Shown in pieces: positions 1 to 64,000 of a stretch of 64,000 nt of DNA. The first letter of the stretch is position 1. Each line of letters begins with the position of its first letter. Under the pieces are notes generated by a model, which saw only the letters and a list, made by a program, of their open reading frames with translations, was not told the DNA's origin and did no database searches. The stretch is taken from the NCBI RefSeq assembly GCF_030296675.1, contig NZ_AP027736.1, positions 1,798,001-1,862,000 of the forward strand. The letters run 5' to 3'. The position numbers and the translations under genes were made by a program. Source of the stretch: Demequina sediminis. Its GTDB lineage: Bacteria > Actinomycetota > Actinomycetes > Actinomycetales > Demequinaceae.

Positions 1-985
1 GCGCGTGCTCGCGATCAAGCAGACCCTGTACCGGACCTCGGGCGACTCGCCCATCGTCGACGCGCTCATCGAGGCGGCCCACTCGGGCAAGCAGGTGCTT
101 GCGCTGGTCGAGATCAAGGCGCGCTTTGACGAGAAGCGCAACATCTCGTGGGCGCGCAAGCTCGAGCAGGCCGGCGTGCACGTCGTGTACGGCCTGGTGG
201 GCCTCAAGACGCACTGCAAGCTGTCCCTCGTGGTGCGCCAGGAGGACGAGGGACTCCAGCGCTACAGCCACATCGGTACCGGCAACTACCACCCCAAGAC
301 GGCCCGGCTCTACGAGGACTACGGACTGCTCACCAAGGATCCCGACGTGGGCGCCGACCTTACGAAGCTGTTCAACCAGCTCTCGGGCTACGCACCCAAG
401 GCGAAGTTTCGCCGCCTGATCGTCGCGCCCACCGGCGTGCGGATGGGCCTCATCGAGCGCATCGACAACGAGGCCCGCAACGCCGCCGCGGGCAAGGAGG
501 CCTGGGTCAAGATCAAGGTCAACTCGATCGTGGACGAGAAGACCATCGACGCGCTCTACCGCGCGGCGCGTGCCGGCGTGAAGGTCGACGTCAACGTGCG
601 CGGCATCTGCGCGCTGCGTCCGGGAGTGCCGGGGCTGTCCGAGAACATCCGCGTGCGCTCGATTCTGGGCCGCTTCCTCGAGCACTCGCGCGTGTACGCG
701 TTCGCGAACGACGGCTCGCCGGACGTGTTCATCGGCTCGGCCGACCTCATGCACCGCAATCTCGATCGCCGCATCGAGGCGCTCATCTCGGTCAAGGAGC
801 CGCAGCAGATCGCGAACCTCATCGAGAACATCGACATGGCGATGAGCGATCACGTGATCGGGTGGGAGCTTCACGAGGACGGCTCGTGGGGCCGCACGGT
901 GACGGACGGCAACGGCACCCGTCTCAAGGACCTGCAGGAGATCTATATCCGGCGTCAGCCGAAGCGCAGGATCAAGGGCAAGTGA
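1..985 (+). CDS. ppk1: Polyphosphate kinase 1, C-terminal part (5' end outside window)
   Basis: PPK1 reversibly transfers the ATP gamma-phosphate to inorganic polyphosphate in the cytoplasm. About 328 C-terminal residues are present; the reading frame is open from base 2, so the gene enters from the left. Seen: the two PLD-like catalytic C-domains, with the phosphohistidine-region signature [13 protein letters not shown] and the following [21 protein letters not shown] block, then [21 protein letters not shown] near the C terminus. The stop overlaps the GTG start of mutT1 (GTGA), so the two are probably co-translated. The ppk1-mutT1 pair is known from mycobacteria and other actinobacteria. 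Confidence 0.96.
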
Positions 986-1953
986 GTCACCACCCCGAGG
1001 GGACGGTCGTCGCGGCCGGGGCCATCGTGTGGCGCGTTCGTGACGGCGAGCTCCAGGTCCTGGCCGTGCATCGTCCCCGCTACAACGACTGGTCGTGGCC
1101 CAAGGGCAAGCTCGACCCCGGAGAGTCGCTGCCCGAGTGCGCGGTGCGTGAGGTCGCGGAGGAGACCGGCAAGCAGATCGAGTTGGGCCAGCCGCTGCCG
1201 ACCATCCGCTATCCGATCGGCGAGAAGCAGAAGGTCGTGAAGTACTGGGCCGCGCAGGTGCTTCCGCACACCTCGCCGTCCCTGCGGGGCCGCAAGCCGG
1301 TCAAGAGCACCGCGAAGCACGAGATCGACCGGGTGCGCTGGCTGCCCGTGGGCGAGGCGCACAAGATCATCACGTTCCCCGATGACCTGCGCCCGCTCGA
1401 CGCGCTGATCGACGCGTACGCGGCGGACCGGCTCGACACCAGGCCGTTCATGCTCGTGCGGCACGCGCGCGCCAAGCGCCGCAAGGCGTGGCGACTGCCC
1501 GACAACCGCCGTCCCCTGACCCGCAACGGGGTGGGTCGCGCGCTCGATCTGGTTCCGCTCATCGCGTGCTTCGGGATCACCAAGGTGGATTCCTCACCCG
1601 CCAAGCGGTGCCTCGACTCGGTCAAGCCGTATGCCGATGCGATCGGCACCACGGTGCGCACCCACGATTCCCTCACGGAGACCGGCCACGCGGAGCGGCC
1701 TCTCGACACGGCGAAGACCTTCACCGCGCTGTTCCGCAAGACCTCGCCCCGCGCGGTGTGCGTGCACCGGCCCACGCTGCCGACCATCGTCGAGATGCTG
1801 CGCGCCGCGGTGCGGCCGTACACGCGCGGAGCCTTGCCGCGGAAGAACCCGTATCTGCCCGCGGGCGGAGTGCTGGTCGCGCACGTCGCGGACTGGGAGT
1901 CGGGTCCCGTGGTGGTCGCGGTGGAGACCCACCTGCTGCGCGTCCACGTCTGA
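982..1953 (+). CDS. mutT1: MutT1-like Nudix hydrolase fused to histidine phosphatase domain
   Basis: About 323 aa. Residues ~5-135 are a Nudix domain with a complete Nudix box (GKLDPGES, then REVAEETG). The C-terminal ~165 residues form a histidine-phosphatase (SixA/phosphoglycerate-mutase-like) domain starting at LVRHARAK and followed by SSPAKRC. This architecture is that of mycobacterial MutT1, which hydrolyses 8-oxo-(d)GTP and diadenosine polyphosphates. The GTG start overlaps the ppk1 stop by four bases, and the protein begins at [17 protein letters not shown], matching the family. Inference: sanitises oxidised nucleotides and is translationally coupled to polyphosphate metabolism. Confidence 0.93.
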
Positions 1954-2151
1954 CACGGCGCCGGGCTTGGGGCTCAGGCTCCGGATTCGGCGCTGACGCG
2001 CGGGACCTCAAGGGGAGAAGCGACGTCGGACCGGGAGCGCCAGTCGGCGCGAAGGCCGCTCGTGGCGGCTTGTGTTGGAGCCCGGGGCTACCGCGGTCCG
2101 ACGTCGACTCCACCATACGCCCTCGGGGACGCGCGAGTCTCCCTCTCCCCC

Positions 2152-2297
2152 GCACCCACCCGCGGCTCCTCGCCCCGCGCCTACCCGCAGCTCCTCGCCC
2201 CGCACCCACCCGCGGCTCCTCGCCCCGCACCCACCCGCGGCTCCTCGCCCCGCACCCACCCGCGGCTCCTCGCCCCGCGCCTACCCGCGGCTCCGCC
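2152..2297. repeat. Tandem array of ~25-bp units (about 5.7 copies)
   Basis: Units start at 2152, 2177, 2202, 2227, 2252 and 2277. Each reads GC(A/G)CC(C/T)ACCCGC(G/A)G followed by CTCCTCGCCCC; units 1, 3, 4 and 5 are identical and unit 2 differs at three positions. The unit length is not a multiple of three, so this is not a coding repeat. The last, partial unit runs into the left arm of the inverted-repeat element at 2286-2384 and shares the CCCGCGGCTCC core with it. The rest of the 1954-2445 gap holds no credible gene. Confidence 0.9.
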
Positions 2298-2384
2298 ACA
2301 CGGGTAGCCCGGCATCGGCCCCTCTGAGCCCCCGCGAGGCGCGACACGCCGGCGACACGCCGATGCGCGTGTGGCGGAGCCGCG
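2286..2384. repeat. Dispersed element family 2, copy 1 (17-bp terminal inverted repeats)
   Basis: Perfect 17-bp inverted repeat: CGCGGCTCCGCCACACG at 2286-2302 and its reverse complement at 2368-2384, span 99 bp. An extra right arm (CGTGTGGCGGAGCCG) follows at 2389-2403. The interior (GGCATCGGCCC... GCGACACGCCG) matches the reverse complement of the element at 39776-39872. A third copy with the same ends but an unrelated interior lies at 34806-34908. Could be a MITE-like element or a structured bidirectional terminator. Confidence 0.8.
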
Positions 2385-2445
2385 AAAGCGTGTGGCGGAG
2401 CCGGAGCGGAAAGGGGGCGCGAAGGCAGGCGGGCCGCAGCGGACG

Positions 2446-3045
2446 CTAGTCCAGCCGCCCCTCGCGCCACATCGCGGCGCAGCGCTCGAGATCCTCGCCG
2501 GTGCGCAGGAGCTGCGCGGCACGCAGCGTGGTGCGGTGGGCCCTGGCGTCGGCGTGGCCCTCGTCCGAGCCCGCCTCGAAGGCCGCACCCGTCGCGACCA
2601 CGCGGCAGAACGCGCCCGCACGGTCGAGCGCCACGGCGAGGTCACCCGCGAACACCCCGGACAGCACGGCGTCGGCCAGCGTGCGCACCTCATCGGGGCC
2701 CGGAGGGTCCTCGACACCCGCGATGGCGTGCCGCACGTGCGCGGCGTGGACGCCCTGGTGATACGACCGCGCGACGGCTGCGGCATCGTGCTTGACCCAC
2801 TCGCGAATCATGTAGATACGCCACAGCGCGCCGGGCAGCGTGTGCGCGCCGGCCTTCGACCACATCATCGCGACGGTGTCGATGCCTTCCTCGTCCACGA
2901 GGCGCACCAGGCGCTCGACCAGTTCGGGGTCTCCCGACTCGCGCGCCTGCGACACGATCGCGGCCGCGGTCTCGTGCGCGATCAGCCCGCGGTCGGCGGG
3001 GTCGATGTCTCCCTCGAGCTGATCCGCCATCTCCATGTCGAGCAT
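2446..3045 (-). CDS. Conserved hypothetical alpha-helical protein
   Basis: About 199 aa starting MLDMEMADQLEGDIDPAD; a start three codons further in (MEMADQ) is equally possible. No signal peptide or membrane segment. Predicted largely helical, with the block ALWRIYMIREWVKHD near the middle and a Cys/Arg-rich C-terminal half. No catalytic motif that I recognise, so no function is assigned. It starts 29 bp downstream of msrB on the same strand and is probably in the same transcript. Confidence 0.75.
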   Translation of the reverse strand: MLDMEMADQLEGDIDPADRGLIAHETAAAIVSQARESGDPELVERLVRLVDEEGIDTVAMMWSKAGAHTLPGALWRIYMIREWVKHDAAAVARSYHQGVHAAHVRHAIAGVEDPPGPDEVRTLADAVLSGVFAGDLAVALDRAGAFCRVVATGAAFEAGSDEGHADARAHRTTLRAAQLLRTGEDLERCAAMWREGRLD

Positions 3046-3074
3046 GGCGGGCCTGTGGAAGCGGGGCTCGACCA

Positions 3075-3482
3075 CTACGCGGGCTCCGACTCGTCGAACA
3101 CCAGTGACACCGAGTTGATGCAGTACCGCTCCCCCGTCGGGGTCTGCGGCGCATCGGGGAACACGTGTCCCAGGTGAGAGTCGCACGCGGCGCAGCGCAC
3201 CTCGGTGCGCACCATGCCGTGCGCGAGGTCCTCGTGGAGGGTCACCGCGCCTTCGTCGGCGTCGTAGAAGCTCGGCCACCCGCAGTGCGAGTCGAACTTG
3301 GTGCCGGACGGGAAGAGCTGCGCGCCGCACGCACGGCAGCGGAACACGCCCTCGCGCTTCTCGTCGATCAGCTCGCCGGTCCACGGCCGCTCGGTGGCCG
3401 CGTGTCGCAGCACCTGATACTCGATGTCACTCAGCTGGGCGCGCCACTCGGCGTCGGTCTTGACGATCTTGTTGGGGCTCAT
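3075..3482 (-). CDS. msrB: Peptide-methionine (R)-S-oxide reductase MsrB
   Basis: About 135 aa; reduces the R-epimer of methionine sulfoxide in proteins. Seen: the two zinc-binding CxxC pairs (CRACGAQLF and CAACDSHLG), the RxWxS-type block [10 protein letters not shown], and the C-terminal catalytic motif [13 protein letters not shown] with the resolving cysteine. A clear AAGGAGG ribosome site lies just upstream of the ATG at 3482. Length matches the stand-alone MsrB family. It heads a leftward transcription unit that also carries the hypothetical gene ending at 2446. Confidence 0.95.
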
Positions 3483-3562
3483 GCTTGCCTCCTTCGCTCC
3501 CAGGGTACGGGGGCGGCGCGCGCCCGAACAGCGCACCGAGCCTGCTCCTGGGGAAGACGCGA

Positions 3563-3598
3563 GGCGCCCGACCTCCGAGGGGGAGGAGGTCGGACGCC
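3563..3598. promoter_or_regulatory. Strong hairpin in the msrB/DUF2218 divergent intergenic region
   Basis: GGCG-C-CCGACCTCC (3563-3576) pairs with GGAGGTCGG-A-CGCC (3585-3598): 13 pairs with one mismatch and an 8-nt loop. It lies about 85 bp upstream of the msrB start on the minus strand, so it could sit in the msrB leader, or be an operator or terminator. No T tract follows on either strand. Function is inference. Confidence 0.5.
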
Positions 3599-3746
3599 AC
3601 GCGTTCTCACCTGATTGTCCCGCGCGGCTCGCGCCGTGGTGGGTACACCCTTGAAGACGATGCCAAGGCGGGATTTGTTCCCGTCTCGCGCCATCTCTGG
3701 CCACCAGGGCATCCTCCATCCTCGCCTGACACCGACAGGAGTCCCC

Positions 3747-3938
3747 ATGACACTCGCCACCACCGGCCGCTTCCCCACCGACCGCCCCGAGCGCTACCTC
3801 AAGCAGCTCGCATCGCACCTGGGGCGCAAGCTCGAGGTCGACAGCGAGGGCGACGCGGCGGTCATCCGGCTCGGGGAGGCCTCCGCTCGCCTCACGCCCG
3901 TGCCTGGCTCGGGCGCGGCCGAGCGCCAGGGCGAATAG
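3747..3938 (+). pseudogene. Truncated DUF2218-family protein
   Basis: 63 aa. The first ~45 residues match the N-terminal half of DUF2218 proteins ([18 protein letters not shown] is the family signature), but the family is usually about 90-100 aa and ends with a conserved RF..tvtW segment that is absent here. I could not find the missing part in the other frames of the next 100 bp, so it looks deleted rather than frameshifted. Good ribosome site (ACAGGAG) eight bases before the ATG. It may be a short functional variant or a remnant. Confidence 0.6.
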
Positions 3939-3970
3939 CGCGACGCACGTCACCTGGCTGTCACACGGCC

Positions 3971-4804
3971 GTGCGAGACTCGGCCGGTGAGCCCACCGTC
4001 CACACCCCCTCCCCACCAGCACCCTCCGCGCGCTCTCCGCGCCGCGCCGTGTTCGGCATCGGCGCCCAGCAATGGGCCGACTCCTGGGCCGGGCTGCGCG
4101 CGATCGCGCCGCTGATGCCGGGATCGGCGCTGTTTGGGCTCGCGTTCGGGGCGCTCGTGCGCGTGGCGGGCGTCGACCCGTGGGCCGGCAACTTCGCGTC
4201 CGTGTCGGTGGTCGCGGGCGCGAGCCAGATCGCGATCGTGGAGGCGATCCGCACCGGCGCGCCCGCCGCGATCGCCGTCATCACCGCGCTGGTCATCAAC
4301 GCGCGGTTCGCGTTGTATTCGGCCGCGCTCGCGCCGGTCTATGCGGCCTTTCCGCTGCGGTGGCGGCTGGGCCTCGCGCATCTCATGACCGACCAGTCCG
4401 CGGTGGTCTCTCTCGAACGCGCCGCCGACTGGCCCGACCCCGTGCGCCGGCGCTGGTTCATCCTGGGCGGCGCGCTGCCGTTTGTCGCGGTGTGGGTCGT
4501 GGGATCCGCGGCGGGCATCGCGCTGGGGCCCGTGATCCCCGATGCCTGGCAGATCGGGTTCATCGTGCCGCTGATGTTCCTCGCGGTGATGGTGCCCGGA
4601 CTGCGCAGCGCGCCGGCGCTGACCGCCGTCGCGGTGGCAACGATCGTCGTGGTCGCGGCGCGCGGACTGCCGTTCGGCCTCAACGTCCTCGCGGGCGCGC
4701 TCGCGGGCATCGCGGTCGGGTCCTTCGTGCCCGAGCGTCGCGCGGCCACGGCCGGGCCGGTGCCCGACGACGGCCTCGCTCACGACCAAGGAGCCGGCGA
4801 ATGA
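3971..4804 (+). CDS. azlC: AzlC family branched-chain amino acid exporter, large subunit
   Basis: About 277 aa from GTG 3971; GTG 4049, which removes a proline/serine-rich leader, is an alternative and would give a length nearer the family norm. Several hydrophobic helices are visible, including the conserved [12 protein letters not shown] and [10 protein letters not shown] region and the terminal [13 protein letters not shown] helix. AzlC and AzlD together export branched-chain amino acids or their analogues across the membrane. The TGA stop overlaps the ATG of azlD (ATGA), the usual arrangement for this two-gene transporter. Confidence 0.88.
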
Positions 4805-5115
4805 GGGCCTTCCTGATCTTCCTCGCCGCCGGAATCGGCACGTACGCGATTCGCATCTCGGGCGTCATGCTGCTGGGCGACGGCCGCGAGCTGCCGGAGC
4901 GTGTGACGCGCGCGCTGCGGCTCGTGGGCCCCGCCGCGATGGCCGCGATCATCGCGAACTCGCTGCTCCTCGACGAGGGTCAGTGGCGCGCGCTGGGCGC
5001 GTGGCACGCGGCGGCGCTCGTCGCGGTGGGGGTTGCGCTGTGGCGCAGGTCCTCGGGATGGACGATGCTCGCTGGCGCGCTCACGTTCGCGGCGCTCCTG
5101 CTCGCGGGGCTCTAG
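4801..5115 (+). CDS. azlD: AzlD family branched-chain amino acid exporter, small subunit
   Basis: 104 aa, typical for AzlD, with about four hydrophobic helices. The N-terminal GIGTYAIRISGVMLLG motif and the PAAMAAIIANSLL helix are characteristic. Start codon overlaps the azlC stop. It ends one base before the converging DUF1349 gene. Inferred to form the export channel with AzlC. Confidence 0.87.
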   Translation: MRAFLIFLAAGIGTYAIRISGVMLLGDGRELPERVTRALRLVGPAAMAAIIANSLLLDEGQWRALGAWHAAALVAVGVALWRRSSGWTMLAGALTFAALLLAGL

Positions 5116-5541
5116 TCAGTCCTCGGGGTGGAGTTCCGCGTCGGGCTCGCCCACCGCGACGCGCGTGAACGTCACCTCGAGGCCGCCGTGAGTCGGGGCG
5201 CAGCACATCGGCCCCGCCAGCACGTGCGCGTCCGGGGCGAGCGGAGCCACCCGGATCAGGCGCCACGGCTCGCCCTCGACGCGCGCGCGCAGCATCACTC
5301 CCGCCTGATCGAACTGGAGGTCGTAGTCCAGGATCCACGACACCTCGATCGCGGCCTCGGCGCCCAGGGGCTCGACCAGCGCGTGAGCGTTGTCGTGGAT
5401 GAAGCCGTAGGCCGTGATGCGCCACGCGTCAGACTCCTCGCGGGCCGTCACCAGCAGTCGGCCGTCGCGCACCTCGGCCGCGACCGGCTCCTCCGTCCAC
5501 GTCGCGCGTGCCAGCAGGGCCTCGAGCTCGATGTTCTCCAT
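5116..5541 (-). CDS. DUF1349 (concanavalin-like) domain protein
   Basis: 141 aa, cytoplasmic, no signal peptide. Matches the DUF1349 family: AYGFIHDNAHALVEPL, then VSWILDYDLQFDQAGVMLR and the C-terminal GPMCCAPTHGGLEVTFTRV, which form the beta-sandwich core. The family is small, soluble and of undetermined biochemical role, sometimes described as regucalcin- or lectin-like. Converges on azlD with no spacing. Confidence 0.8.
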   Translation of the reverse strand: MENIELEALLARATWTEEPVAAEVRDGRLLVTAREESDAWRITAYGFIHDNAHALVEPLGAEAAIEVSWILDYDLQFDQAGVMLRARVEGEPWRLIRVAPLAPDAHVLAGPMCCAPTHGGLEVTFTRVAVGEPDAELHPED

Positions 5542-5662
5542 TCCCCCAGCGTAGGGCGCGATCGAGCGCGACCCGACCCGGGCATCGTCCCCTCGCAGGC
5601 GCCGCTCCCCGGGCCCCACGGGGGCCCGCGTCATACGCTGGACTCCCCGACAAGGAGACGCC

Positions 5663-6010
5663 ATGCCCGAGTTCATGCTGTCCGTTCATCACGACTATTC
5701 GCGACCGTTGGTCGAGCCGGGCGTGGACGTCGAGCCCATGTACGCGGCGGTCGCGCGGTTCAACGAGGAACTGCAGGCCACGGGCGCGTGGGTCTTCGCG
5801 GGAGGCCTCGAGACCCCGGGCACCGCGCAGGTGGTCGAGGTCGCCGACGGCGAGCTGGTGGTTACCGATGGTCCGGTGGTCCCGACGGGCAAGGCGCTCG
5901 GCGGGTTCTGGGTGATCGACGTCCCCGACGTGGAGTCCGCCGTGACGTGGGCGCAACGCGCCTCGGTGGCGGTGAGCGGGCCCATCGAGGTGCGCCCCTT
6001 CCAGGCCTGA
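5663..6010 (+). CDS. YCII-related (DGPF domain) protein
   Basis: 115 aa. Shows the YciI/DGPF family pattern: MLSVHHDY at the N terminus, DGELVVTDGPVVPTGKALGGF in the middle and IEVRPFQA at the end. Members are small ferredoxin-like dimers, often with a His-Asp pair in the pocket, and are frequently encoded near ECF sigma factors; none is adjacent here. AAGGAGA ribosome site just before the ATG. Specific activity unknown. Confidence 0.88.
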   Translation: MPEFMLSVHHDYSRPLVEPGVDVEPMYAAVARFNEELQATGAWVFAGGLETPGTAQVVEVADGELVVTDGPVVPTGKALGGFWVIDVPDVESAVTWAQRASVAVSGPIEVRPFQA

Positions 6011-6036
6011 GCCGATCGCGCTGATAGCGTCCCGCC

Positions 6037-6690
6037 ATGGCCCGTTCCGTCACCGCCGCCAGGCTCGCGGTCGCCGCGCTGATGCTCGCCGCCGTGACGC
6101 GGCTACTGCTCGACGGCGTCGAGGCCGGCACGTTCGTGGTGTGGAACTTCTTTGGCTTCTTCACCGTCCAGAACAACCTGATCGGGGTGGCCGCGCTGGT
6201 CGCCGCCGCGGCCTTCGCGCGCCGCACGGCCCCCGCGTGGGTGGAGTACCTGCGCGTGTGTGCGGCGATCTACCTGGGCATCGTGGTGTCGGTGTACTGG
6301 ATCCTGCTCGCGCCGCTCGAGGATGACGTCACGCACTGGACCAACCTGGTGGTCCACGAACTTTCGGGGGTCGCACTGCTGGCCGACTGGCTGCTCGTGG
6401 GGCCCAGGCGCCCCCTTCCGCTCGGGCGGCTGTGGGTGGTGATCGTGTACCCGAGCGTGTGGGTGACCGTGGTGCTGATCCGCGGCGCCACCGACGGCTG
6501 GTTTCCGTACCCGTTCCTCGACCCCGCGAACGGCTACGGGTCCATCGCGGTCGTCGTGGCGGGGATCATCGCGGCGGGGCTGGCCGTGGGGGCGGCGCTG
6601 TTCCGCGCGACCGGGCTGCGGGTGGTGACCGCAGACGCGGAGCGCGTGAGCGCGGTCCGGCCTGCTGGCGTGGAGGCGGCGGCGCCGTGA
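6037..6690 (+). CDS. Pr6Pr family six-helix membrane protein
   Basis: 217 aa with about six transmembrane segments. The conserved YFTVQNN-type motif (here FFTVQNNLIG), the VHELSGVALLADWLL region and the YPSVWVTVVLIRGATDGWFPYPFLDP block identify the Pr6Pr/FAR-17a-like family. Function of bacterial members is not established. The stop overlaps the GTG start of the next gene (GTGA), suggesting coupling. Confidence 0.85.
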   Translation: MARSVTAARLAVAALMLAAVTRLLLDGVEAGTFVVWNFFGFFTVQNNLIGVAALVAAAAFARRTAPAWVEYLRVCAAIYLGIVVSVYWILLAPLEDDVTHWTNLVVHELSGVALLADWLLVGPRRPLPLGRLWVVIVYPSVWVTVVLIRGATDGWFPYPFLDPANGYGSIAVVVAGIIAAGLAVGAALFRATGLRVVTADAERVSAVRPAGVEAAAP

Positions 6691-7601
6691 TCCGCGACTC
6701 GGGTCCCCCGCCCGCTCATCCCGCGATCTCGCGCCCGCTCGCGCGCGAGCTCATCGAGACGCAGCTGCCCGGCCTCGCGCATCTCGAGGTGGGCGAACGC
6801 TTCGACGGCTGGGACATGGTGGTCTACCGGTTGGGCCCCGACCTTGGGCTGCGCCTGCCCCGCGTCGAGGCCGCCGTGGGTCCGCTCGCGCGCGAGTCGC
6901 GGCTGCTGTCGACCGTCGGCGCCGCGTGGACCTTCCCTCACCCGCGCGTGGTCGCGAGCGGGGTCGCCCAGGGCGACTATCCGTGGCCGTGGGCCGTCGT
7001 GACGTGGCTGCCAGGCGCCGCCGCGGACGCGTCACCGCTGCGGGACGATGCCGGGCCCGAGATCGGCCGAGCGTTCGCCCAGGTGCACGCCCCCGCGGGC
7101 GAGGAGGCGTGGTTCAACCCGGAGCAGTCGATCTCCCTCACGGAGCGCTCCGAGAATCTCGAGTGGGCGCTCGGGCTGCTGGAGGGGGCGACGGGGCCGG
7201 ACGGCGAGCGGCTCGACATCGCCGGGGTACGCGAACTGTGGGACGAGGCCCTGTCCGCGCCCGCCCCCGCCGAGGTGGTGTGGTCGCACGCCGATCCCCA
7301 CGGCTCGAATCTGCTGGCGGTCGACGGAGGCGCGTTTGGCGGCATCATCGACTGGGGAAAGATGGCCGGCTGCGAGCGCGCGGTCGACCTGTCGTTCCTC
7401 TACACCGCGCTCGGCGCGACCGGGGTGGATGCGGCGGTGCGCGCGTACCGGGAGGCCTCCGGGTGCGAGGACCCGGGGCTCGAGGCACGACTGCGCGGGA
7501 TCGCGGTCGCGAAGTGCGCGTCCTGGGCCGTCCTCGACCGGCCCCTCAACATCGCGATGGCGTGGCGAGGGTTCGGAGGCCTCGGGGTGCTCGAGGACTG
7601 A
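6687..7601 (+). CDS. Aminoglycoside phosphotransferase (APH)-family kinase
   Basis: 304 aa. Kinase-like fold: catalytic loop SHADPHGSNLL (HxDxxxxN pattern) and metal-binding IIDWGKMAGCER. The N-terminal region has the MVVYRLGPDLGLRLPR segment that replaces the nucleotide loop and lysine. Such proteins phosphorylate small molecules such as aminoglycosides, macrolides, homoserine or sugars; the substrate here cannot be told. Length is standard. GTG start overlaps the upstream membrane-protein stop by four bases. Confidence 0.85.
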   Translation: MIRDSGPPPAHPAISRPLARELIETQLPGLAHLEVGERFDGWDMVVYRLGPDLGLRLPRVEAAVGPLARESRLLSTVGAAWTFPHPRVVASGVAQGDYPWPWAVVTWLPGAAADASPLRDDAGPEIGRAFAQVHAPAGEEAWFNPEQSISLTERSENLEWALGLLEGATGPDGERLDIAGVRELWDEALSAPAPAEVVWSHADPHGSNLLAVDGGAFGGIIDWGKMAGCERAVDLSFLYTALGATGVDAAVRAYREASGCEDPGLEARLRGIAVAKCASWAVLDRPLNIAMAWRGFGGLGVLED

Positions 7602-7804
7602 GGCCGCCGCGGTGTACTGCTAGCCCTGGCCCTCCCAGCCCGAGTGGTTCATGCCCTGGCTGCGCTGCTGTTTCTGAATCTGCGCCGGGTGCGGCTGGCG
7701 CGCGTCCGGGTTCTGGTCGGTCGCGTCGCCGTGACGGGCGTGCGCGCCCCGGGCACGCGCGCGTACCCTTGCACGTTGACTCGGCGACCACCTGGAGGAC
7801 AGAC

Positions 7805-8356
7805 ATGAGCCCGCTCGACGTGCACGGGACCGAGGGAGCGCTGCCGATCGCGCTCGTCGGCGCGGTGCTCGTCGCGCTCGCGTGGGGCGTCGGCGCGATC
7901 TTCGGGCACGGGCGCCGCACCGCCGCGTGGGTGGCGCTGCTCACGTGCCTCGCGGTGATCGGCTGGATCACGATCGGCCTCACGGTGGTCCAGGGAGACC
8001 TGGGCACGGGCACCGTCAACCTCCATTGGGGCCAGGAGATTCGGCGCGCACTCGACTCGGGGGCCTCCGCGCCGTGGACCAACCTCGTGGGCAACATCGT
8101 GCTGTTCGTGCCGTTCGGCGCGGTGGTCGCGCTGCTGGTGCGCGGCGGCGCGCTGCGCAGGATCGCGACCGCGACCGTGCTGGCCGCGGCGCTCTCGGTG
8201 TCCATCGAGGCGGTCCAGTTTCTGCTGGGCCGGGTCGCGGATGTCGACGATGTGGTCCTCAACACCGGCGGTGCCCTCGTGGGCGCCCTGGTCGCGGCGG
8301 CTTTCGCGGGACCCTGGTCCCGCGGTTCGGGGCCCCGCACTGCCGAAACTGGGTGA
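7805..8356 (+). CDS. VanZ-like family membrane protein
   Basis: 183 aa with about four to five hydrophobic segments. The motifs NLVGNIVLFVPFGAVVALL and SIEAVQFLLGRVADVDDVVLNTGGALVG are the VanZ-family signature, including the conserved Glu and the Asp-Asp-Asn region. VanZ confers low-level teicoplanin resistance in enterococci; most actinobacterial homologues are uncharacterised. Ribosome site CTGGAGGA lies before the ATG. The 7602-7804 gap holds only a start-less open frame on the minus strand. Confidence 0.86.
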   Translation: MSPLDVHGTEGALPIALVGAVLVALAWGVGAIFGHGRRTAAWVALLTCLAVIGWITIGLTVVQGDLGTGTVNLHWGQEIRRALDSGASAPWTNLVGNIVLFVPFGAVVALLVRGGALRRIATATVLAAALSVSIEAVQFLLGRVADVDDVVLNTGGALVGALVAAAFAGPWSRGSGPRTAETG

Positions 8357-8378
8357 CCACCGTCCGCGAGGAGGCGCG

Positions 8379-9185
8379 ATGACTCAGAGCATCGACCCTG
8401 CAGCTCTCCTCGACGCGATGACCCAGGGCATGTACGTGGCGGACCCGAGCCGGACCATCACGTACTGGAACGCCGCCGCGACCCGCATCACTGGCTACTC
8501 CGAGCCCGAGGCGATCGGGCGCTTCTGCGGCGACGGGATGCTCAACCATGTCGACGAGTCGGGCGCGTCCCTGTGCGGGAGCCGCTGCCCGCTGCCCGCC
8601 ACGATCACCGACGGCCGCACCCGCAGCATCAGGGTCTACCTGCACCATCGCGAGGGCCACCTGGTGCCGGTCAACGTCGTGGCCTCCGCGCTGCGGGACG
8701 AGGACGGCCAGATCATCGGGGCCGTCGAGACCTTCACGGACGACTCCGCGATGAGCTCGGCCCTGCATCGTCTCCACCAGGCCGAGCGCCGCGCCGCCAC
8801 CGACGCCCTCACGGGGATCGGCAACCGCCGCCACCTCGAGGAGTGCCTCGAGCGGCGGCTCGAGGAGTGGGAGACGCGTCGGCGGACGTTCGGCGCGCTG
8901 ATGATCGACGTGGACCACTTCAAGGCGGTGAACGACTCCGCCGGGCACGCCGCCGGCGACGCGATGCTCCGGACTATCGCGCGCAGCCTCACGTACACGA
9001 CGCGTGGGGACGATGGCGTGGCTCGCTTTGGCGGCGGGGAGTTCGTGGTGTTGACGGAGGTCGCCGGCACGGACCAGCTCCTGGCGCTCGCGGCGCGCAT
9101 CCGGATGGTGATCGCCCAGGGCCGTTACCCGGGGCTGCTGGCGGCCAAGGCGGGCGGCAGGGACGCGGTGGTCGCCGCGCCGTGA
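8379..9185 (+). CDS. PAS-GGDEF protein with degenerate, internally deleted GGDEF domain
   Basis: 268 aa. Residues ~10-120 are a PAS domain (GMYVADPSRTITYWNAAA, and a Cys pair in SLCGSRCPL). From ~140 follows a GGDEF domain: TDALTGIGNRR, DVDHFKAVND, then FGGGEFVVL where GG(D/E)EF is expected. The segment between RIRMVIA and AKAGGRDAV lacks the ~40-residue SIGVA... stretch of normal diguanylate cyclases, without a frame change. Loss of the third motif acidic residue and of this segment suggests it no longer makes c-di-GMP; it may bind nucleotide or be decaying. Confidence 0.82.
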   Translation: MTQSIDPAALLDAMTQGMYVADPSRTITYWNAAATRITGYSEPEAIGRFCGDGMLNHVDESGASLCGSRCPLPATITDGRTRSIRVYLHHREGHLVPVNVVASALRDEDGQIIGAVETFTDDSAMSSALHRLHQAERRAATDALTGIGNRRHLEECLERRLEEWETRRRTFGALMIDVDHFKAVNDSAGHAAGDAMLRTIARSLTYTTRGDDGVARFGGGEFVVLTEVAGTDQLLALAARIRMVIAQGRYPGLLAAKAGGRDAVVAAP

Positions 9186-9256
9186 GTGGGCGTGGGGGTG
9201 TGCGTGGGGCGGGCCAGGCGTGGGGCCGATGCGGCGGCGCGGCTACCATGGGCGGC

Positions 9257-9332
9257 GGGCCTCTAGCTCAGTTGGCAGAGCAGCGGACTTTTAATCCGTA
9301 GGTCGTGGGTTCGAGCCCCACGGGGCCCACCA
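9257..9332 (+). tRNA. tRNA-Lys (anticodon TTT)
   Basis: 76 nt including an encoded CCA. The acceptor stem GGGCCTC pairs with GGGGCCC (one G-T). The anticodon loop reads CTTTTAA, giving TTT. D-loop AGCTCAGTTGGCAGAG and T-loop GGTTCGAGCC are normal. Confidence 0.97.
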
Positions 9333-9351
9333 GGATTTACCAGGAATAGGG

Positions 9352-9449
9352 CTTCCCGAGGAGTCACGGAGGCACGCGCCCAGCGCCGCGCCGCTTTCGC
9401 GGCCGCGGACCACGTCGTCGCGGACCTCCTGGGGGTAGGGCTGAGGCAC
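9352..9449 (-). pseudogene. Remnant of an insertion-sequence transposase N terminus (IS3 OrfA-like)
   Basis: From GTG 9449 the frame reads VPQPYPQEVRDDVVRGRESG and then a degraded ALGACLRDSSGS. This resembles the IS3-family OrfA start (YPxEFRDDVVRVAR... IAxDFGIS) over about 30 codons, after which homology is lost at the tRNA-Lys 3' end. No terminal repeats or OrfB are seen in the 9333-9665 gap, so this is a scrap. The match rests on the YPQEVRDDVV core only. Confidence 0.45.
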
Positions 9450-9665
9450 AACAGCATCCTCCCAGGCCGCCCCGAAGAGCAAGGCAGATCAGATGTGACC
9501 TACTCCTGCGGCAGACCCCCCGAGCGCCACCCGCGCTATGGTCACGATCGTGGCCATTAAGCGCGCTAATGGCCAGGAACGTGAACACAGCGTGCGCCGC
9601 ACCCGGGCCGCCCAACAGGAGTCCCCCACCCCAGAGCCCCCGCACCACAGGCGTACCCTCGAAGC

Positions 9666-9857
9666 ATGACCACCGAGCACCCCGCCCCCACGGCGTGGTC
9701 GGACCCCCGCGAGAAGATCGAGTTCAGCGTCCTCCTCGCGAACGGGCGTCTCGCTCCACGCGCCTTCGCCAACCGCGAGGAGGCCGAGTCATGGGCGCGC
9801 CCCGAGGACGGCGAGCAGGTGGTGTCCTACAACGAGGTCTGCGCCTGCGACATGTAG
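9666..9857 (+). CDS. Small conserved hypothetical protein
   Basis: 63 aa, soluble, acidic, no signal peptide or membrane helix. Contains REKIEFSVLLANG and FANREEAESWARPEDGEQ and ends in NEVCACDM with two cysteines. Codon use is typical of the genome (strong GC at third positions), supporting a real gene. Function not recognised. Confidence 0.65.
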   Translation: MTTEHPAPTAWSDPREKIEFSVLLANGRLAPRAFANREEAESWARPEDGEQVVSYNEVCACDM

Positions 9858-9880
9858 CGAGTGAGGCTACGCGGTCAGCG

Positions 9881-10234
9881 TCATGAACCGCCGCGCGTCA
9901 TGTACCACTCGACGAACTTGCGCGCCCGCCCATCCGGCGCGAACCACACCTCCCAGAGGTTCGCGTAGCGCTCGTGCCCGGGGTAGTCGACGGTGCCGGT
10001 GATGATGCCGAGCCGCTCGTCCTCGATCAGCACGCTGAGGTGGTGCACGGGCAAGCTCGGCTCGGGCTCGCCCCACTTCGCGACGATCGCCTCGATGCCC
10101 ACCGCGGGGCAGTCGTCGTCGGGACGGAACCAGTACTCGGCATCGTCCGTGAACAGCGCGCGGACGTCCTCCTCGCGCTTCGACTCCCAGGCGCGGATGT
10201 AACCCGCCAGCCAGTCGCTCGTCCTCGTGCCCAC
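9881..10234 (-). CDS. SnoaL-like / NTF2-fold protein
   Basis: 117 aa from GTG 10234. Pattern of the SnoaL-like polyketide-cyclase/NTF2 superfamily: an N-terminal helix (WLAGYIRAWESKREEDVRALF), then DDAEYWFRPD and a C-terminal YANLWEVWFAPDGRARKFVEWY strand pair. Members bind or isomerise small hydrophobic ligands; the substrate is unknown. It is the third gene of a leftward unit after abfA and a small membrane protein, 22 bp from its neighbour. Confidence 0.82.
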   Translation of the reverse strand: MGTRTSDWLAGYIRAWESKREEDVRALFTDDAEYWFRPDDDCPAVGIEAIVAKWGEPEPSLPVHHLSVLIEDERLGIITGTVDYPGHERYANLWEVWFAPDGRARKFVEWYMTRGGS

Positions 10235-10256
10235 GGCCCGCCGCTCCGTCTCGCCG

Positions 10257-10442
10257 CTACCTCCCGGCGCCGGCCTCCGCCGCGTCGCCCCGCGAGGAGC
10301 GGAACGTGAACCACCAGTACGCGCTCGTGAGCAGGAACAGCACGATTCCGATCGCGGCGAGCCACAGCAGCGCCTCGATGAGGAACCCCACGATTCCGAT
10401 GGCGACGGCGACAATGAGCAGGACAATCAGGAATGCCTTCAT
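10257..10442 (-). CDS. Small two-helix membrane protein
   Basis: 61 aa. Residues 3-45 form two closely spaced hydrophobic segments (FLIVLLIVAVAIGIVGFLI and LAAIGIVLFLLTSAYWW), followed by a charged tail. The ATG overlaps the stop of the GH51 gene (ATGA), so translation is probably coupled. No family assigned. Confidence 0.7.
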   Translation of the reverse strand: MKAFLIVLLIVAVAIGIVGFLIEALLWLAAIGIVLFLLTSAYWWFTFRSSRGDAAEAGAGR

Positions 10443-12583
10443 CACTCCGCCGTACGTGACGGTGCGCTGAGGTCAACCTCGACCATCGTCACGGACCGTC
10501 CCGGCACCTTGACCTCGACCACTCCGTCGGGACCCGTGACGCGCCGAGACACGCGCGGCCTGACCTCGTGCCTGCCGCGCCCGACCCACCGCAGCCGGTT
10601 GCGTGCCTCGTCCGACGCGGCCAGCACCTCGACGCGGACCGGCGCACCTTCGGCGGCCCCCGGCACCCGCAGCCGCACCCGCGCCGCGCGCCCCGCGACC
10701 TCCACGAGCTTCACCGCCACGGCATCGTCCGCCGGCAGTCCGTCCCTCACCGGCACCTCCCCCGACAGCCCGGCCCCCGCCGTCGCCGACACCAGCAAGC
10801 CGGGCGGCAGTCCGTCGCGATCGAGCGGCACGATCCTCTCGCGCACCGTCGCGGCGAACATCCGCTGCACATGATGGTTCGCGGTGGGCATGACCGCAAA
10901 CGGGTTGAAGTCGATGAGGTTGTGCTCCCACTGCCCGTGCCCGACCAGGTTGAGCAGCGGCGCGAAGGACGCCATCGCGACCACGTCGGCATTGCGCTCG
11001 ACCCCCGTGAGGAACGCGGCCTCCGCGAGCGCCGAGCGGAACGTGTTGGGCACCGGCCGGATGGGCGCAGGCACCAGCCCCGACGGCAGATTGGCGGCGT
11101 ACTCTCCCACCGCCACGCGCACGTCCCGCGGGTACGCGTCGTAGCGCGAGGCGGCGTCGATCACCCACGAGGGGCTCTTGTAGAAGTGCTCGTCGACAAT
11201 GAGCCCGCGCGGATCACGCCGCGCCTCCTCCCACGCCTGCTCGAACTCGACACCCCACGCGAGCGCCCCAGCGGAGAGCACCACGTCCATGTGCGGATGG
11301 CGCGCGCGCACCGCCTCGCGAATCGCCCGGAAGCGGTGCAGGTACTGCGGCCCCGCGTTCTCGTTGCCCACGGCGATCATGTCGAGCGAGAACGGCTCGG
11401 GATGGCCCGCCTCCGCGCGCAGCCGCGCCCACGGCGAGCTCGCCGGATCCCCCGTCGCCCACTCGATCATGTCGAGCACGTCCTGCACCACGGCCGCGAA
11501 CTCCGGCGAGTCGAGCGGCAGCACCTCGGTGGCGCGCAGTTGGCACGCCATCCCCGCACCCACGACGGGCAGGGGCTTCGCCCCCAGGTCCTCGCACAGC
11601 AGGAAGTACTCGTAGTACCCCACCTGGAAGGACTGCGAATAGTCGCCTCCGCGCGTCGACAGACCCCACAGGTTGTAGTCGGGCCTGCGCCCCGCGAGCG
11701 GCCCCACGGTTCGCTTCCAGTCGTACGCGTTGGCGCAGTCCAGGCCCTCGACGATGCACCCGCCGGGAAAGCGCACGAACCTGGGCTTCAGCTCCGCGAT
11801 GGCCTCCACGAGGTCCCTGCGCAGCACGCCCTGGCTCCACCGCGGATCGCCCGCGCCCCAGTGATCGGCAGGGATCAGCCTCACCTCGTCCAGGTCGAGC
11901 GTCCCGGCGCCGCGCGCCGCGATCTCGAACGCCACGAGCGCGGTGCGCGGCGGCCGCAGGGCCGCCGTGGCCACGTGCCAGCCCGGGTGGTCGGGGTCCG
12001 GGGTGAGGGTGAGAGTGGACGATGCCAAGGCACGTCCGCGCCTGTCCACCAGTCGGGCGACAAGGGATCCGTCGAAGGAGCCGAGCCGCACGCGCGCGTC
12101 GACGTGATAGACCACCCCGCGCCGCGCGCCGATTCCCGCACCGCGCCGCGCGTGCCCGACGTTGCGCACCACCGCCGCTCCCTCGGACGTGAGGCGAGCG
12201 AAACGTGCGCCGGGCACCAAGGGCGTCGAGGCATCGTCCCCGGTCCCGGCCTCATCCACGGCGGGCGCCGCGAGCGTCCCGCTCCTGACGCGCCAGTGCC
12301 GGAGCGGATCGCTGACGGGCCGCGGGCGACGCCGCGTCACCGCCGCGATGGTGTTCGTGTGGAGGCGTCGGCTCACGTACGCGCCCTCGAACGAGTGGTT
12401 CGCGATGAGGTTCGCGGACAGGCCGCCGTCGATCGCGTGGTTGATGTCCTCGAGGAAGGCACCCAGGAGGATGTCGCTCACGGGGAGCACCGCGCGGGAG
12501 GGGTCGGCCACCAGCGTGACGCGGTCGCGCGGCGGCTGAGGGGAACGCGGCGCTCTCGGGGCTCTCGGGGCGGGCGCGGTCAT
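10442..12583 (-). CDS. abfA: Alpha-L-arabinofuranosidase, GH51
   Basis: About 713 aa from ATG 12583; GTG 12637 with an upstream GGAGG is an alternative start. No signal peptide, so probably intracellular, acting on imported arabino-oligosaccharides. Seen: LGAFLEDINHAIDGGL, FVRFPGGCIVEG, the acid/base region DMIAVGNENAGPQYLHRF (Glu in GNE) and the nucleophile region VRVAVGEYAAN, followed by a C-terminal beta-sandwich. An extra ~130-residue domain between the N-terminal strand and the barrel (YHVDARVRLGSFDGSLVARL) resembles a carbohydrate-binding insert. Releases arabinose for the araA/araD pathway at 32-34 kb. Confidence 0.92.
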   Translation of the reverse strand: MTAPAPRAPRAPRSPQPPRDRVTLVADPSRAVLPVSDILLGAFLEDINHAIDGGLSANLIANHSFEGAYVSRRLHTNTIAAVTRRRPRPVSDPLRHWRVRSGTLAAPAVDEAGTGDDASTPLVPGARFARLTSEGAAVVRNVGHARRGAGIGARRGVVYHVDARVRLGSFDGSLVARLVDRRGRALASSTLTLTPDPDHPGWHVATAALRPPRTALVAFEIAARGAGTLDLDEVRLIPADHWGAGDPRWSQGVLRRDLVEAIAELKPRFVRFPGGCIVEGLDCANAYDWKRTVGPLAGRRPDYNLWGLSTRGGDYSQSFQVGYYEYFLLCEDLGAKPLPVVGAGMACQLRATEVLPLDSPEFAAVVQDVLDMIEWATGDPASSPWARLRAEAGHPEPFSLDMIAVGNENAGPQYLHRFRAIREAVRARHPHMDVVLSAGALAWGVEFEQAWEEARRDPRGLIVDEHFYKSPSWVIDAASRYDAYPRDVRVAVGEYAANLPSGLVPAPIRPVPNTFRSALAEAAFLTGVERNADVVAMASFAPLLNLVGHGQWEHNLIDFNPFAVMPTANHHVQRMFAATVRERIVPLDRDGLPPGLLVSATAGAGLSGEVPVRDGLPADDAVAVKLVEVAGRAARVRLRVPGAAEGAPVRVEVLAASDEARNRLRWVGRGRHEVRPRVSRRVTGPDGVVEVKVPGRSVTMVEVDLSAPSRTAE

Positions 12584-12667
12584 CCCCCGAGTCTGCCGTG
12601 TCGCGCCCGGCCGCGCGGTTCTTGTGGAGACCGTCACCCCGCATTGGCCTCCCCCTACGCTTGTGCC

Positions 12668-15262
12668 ATGGTCCTACCTCTCTCACGCACCGAGGCCGCC
12701 GACCTCGTGTTGGACACCCTGGCACGCAGCGGACCCAGTACCGGCACGTCGCTCGCGACAGCGCTCAGCCGCCGCCCCGAGTTGCGCGGCATCGATGCTG
12801 GACTCCTCCTCGACGATCTCCTCGACAGCAACCTCCTCAACGCCGTGGGCCATCTTCCCGACGGCAGGTGGTGTCATGTCGCCGAGCTCATGCGAAACCG
12901 GGTGGCCACCCATCGGCTCTCCGCCACGGAGGCCGCACACGGGTTCATCGCCGCATTTCCCGACATGGCGCCGCTGCTCGCAGCGTTCGAAGCCATCGGC
13001 ACGTTCGAGGACGGGTCGCCCGTCGAGGTGGTCTATCCCGAGTGGGCCGACGACGGCGACTGGGGCATTCCGGCCGAGGTTCTGCCCGACGACGGCGCGA
13101 TCCCCGTTCCTGCCTCAGCGCGGGGCCGGACGGCGTGGCGCGAGGGCGACATCGTGGCCGTCGCGGCACACCCGCAAGGGATGCGCGTGACGCGGCTGAC
13201 CGCACGCACCAAGGTCGCCCCCTATCCCTCGGAGACCATCGATGCGCTGCGCGAGATCGCCTCGCAGCCGCGGCACGGCAGTGTCCAGGCGGAGGGTGCC
13301 GCGTGGGCCATGGCCGCGCGCTTCGCCGACCTGTGGAGCGCGCCAACGCCGCCCTTCAGTGACCTCGTCGCGCAATCCGGCGCGGTCAGTTGGGGCGAGC
13401 ACCTCCTGCCTCCCGGCACGGACCCCGAGGCGTGGCGGTCGGAGCAGGAGGCGCGGAGCGTCGCGACGCATCATCGGATCTCGCTCGACGCAGCGATGGC
13501 CGTGGTCGCCGTGGCCGACACGTACCGTCACATCGTCGAAGCACTCGAGAACACGGAGGACGTCCTCGGGAGCGACCCGAATGACATCGCCGCCACCGGC
13601 GGATGGGATGCCGACCTGCGCGCGCCGGTGATCGCCTCGCTGCCTTGGATCGCGGATCCCGACGTCGCGACCGCCGTGCTGGGCGCAACCATGGCGACCG
13701 GTGGCGGTCTCGACGCCGTCGCGCTTGGCATCCTCACCGAGGCGATGCACGTCGCGGCCGATGAGCCAGCGACAGCCGCGACGGCCGATACGCGTGCCGC
13801 GATCTCATGGCTCGCCGCCCGTGCGTCGGAGCGCCTGGGCGCAGTCGAAGAGGCCGAGTACGAGCTTCGCGAGGGTCTCGAGGCGTCTCCTCAGTGGGCA
13901 CCCCTTCTCGCGGACCTGGCGTACTACGCCTCCGACCGCGGAATGCTTGCCGAAAGTACCGCCCTGGCACGGAGGGCTGGACTCCCGCTCGATGATCCTC
14001 TGGCAGCCGTGCTGGCCCACCTCGGCCGAATCCGCGTGCGCTCGCTGGGGCGCAACCAGCCGTGCTGGTGCGGGTCGGGGAAGAAGTACAAGGTGTGCCA
14101 CGAGGGCCTGGAGGACTTGCCGCTGGAGGAGCGCGCGACGTGGACGTATCAGAAGGCGTGCATGCACCTTGATCGCGGTACGGGTCGGGAGACGGTGCTT
14201 CCGCTCGCAGTGGCGCGAGGACGCCACCTGCCCGGCGGGCTCCTCGATGGGCTGCGGGACCCGCTTGTCACCGACGTCGCACTGGTCGAGGGCGGTGGGT
14301 TCTCGCGGTTCCTCCGGGACCGTCGGGACCTACTTCCCGAGGACGAGCTCGCGCTCGCGGAGCAGTGGCTGATGATTGAGCGGTCGCTGTGGGAGGTGGT
14401 GGAGTCACGCCCCACGCGCGGCATGACGATGCGCGATGTCCGGACGGGTGACCAGGTCGACGTCCGCGAGGCCACCGCGAGTCGCACACTGAAGGCGGGC
14501 GACTTCGTGTGCTGCCGGGTCCTCCCCGCGGGCGAGACCTGGCAGATCTTCGGAGGTGTCGAGCCAGTCGCGATGGGCCAGCGCGCCGCAGTGCTGGCAT
14601 TGCTTGACGATCCCACCGATCCCGCTGCGCTTGTCGAGGCGCTCAGCGTCCGCCTAGCCCCGACACGCCTCGTGACCTCGGACGGCGACGCCATGGTGAT
14701 GGGGGAGATCGTGATGCGCGTCACGCGTACAGGCGATGCCGAGGCCGCGCTCGATCGCGGATTCGAGCGGACCGATGACGCCCCGCCGACATGGCTCCAC
14801 CTGGGCTCGGGCAGCAAGGCTGGAGGGCGCACGGTCCTCGCAAGCATGACTCTCAACGGTGACCTCCTCACGCTCGAGGCCTCCAGCGCCAACCGGCTGG
14901 ACGCTGCGCTTGATCTGCTCCGCGCGGCCATCCCGGGCCTGACGGTCCTCTCGGACCGCCGGGTGCCGATCGCGGACATGCTCGATGCGCCGGGAGGCGC
15001 TTCCCTTCGTGGACCGGCGACCGGGGGATCCGGCGTCGAAGACGCCACGGTCAAGGCCGTCCTGGCGGAGGTCATGGCGCAACACGAGGCACAGTGGCTC
15101 GACGAGCAGATCCCGGCGCTCGACGGCCTCACACCCCGAGAGGCGGCCGCGGATCCCACGCGGCGCGACGACCTGGTCCGCCTGCTCAACTCGTTCCCCC
15201 AGACCGAGGATCCGACCCAGATGAGCGCCCCACGCTTACGGGTCGCACTAGGGCTGGCGTAG
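12668..15262 (+). CDS. Large SEC-C motif protein
   Basis: 864 aa, soluble. The zinc-binding SEC-C motif RNQPCWCGSGKKYKVCH lies at about residues 462-478, preceded by a helical repeat (TPR-like) region and followed by ~390 residues without a recognised enzyme motif. The C-terminal block LDGLTPREAAADPTRRDDL recurs at the end of other SEC-C proteins. SEC-C motifs bind Zn and mediate contacts with other proteins or nucleic acid, as in SecA. The protein is unusually long for a stand-alone SEC-C family member; role unknown. Divergent from abfA. Confidence 0.8.
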   Translation: MVLPLSRTEAADLVLDTLARSGPSTGTSLATALSRRPELRGIDAGLLLDDLLDSNLLNAVGHLPDGRWCHVAELMRNRVATHRLSATEAAHGFIAAFPDMAPLLAAFEAIGTFEDGSPVEVVYPEWADDGDWGIPAEVLPDDGAIPVPASARGRTAWREGDIVAVAAHPQGMRVTRLTARTKVAPYPSETIDALREIASQPRHGSVQAEGAAWAMAARFADLWSAPTPPFSDLVAQSGAVSWGEHLLPPGTDPEAWRSEQEARSVATHHRISLDAAMAVVAVADTYRHIVEALENTEDVLGSDPNDIAATGGWDADLRAPVIASLPWIADPDVATAVLGATMATGGGLDAVALGILTEAMHVAADEPATAATADTRAAISWLAARASERLGAVEEAEYELREGLEASPQWAPLLADLAYYASDRGMLAESTALARRAGLPLDDPLAAVLAHLGRIRVRSLGRNQPCWCGSGKKYKVCHEGLEDLPLEERATWTYQKACMHLDRGTGRETVLPLAVARGRHLPGGLLDGLRDPLVTDVALVEGGGFSRFLRDRRDLLPEDELALAEQWLMIERSLWEVVESRPTRGMTMRDVRTGDQVDVREATASRTLKAGDFVCCRVLPAGETWQIFGGVEPVAMGQRAAVLALLDDPTDPAALVEALSVRLAPTRLVTSDGDAMVMGEIVMRVTRTGDAEAALDRGFERTDDAPPTWLHLGSGSKAGGRTVLASMTLNGDLLTLEASSANRLDAALDLLRAAIPGLTVLSDRRVPIADMLDAPGGASLRGPATGGSGVEDATVKAVLAEVMAQHEAQWLDEQIPALDGLTPREAAADPTRRDDLVRLLNSFPQTEDPTQMSAPRLRVALGLA

Positions 15263-15276
15263 AGCCGGCGGACGGC

Positions 15277-15834
15277 TCAGCCCACCCGATACCGCAGGAA
15301 CACCGCTCCGGACGGGAACGTGCGTTGCTCGAGGAGGTGCAGCTCGAGGTGGACGCCCCCGGGCAGGAGGCGCAGTCCCCCGCCCACGACGACGGGGATG
15401 AGTATCACCTGGAGCTCGTCGACCAGGCCCGCGCGCAGCGCGTGTGCCGCGAGCGTGGGGCCGGCGATCGCGAGGTCGCGCTGGTCGTGGGCCTTGCGCG
15501 CCCGCACGGCGTCGGCATCGAAGGCGTGGATGAGCGTGGTCCGCGAGGTACCGGGCGCGGCCAGCGTGGAGGAGAACACGATCTTGTCCGTGTCGCGCCA
15601 CAGGCGCGCGAACTCCCTCAGGTAGCCGGGCAGGGCGGGGTCGTCGGGCATCGTCTCCCACGCGGACATCACCTCGTGCATGCGCCGCCCGAACAGGTAC
15701 GTGCCGATTCCCCTGGAGATCTCGTTGAAGAACTCGTGCTCGTCACGCGAGGGCTCGGCCCAGTCGAAGCCGCCGTGCTGGTCCGCGACGTAGCCGTCCA
15801 GCGAGCTGATCATGGAGTAGATGAGGCGCGCCAT
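15277..15834 (-). CDS. Dihydrofolate reductase / RibD C-terminal domain family protein
   Basis: 185 aa. RibD_C fold: MARLIYSMISSLDGYVADQHG at the N terminus, GTYLFGRRMHEVMSAWE, DKIVFSSTL and IAGPTLAAHALRAGLVDEL, with the PVVVGGGLRLLP strand near the end. These proteins are NADPH-dependent reductases related to DHFR, usually of unknown substrate. Ribosome site GGAAGGGAG is upstream of the ATG. Confidence 0.88.
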   Translation of the reverse strand: MARLIYSMISSLDGYVADQHGGFDWAEPSRDEHEFFNEISRGIGTYLFGRRMHEVMSAWETMPDDPALPGYLREFARLWRDTDKIVFSSTLAAPGTSRTTLIHAFDADAVRARKAHDQRDLAIAGPTLAAHALRAGLVDELQVILIPVVVGGGLRLLPGGVHLELHLLEQRTFPSGAVFLRYRVG

Positions 15835-15923
15835 CGCGAGGCTCCCTTCCTCCTCCACCCTAGACCCGGCATCCGCACTCACACCGGCATCGTCCCGTCG
15901 CATGGCGGTCGTAGGGTGACACC

Positions 15924-16772
15924 ATGACGCTTCCCACAGTCACGCTCAACGACGGCCACACCCTTCCCGCGCTCGGCTTCGGGACCTATCCCCTGGTGGG
16001 AGACGCGGGCGGCGCGGCCATCCGCGCGGCGCTCGACCACGGCTACCGGCTGCTGGACTCCGCGGTCAACTACGAGAACGAGGGCGTGGTCGGCGCCGCG
16101 CTGCGCGGCTTCCTCACGGAGACCGGCGTGGCACGCGGCGACGTCACCGTGCAGACCAAGCTGCCCGGGCGCCACCACGACTTCGACCGCGCCCTCGCGT
16201 CGGGTGAGGAGTCGCGCGCGAGGCTGGGGCTCGACCGGATCGACGTGCTGCTCATCCACTGGCCCAACCCGATCACGGGCAAGTACCGCGAGGCGTGGCG
16301 CGCGCTGGTCGAGCTGCGCGAGCGCGGCGTGGTGCGAACCATCGGCGTCTCGAACTTCACGCCGCGCCTGCTCGACGAGATCATCGAGGACTCCGGCGTG
16401 GTGCCCGCGATCAACCAGGTCGAGCTTCACCCCTACTTCCCCCAGGTCGACCTGCTCGCCAAGCACGCCGAGCTCGGGATCGTCACGCAGGCGTGGAGCC
16501 CGCTGGGCAAGCGTCAGGCACCGTACGGCGAGCCCGTGGTGGTCGAGGCCGCGGAGCGCCTGGGCGTGACCCCCGCACAGGTGATCCTGCGCTGGCACCT
16601 CGAGCGGGGCACGCTGCCTCTTCCCAAGTCCGCGACGCCCTCGCGCCAGGCCGAGAACCTGGCCGTGGACGGCTTCACGCTGCTGCCCGAGGAGGTTGCC
16701 GCGATCACCGCGCTGGCGCGCGAGGACGGGCGACTGTTCGACGGCGATCCCGAGCGTCACGAGGAGATGTAG
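15924..16772 (+). CDS. Aldo/keto reductase
   Basis: 282 aa, the usual length for the family. Catalytic tetrad positions are visible: Asp in LLDSAVNYENE with Tyr a few residues on, Lys in VQTKLPG and His in LLIHWPNP. NADPH-binding features near the C terminus include PLPKSATPSRQAEN. Probably reduces small aldehydes or ketones (2,5-diketogluconate-reductase-like subgroup); substrate unproved. A GGCATCGTCCC motif precedes the gene. Confidence 0.92.
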   Translation: MTLPTVTLNDGHTLPALGFGTYPLVGDAGGAAIRAALDHGYRLLDSAVNYENEGVVGAALRGFLTETGVARGDVTVQTKLPGRHHDFDRALASGEESRARLGLDRIDVLLIHWPNPITGKYREAWRALVELRERGVVRTIGVSNFTPRLLDEIIEDSGVVPAINQVELHPYFPQVDLLAKHAELGIVTQAWSPLGKRQAPYGEPVVVEAAERLGVTPAQVILRWHLERGTLPLPKSATPSRQAENLAVDGFTLLPEEVAAITALAREDGRLFDGDPERHEEM

Positions 16773-16928
16773 GGGCGCCTTGTGTGGTGTGCATGGGGAC
16801 GATGCCGGGGGAGTTGAGCCGTCGGCCTGCGGGCGTCATGCCTGGCAAATGAGGAATTTCCGAGTCATTCCCAGGCTCCTTGGGTACCTTTTGTCCTGAT
16901 TGTCGGACCCTGGTGGTGGGATGAAGCC

Positions 16929-18479
16929 ATGGACATTTCGGGCCTTCTCGATCGCGAACCCGGCGGCGCTGCCGTCGTGGTGGATGCGTTCTCGGCCGCG
17001 TGCGCGGTGGCGATCGCGGCGGTGGCCGGGGTGCGGGATGCCGCGCGGGGGTCTGGCGGGCCTGACGGGCGGGACGGGCGGGACGGGCACAACGGCGTGG
17101 GCGTGGATGCGGCGGTGCTCGCGGCGCGGGCTCAGATCGCCGGGCAACTCGCCCGGGAGGTCGACCTCCTCCTGGCCGAGGTAGCGTGCGCGATCGAACG
17201 CCACGGCGACACCGAGCCCGGTGGCGGTGTGGCGCGCCGCCTGGGACACCGCGGGACCGTCGACATGATCGCCTCCGTCCTGGGCTCCACGCGCGCCCAC
17301 GCCGGCCGGCTGCTCGACGTGGGACGGGTGCTCACACAGGAGCCCGCGCCCGACGGTGAACCCGGCCACCATCCACACGTGGCGGAGGCGCTGAACTCTC
17401 GGGAACTCTCCGTCGACTGCGCGAGCACCATCACGTCCATGCTCGATGCCCTTCCCGAGACGATCCCCACCGAGCACCTTCGGAGCGCCGAACTCGACCT
17501 CGTCTCTCGCGCGCCCGGACTGACAGCGACCACGTTCGGCCGCATCGTCACCCACTTCCGCACCGCGCTCACGGTCGACACGACGCCCGCCACCCTCGAA
17601 CGCCTGCGCGCGAACCGCTACCTCCACGTGTGGGAGGACCGCGACGGCATGCTCGCGATCGACGCACGCCTCGACCCCGAAACCGCCGCCCCCGTCCGCG
17701 CCGCCCTCGACGCACTCGTCAACGACGCGATGCGCCGCGCCCGCGACAACGTTGCCACCGACCCAGGCACCGGCGGCGCCAACCCAGGAACCGGCACCAG
17801 CGCCGGCGCGGGACCACTCGCCGCCACAACCGCCACGACCAGAACAGCCGCCCAGATGCGCGCCGATGCCCTCGCGGACCTCGCCCGCCACGCGCTCGCC
17901 TGCACCGCCACCGACCTCCCGCTCGCGTCGACTACGGTCGTCGTCCGCGTCCATGAGACAGACCTCCACACCGGGCTGGGCAACGCCGAGATCGACGGCA
18001 CCTCTCACGCGATCGACATCTCCACCGCACGGCGCATGGCCGCCAACGCTCACGTCATCCCCGCCGTGCTGGGCTCCCACAGTGAACTGCTCGACTGGGG
18101 CCGCAAACGTCGGCTCTTCACCACGGCTCAACGGCTCGCCCTCATCGAACGCGACGGCGGCTGCGCCTTCTGCGGAGCTCCACCAGGCTGGGCAGAGGTC
18201 CACCACATCGAATGGTGGAGCCGCGACCTCGGCATCACGTCGATCGCCAACGGCGTCCTGCTGTGCCGCCATTGCCACCACACGATCCACCACCAGGGCT
18301 GGACCATCCACGCCACCACCACCGAAGTCTGGTTCACCCCACCCGCAAGCATCGACCCGCTCCAGACACCCCGCCAAGGAGGACGCGCCCGCTTCCACGC
18401 ACCCCGAAGCCTCAGCATGCGCCGCGCCGCTGAAGGGACCGGGCCCGACAGCCCACTCGTCATGGGCATCGCCCCTTGA
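16929..18479 (+). CDS. DUF222 / HNH endonuclease (13E12-repeat type)
   Basis: 516 aa. The N-terminal ~330 residues are the DUF222 domain typical of actinobacterial 13E12-repeat proteins, with an unusual Gly/Asp-rich insert near residue 40. The C-terminal HNH nuclease has CAFCGAPPGWAEVHHIEWW and LLCRHCHHTIHHQGW, with zinc-binding CxxC pairs and the catalytic His-His. Multicopy, possibly mobile homing-type genes; cellular role unproved. It is followed within 63 bp by the GH3 gene, probably coincidentally. Confidence 0.9.
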   Translation: MDISGLLDREPGGAAVVVDAFSAACAVAIAAVAGVRDAARGSGGPDGRDGRDGHNGVGVDAAVLAARAQIAGQLAREVDLLLAEVACAIERHGDTEPGGGVARRLGHRGTVDMIASVLGSTRAHAGRLLDVGRVLTQEPAPDGEPGHHPHVAEALNSRELSVDCASTITSMLDALPETIPTEHLRSAELDLVSRAPGLTATTFGRIVTHFRTALTVDTTPATLERLRANRYLHVWEDRDGMLAIDARLDPETAAPVRAALDALVNDAMRRARDNVATDPGTGGANPGTGTSAGAGPLAATTATTRTAAQMRADALADLARHALACTATDLPLASTTVVVRVHETDLHTGLGNAEIDGTSHAIDISTARRMAANAHVIPAVLGSHSELLDWGRKRRLFTTAQRLALIERDGGCAFCGAPPGWAEVHHIEWWSRDLGITSIANGVLLCRHCHHTIHHQGWTIHATTTEVWFTPPASIDPLQTPRQGGRARFHAPRSLSMRRAAEGTGPDSPLVMGIAP

Positions 18480-18542
18480 CCCTGCATGGATAGGATGAAA
18501 CTGCCCGACGACGACGTCCCCCTCTCCGCATCAAGGAGCCCC

Positions 18543-20917
18543 ATGCGCGCCACCTATGAGAAGGCCGAGCAGATCGTCTCGCGCCTCTCGACCGACGAGA
18601 AGATCAGGCTGGTGTCCGGCCGGGACGCCTGGACTACCGAGGCGCTCGACGAGCACGGCGTGCCCTCGATCATGCTCACCGACGGGCCGCACGGCGTGCG
18701 CAAGCAGAAGGGCAGCACGGACCACCTGGGAATCAACGAGTCCGTGCCCGCGACGTGCTTCCCCCGGCGGTCACGCTCGGGTCGACGTGGGACCCCGCGC
18801 TCATCGAGGAGGTGGGTGCGGCGCTCGGCCGCGAGTGCCGGGCGAACGACGTCGCGGTCCTGCTCGGCCCGGGACTCAACATCAAGCGCCACCCCGCGGG
18901 AGGACGCAACTTCGAGTACTTCTCCGAGGACCCCTTCGTCTCCGGCAAACTCGCCGCCGCGATGGTGCGCGGCATCCAGTCGCAGGGCGTGGGCGCATGC
19001 CTCAAGCACTATGCGGCCAACAACCAGGAGTTCTACCGCATGTCGGTCGACACGATCGTCGACGACCGCACGCTGCATGAGCTCTACCTCACCGGCTTCG
19101 AGATCGCGGTCAAGGAATCCGCGCCGTGGACCGTGATGTGCTCGTACAACAAGATCAACGGCGAGCACGCCGACGTCAGCCGCGGACTCCTCACAGAGAC
19201 CCTGCGCGACGAGTGGGGCTTCGACGGGCTGGTGATGTCCGACTGGTTCGCCGTGTCGGACCGCGCGCTGGGCCTGTGCGCCGGCCTGGACCTCGAGATG
19301 CCCGGCTCGAAGGGCACGTGGGACGCGGAGGTCTCGGACGCGCACGCGAAGGGGCTGCTCACCACCGCGGAACTTGACCTCGCGGCCACCCGCGTGATCG
19401 ACCTCGCGCTGCGCTCGCAGAACGACACCGCGACCTCGCAGGTCGACCCCGAGGCACACCACCGCTTGGCCCGCCGCGCCGCCGCCGCGGGCACCGTGCT
19501 CCTCACCAACAACGGCATCCTGCCGCTTGAGCGCACCGGCTCGATCGCCGTGGTGGGCGCATTCGCGAAGACACCGCGCTATCAGGGCGCGGGGTCCTCG
19601 CTGGTGAACCCCACTCAGCTCGACACCTTCCTCGACGCGCTGCGCGCTGCCGTGGGAGACGCCGCCGAGGTGCACTACGCGCCCGGCTACGACCCCACCA
19701 CCGGCGCCACCGAGGACGCGCTCCTCGACGAGGCGCGCCGCGTCGCGTCCCGCGCGGACGTGGTGATCGTGCTCGCGGGTCTGCCCAGCTCATTCGAGTC
19801 CGAGGGCTTCGACCGCGAGCACCTGCGCCTGCCCGACGGCCACACGGCCGTGGTGAACGCGGCGCTCGACGCGAACCCGCGCACCGTGGTCGCGCTGCTC
19901 AACGGCTCTCCCGTCGAGCTGCCGTGGGCGGACCGGCCCGCCGCGATCCTCGAGGCCTACCTGGGTGGCCAGGCCGGCGGATCCGCGCTCGCGGACGTCA
20001 TCCTGGGCGACGTCGCTCCCGGCGGGCGCCTCGCCGAGTCCTTCCCCATGGCCGCGAGCGACCTGCCCTCCGACCGCGACTTCGCGCGCCACCCCAAGCA
20101 GGTCGAGTACCGCGAGGGCCTCTACGTGGGCTACCGCTTCCACGACTCCGCTGGCATGCCCGCACGCTTCCCGTTCGGCCACGGACTCAGCTACACGGCC
20201 TTCCACCACTCGACGCCGACGGTGCGCAAGTCGGGAGACGGCTACTCCGTGACACTCACGGTGACCAATGCGGGGCCGCGCGAGGGCTCGGACGTGGTCC
20301 AGGTCTACGTGCGCGATCCGCAGTCGGCGGCCTACCGCCCGCACCAGGAGCTCAAGGGCTTCGCCAAGGTCCACCTCACGCCAGGCGCGTCGGAAAAGGT
20401 CACGATCAAGCTCGACCAGCGTGCCTTCGCGGTGTGGGACGTGCGCTCGCAAGAGTGGCGCACCGAGCCGGGCGACTTCGAGATCCGGGTCGGATCCTCG
20501 TCGACCGACATCCGCTCGACCCGCACGGTCTCGATCACCGAGGGCACCGCGGTGTCGCCCTCCCACGGGCCCGCGGCCTTCGTCGCCACGGACAACGAGT
20601 TCCGCACCATGCTGGGCGGCGAAATCCCCACCCCCGAGCGCAGCGTTCCCTTCCACCGCGACTCGACCGCGGCGGACCTCAGGGAGACCGCCGCGGGCCG
20701 CGCGGCGGCGGCGATGCTGTCGAAGGAGGCCGGCAAGCAGTTCGACACCACCCATGCGGACGCCACCACGATCGCGATGTTCGAGGCCGCGACCCGCGAG
20801 GCGCCGCTGCGCATGATCGCGATGGCCAGCGGCGGCAAGCTCACGCTCGCGAGCCTGGACCGGCTCATCAGGCTGCTCAACGTGGGGTCGTTCAAGTCCT
20901 GGCGGGCGAGGGGGTAG
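18543..20917 (+). CDS. Beta-glucosidase GH3 (apparent frameshift at 18761-18765)
   Basis: About 791 aa once one C is restored in the C5 run at 18761-18765: the first frame ends ...ESVPATCFP and the second continues PAVTLGSTWDP exactly where the family does. Seen: LTDGPHGVRKQKG, LLGPGLNIKRHPAGGRNFEYFSEDP, the nucleophile motif LVMSDWFAV, a second alpha/beta domain and a C-terminal fibronectin-III-like domain (VTNAGPREGSDVVQVYV). No signal peptide: intracellular hydrolysis of beta-glucosides. The AAGGAG ribosome site supports the ATG at 18543. Likely a sequencing error rather than a pseudogene. Confidence 0.9.
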
Positions 20918-20999
20918 GTCCCGGTCGGGAGGGATTACAGTCGGAGGACCAGCGCGGCTGAGCCCCGTCCCGGGGCGCCGCGACCGATCGGAGGCAATC

Positions 21000-21266
21000 G
21001 TGAACCCGCCCGTCCTCGTCCACGGCACTCGACCGCTGCTGCGCACGGTCATGGAGGTCGGGCGCGACTGGGCGCTGATGTCCGACGGCGACGCGATCAT
21101 CCTGTGGCGCGTCCACGCGACCGCCACGGCTGCGCTCTCCGTGGGACTCGTGGTCGCCGATCACGGCTCGGGCCGCTGCGACATCGCCGGCACCGCCCTC
21201 GCCTACCGCGAGGCGGACGAGGAGGGCGACATGGCGGCCCGTGACCTCTGGGCGCTCGCCGCCTAA
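21000..21266 (+). CDS. Small hypothetical protein
   Basis: 88 aa from a GTG with a good ribosome site (GATCGGAGG, 6 bases before). Contains LLRTVMEVGRDWALMSDGDAIILWRV and ends in an acidic EADEEGDMAARDLWALAA; soluble. Codon use is typical. No family recognised. Converges on the GyrI-like gene with a 4-bp overlap of the stops. Confidence 0.6.
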   Translation: MNPPVLVHGTRPLLRTVMEVGRDWALMSDGDAIILWRVHATATAALSVGLVVADHGSGRCDIAGTALAYREADEEGDMAARDLWALAA

Positions 21267-21771
21267 CTCGACGCCGGCAGGACCAGCACGCACACCTCGA
21301 CCGTGCCCTCGGGGCCGGTCGGACCCATCGTCGGCACGTCCGTATACAGCTCGTACCAGGACGCGTAGTCGTCGCCAGTCGACGTCCGCGCGGAGGCGGG
21401 CTCGACGCCCGCCGGCCCCCACGACTCCATCAGGGCGCGGGTCACGTCACCCACCGCCATGTACGGTCCGGTATGCCGTGCGACGGTGTAGGTGCCCGCG
21501 GGCAGCTCGCCCGCGACGAACGGGGCCTCGACCGCGACGTCACCCTCGACGATATGCCCCCCTCGATCGCGAAGCTGCCGTCGGCGCGTGCCGTCGTGTA
21601 GCGGAGCACGCCCGGCGACAGCGCCGTGCCCCGCGCGCCCAGCCACGCCTCGACGCGCGCGAACGCGTCGCCCACGACCTGGGGCATCTCCTCGATGGAG
21701 GCCACCAGCGGCTCGGCGACGTAGCGCAGCGCTTCGCGAGGCTCAGTGAGGATGGCGGGCGAATCGGTCAT
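21263..21771 (-). CDS. GyrI-like effector-binding domain protein (apparent frameshift at 21558-21563)
   Basis: About 169 aa when one C is added to the C6 run at 21558-21563: ADGSFAIEGG continues as HIVEGDVAVEAPFVAG. GyrI/AraC effector-binding fold: an N-terminal strand LRYVAEPL, then TYTVARHTGPYMAVGDVTRALMESWG and the C-terminal WYELYTDVP segment, which carries the conserved acidic pocket residue. Stand-alone forms bind or hydrolyse small ligands. The ATG overlaps the FMN-reductase stop (ATGA), so the two are co-expressed. Confidence 0.8.
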
Positions 21772-22507
21772 GAGCGGTACTCCGGGTTCGGGTGGTCGAA
21801 TCTCGCTCCCGCATCCCACTCCTTGCGGGAGTTGCCCCCGCGGGGAAGCCGCCGCCGTCCTTGAGCCATCGGGCGGTATGGAGCAGGTTCCACGTCATGA
21901 ACGCGGTGTTGCGGCGCGTGAAGTCGTTCTCGGGACCGCCGCTGCCCTCGTCGAGATAGGACGGCCCCGGGCCGGCCTCCCCGATCCACCCGGCATCGGC
22001 GTTGGGCGGGATCGTGTACCCCAGGTGCTGCAGCGAGTAGAGGACGTTCATCGCGACGTGCTTGACGCCGTCCTCGTTGCCCGTGACCACCACTCCGCCC
22101 GTGCGGCCGTAGTAGAGGTATTGGCCGCGGCCGTTGGTCTCACCCGACAGCCCGTAGAGCCGCTCGATGACGCGCGTCGCCACGGACGACTTGTCGCCCA
22201 GCCAGATCGGGGTGCCGAGCAGCAGAATGTCCGCCGCGAGGATGCGGTCCGCGAGCGCTGGCCAGTCGTCACTGTCGCGGTTGCCACCCGGCACGTCCTC
22301 ACGCATGTCGGGATAGACGCCGGGAGCGATGTCGAAGTCGACCGCCCGGATGACGTCCACGCTCACGCCCTGGGCCTCGAGAATCGCGATCGCGTTGTCG
22401 AGAAGCCCCTGCGTGTGGGACAGCGCGGGCGAGGGCTTGAGCGTGCAGTTCACCACCACGGCGGTGAGGTCGGAGAAGTCGGTTCCTTGAGAAGCATCGG
22501 GAGCCAT
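21768..22507 (-). CDS. Flavodoxin-like NAD(P)H-dependent FMN reductase (apparent frameshift at 21835-21839)
   Basis: About 246 aa after restoring one base in the C5 run at 21835-21839: WLKDGGGFPAGG then continues NSRKEWDAGARFDHPNPEYR, the family's normal C terminus. Flavodoxin fold: VVVNCTLKPSPALSHTQGLLD phosphate-binding region, ILLLGTPIWLGDKSSV and VVVTGNEDGVKHVAMNVLY. Probably reduces flavin, quinones or iron. Cytoplasmic. First gene of a two-gene unit with the GyrI-like protein. Confidence 0.86.
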
Positions 22508-22528
22508 GCCTCCGACGCTACGGCACGA

Positions 22529-22786
22529 TCAGCGCACTGTCCCGGCGACGTTGATGGCCTCGTCCCTCACGCGTGCCTCGTAGCGCTGCTTCTCGCGCGT
22601 CACCAGCACCAGCAGGATGCCCCACACCCCGGCATCGTCCACCAGCCCCAGGGGGCCCAGGACGAGCTCGGGGATGAGGTCGACCGGCCACAGGCCGTAG
22701 AGCAGGGCGCCCACCGCCGCGACCCAGGTCATGGGCGCGACGCGGTGCTCACCGCTGCGTACCGCCTTGAGGAAGGACCACCACAT
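22529..22786 (-). CDS. DUF1232 (YkvA-type) membrane protein
   Basis: 85 aa. Contains the DUF1232 core LYGLWPVDLIPELVLGPLGLVDDAGV, in which the PxDLIPD-like turn precedes a hydrophobic helix, plus a second hydrophobic stretch (AVGALLYGLW). Function of the family is unknown. It lies 15 bp downstream of the carbonic anhydrase gene on the same strand and is probably cotranscribed. Confidence 0.82.
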   Translation of the reverse strand: MWWSFLKAVRSGEHRVAPMTWVAAVGALLYGLWPVDLIPELVLGPLGLVDDAGVWGILLVLVTREKQRYEARVRDEAINVAGTVR

Positions 22787-22801
22787 GTCCTCCAGTATGC
22801 G

Positions 22802-23290
22802 TCAGCGAACCTCGCGCAGCTCCCCCGAGTGCACGTCGAACACAAAACCGCGCACCTGCGAGGTGTCCACCATGAACGGGTTGCGGCGGATCCGCTCCAT
22901 CGACTGGCGCAGGTCGGCGTCGAGGTCGCGGAAGGACTCGGGGCTCCACGTGGGCTTGAGGCCCGTCTCGTCGAGCAGCTGGTTGCGCAGCTCGTCGTCC
23001 GTGAAGGTGAGCGCGCCACAGTCGGTGTGGTGGATGAGAATGATCTCCCGCGTCCCAAGCTTGCGCTGCGAGATCACGAGCGAGCGGATCATGTCATCCG
23101 TGATGACGCCGCCCGCATTCCTCATGACGTGCGCGTCGCCCACCTCGAGACCCAGCATCGCGAACGTATCGAGTCGCGAGTCCATGCACGCGACCACCGC
23201 GAGCTGACGGCGCGGCGGCAGCGGCCGGTCCGGCGTGTAGGTCTCCGCATACGCGCGGTTGTGAGCGAGCAGTTCGTCCGCGATTCCCAT
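22802..23290 (-). CDS. Beta-class carbonic anhydrase
   Basis: 162 aa. Zinc ligands and catalytic dyad are visible: Cys-Asp in VVACMDSRLDT and His..Cys in IHHTDCGALTF; MRNAGGVITDDMIRSL follows the usual beta-CA order. Interconverts CO2 and bicarbonate in the cytoplasm. Short form common in actinobacteria. GGGGAGGA ribosome site before the ATG at 23290. The promoter region holds a 14-bp tandem repeat. Confidence 0.94.
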   Translation of the reverse strand: MGIADELLAHNRAYAETYTPDRPLPPRRQLAVVACMDSRLDTFAMLGLEVGDAHVMRNAGGVITDDMIRSLVISQRKLGTREIILIHHTDCGALTFTDDELRNQLLDETGLKPTWSPESFRDLDADLRQSMERIRRNPFMVDTSQVRGFVFDVHSGELREVR

Positions 23291-23303
23291 GTGTCCTCCC
23301 CGA

Positions 23304-23359
23304 CGTGTGGGCACAGCCGTGTGGGTACAGCCGTGTGAGTGATGCCGTGTGGGCACAGC
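23304..23359. repeat. Four tandem 14-bp repeats between carbonic anhydrase and SDR genes
   Basis: Units CGTGTGGGCACAGC at 23304, 23318 (one change), 23332 (diverged) and 23346 (identical to the first). Each good unit contains the near-palindrome TGTGGGCACA. The array occupies the promoter space between divergent genes, 14 bp from the minus-strand ATG at 23290. Could be a regulator-binding array or simple slippage product. Confidence 0.7.
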
Positions 23360-23410
23360 CTAAGGTGCCAGGCCTATGGCCACGCGCCCGCGGCGTGGCA
23401 CCATGAGCCC

Positions 23411-24175
23411 ATGCCACGCGTCCTCGTCACCGGAGCCTCTCAGGGGCTGGGTACCGAGGTCGCTCGCCGCCTCGCGGAGGCTGGATACGAGGTCGTCGTG
23501 CACGGCCGCGACGCCGCCCGCTCCGAGGTCGCGAGGGCGCGCGTCCCCGGTGCCGTCGCCTCGGTGACGGGCAGGTTGGACTCGCTCGCGTCGACGCGAC
23601 TGCTCGGGGACGATGCCCGCGGCAGGGGGCCGTACGACGTGATCGTCCACAACGCGGCGCTGGGTCCGGATCAGGATCGCGCGATCCTCACCGAGGACGG
23701 CCTGGAGAGGATCCTGCAGGTCAACGTGGTCGCTCCGTATCTGCTGAGCACGATGCTGAGCCTGCCGCAACGGATCGTGTTCGTCGGATCGGACGCGGCC
23801 TTCTCCGGGAGCCCAGCGGTCGACCTGGCCCCGCCCGACCCGTGGGACGGCCACGCGGCCTACGCGGGCTCGAAGTTGTTGCTCACGATGCTCGCGTTCG
23901 AGCTTGCCCACCGCCACACGGATCGCCAGATCAACGTGGTCCACCCGGGATGGGTGCGCACCCGCATGGGCGGGCCGCGCGCGGCGCTCCCGCTGTCCGA
24001 CGGCGCGGACACCCCCGTGTGGCTGGCGACGTCGGACGAGGCGATCGCGCGGCGAGGGGGCCAGTACGTGCATCGGCGCCGGGCCGAGGCCGCACCGGCG
24101 GCCGCGCACGACCCCGCCCTGCGCGCGCGACTCATCGCGCGCCTCGCGGAGGTCACCGGAGAGCATCTGCGCTGA
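23411..24175 (+). CDS. Short-chain dehydrogenase/reductase
   Basis: 254 aa. Rossmann glycine motif VTGASQGLGTEVA at the N terminus, NNAG-equivalent VHNAALG, and the catalytic Ser (GSDAAFSGS) with YxxxK (YAGSKLL). The C terminus (HRRRAEAAPAAAHD) resembles the SDR subgroup related to retinol dehydrogenases. Substrate unknown. The ATG at 23411 is chosen because it directly precedes the Rossmann strand. Confidence 0.9.
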   Translation: MPRVLVTGASQGLGTEVARRLAEAGYEVVVHGRDAARSEVARARVPGAVASVTGRLDSLASTRLLGDDARGRGPYDVIVHNAALGPDQDRAILTEDGLERILQVNVVAPYLLSTMLSLPQRIVFVGSDAAFSGSPAVDLAPPDPWDGHAAYAGSKLLLTMLAFELAHRHTDRQINVVHPGWVRTRMGGPRAALPLSDGADTPVWLATSDEAIARRGGQYVHRRRAEAAPAAAHDPALRARLIARLAEVTGEHLR

Positions 24176-24208
24176 TCACGTGGCACCGAGTGCGCCTAAG
24201 ATGCCCTC

Positions 24209-25315
24209 ATGGCCTCGTCGTCGCCCCCCGTGCGGGGTCGCGCGACCCCGCGCTCGCCCGCCGCGCGCTCGTCGACGCCACGACCATCAACCCCACGGGC
24301 CTCGATGATCGACGTCGCCCGCCTCGCGGGCGTGTCGGGACAGACCGTGTCCCGCGTCGCGAACGGGTCCCTCAATGTCAGCCCCGAGACGCGCAGGAGA
24401 GTGCTCGACGCGATGGAGTCGCTGGGCTACTCGCCCAACACCGCGGCGCGCGCGCTGCGTAGCGGCAGCTTCGAGACCATCGGCGTGATCGCCCATCGCC
24501 TCGCGCGCACGGGAGAGTCGCGCACCGTCGAGGCCGTCGCGCGTGCCGCGCGCGAGGCCGGCCACACGGTCACGCTGCTCGACCTCGACTCGACCGAGCA
24601 CGCCGACGTGGCCGAGGCGGCCTCGCGGCTGTCGCACCAGGCGATCGACGGCCTCATCATCATTCGCGCGGAGATCGAGGACGCGGACCGGCTGCTCCTC
24701 CCCACGGGGTTGCCGGCGGTGGTGCAGGACGCGACGTTCGGCGGCCGCCTGCCGATGATCGGCTCGGATCACGCGGGAGGCGCCCGGCTCGCGGTCGAGC
24801 ACCTGCTGAGCCTGGGCCACCGCACCGTGCATCACGTCGCGGGGCCGGCCGACTCGATCCCGGCACGCGCCCGCCTGACCGCGTGGCGCGAGGTGCTCGC
24901 GGAGCACGGAATCGCGGCGCCGGAGCCCGTCCAGGGTGACTGGACCGCCGAGTCCGGCCATGCGGCGGGGATCGCGATCGCGGACCGGCCGGACATCACG
25001 GCGGTGTTCTGCGCGAATGACGAGATGGCGACCGGCCTCATGCTCGCGTGTCACGAGCGCGGACGCCGCATCCCCGAGGATCTCTCGGTGGTCGGCTTCG
25101 ACGACGTGCCGCTCGCCGCGTTCCTGTCTCCCCCGCTCACGACGGTGCGCCAGCCCTTCGCGCGCGTGGGCGCGCGCCTGGTCGAGGAGGTGCTCGCTCG
25201 CATCGAGACCGGACGGGGACCCCGCGGCGGGACCGGTGCGGAGCCGGCCGAGCCTGCCGAGCTGATCCCGTGTGAACTCGTGGTGCGGCGGTCGACGAGC
25301 GCGCCGCGCCCCTAG
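24209..25315 (+). CDS. LacI family transcriptional regulator
   Basis: 368 aa. A Ser/Arg/Pro-rich leader of ~32 residues precedes the HTH (MIDVARLAGVSGQTVSRVAN, then GYSPNTAARAL hinge). The periplasmic-binding-like effector domain follows with ENDEMA-type FCANDEMATGLM and VVGFDDVPLAAFLSPPLTTVRQP. Probably represses a sugar gene set; no obvious target is adjacent. Ends two bp before the convergent LacI gene at 25318. A start inside, near the HTH (about 24306), is possible. Confidence 0.92.
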   Translation: MASSSPPVRGRATPRSPAARSSTPRPSTPRASMIDVARLAGVSGQTVSRVANGSLNVSPETRRRVLDAMESLGYSPNTAARALRSGSFETIGVIAHRLARTGESRTVEAVARAAREAGHTVTLLDLDSTEHADVAEAASRLSHQAIDGLIIIRAEIEDADRLLLPTGLPAVVQDATFGGRLPMIGSDHAGGARLAVEHLLSLGHRTVHHVAGPADSIPARARLTAWREVLAEHGIAAPEPVQGDWTAESGHAAGIAIADRPDITAVFCANDEMATGLMLACHERGRRIPEDLSVVGFDDVPLAAFLSPPLTTVRQPFARVGARLVEEVLARIETGRGPRGGTGAEPAEPAELIPCELVVRRSTSAPRP

Positions 25316-25317
25316 AC

Positions 25318-26340
25318 CTACGCGGTGCCGCGCACCACGATCTCGGTGGGCAGCGTGACGCGACCGGCCATGCGGCCGTTGATCTCGTCCACGAGGAGGC
25401 GCACCATCTCTTCGCTCACCCTGTCGAAGGGCTGGCGCACCGTCGTGAGCTGCGGCGTGGTCTCGACGGCAACCGGGGCATCGTCGAATCCCGCGACGGC
25501 GACGTCCTCGGGCACCCGGATGCCCGCGCGCTCGAGCACGTCCATGGCCCCAGCCGCCATGAGGTCGTTCGCGCAGAACACCGCGTCGAACGGCACCTCG
25601 CGCGACAGCAGCTCGCGCATCGCGGCCTCTCCCGACGGCCGCCCGTAGTCGCCGTAGGCGACCAGCGACTCGTCGAAGCGGTCGCCCAGCACCGCGCGAA
25701 ACGCGCGAAGCCGGCCCGTGCCTCCCGACGTGTCCTGAGGTCCGGCGATGTGCACGATCCGCTGGCAGCCCCGCCGCAACAGATACTCGACCATCGCGCG
25801 CGCGCCGCCCTCGTCATCGGCCGTCGCGTAGCCCACCTTGTCCTCGAATCCCAGCGGGATGCCCGCCGAGACCACCGGCAGCCGCGACTCGAGCAGCGTG
25901 CCCAGGAACTCCTGGCTGTCGCGGTGCGAGGACACCACGAGCGCACCGTCGACGTGGCCGCCCGTGAGGTACTCGGTCGCGCGGCGACGCTCCTCGAGGG
26001 TGTCGGCCATGATGAGGATGAGCGTCATGCCGTGCGCCGCGAGCGCATCCGCCGAGGACCGCAGGATGAGCAGGAAGTTCGGGTCGGAGAAGAAGCGCTC
26101 GTAGGACTCGCTCAGCAGGAAGCCCACCGAGCCCGTGCGGCTCGTCGCGAGAGAGCGCGCGTGGGGGTTGATCCGATAGCCGGTGGCCTTGATGGCCTTC
26201 TCGACCTGCTCGCGTGAGCCCTCGGAGACCCAGTGGCCCCCGTTGAGCACTCGCGACACGGTGCCGCGGGAGACGCCGGCCTCTCGCGCCACGTCATCGA
26301 TCGTGGGACGGCGTCCTCGCACGTTGTTCACCGGTGTCAT
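25318..26340 (-). CDS. LacI family transcriptional regulator next to monosaccharide transporter
   Basis: 340 aa from ATG 26340. HTH at the N terminus (RPTIDDVAREAGVSRGTVSRVLNG) with RINPHARSLAT hinge; effector domain with FCANDLMAAGAMDV and VAGFDDAPVAVETTPQLTTVRQP. Located downstream of the multiple-monosaccharide ABC genes on the same strand, with a hairpin between, so it is a candidate regulator of that transporter. The closely placed GAGGAG serves as ribosome site. Confidence 0.92.
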   Translation of the reverse strand: MTPVNNVRGRRPTIDDVAREAGVSRGTVSRVLNGGHWVSEGSREQVEKAIKATGYRINPHARSLATSRTGSVGFLLSESYERFFSDPNFLLILRSSADALAAHGMTLILIMADTLEERRRATEYLTGGHVDGALVVSSHRDSQEFLGTLLESRLPVVSAGIPLGFEDKVGYATADDEGGARAMVEYLLRRGCQRIVHIAGPQDTSGGTGRLRAFRAVLGDRFDESLVAYGDYGRPSGEAAMRELLSREVPFDAVFCANDLMAAGAMDVLERAGIRVPEDVAVAGFDDAPVAVETTPQLTTVRQPFDRVSEEMVRLLVDEINGRMAGRVTLPTEIVVRGTA

Positions 26341-26409
26341 CTCCTCGACGGTTCTGGAACGAGTATGGACTAGGACCGCTCTCAGGCGCACCTTTCGCCG
26401 CGACCCACG

Positions 26410-26439
26410 GCATCGTCCCTGATGGTGGGCGGACGATGC
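26410..26439. repeat. Pair of divergent GACGATGC motifs
   Basis: GCATCGTC at 26410-26417 and GACGATGC at 26432-26439 face each other across 14 bp in the gap upstream of the LacI gene and downstream of the sugar permease. They belong to the window-wide over-represented motif GGGGACGATGCC. Confidence 0.6.
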
Positions 26440-26456
26440 GGGGCCGGGGATGCGAC

Positions 26457-26484
26457 GAGGGGCCCCGGTCTCCCGGGGCCCCTC
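26457..26484 (-). terminator. Hairpin terminator after the monosaccharide permease gene
   Basis: Perfect 12-bp stem GAGGGGCCCCGG (26457-26468) with CCGGGGCCCCTC (26473-26484), loop of 4. It starts 17 bp past the permease stop at 26501. There is no T tract, as is common in high-GC actinobacteria. Confidence 0.7.
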
Positions 26485-26500
26485 GCACGCCGTGACTGCG

Positions 26501-27679
26501 TTAGCGGGCGCCGGCGCGGCGCTTGTTGTAGACGTCGAACGCGACGGCCAGCAGCAGCACGAGGCCCTTGACCACGGCCTGCACCGACTGGTCGACACCC
26601 ATGAGCTGCATGCCGTTCGACATGATCGCCATGATGAGACCACCGACGATCGCGCCGGTCACGCGGCCCACACCACCGGTGACGGCGGCGCCACCGATGA
26701 AGCACGCCGCGATCGCGTCGAGCTCGAACATGTTTCCGGCCGCGGGCTGCGCGCCGTTCGAGCGGGACGAGTACACCACACCGGCGACCGAGGCGAGGAT
26801 GCCCATGTTGAGCATGACGCCGAAGTTCACCCAGCGCACCTTGACACCCGAGAGCATCGCGGCGGCGAGGTTGCCACCGATCGCGTACACGTGGCGGCCG
26901 AACACCGTGCGGGTCGTGACCAGCGTGTAGGCCATCACGAGCACCGCGAGGATGATGAGCACGTTCGGGAGGCCGCGAGCGTTGGCGAGCTGCCACGCGA
27001 ACCACATGACCACCGCGGCGACCGCGACCAGCTTGAGGATGAACAGCGGCATCGCCTCGACGGGCTGCTCGTACGCGATGCGCGCACGGCGGGTGCGGTA
27101 GGCGGCGAATGCGTAGCCGGCCACCGCGACCGCGAACACGACGAGTGTGAAGACGTCGTAGCCCGGCCCGCCAAACAACCCGTTCTGGAAGCCGCCCGCG
27201 ATCTTCTGATACTCCGCGGGGAACGGCGACAGCGAGATGTTGTTGAGGACCAGCAGCGTGAGGCCGCGGAACAGAAGCATGCCCGCGAGCGTGGTGATGA
27301 ACGCCGGGATGCCCACGAAGGCGACCCAGAATCCCTGCCACGCGCCGATCAGCACGCCCGCGCCGAGTGCGGCGAGGATGCCCACCCACCACGGCATGCC
27401 GTTCTTGATCACCAGCACCGCGGAGATGGCGCCCGTCACGGCGACCACGGAACCGACCGACAGGTCGATGTGGCCCGCGATGATCACCATCACCATGCCG
27501 ATGGCAAGAATGAGGATGTAGGAGTACTGCAGGACGATGTTGGTCACGTTGCCCGGGCTGAGCAGCGTGCCTCCGGTGAGAAATGCGAACAGCGCCACGA
27601 TCGCGACGAACGCGATGTAGATGCCGCTGGTCCGCATGTTCCGGGTCAGCAGCTCCCGAAGATTAGCGGTGCCGGTCAT
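26501..27679 (-). CDS. mmsB: Multiple-monosaccharide ABC transporter permease
   Basis: 392 aa, about ten membrane segments. BPD_transp_2-type permease of the GguB/MmsB/XylH group: [38 protein letters not shown] and the late motif [21 protein letters not shown]. Imports pentoses/hexoses (galactose, arabinose, xylose, glucose in known relatives) together with the ATPase whose stop overlaps this start (ATGA) and the two binding proteins upstream. It is the last gene of the transporter unit, followed by a strong hairpin. Confidence 0.92.
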
Positions 27680-29229
27680 GCCCGGACCTCCCTGTCCTTG
27701 GTCTTTTCCTGAGTCATCAGGGTCATGAGCTTCTCCTGGGTCGCGTCCTTGACAGGCACCTCGCCGGTCACGACGCCAAACGCCAGGGTGTAAATGCGGT
27801 CGCACGTGCCGAGCAGCTCGGGCAGCTCGGACGAGATGATGATGACTGCCTTGCCCGCCGCGACCAGGCGGTTGATGATCGTGTAGATCTCATACTTGGC
27901 ACCCACGTCGATGCCACGGGTCGGCTCGTCCAGGATCAGGACCTCGGCGTCCGAGTAGATCCACTTCGACAGCACCACCTTCTGCTGGTTGCCGCCGGAC
28001 AGGTTGCCGACCGTCTGCATGACGGTGGGTGTCTTGATGTTCATCGAGCCGCGGTACTCCTCCGCGACCTTGATCTCCTTGTTCTGGTCGACCCATCCGC
28101 GCTTCGAGAGCTTGAACAGGGCGGCGGCGGAGATGTTGCGGCGCACGTCATCGATGAGGTTGAGGCCGTAGCGCTTGCGGTCCTCGGTCGCGTAGGCGAG
28201 GCCGTGGCGGATCGCCTCGGACACGTCGCGGACCTGGATCTCTTCGCCGTGCATGTAGATGCTGCCGGTGATGTCGCGGCCGTACGCGCGGCCGAAGAGG
28301 CTCATCGCGAGCTCGGTGCGTCCCGCGCCCATGACGCCGGCGATGCCGACCACCTCGCCCTTGCGGACGTTGAAGGATGCCTTGTCGACCACGATGCGAC
28401 CGGGCTGGGTGGGGTGGTATACGGTCCAGTCCTCGACGCGCAGCACCTCCTCGCCGACCACGTGCTCGCGCGACGGGTAGCGGCTCGTGAGGTCACGGCC
28501 CACCATGCCGCGGATGATGCGGTCCTGGATCCCCGGCTCGTCGGCGATGTCGAGCGTCTCGATCGTGTGGCCGTCACGAATGATCGTGGTGCGGTCACAC
28601 ACCTCCGCGATCTCGTTGAGCTTGTGGGAGATCATGATCGACGTGATACCGCGCGACTTGAGGGTGCGCAGCAGGCTGAGCAGGTGCTCGGAGTCGTCGT
28701 CGTTCAGCGCGGCGGTGGGCTCGTCGAGGATGAGCAGGCGCACGTCCTTGGACAGCGCCTTCGCGATCTCGACCAGCTGCTGCTTGCCCACTCCCAGCTG
28801 CATCACGGGGGTGATGGGGTTCTCGTCGAGGCCCACCTGCTTGAGCAGCTTCATGGCCTCGTGGTTGGTCTGGTTCCAGTCGATCATCCCGTTCTTCCCA
28901 CGGCGCTCATTGCCGAGGAAGATGTTCTCCGCTACCGACAGGTAGGGGATGAGCGCGAGCTCCTGGTGGATGATGACGATTCCCTTGGACTCAGAGTCTG
29001 GGATCGAGTGGAACTTCTGGATCTCGCCGTCGTAGACGATGTCGCCCTCGTACGTGCCGTACGGGTAGACACCGGAGAGAACCTTCATCAGCGTCGACTT
29101 GCCTGCGCCGTTCTCGCCGCAGATGCCGTGGATTTCACCATCGATCACGCTGAGTTCGACGTCGGAGAGCGCCTTGACACCGGGGAAGGCCTTCGTGATC
29201 TTCCGCATCTCAAGGATGTGCTTCGTCAT
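27676..29229 (-). CDS. mmsA: Multiple-monosaccharide ABC transporter ATP-binding protein
   Basis: 517 aa, a tandem double-ABC ATPase of the sugar (RbsA/GguA/MmsA) type. N-terminal half: Walker [10 protein letters not shown], signature-like [15 protein letters not shown] and Walker [13 protein letters not shown]-terminal half has the degenerate Walker A ([11 protein letters not shown]), signature [15 protein letters not shown] and [15 protein letters not shown]. Energises uptake through MmsB. GC at third positions is somewhat lower than in the neighbours. Preceded by a hairpin separating it from the highly expressed binding protein. Confidence 0.94.
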
Positions 29230-29271
29230 GTCTCACCTCCAAGGGTGTGAGAGGGGGTCGGAGGGAGGGGC

Positions 29272-29305
29272 GGTGGTGCCGGCCCCCGAGGGGACCGGCA
29301 CCACC
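29272..29305 (-). terminator. Intra-operon hairpin between binding protein and ATPase genes
   Basis: Stem GGTGGTGCCGG (29272-29282) with CCGGCACCACC (29295-29305), 11 perfect pairs, loop of 12. It lies just past the binding-protein stop and 40 bp before the ATPase start. Such attenuating hairpins commonly keep binding protein in excess over membrane components. Confidence 0.65.
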
Positions 29306-29312
29306 GTGGGGA

Positions 29313-30479
29313 TTAGGCGACGCCGGAGGCGACCTGCTCCTCAGTCCAGTAGCCGGAGTCGATCAGCAGCGACTGGATGTTGTCCGCGTAGACGATGTCC
29401 GACTCGAGCAGGTACGACGGCACAACCTTCACGCCGTTGTCGTAGGTCTCGGTGTCGTTCGCCTCGGGCTCCTCGCCGTTGAGGTACGCGGTCGCAGCGA
29501 CCACGGCCTGCTCGGCGAGCTTGCGGGTGTCCTTGAAGATCGTCGCAAACTGGACGCCATCGGCGATCAGCTTGACGGAGGCGATCTCAGCGTCCTGACC
29601 GGTCACGACCGGGAAGCCGTCGGTGACGGTGCCGGAGTAGCCGTCGTTCTGGAGCGCGGTGATGATGCCTCGCGACAGACCGTCGTAGGGCGACAGCACG
29701 CCGTGAACCTCGTTGTCGGTGCCCACGTAGTTGGCGGTGAGGAGGTCCTCCATGCGCTTCTGCGCGGTCTCCTGCTGCCACCGTTGCGTCGCCGCCTGCT
29801 CGATGTCGACCTGACCGGACGGCACCACGAGCACCCCGGAGTCGAGGTAGGGCTGGAGCGTGTCGATCGCGCCCTGCCAGAAGAAGTGCGCGTTGTTGTC
29901 ATCGAGCGAGCCCGCGAAGAGCTCGACGTTGAACGGACCGGCAGCGTCACCCTCGGTGCCGTCGGCGTTGAGAACGCCCAGGCCCACGAGGAGCGAGGTC
30001 GCCTGCTGGACGCCCACGTTGTAGTTGTCGAACGTGACGTAGAAGTCGACGTTCTCCGAGTCACGGATGAGGCGGTCGTACGAGATGACGGGGATGCCGG
30101 CATCCGCGGCGGCCTGGAGCTGCTGCGAGAGGGCCGTGCCGTCGATCGCCGCGATGATCAGCGCCTTGACGCCGTTGGTGATCATGTTGTCGATCTGCTG
30201 CGACTGGGTGGGGATGTCGTCACCGGCGAACTGGAGGTCAACCTCGAAGCCGGCGTCCTCAAGACCCGACTGGACGGCGTCGCCGTCGGCGATCCAGCGC
30301 TCGGAGGTCTGGGTGGGCATCGCGACACCGATCGTGCCGCCGGCCTCGACCTCGCCGCCACCGCCGCCTGCGGTGCCCGAAGCCTCGGGCTCGCTGCCCG
30401 CGCCGCCGCCGGCGCAGGCCGCAAGGGTGAACGCGAGAGCCGCACCGGCGCCCGCAGCCAGGATCTTCCTGAACTTCAT
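29313..30479 (-). CDS. chvE: Sugar-binding lipoprotein of ABC transporter (ChvE-like), copy 1
   Basis: 388 aa. Lipoprotein signal peptide: KFRKILAAGAGAALAFTLAAC with Cys about residue 22, then a Gly-rich linker. The Peripla_BP_4 domain begins GGTIGVAMPTQTSERWIADG. DDIPTQSQQIDNMITNG, VISYDRLIRDSENVDFYVTFDN and GQDAEIASVKLIADG match ChvE/MmsA binding proteins for galactose, arabinose and related sugars. It delivers sugar to MmsAB. About 80% identical to the adjacent protein ending at 30890. Confidence 0.94.
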   Translation of the reverse strand: MKFRKILAAGAGAALAFTLAACAGGGAGSEPEASGTAGGGGGEVEAGGTIGVAMPTQTSERWIADGDAVQSGLEDAGFEVDLQFAGDDIPTQSQQIDNMITNGVKALIIAAIDGTALSQQLQAAADAGIPVISYDRLIRDSENVDFYVTFDNYNVGVQQATSLLVGLGVLNADGTEGDAAGPFNVELFAGSLDDNNAHFFWQGAIDTLQPYLDSGVLVVPSGQVDIEQAATQRWQQETAQKRMEDLLTANYVGTDNEVHGVLSPYDGLSRGIITALQNDGYSGTVTDGFPVVTGQDAEIASVKLIADGVQFATIFKDTRKLAEQAVVAATAYLNGEEPEANDTETYDNGVKVVPSYLLESDIVYADNIQSLLIDSGYWTEEQVASGVA

Positions 30480-30603
30480 ATCTCCTCCTCGAGATACCGG
30501 CCCGCATCGTCACGGGCCGTGCGGTACTCAGTGTGTTTGCGTTCACATGACAAGTCGAACGCCGTGCGTCACGATGTGGTCACAAGCACCCAACACCTTG
30601 AAT

Positions 30604-30635
30604 TAAATACGTTTGCCAGGTTGTTCTCTGCAAAC
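30604..30635 (-). promoter_or_regulatory. Putative promoter and operator upstream of chvE copy 1
   Basis: On the minus strand TTGCAG (30633-30628) and TATTTA (30609-30604), spaced 18 bp, fit a sigma70-like promoter about 125 bp before the start. An inverted repeat GTTTGC (30611-30616)/GCAAAC (30630-30635) overlaps it and is a candidate LacI-family operator. The rest of the 30480-30889 gap is GC-rich and shows no gene. Confidence 0.4.
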
Positions 30636-30846
30636 TTGGGAGCGGTTCCAGGTTTCCGGCACGGGATGCCGGGACCAAAGTCGCATCCCCGCGAGGGCCC
30701 CGCGAGCACCCCGCGAGCACTCCGCGGAGCCCCGTGCGCGGTCCCAGCGGGCCCCGCATCGTGCCCTTTCGAGCCTCGCTCGCGGCCATTGCGGCACCGC
30801 CCGCGGGCCGGCGCGAGGGCTGGCGTTTGGGCCCCTCATGACAAGA

Positions 30847-30878
30847 GCCCGGCGCCGGCGAGTCCGCCGGCACCGGGC
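30847..30878 (-). terminator. Terminator hairpin after chvE copy 2
   Basis: GCCCGGCGCCGGCG (30847-30860) pairs with CGCCGGCACCGGGC (30865-30878): 13 of 14 pairs and a 4-nt loop. It starts 12 bp past the stop of the copy 2 gene and separates its transcript from copy 1. Confidence 0.7.
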
Positions 30879-30889
30879 CCCTGGAGCGC

Positions 30890-32056
30890 TTAGGCGACGC
30901 CCGCCTCGACCTGCTCCTCGGTCCAGTAGCCGGAGTCGATGAGCACGGACTGGACCTCATCCGCACGCACGGTGTCGGACTCGAGAAGGTACGAGGGGAC
31001 CACCTTGACGCCGTTGTCGTACGTCTCGGTGTCGTTGGCCTCGGGCTCCTCGCCCGCCAGGAACGCCTCGGCCGCCGTGATGGCCTGAGCCGCGAGCTTG
31101 CGGGTGTCCTTGAAGACCGTCGAGTACTGGACGCCGTCGCGGATCAGCTTGACGGACGCGATCTCGGCATCCTGGCCGGTGACGATCGGGAAGCCGTCGG
31201 CGATCGTGCCGGCGTAGCCGTTGTTCTGCAGCGCGGTGATCACGCCACGGGCGAGGCCGTCGTTCGGAGCAAGCACCGCCTGCACCTTCTTGTCGGTGCC
31301 CACGTAGCCGGCGGTGAGGAGGTCCTCCATGCGCTTCTGTGCGGTCTCCTGGAGCCAGCCCTGGGTCGCCGCCTGCTCGATGTCCATCTGTCCAGAGGGC
31401 ACGACAAGGACGCCCGACTCGAGGTACGGAGCGAGCGTGTCCTGCGCGCCCTGCCAGAAGAAGTGAGCGTTGTTGTCGTCGAGCGATCCGGCGAACATCT
31501 CGATGTTGAACGGGCCGGTCTCGCCGGTCTCCGCACCCGACTCGTCGAGGATGCCCAGGCCGGTCAGCAGCGAGGTCGCCTGCTGGACGCCCACCTTGTA
31601 GTTGTCGAACGTCACGTAGAAGTCGACGTTCTCCGAGTCACGGATGAGGCGGTCGTACGAGATGACGGGGATCCCCGCCTCCGCGGCCGCGGCGAGCTGG
31701 CTCGACAGCGCGGTTCCGTCGATCGCGGCAATGATCAGCACGGAGACGCCGTTGGTGATCATGTTGTCGATCTGCTGCGACTGCGTGGGGATGTCGTCAC
31801 CCGCGTACTGCAGGTCGACCTCGAAGCCCGCCTCCTCGAGACCCTCCTTGACGAAGTTGCCGTCCGCGATCCACCGCTCGGTGGTCTGGGTGGGCATCGC
31901 GACGCCGATCGTGCCGCCCTCCTCCGCGGCGCCACCGCCACCGCCGGCCGTGCCGGAGGCCTCGGGCTCGCTGCCCGCGCCACCCCCACCGCACGCCGCG
32001 AGCGTCAGGGCAAGCGCCGCTCCGGCGCCCGCCGCAAGAAACTTCTTGAGTTGCAT
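30890..32056 (-). CDS. chvE: Sugar-binding lipoprotein of ABC transporter (ChvE-like), copy 2
   Basis: 388 aa, the same length as copy 1 and collinear along its whole length; roughly four of five residues are identical. Lipobox LTLAACGG; Gly-rich linker; GGTIGVAMPTQTTERWIADG; identical VISYDRLIRDSENVDFYVTFDN. Differences cluster in NADGTEGDAAG versus DESGAETGETG and near the C terminus. A recent tandem duplication with its own promoter region and terminator. It may widen sugar range or raise dosage for MmsAB. Confidence 0.93.
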   Translation of the reverse strand: MQLKKFLAAGAGAALALTLAACGGGGAGSEPEASGTAGGGGGAAEEGGTIGVAMPTQTTERWIADGNFVKEGLEEAGFEVDLQYAGDDIPTQSQQIDNMITNGVSVLIIAAIDGTALSSQLAAAAEAGIPVISYDRLIRDSENVDFYVTFDNYKVGVQQATSLLTGLGILDESGAETGETGPFNIEMFAGSLDDNNAHFFWQGAQDTLAPYLESGVLVVPSGQMDIEQAATQGWLQETAQKRMEDLLTAGYVGTDKKVQAVLAPNDGLARGVITALQNNGYAGTIADGFPIVTGQDAEIASVKLIRDGVQYSTVFKDTRKLAAQAITAAEAFLAGEEPEANDTETYDNGVKVVPSYLLESDTVRADEVQSVLIDSGYWTEEQVEAGVA

Positions 32057-32221
32057 CTCTCCTCCTTGAGAAATCGGCTCGAACGGTCGCGGGCCCGCGC
32101 TCTACTTTGTTGGCAGAGGCAACGTAATCCAACTCGAGGAGGTCACGATTGCGTCACGAGAGCGCTCACAGTGCCTCAACCAGCAACGATGCTTGGGCCC
32201 GCCGGGCGCCCGGCGACCGCC

Positions 32222-32251
32222 GGCATCGTCCCCCACCCGGGCATCGTCCCC
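32222..32251. repeat. Tandem pair of the GGGGACGATGCC-type motif
   Basis: Two copies on the minus strand, read on plus as GCATCGTCCCC at 32223 and 32241, 18 bp apart, in the gap between the copy 2 binding-protein gene and araA. Part of the window-wide octamer GACGATGC set. Confidence 0.6.
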
Positions 32252-32269
32252 TCCCCACGGAGACGCCAA

Positions 32270-32297
32270 GAGGCCCCGGCGCGTACGCCGGGGCCTC
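32270..32297 (-). terminator. Terminator hairpin after araA
   Basis: GAGGCCCCGGCG (32270-32281), loop CGTA, CGCCGGGGCCTC (32286-32297): 12 perfect pairs, 15 bp past the araA stop. It ends the araD-araA transcript. Confidence 0.75.
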
Positions 32298-32311
32298 CTG
32301 GGACGGAACGG

Positions 32312-33825
32312 TCAGCGACCGCCCATCGCGTAGTACGCGTTGTTCCAGCGGATCTGGTTCTCGAAGCCCTCGAGCGTGGTGTCCTGGTCGATGACCAGCA
32401 GCTCGATGCCCACCATGCGCGCGAAGTCCTTGACCACGTCGACCCCGATCTGGGTGGACATCGCGGTGTGGTGCGCGCCGCCGGTCTGCAGCCACGCGCC
32501 CACGGCGGTCGGGAAGTCGGGACGCGGCTTCCAGACAGCGTGACCCACGGGGAGCTTGGGCATCGGCTCGGGGAGGTCGACGTTGTCGACCACGTTCGCG
32601 ACCAGGCGGAAGCGATCGCGCATGTCGGACAGCGCGACCACGACGGCGGGGCCGGCGTCGGCCGTGAAGACCAGGCGCACCGGGTCCTGCTTGCCGCCAA
32701 TGCCGAGCGGGTGCACCTCGAGCCGCGCCTTCTTCGACGACAGCGCGGGGTTGACCTCGAGCATGTGCGCGCCGAGCGACAGCTCCTGGCCGGGCACCAG
32801 GTGGTACGTGTAGTCCTCCATGAGCGAGGAGCCGCCGGGCAGGCCCGCGCCCATCACGGCGCACAGGTGCACCAGGATCGCGGTCTTCCAGTCGCCCTCC
32901 GCGCCAAAGCCGTAGCCGTCCGCCATGAGGCGCTGGACCGCGAGGCCGGGGAGCTGCTTGAGGCCGCCGAGGTCCTCGAACGAGTCCGTGAACGCCTGGA
33001 AGCCACCCTCGACGAGGAACGCGCGCAGCGCGACCTCGATCGCGGCGGCGTCGCGCAGCGACTGGTGACGCTCGCCGTCGGGGAGGAGCTCGGGCGCCAC
33101 CTCGTACTCGGCGAGGTAGACGTCGGTCAGGGCGTCAACGTCCGCATCCGCGACCGCGTCGACGCGCTCGACGAGCTCGTTGATGCCCCACGTGTTGATC
33201 TGGGCACCCAGCTTGACCTCGGCCTCGGTCTTGTCGCCCTCGGTCACCGCGACAAAGCGCATGTTGTCGCCGAAGCGCGCGACCTTGAGGTTCTTGGCGG
33301 CGGCGCGGCCGGCGGCGGCGCGCGACCACACGCCGATCCTCTCGGTGACCGCGGGAGTCGAGGCGTGGCCGACGACGGTGGTGCGCGGCACGCCCAGGCG
33401 AGTCTCGATGTACGCGTACTCGCGGTCGCCGTGAGCAGCCTGGTTGAGGTTCATGAAGTCGAAGTCGATGGTCGACCACGGGAGCTCGAGGTTGGCCTGC
33501 GTCGCGAGGTGAAGCAGCGGCTTCTGCAGGGCGTTGAGGCCCGCAATCCACATCTTCGCGGGAGAGAACGTGTGCATCCACGTGATGACGCCGATCACCT
33601 GGGGGCCGCGTTGGCCTCCATGATCGTCGCGAGGATCTCGTCGCGGTTCTTCACCACGGGCTTCCACACCACCGTCACGGGGATGTCGCGGGAGGCCTGG
33701 AGCGTCTCCACCACCTCGGTGGACTGCTCCGCGACCTGGCGAAGGACCTCGTCGCCGTAGAGCGTCTGGCTTCCGGTGAGGAACCAGACCTCGTACTCGG
33801 CGAGGTTCGGGACGATGCTGGTCAT
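32312..33825 (-). CDS. araA: L-arabinose isomerase (apparent frameshift at 33601-33605)
   Basis: About 504 aa after restoring one base in the G5 run at 33601-33605: the N-terminal frame ends IMEANAAP and the next begins [19 protein letters not shown], contiguous in the family. Seen: [63 protein letters not shown] and SFMEDYTYH-type SLMEDYTYH with metal-binding residues. Converts L-arabinose to L-ribulose. The ATG overlaps the araD stop by three bases. No ribulokinase (araB) is in the window. Most likely intact in the organism. Confidence 0.92.
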
Positions 33826-34532
33826 GCCATGCCTCCTTGCGGCGTCTGTCCGTAGACGTTTTGGTAGCGGTCGAAGAGTGCGTCGATGTAGTGCGGCTCG
33901 ATGGGGACCAAGTCGCCACCCTGGCGCGCGATGTGCACGGTGCGGGCGACGTCCTCGCACATGACGGCGGCCTTGACGGCGTCGCGCGCGTCCTTGCCGA
34001 TCGTGAACACGCCGTGGTTGGCCATGAGGACGGCACGCGAGCGGTGTCCCTCGAGGGTCTGGACGATTCCGCGGCCGATCGACTCGTCGCCGATGATCGC
34101 GAACGGACCCACGGGGATCTCGCCGCCGAACTCGTCGGCCATGCCGGTGATCACACACGGGATGGGCTCGCGGCGCGCGGCCCAGGCGGTCGCGTAGGTC
34201 GAGTGCGTGTGGACCACGCCGCCCACATGAGGCATCGCGCGGTAGACGTAGGCGTGCGCCGCGGTGTCGGACGACGGGCTGCGGTCCGAGCCGGCCGAGC
34301 CGGGGATGACGTTGCCGTCGAGGTCGCACAGGATCATGTTGTCCGGCGTGAGGTCGTCGTAGTCGACGCCCGAGGGCTTGATGACAAAGTGCTGCGTGCC
34401 GGGCACGCGCTCCGAGACATTGCCCGCGGTCCAGGCCACCAGGTTGTAGCGGGTGAGTTCCGAGTGCAGCCGAGCGACCTTCTCCCGGCTGCGCCGGATC
34501 GCCTGGACCTGCTCGGGAGTGAAGCTGATCAC
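33822..34532 (-). CDS. araD: L-ribulose-5-phosphate 4-epimerase
   Basis: 236 aa, class II aldolase fold. Metal-binding histidines in [13 protein letters not shown] and the later His in ALMANHGVF-type VLMANHGVF; the Ser-Ser phosphate-binding region and [14 protein letters not shown] are also present. Converts L-ribulose 5-phosphate to D-xylulose 5-phosphate. First gene of the araD-araA unit; its upstream region carries a palindromic operator at 34707-34722. Confidence 0.95.
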
Positions 34533-34706
34533 GGTTGAGCCTCCTTGCTTCGTGCTGTGTACGGCAGCGTGCTGTTTCCTACGTATTCGCCCCTCGGACT
34601 GCGGGACTCTGTGGCGACGAGTCGGGGCCCAGACGCCGCGCCGGGCTCGAGACGATGCCGCGCGGGGGCCATGCGAGGCCCCTTTGCCGCGTCGTCCGAG
34701 CCGACG

Positions 34707-34722
34707 GTTTTAACGTTAACAT
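34707..34722. promoter_or_regulatory. Putative LacI/AraR operator upstream of araD
   Basis: TTTTAACGTTAACA, with the perfect core TTAACGTTAA at 34710-34719. It matches the consensus TGTTnACGnTAACA also found twice upstream of galT (36270-36299). It lies about 180 bp upstream of araD, between araD and the LacI gene at 34923-35921. The remaining araD-to-LacI gap (34533-34922) holds the element at 34806 and no gene. Confidence 0.6.
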
Positions 34723-34805
34723 ACAGCGCCAATCTACCGCGCCCCGGCCGTCGCGCGAGGGCCGCAGGTCCCGTGTGGGGGTGGTCGGTTCGCGCGCGGC
34801 GGCGT

Positions 34806-34908
34806 CGGCTCCGCCACACGGGATCGACCATGAGCGTCCCATGGCGCGCACGCGCCTGCGGAAAGCGACCACCACCGTCCCATTGAGAGTCTGGCGTGTG
34901 GCGGACCG
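34806..34908. repeat. Dispersed element family 2, copy 2
   Basis: CGGCTCCGCCACACG at 34806-34820 and CGTGTGGCGGACCG (one base deleted relative to the other copies) at 34895-34908, span 103 bp. The ends match the elements at 2286-2384 and 39776-39872, but the interior is different, as in a family whose ends are conserved and whose centre varies. Confidence 0.65.
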
Positions 34909-34922
34909 TACAGACAGACGAC

Positions 34923-35921
34923 CTACACCGGTGCGGCGCCGGTCGAATCGCGCACGACGAGCCACGGCTCGACGGGGTCGACCTGCCCCGGATCGCGCCC
35001 GTTGATCGCCGAAACCAGCAGCGCGACCGCGCGCAGGCCCACCTCGGTGAAGTCCTGGTGGACCGTGGTGAGCCCCGGGTGCGCGTAGGCAGCTTCGGGG
35101 ACATCGTCGAAGCCCACCACGGAGACATCGTCCGGCACGTTCAGCCCGCGCTCCTCGAGGGCGTGGATCGCGCCGATCGCCATGGGGTCATTCGCACAGA
35201 ACAGCGCGGTGACGCCCTCCTCCATCGCGAGACCGGCGCGATAGCCGGCATCGGCGCTCCAGTCGCCCTCGAGAATGGGGAGGCGCTCGAGACCGCGCTC
35301 CGCGAGGAACTCGAGGAACGTGTCGCGCCGCAGCTGCGCCTCGGTGAGGCCCGCGATGCCGGTGACGTGCTGGAACCGACGATGGCCCAGCTCGTAGAGA
35401 TGGTCGAGCGCGAGCCGCGTGCCGCGCACCTGGTCCACCGCGATCGACCGAGCTCCGTGGGAGTTGCCGGTCAGCGCGAAGAGGACGGGGACATCGGTGA
35501 TCGAATCCACCGCGTCGAGCACCGCGGGATGCTGCGCCATCACGACGAGGGCGTCGACCGAGCGCCCCAGGAGGAAGTCGAGCGCCTCGCCCATCGACTC
35601 CGCATCCCACGACGCGGTGGTGATGAGCGGCTTAAAGCCCGCGCGCTTGGCGGCGTGCTCGATCGCGTACAGGGTGCTCGTCGGCCCAAAGTGCGGCACC
35701 TCGGGCATGATCACGCCGATCACCTCGGAGCGGCCCGTCGCGAGCGCGCGCGCCGCCATGTTGCGGCGATAGCCCAGCTCCTGGATCGCGGAGAGGACGC
35801 GCTCGCGGGTCTCGGGACGGATTCCAGGGAAGTCGTTGAGGACGCGCGAGACCGTCTGGTGGGAGACGCCGGCACGCGCCGCAACGTCGTGCATGCTCGG
35901 GTTACGCGCGGACTTGCTCAC
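34923..35921 (-). CDS. LacI family regulator of arabinose/galactose genes (inferred)
   Basis: 332 aa. HTH: SMHDVAARAGVSHQTVSRVLN, then GYRRNMAARALATGRS hinge; effector domain with ALFCANDPMAIGAIHALEERG and VVGFDDVPEAAYAHPGLTTVHQD. It sits between araD-araA and galTKE, both of which carry TGTTnACGnTAACA palindromes upstream, so it is the best candidate to bind them, responding to arabinose or galactose or their phosphates. The assignment of operator to regulator is inference from position. Confidence 0.9.
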   Translation of the reverse strand: MSKSARNPSMHDVAARAGVSHQTVSRVLNDFPGIRPETRERVLSAIQELGYRRNMAARALATGRSEVIGVIMPEVPHFGPTSTLYAIEHAAKRAGFKPLITTASWDAESMGEALDFLLGRSVDALVVMAQHPAVLDAVDSITDVPVLFALTGNSHGARSIAVDQVRGTRLALDHLYELGHRRFQHVTGIAGLTEAQLRRDTFLEFLAERGLERLPILEGDWSADAGYRAGLAMEEGVTALFCANDPMAIGAIHALEERGLNVPDDVSVVGFDDVPEAAYAHPGLTTVHQDFTEVGLRAVALLVSAINGRDPGQVDPVEPWLVVRDSTGAAPV

Positions 35922-36045
35922 GCCACCCTCCGGTCGTGGGTCATGGCGGCCAGGCTATCCGACCCCACGGCACCCGGCTCGCGGCGTGCACTTCGGGGCT
36001 CGCTGGCGCTCGGCCACCCGACCCGGCCGACCACCCGACCAACCG

Positions 36046-36122
36046 CACGTCACACATCTGGCGACACGTGGCTCGCGGCTGAACGGGGAATCCGACTCAC
36101 CTGGCCTCAGATGTGTGACTTG
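36046..36122. repeat. Dispersed palindrome-ended element family 1, copy A (gene-less)
   Basis: Left arm CACGTCACACATCTG (36046-36060) and right arm CAGATGTGTGACTTG (36108-36122): 15-bp inverted repeat with one mismatch, span 77 bp. Ends and part of the interior (GCGACA.GTG, GGGGAATCCG, ACCTGGC) match copy C at 53358-53435 in the same orientation. No gene is attached. It lies in the LacI-galT divergent gap (35922-36327), which otherwise holds the 15-bp array and the galT operators. Confidence 0.85.
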
Positions 36123-36130
36123 CGCGCGGA

Positions 36131-36213
36131 GACGATGCGCGCGGAGACGATGCGCACGGCGACGATGCGCGCGGCGACGATGCGCGCGGCGACGATGCGC
36201 GCGGCGACGATGC
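36131..36213. repeat. 15-bp tandem array containing GACGATGC (6 copies)
   Basis: GACGATGC occurs at 36131, 36146, 36161, 36176, 36191 and 36206, each followed by a GCGC(G/A)CGG-type spacer, in perfect 15-bp register. It begins nine bases after the right arm of element copy A. The octamer is the same one found singly all over the window. Confidence 0.9.
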
Positions 36214-36269
36214 GTGGTCGGACCAGGATCAGGCGATGCCGGGCCCGAGGTCCCGGTCTTCAACCCGCC

Positions 36270-36299
36270 ATGTTGACGATAACATGTTGACGGTAACAT
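36270..36299. promoter_or_regulatory. Two overlapping LacI-type operators upstream of galT
   Basis: ATGTTGACGATAACAT (36270-36285) and ATGTTGACGGTAACAT (36284-36299), both imperfect palindromes of the TGTTnACGnTAACA form, sharing two bases. They lie 28 bp upstream of the galT ATG, where binding would block transcription start or elongation. Similar to the araD-side site at 34707-34722. Confidence 0.65.
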
Positions 36300-36327
36300 G
36301 CACCCACCGACTCATGACGGAGAGCCG

Positions 36328-37503
36328 ATGAGCCCCGAGACACTCACCCCCACCCCGACCCCCGGCTCCGGCCCTGCGCACGGCCCGATCAGCGACCCCG
36401 CGGTCCGGGTCCTGCGCGACCGCCTCGCCGACGGCCGCGAGCTGCTCTACTTCGACGACGCCGACACGACCCTTGCTCCCGAGCGCCGCCGGGACCAGCG
36501 CGACCTCGCTCCCCGTCCCGCCACCGCGGCGCTACGCCAGGACCCGCTCACGGGCGAGTGGATCACGGTGGCCGCCGCACGCCAGAACCGCGTGATGCTG
36601 CCGCCCGCCCACCTCGACCCGCTCGCGCCGCAGACTCCGGACAACCCCTCGGAGATCCCGGACCGTTACGACGTCGCGGTGTTCGAGAACAAGTCGCCGT
36701 CGTTCGGCCCGGCGGGCGAGCTCGACGCCTCCCTCGAGGGCGTGGGTCTCGAGCGCGCCGCGCAGTCTGCGGGACGCTGCGAGGTGGTGTGCTTCAGCCC
36801 GGAGCATGACGGCTCGCTCGCCACCCAGACCCGTTCGCGCATGCGCACCGTGATCGAGGCGTGGGCGCACCGCACTGCGGAACTGTCCGCCGTGCCCGCG
36901 GTGCGCCAGGTCTTCCCGTTCGAGAACAGGGGCGAGGCGATCGGCGTGACGCTGCACCACCCTCACGGTCAGATCTACGCCTATCCCTACGTCACCCCGC
37001 GCACGCAGCGCCTTCTCGACTCGATCAGGACCTACGGGCCGTCGCTCATGGCGGACGTGCTCGACCGCGAGGCGAACGGCCCGCGCGTGCTCATCGCCGG
37101 GGAACACTGGACGGCGTACGTGCCGTTCGCCGCGCGTTGGCCCGTCGAGATCCAGATGATGCCGCACCGCGACGTGCCGGACCTCGCACACACCTCGCTG
37201 GCCGAGCGCGCGGAGCTGTCGGGCATCTACCTCCGCCTGCTGCGCGGCATCGATGCCAGGTACTCGACGCCCACGCCCTACATCGCCGCGTGGCACCAGG
37301 CCCCGGTCGACACCACGTCCGGCGTTCGGCTCATGCTGCAGATCACCAGCCCGCGACGCGCGGAGGACAAGATGAAGTTCCTCGCAGGCTCGGAGGCCGC
37401 CATGGGAGCATGGGTGGCAGACATCCCGCAGGAAGATCAGGTGAGCGCGCTCCGCGACGCGATCGCTCGAGCAGACGACGAGCAGCCCGTGGAGGCATCG
37501 TGA
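36328..37503 (+). CDS. galT: Galactose-1-phosphate uridylyltransferase
   Basis: 391 aa. The catalytic His motif HHPHGQIYAYPY is present, along with FENRGEAIGVT and AFENKSPSF-type VFENKSPSF and the late WHQAP motif. Transfers UMP from UDP-glucose to galactose 1-phosphate (Leloir pathway). Start at ATG 36328 is chosen for its GGAGAG ribosome site; ATG/GTG codons inside the operator are less likely. Stop overlaps the galK GTG start. Confidence 0.95.
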   Translation: MSPETLTPTPTPGSGPAHGPISDPAVRVLRDRLADGRELLYFDDADTTLAPERRRDQRDLAPRPATAALRQDPLTGEWITVAAARQNRVMLPPAHLDPLAPQTPDNPSEIPDRYDVAVFENKSPSFGPAGELDASLEGVGLERAAQSAGRCEVVCFSPEHDGSLATQTRSRMRTVIEAWAHRTAELSAVPAVRQVFPFENRGEAIGVTLHHPHGQIYAYPYVTPRTQRLLDSIRTYGPSLMADVLDREANGPRVLIAGEHWTAYVPFAARWPVEIQMMPHRDVPDLAHTSLAERAELSGIYLRLLRGIDARYSTPTPYIAAWHQAPVDTTSGVRLMLQITSPRRAEDKMKFLAGSEAAMGAWVADIPQEDQVSALRDAIARADDEQPVEAS

Positions 37504-38666
37504 TCGACATTCCCTCGCCCGAATCCACCGCACGCGCATTCGAGGAGCGCTACGGACGCCGCCCCGACGGCGTGTGGTCGGCCCCCGGCCGCGTCAACCT
37601 GATCGGCGAACACACCGACTACAACGACGGCCTCGTGTTCCCCTTCGCGATCGAGCGTCGCACGTGGGCCGCGGTCGGCATGCGCGAGGACCGCCTGCTC
37701 ACCGTGCACTCCGGCGCGATGCCCGAGCCCGCGCAGGCGTCGCTCGACGCGCTCGACCCGAGCGAGTTCGACGGCTGGAGCGCGTACGTGTTCGGCGTGG
37801 TGTGGGCGATGCGCGAGCGCGGCGTGAGCCTCGACGGCCGCGTGGGCGTCGACATCATGCTCACCTCCGACGTTCCGCTGGGCGCCGGGCTGTCGTCGAG
37901 CGCCGCGATCGAGTGCGGCGTGGCGCTCGCGCTCAACGACCTGTGGGACCTGGGCCTCAGCCGCCGCGAGCTCATCTGCGTGTGCCAGCTCGCGGAGAAC
38001 GGTGCCGTGGGCGCCCCGACCGGCAACATGGACCAGACCGCGTCGCTCATGGGCGAGGCCGGCCACGGCGTCCTCATCGACGTGCGCGCCGAGACCGCCG
38101 AGCCCGTGGCACTGCATTTCGCCGATGAGAACCTCGAGTTGCTCGTGATCGACACCCGGGTGCACCACGAGCACGCGACGGGTGGCTACGGCGCTCGCCG
38201 CCGCTCGTGCGAGGAAGGTGCCGCCGCGATGGGCGTGCCCTCGCTGCGCGACCTGTCCGAGTCCGACCTGCCGCGCGCGGCCGAGGTCCTCGACGACGAG
38301 ACCTTCCGCCGCGTCAAGCACGTCGTGACGGAGAACGCCCGCGTCGCACGCACCGCGCAGGTGGTCCAGGCGGACGGCCCGCGCGCAATCGGTGACCTGC
38401 TGGTGCAGTCGCACGCCTCCATGCGCGACGACTTCGAGATCTCGGTGCCCGAGCTCGACCTGGCCGTCGAGACCGCGCTGGCCAACGGAGCGATCGGCGC
38501 CCGCATGACCGGCGGCGGATTCGGCGGCGCGGCGATCGCGCTCATCGACGTGGGGCGCGCGGACGAGGTCGGCGCCGCGATCGAGGCGGCCTTCGCGGAC
38601 TCCGGCTTCACCGCTCCTATCATTTTCGTGGTCAACCCCGCCGCTGGCGCCCACCGCGATCTCTGA
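37500..38666 (+). CDS. galK: Galactokinase
   Basis: 388 aa, GHMP kinase. Galactokinase signature GRVNLIGEHTDYNDGLVFPFAI, ATP-loop PLGAGLSSSAAIECG, and C-terminal motif GARMTGGGFGGAAIALID. Phosphorylates galactose at C1. GTG start overlaps the galT stop (GTGA), showing tight coupling. Length standard. Confidence 0.96.
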   Translation: MIDIPSPESTARAFEERYGRRPDGVWSAPGRVNLIGEHTDYNDGLVFPFAIERRTWAAVGMREDRLLTVHSGAMPEPAQASLDALDPSEFDGWSAYVFGVVWAMRERGVSLDGRVGVDIMLTSDVPLGAGLSSSAAIECGVALALNDLWDLGLSRRELICVCQLAENGAVGAPTGNMDQTASLMGEAGHGVLIDVRAETAEPVALHFADENLELLVIDTRVHHEHATGGYGARRRSCEEGAAAMGVPSLRDLSESDLPRAAEVLDDETFRRVKHVVTENARVARTAQVVQADGPRAIGDLLVQSHASMRDDFEISVPELDLAVETALANGAIGARMTGGGFGGAAIALIDVGRADEVGAAIEAAFADSGFTAPIIFVVNPAAGAHRDL

Positions 38667-38712
38667 CGCCCCGCGTCACTCCACCCCGCATCGTCCCCAC
38701 TCAAGGAGGAAC

Positions 38713-39687
38713 ATGTCCTGGCTTGTCACCGGCGGAGCCGGCTATATCGGATCCCACGTGGTCCGCTCTCTGCTCGACGCCGGCATCGCGCCGGTGGTGC
38801 TCGACGACCTCTCGAGCGGCATCGAGGCGTTCATCCCCGAGGGCGTGCCGTTCGTCAACGCGTCGATCCTCGACACCGATGCCGTCGCTGCCGCCCTCAC
38901 CGAGCACGGCGTCGTGGGCGTCATCCACTGCGCGGGCTACAAGTACGCGGGCGAGTCCGTGAAGTACCCCGTTCACACGTTCCGCCAGAACGTCGAGGGA
39001 ACCGGCTGCCTGCTTGAGGCCATGGACCGCGCGGGCGTGACGCGCCTGGTGTTCTCCTCCTCGGCGGGCGTCTACGGCACCCCGCCCACGGACGTCGTAA
39101 CCGAGTCCACGCCCACCAGCCCCGAGTCTCCGTACGGCGAGTCCAAGCTGATCGGGGAATGGCTCATCCGGGACCAGGTGCGCGCGACCACGATGGCCGG
39201 CGCCCCGCTCGCCGCCACGAGCCTGCGCTACTTCAACGTGGTGGGCTCGGGTTACGCGGACATCTACGACGCCTCGCCGCACAACCTCTTCCCCAAGGTC
39301 TTCTCCGCGATCCAGGCGGGCAAGGCCCCACAGGTCAACGGCACCGACTACCCGACCCCGGACGGCACGTGCATCCGCGACTACGTGCACGTGAGCGATC
39401 TCGCGGCGGCGCATGTGGTCGCGGCGCAGCGCCTCGACGCCGGCGATGCCCTCGAGCCCGTCTACAACCTGGGCTCCGGCGCGGGGACCTCGGTGCGCGA
39501 GATCGTCGACGCGATCGTGGCGGCGACCGGCACCGACATGGCGCCCGTCGAGGGTCCGCGCCGCGCGGGCGACCCGGCGATCATCGTCGCCGACGGCGTC
39601 CTTGCCACGCGAGACCTGGGCTGGGCGATGCGCCACGACGTGACGCAGATGGTCGAGAGCGCCTGGGCGGCACACCCCAAGGGCTAG
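38713..39687 (+). CDS. galE: UDP-glucose 4-epimerase
   Basis: 324 aa, extended SDR. NAD-binding GGAGYIGSHVV, catalytic Ser in FSSSAGVYG and YGESK (YxxxK), plus LRYFNVVGS. Interconverts UDP-galactose and UDP-glucose, completing the Leloir set with galT and galK. A 46-bp gap separates it from galK and contains a GCATCGTCCCC motif directly before the AAGGAGG ribosome site. Confidence 0.96.
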   Translation: MSWLVTGGAGYIGSHVVRSLLDAGIAPVVLDDLSSGIEAFIPEGVPFVNASILDTDAVAAALTEHGVVGVIHCAGYKYAGESVKYPVHTFRQNVEGTGCLLEAMDRAGVTRLVFSSSAGVYGTPPTDVVTESTPTSPESPYGESKLIGEWLIRDQVRATTMAGAPLAATSLRYFNVVGSGYADIYDASPHNLFPKVFSAIQAGKAPQVNGTDYPTPDGTCIRDYVHVSDLAAAHVVAAQRLDAGDALEPVYNLGSGAGTSVREIVDAIVAATGTDMAPVEGPRRAGDPAIIVADGVLATRDLGWAMRHDVTQMVESAWAAHPKG

Positions 39688-39718
39688 CCGCGCCCCTGCG
39701 CTGCGGCTCTGTCTCGCT

Positions 39719-39872
39719 GCGGCTCCGCCCATCGAGGTGGCTCCGCCACACGGATTCGCGGCTCCGCCCGTCGAGGCGGCTCCGCCACACAGGTCCCGGC
39801 GTGTCGTCGGCGAGTCGCGCCCGCGGAGGCCGCTGAGGGCCGATGCCGGGGTGGCTTGTGTGGCGGAGCCGC
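39719..39872. repeat. Dispersed element family 2, copy 3, with a 39-bp direct repeat
   Basis: Two 39-bp direct repeats (39719 and 39758), each carrying GCGGCTCCGCCC and GGCTCCGCCACAC, run into an inverted-repeat element: GCGGCTCCGCCACAC at 39776-39790 and its complement at 39858-39872, span 97 bp. The interior is the reverse complement of the 2286-2384 interior with a few changes (GGCATCGGCCC, GCGCGACTCGCC, GACACGCCG). It sits between galE and a converging remnant gene. Confidence 0.8.
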
Positions 39873-39897
39873 GGGGGTTCCGCTCTGGTGGACGTCG

Positions 39898-41241
39898 CTA
39901 GTCGAGCTGGTCGAAGCGGTACAAGAACGCCGCCATCGCATCACGCGTGATGTCCGCCAACGGACGGAACTCCTGACCTGCCGGCGTCGACCAACCCGTG
40001 CTGATCCCCTCCGCAGCAAGCCACCCAATCGCCACAGCATGCTCCGAACCCTCCACATCCACGAAGGACACGGGAGGCTCGACGGTCGCCGTCGCGCTCG
40101 TAATCGAGCCCGCGGTGAAGCCGTCGGCGGTGGCGGCGACGCGCACCGCGAGCTCGGCACCCACCGCCGAGGCAGGGGCCTCGTACGTGGAGTCCTTGCC
40201 CACGACGTCGCCGTCGAGCAGCCACTCGAAGGCGAGGGCGGCATCGGCCGGATCCGTCTCGACGGTGGCCGTCACGGCCGTGCCGGTGGTCACCCGCGCG
40301 GGCAGTGCCGCCTCGACGCCCACCTGGCGCGTGATCGCGACGGTCGAGGACTCCGTGACGGAGCCATCCGCGGACCGCACGGTGACCGTGGCGACGCCGC
40401 CGTTGTCGCCGCTCGGCTGGGTCACGGTGACCCGCGCCTCGCGGTCGACCGCGACCGCGGACACCGTCGGGTACTGGGCGCCCACGCTCGTCGCCTCGTA
40501 CTCGGTGACGTCGCGGTCGAAGCCGTCGACCTCGACGCCATCCACGCGGAGCGTGGCCAGGCCGGCCTCGGCGGCAGGGCTGGGCGCCAGGGCGCCCACC
40601 TCGACCTCGGAGTCCACCATGTGGGTGTTCGGGAAGGCGTTGAGCACCACGCGCAGCGCGTCGCCGCGCACCGGCTCGAACGTCTCGCCGATGACGGGAG
40701 CCCCGCCAGCTGTCGAGTTGCTGAGCGTGATCGCGCCCAGCCCCGGCACGGTCTGCCAAGCGCCGTCCGCGTCGCGGTACTCGATCGCGGTGGTCTGCGC
40801 CCAGCTCGACATGTTGCCGTCGGCGTAGAAGGAGACGGCCACGCTTCCGAGGTCGCGCATACCCGCGTACTGGTACGTGAGCGTGTCCTGGAGGGGCTTG
40901 TTGCTGCCCACCCAGTTCGACCAGCCCTTGTCGTTCTGCACACGGTTGCGCGTGCGGTCCACGGGGTATCCGGACTCGGTGGAGGTCGCGGACGCCGTCG
41001 TGGTCGAGTCGGGGTTGATGTTAACCAGCGTCGACTCGGTGATGAGCACCGTCAGGCTCGCGTCGAGCGCACCCGATGCGGTCTGCGCGGCGCCGGACAC
41101 GGTGACCTCGCCGGGAGCGGCGAAGTCCTGCGCGTCGACGGAGGTCGGCGCGGCGTCCTGCACGCTCGCGAGCGGGGCGCCCGCGAACACCGTGACGGAG
41201 GTCGGGTCGGTCACCGTGCGCGAGTCCACCGCCCCTCCCGG
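39898..41241 (-). pseudogene. C-terminal remnant of a large secreted protein with S-layer homology domain
   Basis: The frame gives ~447 residues with no signal peptide or start that suits an exported protein. It holds a discoidin-like segment (NDKGWSNWVGSNKPLQDTLTYQYAG, SVAVSFYADGNMSSWAQTTAIEYRDADG), an Ig-like repeat (ATLRVDGVEVDGFDRDVTEYEA... GGVATVTVRSADGSV), a second Ig-like domain, and an S-layer homology segment (FVDVEGSEHAVAIGWLAAEGISTGWSTP... ITRDAMAAFLYRFDQ). Such tails belong to large cell-wall-bound glycosidases; the catalytic part would have been upstream and is missing. Continuity upstream of 41241 is lost. Confidence 0.6.
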
Positions 41242-41347
41242 GACCTGAGGCCCTTGGCGCCACCCGCGCATCGTCGCTAGATTGCGCCCAGCCGCGCATG
41301 CGCGCGGCACGCCGACCCGGCGAATCCCGCGTGCGAAGGAGCGATGC

Positions 41348-42702
41348 ATGAGCATGTTCACCTGGAAGCTTCACGGAGACGGGCGGTCCGTGCGGCAGGG
41401 TGAGGCCGTCGCCCCCGACGAGCGCCTCACGTACCCCCGCACGATCGGCATCGGCGCGCAGCACGTGCTCGCCATGATGGGCGCGACCCTGCTGGTCCCC
41501 GCGCTCACGGGGATGCCCGCCTCGACCACGATGTTCTTCAGCGCGATCGGCACCGCGCTGTTCCTCACCATCACCCGCAACCGCGTGCCCAGCTACCTCG
41601 GGTCCTCGTTCGCGTTCCTCGCGCCGCTCGCGGCGGCGGGCGTCACCAGCGCCAACGCCCCCTCGACGCCGCAACCATTTCTCGCGGGCTGGGAGGCGTG
41701 CTGCTCGCGGGCGTGCTCCTCGCTCTCGTGGGCGTCGTGGTCCACCTCGCGGGCGCCACGTGGATCGAGAAGGCGATGCCGCCCGTGGTCACGGGCTCGA
41801 TCGTCGCGCTCATCGGTCTCAACCTGGCGGGCGCGGCGCGCGGCCAGTGGGAGGCGAGCCCGTGGACCGCGCTCGTGACCCTCACGTGCGTGCTGGTCGC
41901 CATGGTCGCCTTCAAGGGCTTCCTGGGTCGCATCGCGGTTCTCGTGGGCGCGCTCGTCGGCGCGGTGTTCGCGGCAATTCGCGGGGAGTGGACCACGGCG
42001 CTCGACTCGCTGGGCGGTAAGTCCCCCGTCGAGTTCATCGGCGACGCCGCGTGGTTTGGACTGCCCGAGTTCCACACGCCCACGTTCGACGGCTCGGTGC
42101 TGGTCGCGTTCATCCCCGTCGTGCTCATCCTCATCGCGGAGAACATCGGCCACCTCAAGTCCGTCACCGCGATGACCGGCCGCAACCTCGACCCCGAGAC
42201 GGGCCGCGCGCTGTTCGCCGACGGACTCGCGACCACCGTCGCCGGCCTCGGCGGCGGATCGGGCACCACGACCTACGCGGAGAACATCGGCGTGATGGCC
42301 GCGACCCGCGTCTACTCGACGCTCGCGTACTGGGCCGCGGCGGGGGTCGCGCTCGTGCTGAGCCTCGTGCCCAAGTTCGGCGCGATGGTCGCCGCGATTC
42401 CCGGCGGCATCCTGGGCGGACTGTCCGTCCTGCTGTTTGGCCTTATCGCGATCCTGGGTGCGCGCATCTGGGTCGAGAACAAGGTCGACTTCACGCGTCC
42501 CGTGAACCTGGTGACCGCCGCCGTCGCGCTGATCGTCGGCACCGCGGACTTCACCGCCCACGCCGGCTCGATGGTCTTCAACGGCATCGCGCTGGGCTCG
42601 ATCGCGGCCCTCGCGATCTTCCACGGACTGGGCTGGGTCGCGCGCCTGCGCGGCGCCGAGGAGGTCACCCCCAACATCGCGACCGTTCCCGAGGACCTGT
42701 AG
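41348..42702 (+). CDS. NCS2 family uracil/xanthine permease (apparent frameshift at 41658-41662)
   Basis: About 451 aa once one C is restored in the C5 run at 41658-41662, giving SANAPLDAATISRGLGGVLLAGVLLALVGVV without a break. NCS2 features: N-terminal IGAQHVLAMMGATLLVPALTG, the QxxNE-like VVTGSIVALIGLNLAG region, the TM8 motif ILIAENIGHLKSVTAMTGRN and GLGGGSGTTTYAENIGVMA. Twelve to fourteen helices. Proton-coupled nucleobase uptake, probably uracil. Good GAAGGAG ribosome site. Confidence 0.9.
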
Positions 42703-42710
42703 CCCTGGGG

Positions 42711-42754
42711 GACGATGCCCGGGCCGCCCGCCGCGCGTGGGCGACCCGGGCATC
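42711..42754 (+). terminator. Terminator hairpin after the NCS2 permease, built on the GACGATGC motif
   Basis: GATGCCCGGG (42714-42723) pairs perfectly with CCCGGGCATC (42745-42754), with an inner CGCCC/GGGCG stem. It starts nine bases past the permease stop, and its left arm overlaps a GGGGACGATGCC motif. Confidence 0.6.
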
Positions 42755-42776
42755 GGCGCGCCTCTAGCCTGGTGGG

Positions 42777-42992
42777 ATGGAACCCTTCGCCTTCACGCTC
42801 GGCACCCAGGTGCGCACCTTCAGCCTCGAGGACGATGGCGCGACGATCGTCATCACGACCACGGACACCGCGCGCCCCGACGCGCCGCCGCACGTGGGCT
42901 ACGAGGTGTGCGAGTCGGATGCCGAGGCCGAGGGCGTGTTGAACAAGTTCGTGCACGACCTCGCGCGTCAGGGATGGACCGAGCTGGGGTAG
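42777..42992 (+). CDS. Small conserved hypothetical protein
   Basis: 71 aa, soluble. Beta-strand-rich start (FAFTLGTQVRTFSLEDDGATIVITTTD) followed by a helix (EGVLNKFVHDLARQGW). Codon use supports a real gene. No family recognised; converges on the GH1 gene with a 9-bp gap. Confidence 0.6.
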   Translation: MEPFAFTLGTQVRTFSLEDDGATIVITTTDTARPDAPPHVGYEVCESDAEAEGVLNKFVHDLARQGWTELG

Positions 42993-43001
42993 GCGACGCC
43001 C

Positions 43002-44236
43002 CTAGCTCCTCCTGCTGGCCGCCGCGACCCTGCCCAGCCACGCGGCGGACGGCTTGGGGCTGCGCGCGAAGCTGACCGGATCCACCGCGACCAGGCCGAA
43101 CGCGGGCTCGAAGCCCATCGCCCACTCGAAGTTGTCGAGCAGGCTCCACGCGAAGAAGCCGCGCACGTCCGCGCCCGCGTCCATCGCCTCGCGCAGCGAC
43201 CGCAGCGACCGCGTGTAGTACTCGATGCGCTCGGCATCGTCCTCGGTCGCGACGCCGTTCTCCGTGACGATTACGGGCACGCCCGCGACGCGCGACGCGA
43301 GCAGCACGGACCGGCCGAGCGCCTCGGGCGTGAACGGCCAGCCCATCTGGGTGACGCGCTCGCCCGGCGGCACGGGCAGCAGCTCACCCGCGGCATCGAC
43401 GTGCTCGGTGAAGTAGGTCTGGATGCCGATGAAGTCGTCGTCGCGTGCCGTCTCGAGGTACTGGCCCGCCGTGAGCCAGCCCAGCTCGCCGCGCGGCCCG
43501 TCTGGCCCGAGGTCGCTCACGCGGACACCCGCGCTCTCGCGCGAGCCGTCCTCGTGCAGGACGGTGTCGGGCAGCGCGAGCGTGAGGCCGATCGGGAAGT
43601 CGCCCGGCCCTCGGCGCAGCGCCTCACGCGCGGCCTCGTGGGCGGCGCGCATGTGGAGGGACGATGCCCGGAAGCCGTCGAGGTCTCCCGGTCGCCCGGG
43701 CGGGAAGATCCCTCCCACGTAGCCCGCGTGCGTGACGACGTTGGGCTCGTTGATGGTGCACGCGAGGTCGATCTGGTCGCCCAGGTGCTGCGCCGCGATG
43801 TCCACGAAGCGGGCGAAGCGCTCGACCACGATCGGGTTGGCCCATCCGCCCTGCGCGGCGAGCCAGCGCGGGGTCGTGAAGTGGTGAAACGTCACGGCGG
43901 TGCGCAGACCCATGGCGTGCGCGGCGAGCAGCATCTCGCGGTAGTGCTCGAGAGCGGCGATCGAGAACTCGCCCTCGGCGGGCTCGATGCGGCTCCACTC
44001 GATGCTGAAGCGATACGCCTCGAGTCCGGCGGCCCGGACGAGCGCGAGGTCCTCGCGCCAGCGGTTCCACGAGTCGCATGCGTCGCCGCTCGACTCGCGC
44101 GTCCCGCTTCCCGGGGTGTGCTCGAAGTCCCACCAGTCGTTGCCGACGTTTCCACCCTCGATCTGGTGCGCCGCGGTCGCGGTCCCCACATCCAGCCCGT
44201 CGGGACGGGGCCGAACTCGAAGGTGTCGTGGTCCAT
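43002..44236 (-). CDS. Beta-glucosidase/glycosidase GH1 (apparent frameshift at 44184-44187)
   Basis: About 411 aa after adding one base to the C4 run at 44184-44187: PVPTGWMWG then continues TATAAHQIEGGNVGNDWWDFEH. Acid/base Glu in CTINEPNVVTHAGY; nucleophile Glu in PVIVTENGVATEDD; the GH1 N-terminal FxxGxATAxxQxEG signature is recovered across the frameshift. No signal peptide; cytoplasmic hydrolysis of beta-linked disaccharides. ATG 44236 with GGGAG ribosome site. Slightly shorter than the typical ~450 aa. Confidence 0.9.
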
Positions 44237-44273
44237 GGTGCGCTCCCTTGCTGGCAATCCGGCTCGATCCAGG

Positions 44274-44624
44274 CTAACTCCAGCCCAGTTCGTGCAGGCG
44301 CGCGTCGTCGATCCCGAAATGATGTGCGATCTCGTGCACCACGGTGACCGCGACCTCCTCGCGCACGTGGTCGGCGTCCTCGCACATCCGCAGCGTCGGG
44401 TTCCTGTAGATGAAGATGCGGTCGGGGAGGTCGCCGCCCCACAGGTCGCCGCGGTCGGTGAGGGCGACGCCGTCGTAGAGACCCAGCAGGTCGGGGTCGT
44501 CGCCCTCGGGCTCGTCCTCCACCAGGATCACGCAGTTGTCGACCATCTCCAAGAGCTCGTCGGGGATCGAATCGAGGGCGTCGTCGACGGCCTTCTCGAA
44601 GTCCTCACGGGTCATCTCCACCAT
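44274..44624 (-). CDS. Minimal zincin-type metallopeptidase family protein
   Basis: 116 aa from ATG 44624; ATG 44615 (MTREDFEKAV) fits homologues equally well. Zinc motif VVHEIAHHFGIDDARLHELGW is a textbook minimal zincin (HExxHxxGxxD) signature. The upstream half is acidic (DNCVILVEDEPEGDDPDLLGLYDGV). Small cytoplasmic family common in actinobacteria; natural substrate not known. Confidence 0.87.
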   Translation of the reverse strand: MVEMTREDFEKAVDDALDSIPDELLEMVDNCVILVEDEPEGDDPDLLGLYDGVALTDRGDLWGGDLPDRIFIYRNPTLRMCEDADHVREEVAVTVVHEIAHHFGIDDARLHELGWS

Positions 44625-44719
44625 GGCTCGATGCTAGGCGCGAGAGGCGATTGGTGTTTTCCCGGCGGAGACACTATTCTTCTCTAGGTCTTCGACGCAC
44701 ATGCACCACGCGTGGATGA

Positions 44720-44792
44720 GCCCTCATCGTCTAGCGGCCTAGGACGCCGCCCTTTCACGGCGGTAGCACGGGTTCGAATCCCGTTGGGGGTA
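44720..44792 (+). tRNA. tRNA-Glu (anticodon TTC)
   Basis: 73 nt, CCA not encoded. Acceptor GCCCTCA pairs with TGGGGGT using two G-T wobbles; anticodon loop CTTTCAC gives TTC; T-arm GGTTCGAATCC is normal. Confidence 0.95.
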
Positions 44793-44852
44793 CGAGGTCG
44801 GGTTCCAGATGGTCTAAACTTCATACGTCTTGCTCGCGTTTGCGAGTCTCAA

Positions 44853-44926
44853 GGCCCTGTAGCGCAGTTGGTTAGCGCGCCGCCCTGTCACGGCGGAGGT
44901 CGCGGGTTCAAGTCCCGTCAGGGTCG
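44853..44926 (+). tRNA. tRNA-Asp (anticodon GTC)
   Basis: 74 nt, no encoded CCA. Acceptor GGCCCTG with CAGGGTC; anticodon loop CTGTCAC gives GTC; T-arm GGTTCAAGTCC. It follows tRNA-Glu by 60 bp, as in many actinobacteria. Confidence 0.96.
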
Positions 44927-44935
44927 CGACACGTG

Positions 44936-44956
44936 GGCCCCTTCAACGAAGGGGCC
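44936..44956 (+). terminator. Rho-independent terminator after tRNA-Asp
   Basis: GGCCCCTTC, loop AAC, GAAGGGGCC, then TTACGTTT. It ends the tRNA-Glu/tRNA-Asp transcript. Confidence 0.8.
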
Positions 44957-44990
44957 TTACGTTTCACAGTAGGGAGACGTCTCTACGCCA

Positions 44991-45066
44991 GGCTCTGTAG
45001 CTCAGTTGGTAGAGCGCACGACTGAAAATCGTGAGGTCACGGGATCGACGCCCGTCGGAGCCACCA
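44991..45066 (+). tRNA. tRNA-Phe (anticodon GAA)
   Basis: 76 nt including encoded CCA. Acceptor GGCTCTG with CGGAGCC; anticodon loop CTGAAAA gives GAA. The T-loop reads ATCGACG rather than the usual TTCGA-type sequence, so position 54 is A and not T. Confidence 0.95.
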
Positions 45067-45070
45067 GCAA

Positions 45071-45095
45071 GGCCCCCGGATCCCGGGGGCCTTTT
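45071..45095 (+). terminator. Rho-independent terminator after tRNA-Phe
   Basis: GGCCCCCGG, loop ATC, CCGGGGGCC followed by TTTTGCTTT; starts five bases past the tRNA CCA. Confidence 0.85.
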
Positions 45096-45302
45096 GCTTT
45101 GCCGGGGACGATGCTCGCACCGGCCCCGCCATGCCCGTGTCGGCGACCCGGACACCAGTCGCGGATCACGATTCCGGGGGCGCGTGATGCCCATGTCCAC
45201 GTTAGGGGCGACCGCCGTCGCCGTCGCAAGTAGTCCCGGCGCGACCGACGTCGCGGCCGAGGGCAGGAGCCTCGGCGTGTCGCTCCTTCTCAAGGATGAC
45301 CG

Positions 45303-45509
45303 ATGCGTGTGACTCTCACCCGCCGCCGACTGGCCGGCATCCTCCTATGCGTTCTCGCGCTCGGCATCCTTGTCGGTGACGGGATCGCCCGCGCCGCCGG
45401 CTGGGACGGACCCGTCACGGCGCAGTTCATCGGTGCGATGATCGCGTTCATCGGAGCCGGGTTGACCGCGGCGGACGCCACCATCGCTCGGTCGAACGGG
45501 CACGAGTGA
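45303..45509 (+). CDS. Small two-helix membrane protein
   Basis: 68 aa. A basic start (MRVTLTRRRLA) is followed by two hydrophobic segments (GILLCVLALGILVGDGI and FIGAMIAFIGAGLTAA). Its TGA overlaps the GTG of the next small frame (GTGA). No family assigned. It is the first gene of a region (45.2-48.4 kb) with smaller, less typical genes. Confidence 0.5.
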   Translation: MRVTLTRRRLAGILLCVLALGILVGDGIARAAGWDGPVTAQFIGAMIAFIGAGLTAADATIARSNGHE

Positions 45510-45646
45510 GTGCACCACCTGCGGGTATCAGCACCCGCTGGCTGTGCCACCGCACCGACAACGGGACTCTGGCGTGGCTGGGGTATCTGCGCCTGGACCC
45601 GCACTGGCACGCACGAGCACGTGTTGCTACATACGGGGGAACCTAG
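45506..45646 (+). CDS. Possible small protein coupled to the preceding gene
   Basis: 46 aa from a GTG that overlaps the previous stop. Reads SAPPAGISTRWLCHRTDNG then TLAWLGYLRLDPHWHARA, which has the look of a real Trp/His-rich peptide but matches nothing I recognise. Support is the GTGA overlap only. The rest of 45647-45832 shows no gene. Confidence 0.3.
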   Translation: MSAPPAGISTRWLCHRTDNGTLAWLGYLRLDPHWHARARVATYGGT

Positions 45647-45832
45647 GCTCAGACGCTCCGGTCAATCAATACTGCTCCGAGCACGCCGTGAACAGCCATC
45701 CGCGTCGATCTATGCACCTTCCAAGCCCCCTTGGCTCATCTAGACCTGAGCACGCAGGCGTTTCCCGCGTGCCTTATGGCGACGCCGCAGAGGCGTCACG
45801 TCTGTGTTCGAGTGCTGCAACTGACAGCGCGC

Positions 45833-46231
45833 TCACCCGAGGGCACGGCGAGTGAGAGTCACGCGCCAGACCGCGATAGCCCATATCGGCATCGAGCCGA
45901 GAGCTGACAAAGCCAAGGCAGCGCCAACGGTAAGCGGTGTCTCGTGGATCACCCCGGGGACGAATGCCGATGCGAATAGGACAAGCAGTCCGAGCGCTGA
46001 CAGGATGCGGTACCTGAGCGACAAGTCCGTGGCATACGCGAACGCAAGCGCCTGAAGCGCCGCGACAGCTCCGATCATCACTATCGGCGCCGAGCTCTCG
46101 GCAGAGGTGAGGATGCCCGCAGTAAATGCGGCACCGACCGCCGCGAGTACCACCGTGGCGGCCGCGTTGATGCCGGCGGCGCTGCGCTCATGGCGCCATC
46201 CATTCCCCGGACGCGGTTCAACAGTGCTCAT
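45833..46231 (-). CDS. Four-helix membrane protein of unknown function
   Basis: 132 aa. After a charged start (STVEPRPGNGWRHERS) there are four hydrophobic segments (AATVVLAAVGAAFTAGIL; VMIGAVAALQALAFAYA; ILSALGLLVLFASAFVPGV; TVGAALALSALGSMPIWAIAVW). GGGAGGGG ribosome site before the ATG at 46231. No conserved motif. Base composition is a little lower in GC than in the flanking chromosome. Confidence 0.6.
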   Translation of the reverse strand: MSTVEPRPGNGWRHERSAAGINAAATVVLAAVGAAFTAGILTSAESSAPIVMIGAVAALQALAFAYATDLSLRYRILSALGLLVLFASAFVPGVIHETPLTVGAALALSALGSMPIWAIAVWRVTLTRRALG

Positions 46232-46558
46232 GAGCCCCTCCCTGTGTGGACTGCTTCATCGAAGTACCTGCTAAGACGCTATCGAGACTCAGCAACTCGC
46301 CGCTGCCCCCACTTCTGGGGGCACTTGCCGCAGCGGGGCGTGGTGAACGGTGAGGTGAGGTCTTTCACCTATCGGCGCGGCAGACCCGACATGCGCGGCG
46401 CATACCTTGACCGGATGCTCGAGGGCCGCCTCTGACCGCTCGCAGCCGTGACGGAACTCCGCTGCTGCTCAACGGCACTACTTCAACCTTGATCGCCGCC
46501 CTTCCATATTCAAGGCTATGAGATTATCATTGAACAAGAGTCCGGAGAGGTCAACGAT
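46232..46558. other. Intergenic stretch upstream of fic; possible short gene remnant
   Basis: Lower GC than its surroundings. A hairpin GCCCCCA/TGGGGGC lies at 46305-46322. A plus-strand frame ending with TGA at 46433-46435 reads RGVVNGEVRSFTYRRGRPD then MRGAYLDRMLEGRL with genome-like codon use, and may be the tail of a lost gene. AT-rich sequence just before fic (46500-46545) is the likely fic promoter. Confidence 0.35.
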
Positions 46559-47854
46559 ATGAGCGAGCGGCCACGGCGCACCGCAGGCACCCCCGCCGGC
46601 GGCCAGTACGCCTACAACGCCAGCGGCGCCGAAGCCGACCTCAACCTGACCGCACCCAACCGCGGCTGGCCCGCACTCGACTACGAAGACGTGCAGTGGC
46701 GTCTGTCCGACGAGCTGCGCGGCGCAGCGCCGATCCAGCAGGTCATCCGGCTCGAGGCGCGCCCCTACCAAGCAGCGATCCCCGCAACCATCGCTGACCT
46801 TGACCCGCTCGCGGAGCTCTCCCCCGCCAGCATCGAGCAGGCCGCCGATGCCGCCGCGCAGATCCTCATGTTCGACCGCGAAGCCGCCGCCCTACCCGTG
46901 CCCATGCCTGCGGTGCTCCTGCGCACCGAATCCGCATCGAGTTCGCAGATCGAGCACCTCACCGCGAACTCCCGCAACCTCGCTACCGCCGCACTCGGTA
47001 TCACCGCCGGCCAGAACGCCGACCTCGTCGCCGACAACGTCGCAGCCATGACCAGAGCCATGACTGGAAGCGGCGACCTCACCCGCGAGCACATCCTGCA
47101 CATCCACCACACGCTGATGGAACGCTCCGAGCCCGACATCGCCGGCCACTTCCGCCGCGAGCCCGTCTGGATCGGCAAGCCCAACCTGTCCCCGCACGGC
47201 GCCGACTTCATCCCGCCCCGCTGGGAACGCATCAACGACTGCGTCGACGACCTCACCGCCTTTTCGCGCCGCCTCGAGCTCAACGCGATCGTGCTCGCCG
47301 CAATCACCCACGCCCAGTTCGAGACCATCCACCCCTTCGTCGACGGCAACGGCCGCACCGGACGCGCCATCGTCCACACCCTGCTGAGGAACACCGGTCA
47401 CGCGATGGCAACCACCGTGCCCGTCTCTTCCGGCCTGCTCGGCGACGTCGACGGCTACTTCCGGTCACTGTCCGCCTACCGGCAAGGCGACATCTCCCCT
47501 ATCGTCGACACCTTCGCCACCTCAGCAATGCGCGCCGTCGCCAACGGCCGCCGCCTCGCCAACGACACCACGCGCATCCACGACGACTGGCGTGCCCGCA
47601 TCAGGGCCCGCTCCGACTCGGGAGCCTGGCGCCTGGCCGACCACCTGTTCGCCCAGCCCGTCGTCAACTCCGGGCACGTCGCCCGCTTCCTCGGTTCATC
47701 CCCACAGGGCGCGTTCAACGCGATCGGCACTCTCGTCGACGCCGGTGTCCTCACTCAGACCTCCAGGGATCGCCGCAACCAGCTGTGGCAGGCGAAGGAT
47801 GTCCTCGATGCGATGGATGACTTCGCGGCACGCGCCACCCGCCGCGGACTCTAG
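46559..47854 (+). CDS. Fic family protein (AMP-transferase-like) with C-terminal winged helix
   Basis: 431 aa. The N terminus has TAGTPAGGQYAYNASG, a disordered leader. The Fic core is canonical: HPFVDGNGRTGR at about residues 259-270, preceded by the flap/target-binding strand near PNLSPHGADFIPPRWERI. A helix before it carries LLRTESASSSQIEHL, resembling the class II inhibitory motif (S/T)xxxE(G/N) but with His in place of Gly/Asn. C-terminal ~100 residues are a winged helix (VVNSGHVARFLGSSPQGAFNAIGTLVDAGVL). Such proteins modify a target by AMPylation and autoregulate. No small antitoxin gene is adjacent. Confidence 0.9.
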   Translation: MSERPRRTAGTPAGGQYAYNASGAEADLNLTAPNRGWPALDYEDVQWRLSDELRGAAPIQQVIRLEARPYQAAIPATIADLDPLAELSPASIEQAADAAAQILMFDREAAALPVPMPAVLLRTESASSSQIEHLTANSRNLATAALGITAGQNADLVADNVAAMTRAMTGSGDLTREHILHIHHTLMERSEPDIAGHFRREPVWIGKPNLSPHGADFIPPRWERINDCVDDLTAFSRRLELNAIVLAAITHAQFETIHPFVDGNGRTGRAIVHTLLRNTGHAMATTVPVSSGLLGDVDGYFRSLSAYRQGDISPIVDTFATSAMRAVANGRRLANDTTRIHDDWRARIRARSDSGAWRLADHLFAQPVVNSGHVARFLGSSPQGAFNAIGTLVDAGVLTQTSRDRRNQLWQAKDVLDAMDDFAARATRRGL

Positions 47855-48013
47855 GGCGCTGCGCGACGCAGCCGACCGACTCGACGGCGACGTGCGCGAG
47901 GCCCGTCACCGCCGACTGGCGACACTGCCTGGTTCGCACGCCCGCTCAGCCCAGACCGTCATCCGCCGCCAACGTCAGCGATGTCGGCGGTCAGAGCGTC
48001 GCGATGAAAGAGA

Positions 48014-48060
48014 ACAGACCCCATCGCGGTGCTCGAATGAGCACTCGCGACGAGGTCTGT
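48014..48060. terminator. Long imperfect hairpin downstream of fic
   Basis: ACAGACC (48014-48020) pairs with GGTCTGT (48054-48060) and the inner GTGCTC with GAGCAC around a GAAT loop; partial pairing of CATCGCG/CGCGACG lies between. It is about 160 bp past fic, between fic and a minus-strand gene; probably a bidirectional terminator. Confidence 0.5.
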
Positions 48061-48091
48061 GTCAGGACTGCTGCCTGCTGGTCGGCTCTAC

Positions 48092-48286
48092 CTAGTCGTC
48101 TCGGGAAACAAGGTCCTCAGGATGCGCCTCGCGCCGAATCCTGCCTACCTCGGTCGCCACCATGCCAACGGCCACGACGACGAGCCCGACCCCGGGCCAC
48201 TTCGTGTCCGGCGACGACGCCCACAACACCCCGATCACGGCCATCCCGACCGCCGCGACGAGGCGAACGACTCTGGCCATTGTCAT
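48092..48286 (-). CDS. Small two-helix membrane protein
   Basis: 64 aa from ATG 48286. Two hydrophobic stretches (VVRLVAAVGMAVIGVLWA and GVGLVVVAVGMVATEVG) separated by a polar turn SSPDTKWP, and a charged tail REAHPEDLVSRDD. No family recognised. The short, unpaired gene context resembles the other small membrane genes of this region. Confidence 0.5.
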   Translation of the reverse strand: MTMARVVRLVAAVGMAVIGVLWASSPDTKWPGVGLVVVAVGMVATEVGRIRREAHPEDLVSRDD

Positions 48287-48499
48287 GCGCAACACCCCCA
48301 CAGACTCAGAGCGATACCGGCAAACGCCCACCCACCTGGCTCCGCGCATGCGGCGACAGTCGAGAAGCCAAGAGTAGCCACGGCGGAGTGTTCAGGACCG
48401 GACTCGCCTGACCGCCCTCTCGCGCCCGGCACCCACGTGCCTGACGAGACAGGGCCACATCAGACGATGCCCGCGCCGGCCCCGCGAGAAGGTGCTGCC

Positions 48500-49468
48500 T
48501 CAGCGCGACAGGATCCCCAGCATCGTCTCGAAGAGAAGCTCGCCGTCCGCGAGCGTGATCGCGGTGCAGTTCGCGTCGCCGGGGTTGGCCGGCACCACAT
48601 CGGTCGCGCCGCGCCGCTCCCCCTCGAGCGCCACCGTCATCACGAACGGGACCTCCTCGACCACCACGGCGGGGTCGATCGCCGCGAGCACCGACAACGT
48701 GTCGGGGTGGGTCGAGCCGGCGGCGCCGTGAGCGGTGTCGAAGTCGAACGGCGCCTGGTTCGCGCGCACGAAGAACGCGGCACGCTGCGTGCCGGTCGCC
48801 TCGATGCGGGCCACGCGGTTCGCGTCGAAGACCGCGTCGCGCAGGGTCACGGGCGACCAGGTCACGAACCGCAGGCGCGCAAAGCCGGCGCCGACCACGG
48901 CTGCCGCGGCCTCGGGATCCGCGTAGATGTTGTACTCCGCCGCGGGCGTGATGTTCCCCACTCCGTCGAGCGAGCCACCCATCACGATCAACTCACGGAC
49001 GTTGCTCACGAAGCTCGGGTCCCGCTCGATGGCCAGCGCCAGATTCGTGAGAGGACCGATCGCCACCACCGTGATCTCGCCCGGCGACGCGGCCGCGAGG
49101 CGCACCAGCGCGTCGACCGCATGCTCGGGCTCCGGAGTGGCGTCATTGGTGCGACGCTGGCCTCCCACGCCGTCGCCGTGCACGTCCTCGGCGCCCACCC
49201 AGCCTCCGCCCAGCGCCTCGCGTGCGCCCAGGTAAACCGGCACCTCGCCCAGCCGGCCCGCGACCTCGAGCGTGAGGAAGGCGTTGTGGACCTGCTGGTC
49301 AAAGCCCACGTTGCCCTGGACCATCGTGATCGCACGTAGGTCGGCGCGGGGATCGAGCAGCGCGAGCAGCAGCGCGAAGCAGTCGTCCGACGCGGTGTCG
49401 GTGTCGACAATGAGCGGGACGGGGACGGGTGCGTGCTCGGACGCGAGGGCAGTTGAGGTCACGGCCAC
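48500..49468 (-). CDS. Nucleoside hydrolase (inosine-uridine preferring family)
   Basis: 322 aa from GTG 49468. The N-terminal metal/ribose motif reads IVDTDTASDDCFALLLAL; the family usually has DTDPGxDD, so Pro-Gly is Thr-Ala here. AIGPLTNLALAIERDPSF, ELIVMGGSLDGVGNITPAAEYNIYADPEAA and the late VALEGERRGATDV block are standard. Splits ribonucleosides to base and ribose for salvage. Cytoplasmic, monocistronic. Confidence 0.92.
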   Translation of the reverse strand: MAVTSTALASEHAPVPVPLIVDTDTASDDCFALLLALLDPRADLRAITMVQGNVGFDQQVHNAFLTLEVAGRLGEVPVYLGAREALGGGWVGAEDVHGDGVGGQRRTNDATPEPEHAVDALVRLAAASPGEITVVAIGPLTNLALAIERDPSFVSNVRELIVMGGSLDGVGNITPAAEYNIYADPEAAAAVVGAGFARLRFVTWSPVTLRDAVFDANRVARIEATGTQRAAFFVRANQAPFDFDTAHGAAGSTHPDTLSVLAAIDPAVVVEEVPFVMTVALEGERRGATDVVPANPGDANCTAITLADGELLFETMLGILSR

Positions 49469-49568
49469 GACCGTAGCAACTGAGGCATCGTCCCTGCTTC
49501 AGGCTCACGCGTTTGCGCACCCGTGCCGATAGACGATTGACTAGGGAACATCTACTGGGAGGTTCCGC

Positions 49569-49949
49569 ATGCCCGACAACTTCGGACGTTACTTCGTCAA
49601 TGCGATCGTCGCCGGCCTGCTGGGCCGGATCACGGGAGTGATCAAGGCGGAGATCGCGCGCGCCAAGGAAGAGATTGCACGCAAGCTCAAGGGCATCGGG
49701 GTCGGGATCGGCCTGCTCGTGGGCGCAGGGGTGTTCGGCTTCTTCGCGACCGGAGTGCTGGTGACCGCCGCGATCCTTGGCCTCGCCGAGGTCTGGCCCG
49801 CGTGGCTCGCCGCGCTGACCGTTGGCGGCGCGCTGCTCCTGCTGGTGCTGATCCTCGCCGGGATCGGCGCGAGCCTCATCAAGAAGAACAAGGACCTCAC
49901 GCCTCACGAGTCGATCGACAACGTGAAGTCGGCGGTCGGGCTGTCCTAG
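49569..49949 (+). CDS. Phage-holin superfamily III / DUF1469 membrane protein
   Basis: 126 aa. An amphipathic charged N-terminal helix (ITGVIKAEIARAKEEIARKLKG) is followed by two membrane segments (GIGLLVGAGVFGFFATGVLV and WLAALTVGGALLLLVLILAGIG) and a KKNKDLTPHESIDNVKSAV tail. This is the DUF1469/YqjE pattern; role unknown but chromosomal and widespread, not evidence of a prophage. AGGTTCC-type weak ribosome site. Confidence 0.82.
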   Translation: MPDNFGRYFVNAIVAGLLGRITGVIKAEIARAKEEIARKLKGIGVGIGLLVGAGVFGFFATGVLVTAAILGLAEVWPAWLAALTVGGALLLLVLILAGIGASLIKKNKDLTPHESIDNVKSAVGLS

Positions 49950-49956
49950 CCTTCGC

Positions 49957-50925
49957 TCACACCCGCTCGTTGGCCTCCACGGCAGGGGCCGCCGGGGGCA
50001 CCGCACCGCTACCGACCACCTCGGAGCGAGCGCGCTCACGCGGCTTGCGCTGCGCGAGCCACACCCCCGCGAGCACCACGACGGCGCCCACCGGCTCGTG
50101 CCACAGCAGCTCCTCGTGGAGCACGAGCACGCCCAGGACCGTCGCGACGATCGGCACCACGTAGGTCACCGACGCCGCGGTGGTCGCGCCCGCGAGCTTC
50201 ACCACGCGCCAGAAGAGGACGTACGTGAAGCTGGTCCCCAGCACCCCGAGCGCGAGCAGCCCCCACAGCACCTCGGAGTCGAGCGCGAGGGCGCCCTCCG
50301 CGGGAGCCGGGGCGGCGAGGGCGAACGGCAACAACAGCACCGCGGAGATCCCGATCTGCACGGCGGAGAGGGTGGTCGGCCCCTCCTTGACGCGCGTGAG
50401 CAGCATGCGCGACATCGTCGACCCCACCCCGTAGAACGCGGTCGCGAGCAGCATGAGCGCGGCTCCCCACAGCGGCAGCTCGCTCACGTTCCACGCGCCG
50501 AGCAGCACCGCGATCCCCACCGCTCCCACCACCAGGCCCGCGACCTGCGCACGCGTCGCGCGCTCGTGCGGAATGAGGAGCGCGACGAACAGCGCGGTCC
50601 ACAGCGGCGTGGTGGCGTTGAGCAGGCTCGCCAGGATGGACGTGATGTGCTGCTGGGCAAGCGGGATGAGGACGAACGGCACGGTCGACAGGCCGATCGC
50701 CACCACGCCGATGCTCGCGACGTCGCGCCTACTCAGCTGCGGCTTGCGACGGGCCACGAGGAGCATGGCCCACAGCACCACCGCACCGATCAGCACGCGA
50801 CCGAAGCCCACCTGGGTGGCGGTGAGGCCGCGCAGCGCGAGTGAGATGAACAGGAAGCTTGACCCCCAGGACACCGCGGCGACGATGAACGCGGGCACCC
50901 ACGCGCGGGCGGGCGCCTGGGTCAC
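49957..50925 (-). CDS. EamA family transporter (DMT superfamily)
   Basis: 322 aa, ten membrane segments in two EamA repeats: first FIVAAVSWGSSFLFISLALR, second LPLWGAALMLLATAFYGVGSTMSRM, ending in VGAVVVLAGVWLAQRKPRERA. Exports metabolites or amino acids in characterised relatives; substrate unknown. GTG start overlaps the ogt stop (GTGA). Confidence 0.88.
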   Translation of the reverse strand: MTQAPARAWVPAFIVAAVSWGSSFLFISLALRGLTATQVGFGRVLIGAVVLWAMLLVARRKPQLSRRDVASIGVVAIGLSTVPFVLIPLAQQHITSILASLLNATTPLWTALFVALLIPHERATRAQVAGLVVGAVGIAVLLGAWNVSELPLWGAALMLLATAFYGVGSTMSRMLLTRVKEGPTTLSAVQIGISAVLLLPFALAAPAPAEGALALDSEVLWGLLALGVLGTSFTYVLFWRVVKLAGATTAASVTYVVPIVATVLGVLVLHEELLWHEPVGAVVVLAGVWLAQRKPRERARSEVVGSGAVPPAAPAVEANERV

Positions 50926-51455
50926 GAGACGACTGCCGCGGTGCGGGGGCGCTGTCCCTCGAGCTCGAGCATCGCTGCCTTGGCGCTCGCTCCCCCAAAG
51001 CCGTACGACCCAAGCTCGCCGCCCGACTTCACGACCCGATGGCACGGCACGAACGGCGCGAGGTTGTTGCGCGCGCACGCGGTTCCCGCGGCTCTCATCG
51101 CGCGCGGGCGGCCCGCGAGCGTCGCGAGCTCCTGGTACGACACCACGGTGCCGCCGGGAACGGCGCGCAGTTGTGCCCACGCCTCCTGGAAGAACGGCCC
51201 GCCGTCCTGCGCCGCGGGCACGTCGGTGATCGCGTCGGCGTCGCCCTCAAGCCAGGCTGCAACGGCGGCGGCCACGTCCGGCTGGTCCCCCTCGACCCAG
51301 CCGCGCGACTGCAGGCGCGACGGCAGCGCGGAGGCCGTATCGAGCATCGTCCTGAAGCCCGAGGACCGCACCACCCCATCCTCAGGGGTGAGCAGCACGG
51401 TCAGGGTGCCGAACGGCGTTTCGTAGGACGCCGCGATGAGCGGTGAGTCGATCAT
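50922..51455 (-). CDS. ogt: Methylated-DNA-[protein]-cysteine S-methyltransferase
   Basis: 177 aa. Active-site motif FVPCHRVVKSGGELGSYGFGG with the acceptor Cys and the Arg-finger helix upstream (SYQELATLAGRPRAMRAAGTACARNN). N-terminal ribonuclease-like domain. Repairs O6-methylguanine by a suicidal methyl transfer. First gene of a unit with the EamA transporter. Confidence 0.94.
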   Translation of the reverse strand: MIDSPLIAASYETPFGTLTVLLTPEDGVVRSSGFRTMLDTASALPSRLQSRGWVEGDQPDVAAAVAAWLEGDADAITDVPAAQDGGPFFQEAWAQLRAVPGGTVVSYQELATLAGRPRAMRAAGTACARNNLAPFVPCHRVVKSGGELGSYGFGGASAKAAMLELEGQRPRTAAVVS

Positions 51456-51525
51456 GAGAGCAGGCTACGCCTGGGGTCCGACACCGGTCCGGCGGGATTC
51501 GGACACGGCGACGATGCGCGCGGCA

Positions 51526-51543
51526 CCCCTCCCCGAGGAGGGG
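51526..51543. terminator. Terminator hairpin between ogt and bldC
   Basis: CCCCTCC (51526-51532), loop CCGA, GGAGGGG (51537-51543), 14 bp past the bldC stop. A GCGACGATGCGCGCGG motif precedes it, the same unit as in the array at 36131. Confidence 0.55.
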
Positions 51544-51557
51544 CGGTCAGGCGAGGG

Positions 51558-51755
51558 TCAGCGACCCTCTTGTGCCGCGGCGAGCAGCGCCTGGACCTCG
51601 GCCTCACGGAAGCGGCGGTGGCCGCCGAGCGTGCGGATCGAGCTCAGCTTGCCGACCTTGGCCCAGCGGGTGACCGTCTTGGGGTCGACGCGAAAAATCG
51701 CGGCAACCTCGGATGGCGTGAGTAGCTTCTCCGGCTCGTGAACGGTGTCAGTCAT
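51558..51755 (-). CDS. bldC: BldC-type MerR-like transcriptional regulator
   Basis: 65 aa, only the winged-helix DNA-binding domain: LLTPSEVAAIFRVDPKTVTRWAKVGKLSSIRTLGGHRRFREAEV. This is the near-invariant BldC sequence of actinobacteria, where it binds cooperatively to direct repeats and controls developmental or general gene expression. Located near DUF3073 and the purM-purF pair, a conserved neighbourhood. Confidence 0.95.
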   Translation of the reverse strand: MTDTVHEPEKLLTPSEVAAIFRVDPKTVTRWAKVGKLSSIRTLGGHRRFREAEVQALLAAAQEGR

Positions 51756-52047
51756 CGTGTCTATCCCTCAGTCGATCGTGGCGCCTCTGGGGGGAGGCCT
51801 GGCTGCCGATTGAGACGCCCGACACCTCCGATTATGACGGCGATGGGGCGAGTTTTCCTGTATATGCGATTTGTGTCACATTCGGGCGCGTCGCTGGGGG
51901 TGCTGGAGTATCCTGCGCAGGTCGGGTGACCCGCGCGGCACCTCAGGAGGGAAGTCGCGGCGGGCCTGACGCGCGTTGTAAACTGCGGGTCAGGAATGAC
52001 GACGCGGCGCCCACAGCGAGGCGCGCGAGAGCGGAAGGGACGGCGAC

Positions 52048-52233
52048 ATGGGGCGAGGCCGTCAGAAGGCTAAGGACGCGAAGATCGCACGCCAGCTCAA
52101 GTACACCAACCACGGAACCGACATCCGTGCGCTTGAGCGCGAGCTGATCTCTCGCGACGGAACCCCGGTGGCTGCCCCCGTCGTGGACGAGCCCGAGGAC
52201 TACTACGACCGCTGGGCCGACGACGAGGACTGA
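52048..52233 (+). CDS. DUF3073 domain protein
   Basis: 61 aa. Starts MGRGRQKAKDAKIARQLKY, the diagnostic DUF3073 sequence, and ends in an acidic tail (DEPEDYYDRWADDED). Actinobacteria-specific, probably nucleic-acid- or ribosome-associated by its basic start; role not established. Usually encoded beside purM; here a cassette with an endonuclease-like gene lies between them. The 51756-52047 gap upstream contains only promoter-like sequence. Confidence 0.92.
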   Translation: MGRGRQKAKDAKIARQLKYTNHGTDIRALERELISRDGTPVAAPVVDEPEDYYDRWADDED

Positions 52234-52273
52234 GTCCTCGCGCTGTCCCGCCTGCTGTCCCCCTTCTCCTCCG

Positions 52274-52351
52274 CAAGTCACACATCTGACGCCGGGTAGG
52301 CGCTGGTTTGTGCTCGCTTCCAGCGTTACGGGTCCCGAGATGTGTGACTTG
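52274..52351. repeat. Dispersed palindrome-ended element family 1, copy B (left flank of DUF559 gene)
   Basis: CAAGTCACACATCTG (52274-52288) and AGATGTGTGACTTG (52338-52351): 14-bp perfect inverted repeat, span 78 bp. Its interior start (CGCC..GTAGG) and right end match the reverse complement of copy C, so copies B and C flank the gene in inverted orientation. The gene-facing ends of B and C both carry the extension GTTCACAAGTCACACATCT, while the outer ends read CGCAAGTC. Confidence 0.9.
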
Positions 52352-52465
52352 TGAACGGGTACGGGCGGCGACCGCACGTATGCACAGGCTCGAGTCAGCG
52401 CCCGGCTCTCCACAGGTCTGGGTGGGCCGCTCGACGGTGACAGCTCGCGCCGACAAGGTCGGGTC

Positions 52466-53314
52466 ATGGACCTTGCGCGATTCGCCGCCTCGCTCGGAGG
52501 AACCGTCGAGCGCTCGACCTTCGCCGCGTTCGGTGTGCCCGGCACGGCACTGACCGCCGCCGTCCGATCCGGCGAGCTGCACCGCGTCCGCCGGGGCTGC
52601 TACACGGTTCGGGGCGCGGATCCCGTGCGACGTGCCGAGGTCGCGTGGCAGGGAACGGCCACGTGTGTGACCGAGCTCGATCGTCTGGGCCTGCCCGTCC
52701 CGCCTGCCGGAGGCCTCATTCACCTGACGCGTGGATTTCACCGCAGCGAGTCAGGGCGCAACCTCTCGACTCCGGCTCACGTTCGCTGGCACCTCTCGCC
52801 CATGGGCAGGCTCCAATGGGTATCACCCGCACTCGCTCTCGACGAGTCCGCGCGGTGCATCGGCCGCGTCGACCAACTGATCGCGCTCGATGCGGCCCTC
52901 GCGAAACGCACGGTCACTCTCGACGATGTCGCGGCGTTCGACGTGACATCCCGGCGCCGGCGCGACTGGCTCCTCGCCCTCGCCGACGAACGCACCCAGT
53001 CGCCTCCCGAGACGCTCGCGCGGGTGGCGCTCCACGCCGCGAAGATCCCGTTCGAGTTCCAGTACTCCTGGCCAGGCACCGGACGGGTGGACTTCCTCAT
53101 CGGCGGGCTGTTCGTGGTGGAGGTCGACGGGTGGAGCTACCACTCGGACGACTCGTCGTTCGGTCGCGACCGCGCGAGAGACAGGTCGACGCTCCTGTCG
53201 GGTTCCGCGACGATGCGCTACACCGCCTGGGACGTCATCAACCGTCCCGCGCTCATGGTGGATGAGGTGTGGCGGTTCCTCAGGATGCGTCGGGCCATCC
53301 CCAGGCCGGCGTGA
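52466..53314 (+). CDS. AbiEi-like / DUF559 endonuclease-domain protein inside repeat-flanked cassette
   Basis: 282 aa. N terminus: an AbiEi-type winged-helix region (GGTVERSTFAAFGVPGTALTAAVRSGELHRVRRGCYTV), then a linker domain, then a DUF559/Vsr-like nuclease domain with VDFLIGGLFVVEVDGWSYH and RARDR, which fits a PD-(D/E)xK core (Asp in VDF, Glu-x-Asp in VEVDG). It is flanked at 114 bp upstream and 43 bp downstream by inverted copies of the family 1 element. Such genes are numerous in actinobacteria and annotated as AbiEi antitoxin-like; no toxin partner is adjacent. A role in moving or processing the flanking elements is inference. Confidence 0.82.
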   Translation: MDLARFAASLGGTVERSTFAAFGVPGTALTAAVRSGELHRVRRGCYTVRGADPVRRAEVAWQGTATCVTELDRLGLPVPPAGGLIHLTRGFHRSESGRNLSTPAHVRWHLSPMGRLQWVSPALALDESARCIGRVDQLIALDAALAKRTVTLDDVAAFDVTSRRRRDWLLALADERTQSPPETLARVALHAAKIPFEFQYSWPGTGRVDFLIGGLFVVEVDGWSYHSDDSSFGRDRARDRSTLLSGSATMRYTAWDVINRPALMVDEVWRFLRMRRAIPRPA

Positions 53315-53357
53315 CGATGGCGAGAGTCTCTCGACGTGCAGCTCCCCACTGCGTTCA

Positions 53358-53435
53358 CAAGTCACACATCTCGCGACAGGTGAGCCGCGCATCGTGCGGG
53401 ATCGCGGACCTACGTGGCGCCAGGTGTGTGACTTG
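53358..53435. repeat. Dispersed palindrome-ended element family 1, copy C (right flank of DUF559 gene)
   Basis: CAAGTCACACATCT (53358-53371) and AGGTGTGTGACTTG (53422-53435), one mismatch, span 78 bp. The interior begins GCGACAGGTG and ends ACCTACGTGGCGC, similar to copy A in the same orientation. Together with copy B it bounds a 1162-bp unit. No T tract follows, so a simple terminator role is less likely. Confidence 0.9.
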
Positions 53436-53470
53436 CGAAAGAAGGCGCGCGCGGACAGGCCCCGAGCGGT

Positions 53471-54585
53471 CTACGCCCGGTAGGTGCCGCTCATCAGCAC
53501 CGAGCCGCCGTCGACTCCCTTGGCGCCGCGCACCACGTCGGGTCCCACCGGCAGCGCCGGGTCCGTCACCACGGAACCGAGCACCCATGCGGGGACTCCC
53601 GCGGCGCCCGAGGCGGCGATGAGGGAATCGGCATCGGACGGCGAGACCACCGCGACCATTCCGATGCCCATGTTGAGCGTCGACTCGAGGTCGTTCCACG
53701 GCACGGAGCCGGCGGCCTGCACCACGGAGAACACCGCGGGCAGGTCCCACGCGCCGCGGTCGACCGTCGCCGCGAGGCCGCGCGGGAGCACACGCGCGAG
53801 GTTCGCGGCGAGTCCGCCGCCCGTCACATGCGAGAACGCTCGCAACCCAGGAGTCGACGCGGCCAGCGACACGCACAGCTTCGCGTAGATGCGGGTGGGC
53901 TCGAGCAGCTCCTCGCCCACGGTGCGGCCCAGCTCAGGGAGCGATGTCGACAGCGACCAGCCGGCGTGTGCGACCACGGATCGCACCAACGAGTAGCCGT
54001 TCGAGTGCAGTCCCGAGGAGGCCATCGCGACGACCACGTCGCCGGAGCGCACGCGGTCCGGGCCCAACAGCTCGGAGGCCTCGACCACGCCAATCGCGGC
54101 GCCCGCGACGTCGTAGTCGTCCGGCTCCATCACGCCGGGGTGCTCGGCGGTCTCGCCGCCCACGAGCGCCACGCCGGCCATCTCGCAGCCCACGGCGATA
54201 CCGCGCACGATGTCCGCGATCCGTTCGGGCACCACGCGGCCGCACGCGATGTAGTCGGTCATGACCAGAGGCTTGGCGCCGCACACCACGATGTCATCGA
54301 CGACCATCGCGACCAGGTCCTGGCCGATGGTGTCGTGCACGTCGAGGGCTCGGGCGATGACGATCTTGGTGCCTACGCCGTCGGTCGAGGAGGCCAGCAG
54401 CGGGCGCTCGTACGACTTCAGCGCGGAGGCGTCGAACAGCCCGGCGAACGCGCCCACTCCCCGAGCACCTCGGGTCCGTGGGTGCGCGCGACGGCGGACT
54501 TCATGAGCTCGACCGCCTTGTCACCCGCCTCGGTGTCGACGCCAGAGGCGGCGTAGGTGATGCCCTCGGGCGAAGCTGCACTCAC
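53471..54585 (-). CDS. purM: Phosphoribosylformylglycinamidine cyclo-ligase (apparent frameshift at 54459-54462)
   Basis: About 371 aa once one base is added to the C4 run at 54459-54462: GTG 54585 starts [22 protein letters not shown] and HGPEVLGG then continues [24 protein letters not shown]-synthase signatures: [37 protein letters not shown] and [17 protein letters not shown]. Fifth step of purine synthesis, FGAM to AIR. The start overlaps the purF stop (GTGA). Its 3' end faces the DUF559 cassette. Confidence 0.94.
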
Positions 54586-56095
54586 GAACGGACCTCCACG
54601 GGCTGGGAAACGAGCAGGTGGCGAGCGTCAACGGGCGGCTCGACCGGGTAGGTGCCGGTGAAGCACGCGGTGCACAGGCGCGACTCGGCCTGCTCCGTCG
54701 CGGCGAGCATGCCCTCGAGCGAGATATGGCCCAGGGAGTCGGCGCCGATCTGGTCGCGGACCTCGTCGAGGCTGTGGCCCACCGCCGCGAGCTCGTCGCG
54801 CGTCGGGAAGTCGATGCCGTAGAAGCACGGCCACTGCACGGGCGGCGACGAGATCCGCACGTGGACCTCCGCGGCGCCGGCCTCGCGCAGCATCGCGATG
54901 AGCGCGCGCTGCGTGTTGCCACGCACGATCGAGTCGTCGACCACCACGAGGCGCTGCCCCGCGATGACCTCGCGCAGCGGGTTGAGCTTGAGACGGATGC
55001 CCAACTGGCGCAGCGTCTGCGACGGCTGGATGAACGTGCGACCCACATACGAGTTCTTCACGAGCCCCTGGGCGAACGGGATGCCCGAGGCCTGCGCGTA
55101 GCCCACCGCCGCCGGCGTGCCGGACTCGGGCACGGGGATGACAAGATCCGCCTCAACCGGGTGCTCGGCGGCGAGCGTGCGCCCCATGGCGAGGCGCGCC
55201 GCCTGCACCGACCGGCCCGCGATGGTGGTGTCGGGTCGCGCGAGGTACACGTACTCGAAGATGCAGCCCTTCGGGTCGGCCGCGGCGAAGCGCTGCGACC
55301 GCACCCCGGACTCATCGATCACGAGCAGCTCGCCCGGCTCGACCTCGCGCTCGAGGCGCGCACCCACGATGTCGAGCGCCGCGGTCTCCGATGCCACCAC
55401 CCAGCCGCCGCTGGGCAGCGCCCCGTACACGAGCGGCCTGATCCCCTGGGGATCGCGTGCGGCGTACATGCGGTGCTCGTCCATGAAGACGAACGAGAAC
55501 GCGCCGCGCAGCTGCGGGAGCAGGTCGAGAGCGACCTCCTCGAGGCTGTCGAAGCCCGTGGCACCCAGGAGCGCCGTCACGATCGCGGTGTCGGTCCCTT
55601 TGCCGCCGCTCAGGTCGAGGCGCTTGGCCATGCCCTCACGCGAGGCGAGGAGGTCGAGCAGCTCGGGCACGTTCGTGAGATTGCCGTTGTGGCCCAGCGC
55701 GACCGTGCCGTGGGCCGTGGGACCGAGGGTGGGCTGGGCGTTGGCCCACACCGAGGCACCGGTGGTCGAGTAGCGCGTGTGGCCCACCGCCATGTGCCCT
55801 TGGAGTGCCTCCAGCGCGCCCTCGTCGAAGACCTGCGACACGAGTCCCATGTCCTTGAAGACCAGGATGTTGTCGCCGTTCGACGTCGCGATTCCCGCGG
55901 ACTCCTGGCCGCGGTGTTGGAGCGCGTAGAGACCGAAGTAGGCGAGCTTCGCGACCTCCTCGCCCGGCCCGAACACGCCGAACACGCCGCACGCGTCCTG
56001 CGGCGCCTTCTCGCCCGGCATGAGTTCGTGGCCGAGCAGCCCGTCCCCGCCGCGTCGCGGCGTGAGGGGGTGCCGTCGGGGCGGCGAGCGGTCAT
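54582..56095 (-). CDS. purF: Amidophosphoribosyltransferase (apparent frameshift at 56066-56070)
   Basis: About 504 aa. ATG 56095 has a good GGAAGG ribosome site and begins TARRPDGTP; adding one base to the G5 run at 56066-56070 joins it to [27 protein letters not shown]. Class II glutamine amidotransferase with nucleophile Cys in [16 protein letters not shown]; and PRPP-binding motif [13 protein letters not shown]. First committed step of purine synthesis. ATG overlaps the stop of the upstream membrane-protein gene. Confidence 0.95.
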
Positions 56096-56421
56096 CGGTT
56101 ACCTTCCGGACGTGGGGACGATGCTCGATCGAGCCCGCGATCAAGAGACGTGGCGAGGGCGCCGCCCACCAGGGCGCCGATCAGGCCGAGCCCCAGCGTG
56201 AGGACGACGAAGACCATGAAGCGGCCCACGCCGGTCGAGTTCGGCAGGAAGAGCGCCAACAGCATCGACACGAGAATCCCGATCGCCACGCCGGTGCCGA
56301 TGAACCGACCGAACAGCGGTGACCGGCGCACGCGCACCGGGGTCGCCACGGTCTCAAGGTTCTCCGGCACGGGCTGCTCGGAGGAGGCGGTGGCGTTGTC
56401 GTACTCGGGGGCGTCGCTCAC
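56092..56421 (-). CDS. Two-helix membrane protein coupled to purF
   Basis: 109 aa. Acidic N-terminal tail (SDAPEYDNATASSEQPVPEN), then two hydrophobic helices (FIGTGVAIGILVSMLLALFLP and FMVFVVLTLGLGLIGALVGGALA) and a basic end. Its TGA overlaps the corrected purF start (ATGA), supporting both the purF start choice and cotranscription. Function unknown. Confidence 0.72.
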   Translation of the reverse strand: MSDAPEYDNATASSEQPVPENLETVATPVRVRRSPLFGRFIGTGVAIGILVSMLLALFLPNSTGVGRFMVFVVLTLGLGLIGALVGGALATSLDRGLDRASSPRPEGNR

Positions 56422-56520
56422 GGGCCAATTCTAGGCGGTGGCGGCGCGGGGCGGGGACGGCGATCAACGGGGCCGGGAGCCGCTTGGCCCCCGACCCCGC
56501 TCGGTCCCCCTCAATGCCCG

Positions 56521-57453
56521 TCAGCCCTTGGTGGAGCCGGCGAGCAGACCGCGTACGAAGTACCGCTGCAGCGAGAAGAACACGATGAGCGGCACGATGA
56601 TCGAAACGAAGGCGGCCGCGGTGAGCAGTTGCCAGTCGGAGCCGCGGTCGCCCGCGAACTCCGCGAGTCGCTGGGTGAGCGGCGCCGTGCGAACAGTGCC
56701 GCCCGAGAACACCAGCGCGACCAGCAGGTCGTTCCACACCCACAGGAACTGGAAGATCGCGAGCGACGCGATGGCCGGCAGGGACAGCGGCAGAACGATC
56801 TTGGTGAACGTCTGGGTGTGGCTCGAGCCGTCGACCTTGGCGGCCTCCATGATGTCGCGCGGGATCTCCGAGATGAAGTTGTGGAGCAGGAAGATCGCGA
56901 GCGGCAGGCCGAAGATCGTGTGAGCGACCCACACGGCGGCAAACGTGCCGGAGATGTCGATCCAGTCGTAGTTGAAGATGCGCAGCAGCGGGATGAGCGC
57001 CATCTGCAGCGGCACGATCTGCAGGGCGAACACCGCAACGAACATCCACGACGCCCCCTTGAACGGGATCCACGCGAAGGCATACGCGGCCATGAGGGCG
57101 AGCACCAGCGGGAAGATCGTGCCGGGAATCGCGATCACGATCGAGTTCACGAAGTACTGGCCGAGGCTCGCGGAGGAAGCTCCGGACTCGAACAGAATCG
57201 TGTTGTAGTTGTCGAAGGTCCATCCCCAGTTCTCGAAGATGGTCCACCAGCCGGTGGTCTTCACCTCGCGCTCGGGACGGAACGATGAGATCGCGAGGCC
57301 GAAGACCGGGATGGTCCACAGGGTCGCGATGACGATCGCCGCGATGGTGGCGCCGCGCGACGTGAGCCGTGTCTTGACGCGCTTGGCCTTCTTGGGCTCG
57401 GTGGGGGTGAGGTCGGGATCCTCGACGGTCTTGGGGGCGGTGGGCACGGACAT
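56521..57453 (-). CDS. Carbohydrate ABC transporter permease (MalG family)
   Basis: 310 aa, six membrane segments. Binding-protein-dependent transport motif near the end: HNFISEIPRDIMEAAKVDGSSHTQTFTKIVLPLSLP (EAA loop with the conserved Gly). The N terminus is a Lys/Pro-rich cytoplasmic tail. Forms a heterodimer with the MalF-type permease whose stop overlaps this start (TGATG). The ATPase (MsiK-type, usually encoded elsewhere) is not in this unit. Confidence 0.93.
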   Translation of the reverse strand: MSVPTAPKTVEDPDLTPTEPKKAKRVKTRLTSRGATIAAIVIATLWTIPVFGLAISSFRPEREVKTTGWWTIFENWGWTFDNYNTILFESGASSASLGQYFVNSIVIAIPGTIFPLVLALMAAYAFAWIPFKGASWMFVAVFALQIVPLQMALIPLLRIFNYDWIDISGTFAAVWVAHTIFGLPLAIFLLHNFISEIPRDIMEAAKVDGSSHTQTFTKIVLPLSLPAIASLAIFQFLWVWNDLLVALVFSGGTVRTAPLTQRLAEFAGDRGSDWQLLTAAAFVSIIVPLIVFFSLQRYFVRGLLAGSTKG

Positions 57454-58474
57454 CAGCGCGCCTCCTTGTGCTGACGAAGGACTCGGACGTTGTAGATGAT
57501 GATCGGGATCACCATGACGAACAGCACCACCGCGAGCGCGGCACCGATCGACGGCTGACCCAGCCGGAAGGCCCTCGAGTACATCTCGTTGGCGACCACC
57601 GAGGTCTCGAACTGACCACCGGTCATGGTGCGCACGATGTCGAAGACCTTGAGCGTCGCGATGGTGATGGTGGTGACCACGACCACGAGCGATCCGCGGA
57701 TCCACGGCACCGTCACCGACCAGAAGCGCTGCCACGCGCTCGCGCCGTCGAGCGACGCGGCCTCGTGGAGTTCGGCGGGCACCCCTTGATGGCCGCGGAC
57801 AGCACGACCATCGCGAAACCGGTCTGAATCCAGATCATCACGATGATCAGGAAGAACGTGTTCCCGGGTGGGGTGTTGAGGAACTGCTGCGGCTCCTGAC
57901 CGAACCACACGAGCACCTGGTTGAGGAATCCGATTTGGTCGAAGCCCTCGGCGCGGTACTCGTACATGAAGCCCCAGATGATCGACGCGCCCACGAAGGA
58001 GATCGCCATGGGCATGAACACCAGGGACTTGAGGACCTTCTCGCCCTTGGAGCGGTCGATGAAGACCGCATACGCAAGGCCGATGATTGTCGCGCCGAGC
58101 GGCACCAGGATCACCCAGATGATGGTGTTGCGCAGCACCGTCGTCATCACGGGATCCGTGAAGATCGTGACGAAGTTGTCGAAGCCGTTCCAGGTGCCGT
58201 CGTCCGCGGTCATCGACTGGCGGATGGTCTGGATCGCGGGCCACACGAGGCCGAAGATCAGCAGCAACAGGGCGGGGGCCACGAAGAGCCCCAACTGGAT
58301 CGCGTCGCGGCCGCGCTTGGGCGCCTTGTCCGCGAAGAACATCAGCAGGCCGACCACGGCGAGGAAGATCGCGACGGCGATGAGCGCCCCGCCGACCTTC
58401 CCGCCGGACTCGGCCCAGAAATTGTCGGAACGCATCGGCAACTGCAGTGCGGGGGCCATCACCGTCGACAGCAT
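57453..58474 (-). CDS. Carbohydrate ABC transporter permease (MalF family; apparent frameshift at 57782-57785)
   Basis: About 340 aa after adding one base to the C4 run at 57782-57785: MVVLSAAIKG then continues VPAELHEAASLDGASAWQRFWSVTVPWIRG, the EAA loop that docks the ATPase. About seven to eight membrane segments, with a long first loop. AGAGGAG ribosome site before ATG 58474. Preceded by a strong hairpin separating it from the binding-protein gene. Confidence 0.91.
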
Positions 58475-58501
58475 CGTCGACTCCTCTCTCCACGGACGGA
58501 C

Positions 58502-58530
58502 GGTGCCGGTCGGGAGACCCGACCGGCACC
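58502..58530 (-). terminator. Intra-operon attenuator hairpin after sugar-binding protein
   Basis: GGTGCCGGTCGGG (58502-58514), loop AGA, CCCGACCGGCACC (58518-58530): 13 perfect pairs between the binding-protein stop and the first permease start. Same arrangement as at 29272-29305. Confidence 0.7.
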
Positions 58531-58541
58531 GCACTCAGACA

Positions 58542-59909
58542 TCACGGCCAGGTTGCGTCGATCTCCGACGTGACCTGCTCGGTGGTCTTGGTTCCGTTCA
58601 CCCAGTCCACCATGCCGGTCCAGAAGGACGCCGCACCCACGGCCGCGGGCATGAGGTCCGAGGCGTCGAAGCGGAAGATGGTGTCGGGGTTCTGCAGGAT
58701 CTCGACCGCCTGCTGGCCGATCGGCGAGCTGGCGTTGGCGGGGTCGAGTCCCTGGTTGGCGGAGATGACGCCGCCGAGCGAGACGCGGATGTTGGCCCAC
58801 GTGTCCGAGGACATGAAGGTCTGCAGCGCGACCGTGGCGGGGTCGTCGTTGAAGGCGGCCACGAACTCGCCACCACCGGTCACCGCGGCGGGGTCACCCT
58901 CCGCGACGGGCGGGGTGATGAAGGCCCACACGTCGCCGTCCTCGGCAACCGTGGTGCCCTCGGGCCACTGTGCCTCGTAGAACGAGGCCTGGTGGTGCAT
59001 CGAGCAGTTGCCATCGAGGATCGGCAGGCCGCCGTCGTTGAACGACGTCGAGATGATCGACTCCGGTCCGCCGAGTCCGCCGTTGACGTACTCGGGGTTG
59101 AGGGCGATCTCGCCGAACGTGTCGAACGCTCCCTGGATCTCGGGGGAGGCGAAGGGCAGCTCGCCGGCGACCCACTGGTCGTAGGCCTCGGGTCCGGCCT
59201 GGCGAAGGACGATGTCCTCGATCCAGTCCGTGCCCGGCCAACCGGTCGCGTCACCCGACTCGAAGCCGATGCACCACGGACGGTACTGCGTGTTGTCCGC
59301 TCCGTCCGCGGCCATCTGCGCGGTGAGCTCCATCATGGCGTCCCACGTCGTGGGCACCTCATAGCCCTTCTCCGCGAACTCCGAGGGCGAGTACCAGACC
59401 CAGCCCTTGACGGAGGCCATGAGCGGGGCGGCGTAGAAGACGTCGTCGAACGTGCCGTAGCCCTTCCAGCTCTCGGACCAGAACTCGTCGACGTTGGCCT
59501 CGACCGCGTCGGGGGCCTCCATGACGTGTCCCGCCTCGACCAGGCGAGCCAGCAGACCGGGCTGCGGAATGATCGCGATGCCCGGAGGGTCGCCCGCCTC
59601 GACGCGGACGTTGATCTGGGTCTCAAACTCCTGAGTACCCACGTAGTCGACCGTGATGCCGGTGCACTCCTCGAACTGCTCGAAGGACGTCACCAGGTCG
59701 TCGGCCTCGCGTTCCTGGATGGTCGAGTAGACCTGAACGGTCTCGCCCTCGTGCATGCCGTAGTCGGCGTAGTCCTCACAGCCCTCGGCCATGGTTCCGC
59801 CGCCGCCGCTCGTGGACCCGCCCTCGGGGTCGTCGCCACCGGAACATCCGGCGAGCACCAGGCCACCCAGCGCGAGCGCCGTGACCGGGAGGATGAAACG
59901 TCGATTCAT
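58542..59909 (-). CDS. Sugar ABC transporter substrate-binding lipoprotein (alpha-glucoside/AglE-like)
   Basis: 455 aa. Signal peptide with lipobox (ILPVTALALGGLVLAGC, Cys ~22) followed by a Gly/Ser linker. Extracellular solute-binding family 1 features: VQVYSTIQEREADDLVTSFEQ, WSESWKGYGTFDDVFYAAPL, VPTTWDAMMELTAQM and CSMHHQASFYEAQWPEG. The length and the WP-rich sequence fit alpha-glucoside-type binding proteins. Feeds the MalF/MalG permeases downstream. A LacI-type palindrome lies about 105 bp upstream. Confidence 0.92.
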   Translation of the reverse strand: MNRRFILPVTALALGGLVLAGCSGGDDPEGGSTSGGGGTMAEGCEDYADYGMHEGETVQVYSTIQEREADDLVTSFEQFEECTGITVDYVGTQEFETQINVRVEAGDPPGIAIIPQPGLLARLVEAGHVMEAPDAVEANVDEFWSESWKGYGTFDDVFYAAPLMASVKGWVWYSPSEFAEKGYEVPTTWDAMMELTAQMAADGADNTQYRPWCIGFESGDATGWPGTDWIEDIVLRQAGPEAYDQWVAGELPFASPEIQGAFDTFGEIALNPEYVNGGLGGPESIISTSFNDGGLPILDGNCSMHHQASFYEAQWPEGTTVAEDGDVWAFITPPVAEGDPAAVTGGGEFVAAFNDDPATVALQTFMSSDTWANIRVSLGGVISANQGLDPANASSPIGQQAVEILQNPDTIFRFDASDLMPAAVGAASFWTGMVDWVNGTKTTEQVTSEIDATWP

Positions 59910-60013
59910 GTGTACTGCGCCTCCTCGTCGTTGAGAAACGCCCCCGGCACACCGCGGAATGCGATGACCGGGGAGCGGCGCCCGCACCGTGAGGAGTATG
60001 CGTCCTCATCGAC

Positions 60014-60025
60014 GCAAGCGCTTGC
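60014..60025. promoter_or_regulatory. LacI-family operator palindrome upstream of sugar-binding protein
   Basis: Perfect 12-bp palindrome GCAAGCGCTTGC, 105 bp upstream of the binding-protein ATG on the minus strand. This is the classic central-CG operator form for LacI/GalR proteins. No LacI gene is in the adjacent 10 kb, so the regulator may be one of the three at 24-36 kb or elsewhere. Confidence 0.6.
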
Positions 60026-60150
60026 AATCGAACGTAGCCCGGCACGCGCGCGACCCGCAACCGGTGCACCGACTCGCCGCCGAATCGTTACCCGCGTGTG
60101 ACCTGGGGCGATGCGGTCGCACCCGCGCGTGCCGCGCTACGGTGAGCGCC

Positions 60151-60959
60151 ATGGAGTGGCTCGCGTGGTCGGTGGCGGCGGTGAGCGCCGTCGCGGCCGC
60201 CATCCTCGCGGTGGCTCTGGGGCGCTCGCGCCGCCGTGCCGCCGCTGCTGAGCGTCGCCATCGGTCGGACGACTCCGCGGCCATCGCGCTCGCCGCTTCC
60301 AACGAGCGCGCCCGCATCGCGCGCGAGATGCACGACGTCGTCGCGCACACCCTCTCGGTGGTCGTGGCCCAGGCCGACGGCGGCCGCTTCGCCGGTCGCA
60401 CGGATCCCGCGGCGGCACTCACGAGCCTCGACACCATCGCGGACGTCAGCCGTGCCGCTCTCACCGAGATGCGCGCGCTCCTGGGCGTGCTGCGTGAGGG
60501 AGACACCGAGGCCGCGCTGGGTCCGCAGCCCTCGCTCGCGGACATCCCCGCGCTCGTCGCGTCCATCCGCGAGGGCGGCCTCGAGGTCTCGTACATCACC
60601 ACCGGAACCCCCGCCCGCTGCCGATCGGCGCGGGACTGGCGGCCTACCGCATCGTCCAGGAGGCCCTCACGAACGTGCTCAAGCACGCGGGCCCGCACGT
60701 GACGGCGTTCGTCCAGCTGCGCTGGGAGGACGATGCCCTGGTGGTCACGGTGTCCGACGACGGCAGGGGCGCGGCGTCGGTGGGCGACGGCGCCGGTCTG
60801 GGCATCGCGGGCATGGTCGAGCGCGCGACGGTCTTTGGCGGGGCGCTCACCGCGGGCCCGCGCGCCGGCGGCGGCTACCTGGTCCGCGCGCGCCTGCCTC
60901 TCACACCGCGCACGGCGACCACGACCGCACCCGCCACGACCCTCGAGGAGGACGCATGA
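60151..60959 (+). CDS. NarL-family sensor histidine kinase, short form (apparent frameshift at 60608-60612)
   Basis: About 269 aa after adding one C to the C5 run at 60608-60612: VSYITTGTP then continues RPLPIGAGLAAYRIVQEALTNVLKHAGPHV. One N-terminal membrane helix, then the HisKA_3 helix with phospho-acceptor His in IAREMHDVVAHTLSVVV, and the ATPase domain with N-box (EALTNVLKHA) and G-box (VSDDGRGA, GAGLGIAGM). No extracellular sensor domain, shorter than the usual four-helix DesK-like kinases. Its stop overlaps the regulator start. Confidence 0.9.
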
Positions 60960-61621
60960 TCCGGGTCGCGCTGGTCGACGACCAACAGCTCATCCGCGCG
61001 GGCTTCCGCATGGTGATCGACTCCCAGCCGGACATGGAGGTGGTCGCGGAGGCCGGCGACGGGGCGGCCGCCATCGCGACGCTCGCGGCGCTCGACCCGC
61101 CGGCCGACGTCGCGCTCGTCGACGTCCGCATGCCCGGCGTGGACGGCATCGCGGCGTGCGAGGCCCTCACCGCCACGTCTCCCACGAGGGTGATCATCCT
61201 CACCACGTTCGACCTCGACGAGTACGTGGTCGCGGCGATCCGCGTGGGCGCCTCGGGCTTCCTGCTCAAGGACGCCCCTCCCGAGGACCTACTGGCCGCG
61301 GTGCGGACCGTGCACGCGGGCGACGCGGTGATCGCGCCCTCGTCGACCAAGCGGTTGCTCGCGCGGGTCGCCGCGCTTCCCGACCGGCGCGAGGCCGCAG
61401 AGGAGGATGAGCGACTGAGCGCCTTGACGGATCGCGAGCGCGAGGTGCTCACGCTGATGGCACGCGGGCTGTCGAACCAGGAGATCAGGGCGGAGCTGTT
61501 CCTGGCCGAGCCGACCGTCAAGACGCACGTGGGTCGCGTGCTCGCGAAGCTCGGGGCGCGCGACCGCGTGCAGGCCGTGGTGATCGCATACGAGGCCGGG
61601 CTGGTGCGCCCCCACCACTGA
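60956..61621 (+). CDS. NarL/LuxR family response regulator
   Basis: 221 aa. Receiver domain: acidic pair in VALVDDQQLIRAG, phospho-acceptor Asp in VALVDVRMPGVDG, Lys in FLLKDAPPEDLL. C-terminal LuxR HTH: LTDREREVLTLMARGLSNQEIRAELFLAEPTVKTHVGRVLAKLGA. Partner of the upstream kinase (ATGA overlap). Probably controls the ABC exporter genes that follow 80 bp downstream, the usual arrangement. Confidence 0.95.
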   Translation: MIRVALVDDQQLIRAGFRMVIDSQPDMEVVAEAGDGAAAIATLAALDPPADVALVDVRMPGVDGIAACEALTATSPTRVIILTTFDLDEYVVAAIRVGASGFLLKDAPPEDLLAAVRTVHAGDAVIAPSSTKRLLARVAALPDRREAAEEDERLSALTDREREVLTLMARGLSNQEIRAELFLAEPTVKTHVGRVLAKLGARDRVQAVVIAYEAGLVRPHH

Positions 61622-61701
61622 CGCGTCATACCCGGGTATCACCCCAGGTCCATGCCGGGGGACGATGCCCTGCGCGCCCGGGTGCCGATAGTTTCGCTGG
61701 C

Positions 61702-62454
61702 ATGGACATCCCGGAGGACCAGCCGCTCGCGCTGCGAGCGCGCGGGCTGACGAAGGCATACGGACGCGGCGCGGCGCGCGTGGTCGCGGTCGACCACGTG
61801 GACCTCGACGTCCCCTCGGGCGTGCTCACCGCCGTCATGGGGCCGTCGGGCTCGGGAAAGACCACGCTCGTGCACCTGCTCGCGGGGCTCGATCGTCCCG
61901 ACGCCGGTGACGTGTGGGTGGGCGGCGAGCGCATCACGGCGATGCGCGACCGCGAGCTCGCGCGGGTGCGCGGGCGGATCGTCGGATTCGTGTTCCAGGG
62001 CTTCAACCTGTTGCAGACCATGACCGCGCGAGAGAACATCCTGCTCCCCCTGCGCCTCAACGCGCTGCCGCACGACGAGGACTGGCTCGACTCTCTCGTG
62101 ACGATGCTCGGGATCGGGCGCGAGCTCGAGCGGCGCCCGTACGAGATGTCGGGCGGCCAGCAGCAGCGCGTCGCGATCGCCCGCGCGCTCATCACCCGCC
62201 CGCGCATCGTCCTCGCCGACGAACCCACGGGCAACCTCGACACCCATGCGAGCGCCGAGATCCTCGCTCACCTGCGTCAGTCCTGCCGCGAGCTCGGGCA
62301 GTCCGTGGTGATGGTCACGCACGACCCGACCGCGGCGTCCTACGCCGGCCGCGTGCTGCTCTTCGCGGACGGCAAGGTCGCCGGCCACGTCACCGATCCC
62401 ACGCCCGATGCGGTGCTCGCGGGCCTCGACGCGCTCGCGGGGGTCGAGCGGTGA
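61702..62454 (+). CDS. ABC transporter ATP-binding protein (MacB/LolD type)
   Basis: 250 aa. Walker [18 protein letters not shown]-loop region [18 protein letters not shown], signature [15 protein letters not shown], Walker [13 protein letters not shown] and H-loop VMVTHDP. Paired with the FtsX-like permease whose GTG start overlaps this stop (GTGA). Such MacB-type exporters often confer resistance to antimicrobial peptides or export lipids, and follow a two-component system as here. Confidence 0.94.
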
Positions 62455-64000
62455 GGCGCACGGCGGCGATCATCGCGGGCGCCGCGGCGTTCGCATTCAT
62501 GCTGCTCACCGTGCCGTGGAACCTCGAGGCATGCGTCGCCGGATGCGCGGGCGAGGAGACGTCGCTGTTTCCCGATGTCGCGCTCCTCCGCGTGTACCTG
62601 GTCGAGGCGCTGGTCCTCGCGACCATCCTCGCGCTCATCCTGGTGCCCGTGCTCGGCATCCGGAACGCCGCGGCCCCCGAGGAGTCCGCGGTGCGCGCGG
62701 CACTCGGCGAGACCACGCACGCGAGCCTGGGGCGCGCACTCGTGATCGGGCTGCGCGACGGCGCCACGGCGGTCGCCTTCGCGTACGTCATCGCGGGCAC
62801 CCTGCACGTCGGCATCGAGGTGAGCCGCGGCTGGGAGCCGTTCTCAGCGTCGGCGGACGCATGGCAGATGCGCCTCGTCGAGGCGTTTGCGGCGGTCGTC
62901 GCGCTCACCGTCGCGCACGGCGTGGTCGCGCTGCGCCGCCGCGGCACCCCGGTCGACCGCCTCCACGCCGACTCACGCCGCCAGGCCACGGGCATGCCGC
63001 GCCGCGGCGCGCTCGCCGTCGCGGTCGTGGGCGCCCTCGCGGCCGGGGTGGTCGTGGGCCTCGCCGCCTCGCACGGGACGATGCCGGGGTACAGGGTCAC
63101 CAACGCCGCCGGCATCGCGGTGGGCATCGCTTGGCTCGCGAGCGTGGCCCTCGCCTTCGGGGTCGCCCTGCCGTGGGCGCGCGTGCTCGCGGTGCGGACG
63201 CTGGCGGCCGCCTCGCGCACGGTCGCGGGCTTCGGCGCCACCCGCGTGGGCGCGGTGCTCGACGCCCGTTCGCGCACGGGCTCGCGCGCCATGGGACGCG
63301 CGGTGGTCGCGCTGGGCGGACTCGCGTTCATGTGGACGGCTTTCGTCACCAGCAACCCAGGGATCGAGCAGTCCGATCGCTACTTCGGCTCGTTCTTCGT
63401 CTGGGGTGACCACGACCGGCAGGAGACGGCCGCGCGGCTCGACCGGATCGAGGGCGTGGCCACCGTGATCGTCGCGCCGGCCGCACATGTCGCGTCGACG
63501 TGGAAGACCATCGTCGCGGTGGAGCCCGAGCGGCTGCGGGCGGTCGACCCCGAGCTCGCCGAGGCCCTCACGCGGCACCCGGGAGCGGCCGCCGCAGGGA
63601 GGATCACGAGTGTCACCGACCTCGGCGTGGGCACCGCCGTCCCCACGGGCATCGTCCCGTGCGCCACGTGCACCGATGCGTATGTGGACGCCACGCCCGC
63701 CTGGGAGCGCGCGGCCGACCGCACGGCCTACCTGATCTATGTGTCCGACACCGCGGATCTCACGGCCGTCGCCAGCGGCATGGACGGCGTCTCACGCACC
63801 GGCGGCGACGACGCGGGCTTCGGGATGAGCGTTCCCGCCTCGACCGACTCCGGCGGGTTCACCGACATGCTGCTGAGCCTTCTCGGAGGGGGAATCGTGC
63901 TCGCGATTCCCATGGCGGCGCTCGCGCTTGGCGTGATTCGTGCCGGCGCGCGTGAGGCGGCGACCATGGCCGCGCTGGGGGCGGATGCCCGCTCACAGCG
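62451..64000 (+). CDS. FtsX-like ABC exporter permease (3' end outside window)
   Basis: Open from GTG 62451 to the window end with no stop, ~516 residues so far. Several membrane segments: AAIIAGAAAFAFMLLTVP, VEALVLATILALILVPVLG, ALVIGLRDGATAVAFAYVIAG, the central RAMGRAVVALGGLAFMWTAF, and near the end LLSLLGGGIVLAIPMAALALGVI followed by AREAATMAALGADARS, the FtsX-type coupling segment that contacts the ATPase. Between these is a ~150-residue extracytoplasmic region (SDRYFGSFFVWGDHD... PCATCTDAYVDATPAWE). Coupled to the upstream ATPase. Confidence 0.88.
   Translation, partial: MRRTAAIIAGAAAFAFMLLTVPWNLEACVAGCAGEETSLFPDVALLRVYLVEALVLATILALILVPVLGIRNAAAPEESAVRAALGETTHASLGRALVIGLRDGATAVAFAYVIAGTLHVGIEVSRGWEPFSASADAWQMRLVEAFAAVVALTVAHGVVALRRRGTPVDRLHADSRRQATGMPRRGALAVAVVGALAAGVVVGLAASHGTMPGYRVTNAAGIAVGIAWLASVALAFGVALPWARVLAVRTLAAASRTVAGFGATRVGAVLDARSRTGSRAMGRAVVALGGLAFMWTAFVTSNPGIEQSDRYFGSFFVWGDHDRQETAARLDRIEGVATVIVAPAAHVASTWKTIVAVEPERLRAVDPELAEALTRHPGAAAAGRITSVTDLGVGTAVPTGIVPCATCTDAYVDATPAWERAADRTAYLIYVSDTADLTAVASGMDGVSRTGGDDAGFGMSVPASTDSGGFTDMLLSLLGGGIVLAIPMAALALGVIRAGAREAATMAALGADARSQ

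Follow-up and report, generated by a model that had tools for sequence, protein, structure and literature searches.

The Locus

The window, meaning the whole 64,000-nucleotide stretch of Demequina sediminis DNA analyzed here, carries an endonuclease gene placed between DUF3073 and purM and enclosed by two symmetric elements (Table 1). The left element starts 40 bp after the DUF3073 stop codon and ends 114 bp before the ATG of the gene, and the right element lies 43 bp downstream of the end of the gene and 35 bp ahead of the purM stop codon. A preliminary description of this DNA had placed the gene between two elements of ∼78 bp and had noted a gene-less copy elsewhere in the window, and both observations held. 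The right element had also been described as similar to the reverse complement of the left one; the similarity is real, but because both elements are nearly two-fold symmetric, the direct orientation fits equally well (55 of 79 and 55 of 78 alignment columns identical, one figure per orientation).

Table 1. Features of the locus (positions in the window)
Feature	Position	Strand	Size	Remarks
Left element	52274..52351	.	78 bp	Inverted arms CAAGTCACACATCT / AGATGTGTGACTTG
AbiEi-domain / Vsr-EDxHD (MTES_1575, DUF559-like) endonuclease gene	52466..53314	+	282 aa	
Right element	53358..53435	.	78 bp	
Gene-less element copy	36046..36122	.	77 bp	Flanking genes divergent (simple gene model)

With up to two mismatches allowed, the window contains six matches to the arm CAAGTCACACATCT, which form three inverted pairs; shuffled sequences gave an expectation of 0.11 matches. 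These shuffles and a reversed genome-wide control, which gave 0 matches, ruled out a chance origin of the arms. Searched with Rfam at gathering thresholds, the window yielded four tRNAs only and no known RNA family at the elements.

The Encoded Protein

The preliminary description had assigned the protein an AbiEi-like N terminus and a DUF559-like nuclease domain. Pfam supported the first part directly, with a match to AbiEi_4 (PF13338) at E = 7.8e-9; taken alone, it gave no nuclease domain, the MTES_1575 match (E = 0.012) falling short of its cut-off. The nuclease domain became clear through relatives and predicted structure. Among 54 family members at E 0.01, 53 matched MTES_1575, 47 matched AbiEi_4, and 43 matched DUF559. 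In an AlphaFold2 model built on these 54 sequences (mean pLDDT 93.5, pTM 0.89), predicted residues 1–174 resemble the AbiEi antitoxin 6y8q (Z 10.9 over 169 residues), and predicted residues 176–277 resemble the homing endonuclease I-Bth0305I (3r3p; Z 13.2, rmsd 2.3, 96 residues) as well as the DUF559-like protein 3hrl (Z 13.0) and Vsr (1cw0; Z 11.1). E182, D209, H226, D235, and R238 are invariant among the 54 relatives, and E219 and D221 are nearly so.

The low dN/dS of the nuclease gene, ∼0.19 between D. sediminis (G000) and D. maris (G030) and ∼0.10 between genomes G024 and G064, indicates retention under purifying selection. The dN of the gene (0.201) exceeds that of purM (0.075). NCBIfam offered no name for the protein, PADLOC gave partial N-terminal AbiEi matches only (best E 1.5e-5), and a phage family was rejected with a best match of E 0.27. 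A profile of five proteins searched against the contigs found nine loci, all in Demequina. Spread beyond the genus was seen in a separate homolog search among genomes, in which 14 of the 22 sampled genera of the order had homologs; the system may therefore be common in actinobacteria.

Dispersed Elements in the D. sediminis Genome

Across the whole genome (2.705 Mb, one contig), a 13-base arm with at most one mismatch returned 33 matches, compared with 0 for the reversed control pattern. Elements of this family, which we call family C, occupy 18 places. We count 17 as independent, since the copies at C1:245616 and C1:247495 are one 178-bp direct duplication. At C1:899556, the second arm has decayed past two mismatches, and an arm-like match at C1:1610116 that has no second arm looks like chance. 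Fifteen of the 17 independent copies have no family gene beside them. A simple GC3 gene model places 16 of the 17 outside genes; the remaining one (L025) falls within a frame whose predicted start may be too far upstream. Neighboring genes are convergent at seven of the elements, tandem at four, divergent at four, and unclassified at two.

The duplicated copy belongs to a locus (L294, G000:C1:243500-251500) in which a DDE transposase gene (PF01609) lies between two direct repeats, 2027–2204 and 3906–4083. The repeats are 178 bp long and 99.4% identical, and each includes one element copy and is wider than it. IS1634-like elements are associated with a long target duplication, and by analogy, the repeats are possibly a duplication of this kind.

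Pairing of Genes and Elements

The exact 14-base arm was found in 2 of the 59 genomes searched, those of D. sediminis and D. maris (G030, assigned to this species because its coordinates match). These two also hold the closest pair of genes (72% identical; the next homolog is at 47%), and in both, the gene lies between two elements and adjoins DUF3073 and purM. Where other Demequina species carry more distant homologs, the bracketing sequences are different.

For each family gene, the highest-scoring match of its upstream flank to its downstream flank was set against a cross-gene null, in which the 95% point was a score of 30 and the 99% point a score of 37. Among 72 Demequina genes, which include same-site orthologs and are thus not independent, 54 exceeded the 95% point (∼4 expected) and 42 exceeded the 99% point (Mann-Whitney p = 1.3e-34). 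The 72 were taken after setting aside two genes at contig edges (L088 and G028:C130), short or partial homolog matches, and, in D. sediminis itself, a split gene (L033/L034) and a fragment (L035). Control genes from the same genomes behaved differently: 0 of 43 DUF3073 genes and 2 of 23 purM genes exceeded the 95% point, and none exceeded the 99% point. Of the family genes, 18 were at or under the 95% point, some of them (for example, L074, G004) with a short-armed pair visible by eye. Outside the genus, in other families of the order, five of six loci exceeded the 95% point; at one of these five (L293, in G053), the flanks of the gene hold not single elements but tandem arrays with a unit of ∼50 bp and TCCGG..CCGGA symmetry. 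G024 has two family genes, each with a different element family. Because the pairing of gene and element recurs in other genomes, the elements are not unrelated to these genes genome-wide, and the 15 gene-less copies among 17 are no refutation, since a REP-like family predicts solo copies.

Similarity of proteins and similarity of elements were correlated (Mantel rho 0.161, p = 0.0065), and the nearest protein neighbor was also the nearest element neighbor in 20 of 45 cases. However, all 15 of the similar-protein, similar-element pairs that were checked proved syntenic, their outer flanks being alignable. Co-divergence is therefore not independent of common descent, and the Mantel result is no proof of specificity.

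The inverted arms, the location outside genes, and the D. sediminis copy duplicated around a DDE transposase gene are also what MITE-like, non-autonomous transposon copies might show if some other transposase had moved them and two had come to enclose the nuclease gene by chance. We consider this very improbable: one gene family is accompanied by differing elements at most of the 72 loci and also in further families of the order, and the stretch duplicated around the DDE transposase gene (178 bp) exceeds the element. A Y1/RAYT transposase (PF01797, IS200/IS605-like), the only transposase family searched for, was found in 0 of 8 element-bearing genomes, with the control positive in 5 of 14 named genomes, and a Y1/RAYT enzyme elsewhere in the genome was accordingly rejected as the agent.

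Element Families in Other Genomes

Family A, defined by CCGCTCAACACAC with at most two mismatches, gave 14–29 arm matches in each of 6 of the 44 Demequina genomes (G015, G024, G029, G031, G033, and G064). None of the other 38 had more than 4 matches, and the reversed control never gave more than 3; G016 was kept out of the six with 4 matches, two of them in elements of equal spacing. G015, G024, and G064 each have a family gene with a family-A element on either side. In G031, G033, and G029, the homolog search matches placed no family gene beside family-A elements; either the gene was lost there or another agent keeps the elements.

Family B, defined by GAACCAATCTC, occurred in 13 of 44 genomes, most often in G063 (18) and G001 (9), with one match overall for the control; in G001 and G027, its arms stand on either side of the gene. 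Some of the matches returned for the family-A and family-B patterns are due to chance. Outside the genus, G056 and G038, from other families of the order, each have two elements of their own around the gene. The G056 element occupies 25 places in G056 and 0 in G038, whereas the G038 element occupies 15 places (30 strand-wise matches) in G038 and 0 in G056.

Element Shape

Searched with a tolerance of 7 to 13 bases either way, all 28 family-A copies have an arm spacing of 79, and all 26 family-C copies (16 in D. sediminis and 10 in D. maris) have one of 62 or 63; in 14 family-B copies, the spacing is 72–75. We then compared halves within elements with halves between elements. No excess half-to-half complementarity was seen in family A (z −0.6, and −1.2 once near-duplicates were removed), in family B (z −0.3, 9 copies), or in family C (z −2.2 and −3.3). 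The halves instead differ beyond expectation at particular positions (2, 20, 21, 26, 27, and 30 in family A; 22, 25, and 40 in family C) and agree beyond expectation at others (4, 6, 14, and 38 in family A; 34 in family C). Given the lack of excess complementarity and these position-specific differences, we read the Demequina elements mainly as two-fold symmetric duplex sites composed of two unlike halves. Family-A halves also have a 9-base periodicity, with a conserved G at positions 24, 33, 42, and 51.

The G038 element behaves in the opposite way. Its 14 copies have a clear excess of within-element complementarity (29.6/36 vs. 25.3/36), as would be expected for hairpins or for arms kept alike by conversion. 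Recognition of a hairpin, which the preliminary description had proposed, thus found no support in the three Demequina families, where arm covariation is absent, but the distant genome G038 does show such covariation. In 10 of the 14 G038 copies, CGTAT stands beside the center in exactly one half, giving the element a polarity despite its near-perfect palindrome. The G056 element is no strict palindrome, and CGGCGTGTC recurs in most of its copies by eye. The commonest 8-mer common to flanking elements, CGACACGC, was present at 22 of 50 genes, compared with 4 of 50 gene bodies.

Turnover of Genes and Elements

A family gene adjoins DUF3073 on the purM side in 13 of 44 Demequina genomes; in two of the 13 (G014 and G036), purM lies past the end of the stretch examined. 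The other 31 genomes have no family gene at the site, among them G013, where the contig ends, G060, which is ambiguous, and G062, which holds 1.1 kb of other sequence. Empty sites were thus found in relatives as anticipated, in most of the 31 gene-less genomes, but an insertion that is recent and specific to this strain was not: a homologous gene stands at the same site in 13 of 44 species. Close pairs of genomes can be unlike at the site, the gene being present in G024 and absent in G064, and present in G004 and absent in G063. When homologs from other genomes are ranked by similarity to the window gene, the top nine all occupy the DUF3073–purM site, and for this reason, an old resident that was lost repeatedly seems no less likely than repeated gain. 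Symmetric sequences of other families were seen by eye at the otherwise empty sites of G061, G020, G011, G029, G031, and G033.

At the purM site of G023 (L106, ∼1690–2140), two symmetric elements enclose a truncated gene start of which ∼28 codons are recognizable; this is evidently a decayed unit. These paired elements and the two whole elements that flank intact genes recall a selfish homing-type gene, in which an element would be cut and repair would copy the gene between two elements, with solo elements arising by recombination like solo LTRs. The predicted nuclease structure is, moreover, closest to the EDxHD homing endonuclease I-Bth0305I, which, according to a review (PMC3943268), dimerizes on a target site almost 60 bp long. 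We nonetheless regard a homing-type gene as quite improbable, because one gene copy is found against many solo elements (for example, in G000, G015, G038, and G056) and conversion of a solo element into a gene-bearing one was seen in no comparison between sister genomes.

Element positions differ almost entirely between D. sediminis and D. maris. We compared the 18 element loci of D. sediminis with the 10 of D. maris, taking 3 kb per locus and blastn matches of >150 bp, and the gene cassette was the only common locus. One further pair has a common neighbor gene with the elements at different points, and one 152-bp match is the element itself. At one D. maris element, the corresponding D. sediminis intergenic region is 77 bp shorter and element-free. 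Similarly, one G024 element with its surroundings (167 bases) corresponds to 2 bases in G064; when three G024 loci and one G064 locus are left out, these two genomes have one more element locus in common, plus four further. Neither of the two presence/absence cases (G030 vs. G000 and G024 vs. G064) is a clean single-element insertion, and no target-site duplication was seen by eye.

The nearly complete difference in element positions between D. sediminis and D. maris weighs against the proposal that the elements are host regulatory or chromosome-organizing sites (a regulon or nucleoid sites) bound by AbiEi, with the nuclease doing something else and moving no elements. Element length is kept (spacing 79, or 62 or 63) while interiors vary, family-A elements persist in genomes without a family-A gene beside them, and AbiEi proteins bind inverted repeats and autoregulate (PMC7319586), all of which would suit such sites. 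Yet 7 of the 15 classifiable D. sediminis elements lie between convergent genes, a poor position for an operator, and the catalytic residues of the nuclease are conserved; on balance, host sites of this kind are an unlikely explanation.

Interpretation

The explanation that we favor, with a probability of roughly 0.6, is a two-part intragenomic system in which an AbiEi-Vsr/EDxHD nuclease gene is joined with two-armed elements of ∼75–110 bp that serve as its private recognition sites. In each chromosome, one pair of elements encloses the gene, and roughly 5–23 others stand elsewhere without it. The partnership between gene and element is itself well supported. As to mechanism, binding to the arms would fall to the AbiEi domain, in keeping with the known binding of AbiEi to inverted repeats. 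The nuclease domain would nick or cut the DNA at the element or next to it, after which repair or recombination could duplicate elements elsewhere and keep the copies similar. A dimer on the two arms, with its nuclease domains over the interior, would be the natural model, and the upstream element copy may double as an operator for the gene. Spreading through break repair from another copy is our preferred guess, because the tyrosine-based chemistry by which RAYT acts is absent from this enzyme.

More broadly, we would give even odds to the proposal that AbiEi-Vsr/DUF559 nucleases are not parts of toxin–antitoxin systems and constitute a new class of enzymes that create and maintain their own dispersed elements and that arose separately from RAYT/REP. 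On this proposal, the AbiEi part would read an arm specific to each element family, and a core around GCGACACGCCG would be common to many families. If true, this would assign a function to genes that now mostly bear domain-of-unknown-function or antitoxin labels, and it would mean that a gene with its own dispersed symmetric elements evolved a second time around an unrelated enzyme. It would also make available many natural enzyme–site pairs in one genus, in which one could study how nuclease recognition changes together with all of its sites.

Comparison with Known Systems

The literature that we searched, which mostly excluded subscription journals and preprints, contained nothing linking DUF559, MTES_1575, or AbiEi nucleases to palindromes. 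Within that literature, the layout has a precedent in RAYT/REP, and we found none for the enzyme class; the system appears to be a novel type of partnership between an enzyme and a repeat.

The first 174 residues of the predicted structure are shared with the AbiE type IV toxin–antitoxin system (Z 10.9 to AbiEi). AbiEi is described as binding two 23-bp inverted repeats and Rv2827c as binding four (PMC7319586). Here, however, the AbiEi part is fused to a nuclease, and at the window locus, no AbiEii nucleotidyltransferase toxin gene stands beside the gene, whose neighbors are DUF3073 and purM. With EDxHD homing endonucleases such as I-Bth0305I and with Vsr, the protein shares its predicted nuclease fold (Z 13.2 and 11.1, respectively) and a long, nearly symmetric site. 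In contrast to homing endonuclease genes, this gene leaves its site uninterrupted, both flanking elements keeping both arms, and the window locus has neither an intron nor an interrupted host gene.

The parallel in layout drawn by the preliminary description, a nuclease-plus-element unit comparable to RAYT/REP (REPtron) but built on an unrelated protein, was upheld by the flank pairing and the dispersed copies. As in RAYT/REP (PMC2817692), the gene is flanked by two elements, gene-less copies are dispersed, and element sequences are specific to lineages. The two systems differ in their enzymes, RAYT being a Y1 HUH transposase and the protein described here a Vsr/EDxHD-type nuclease with an AbiEi domain, and in copy number, with ∼7–25 copies counted per genome here against usually >100 for REP (same source). 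The elements described here are 75–110 bp long, their flanking copies are direct or inverted, and three Demequina families are without arm covariation. Nevertheless, E. coli REP stems have conserved mismatches (PMC8266576), and these are comparable to the half-to-half differences in families A and C.
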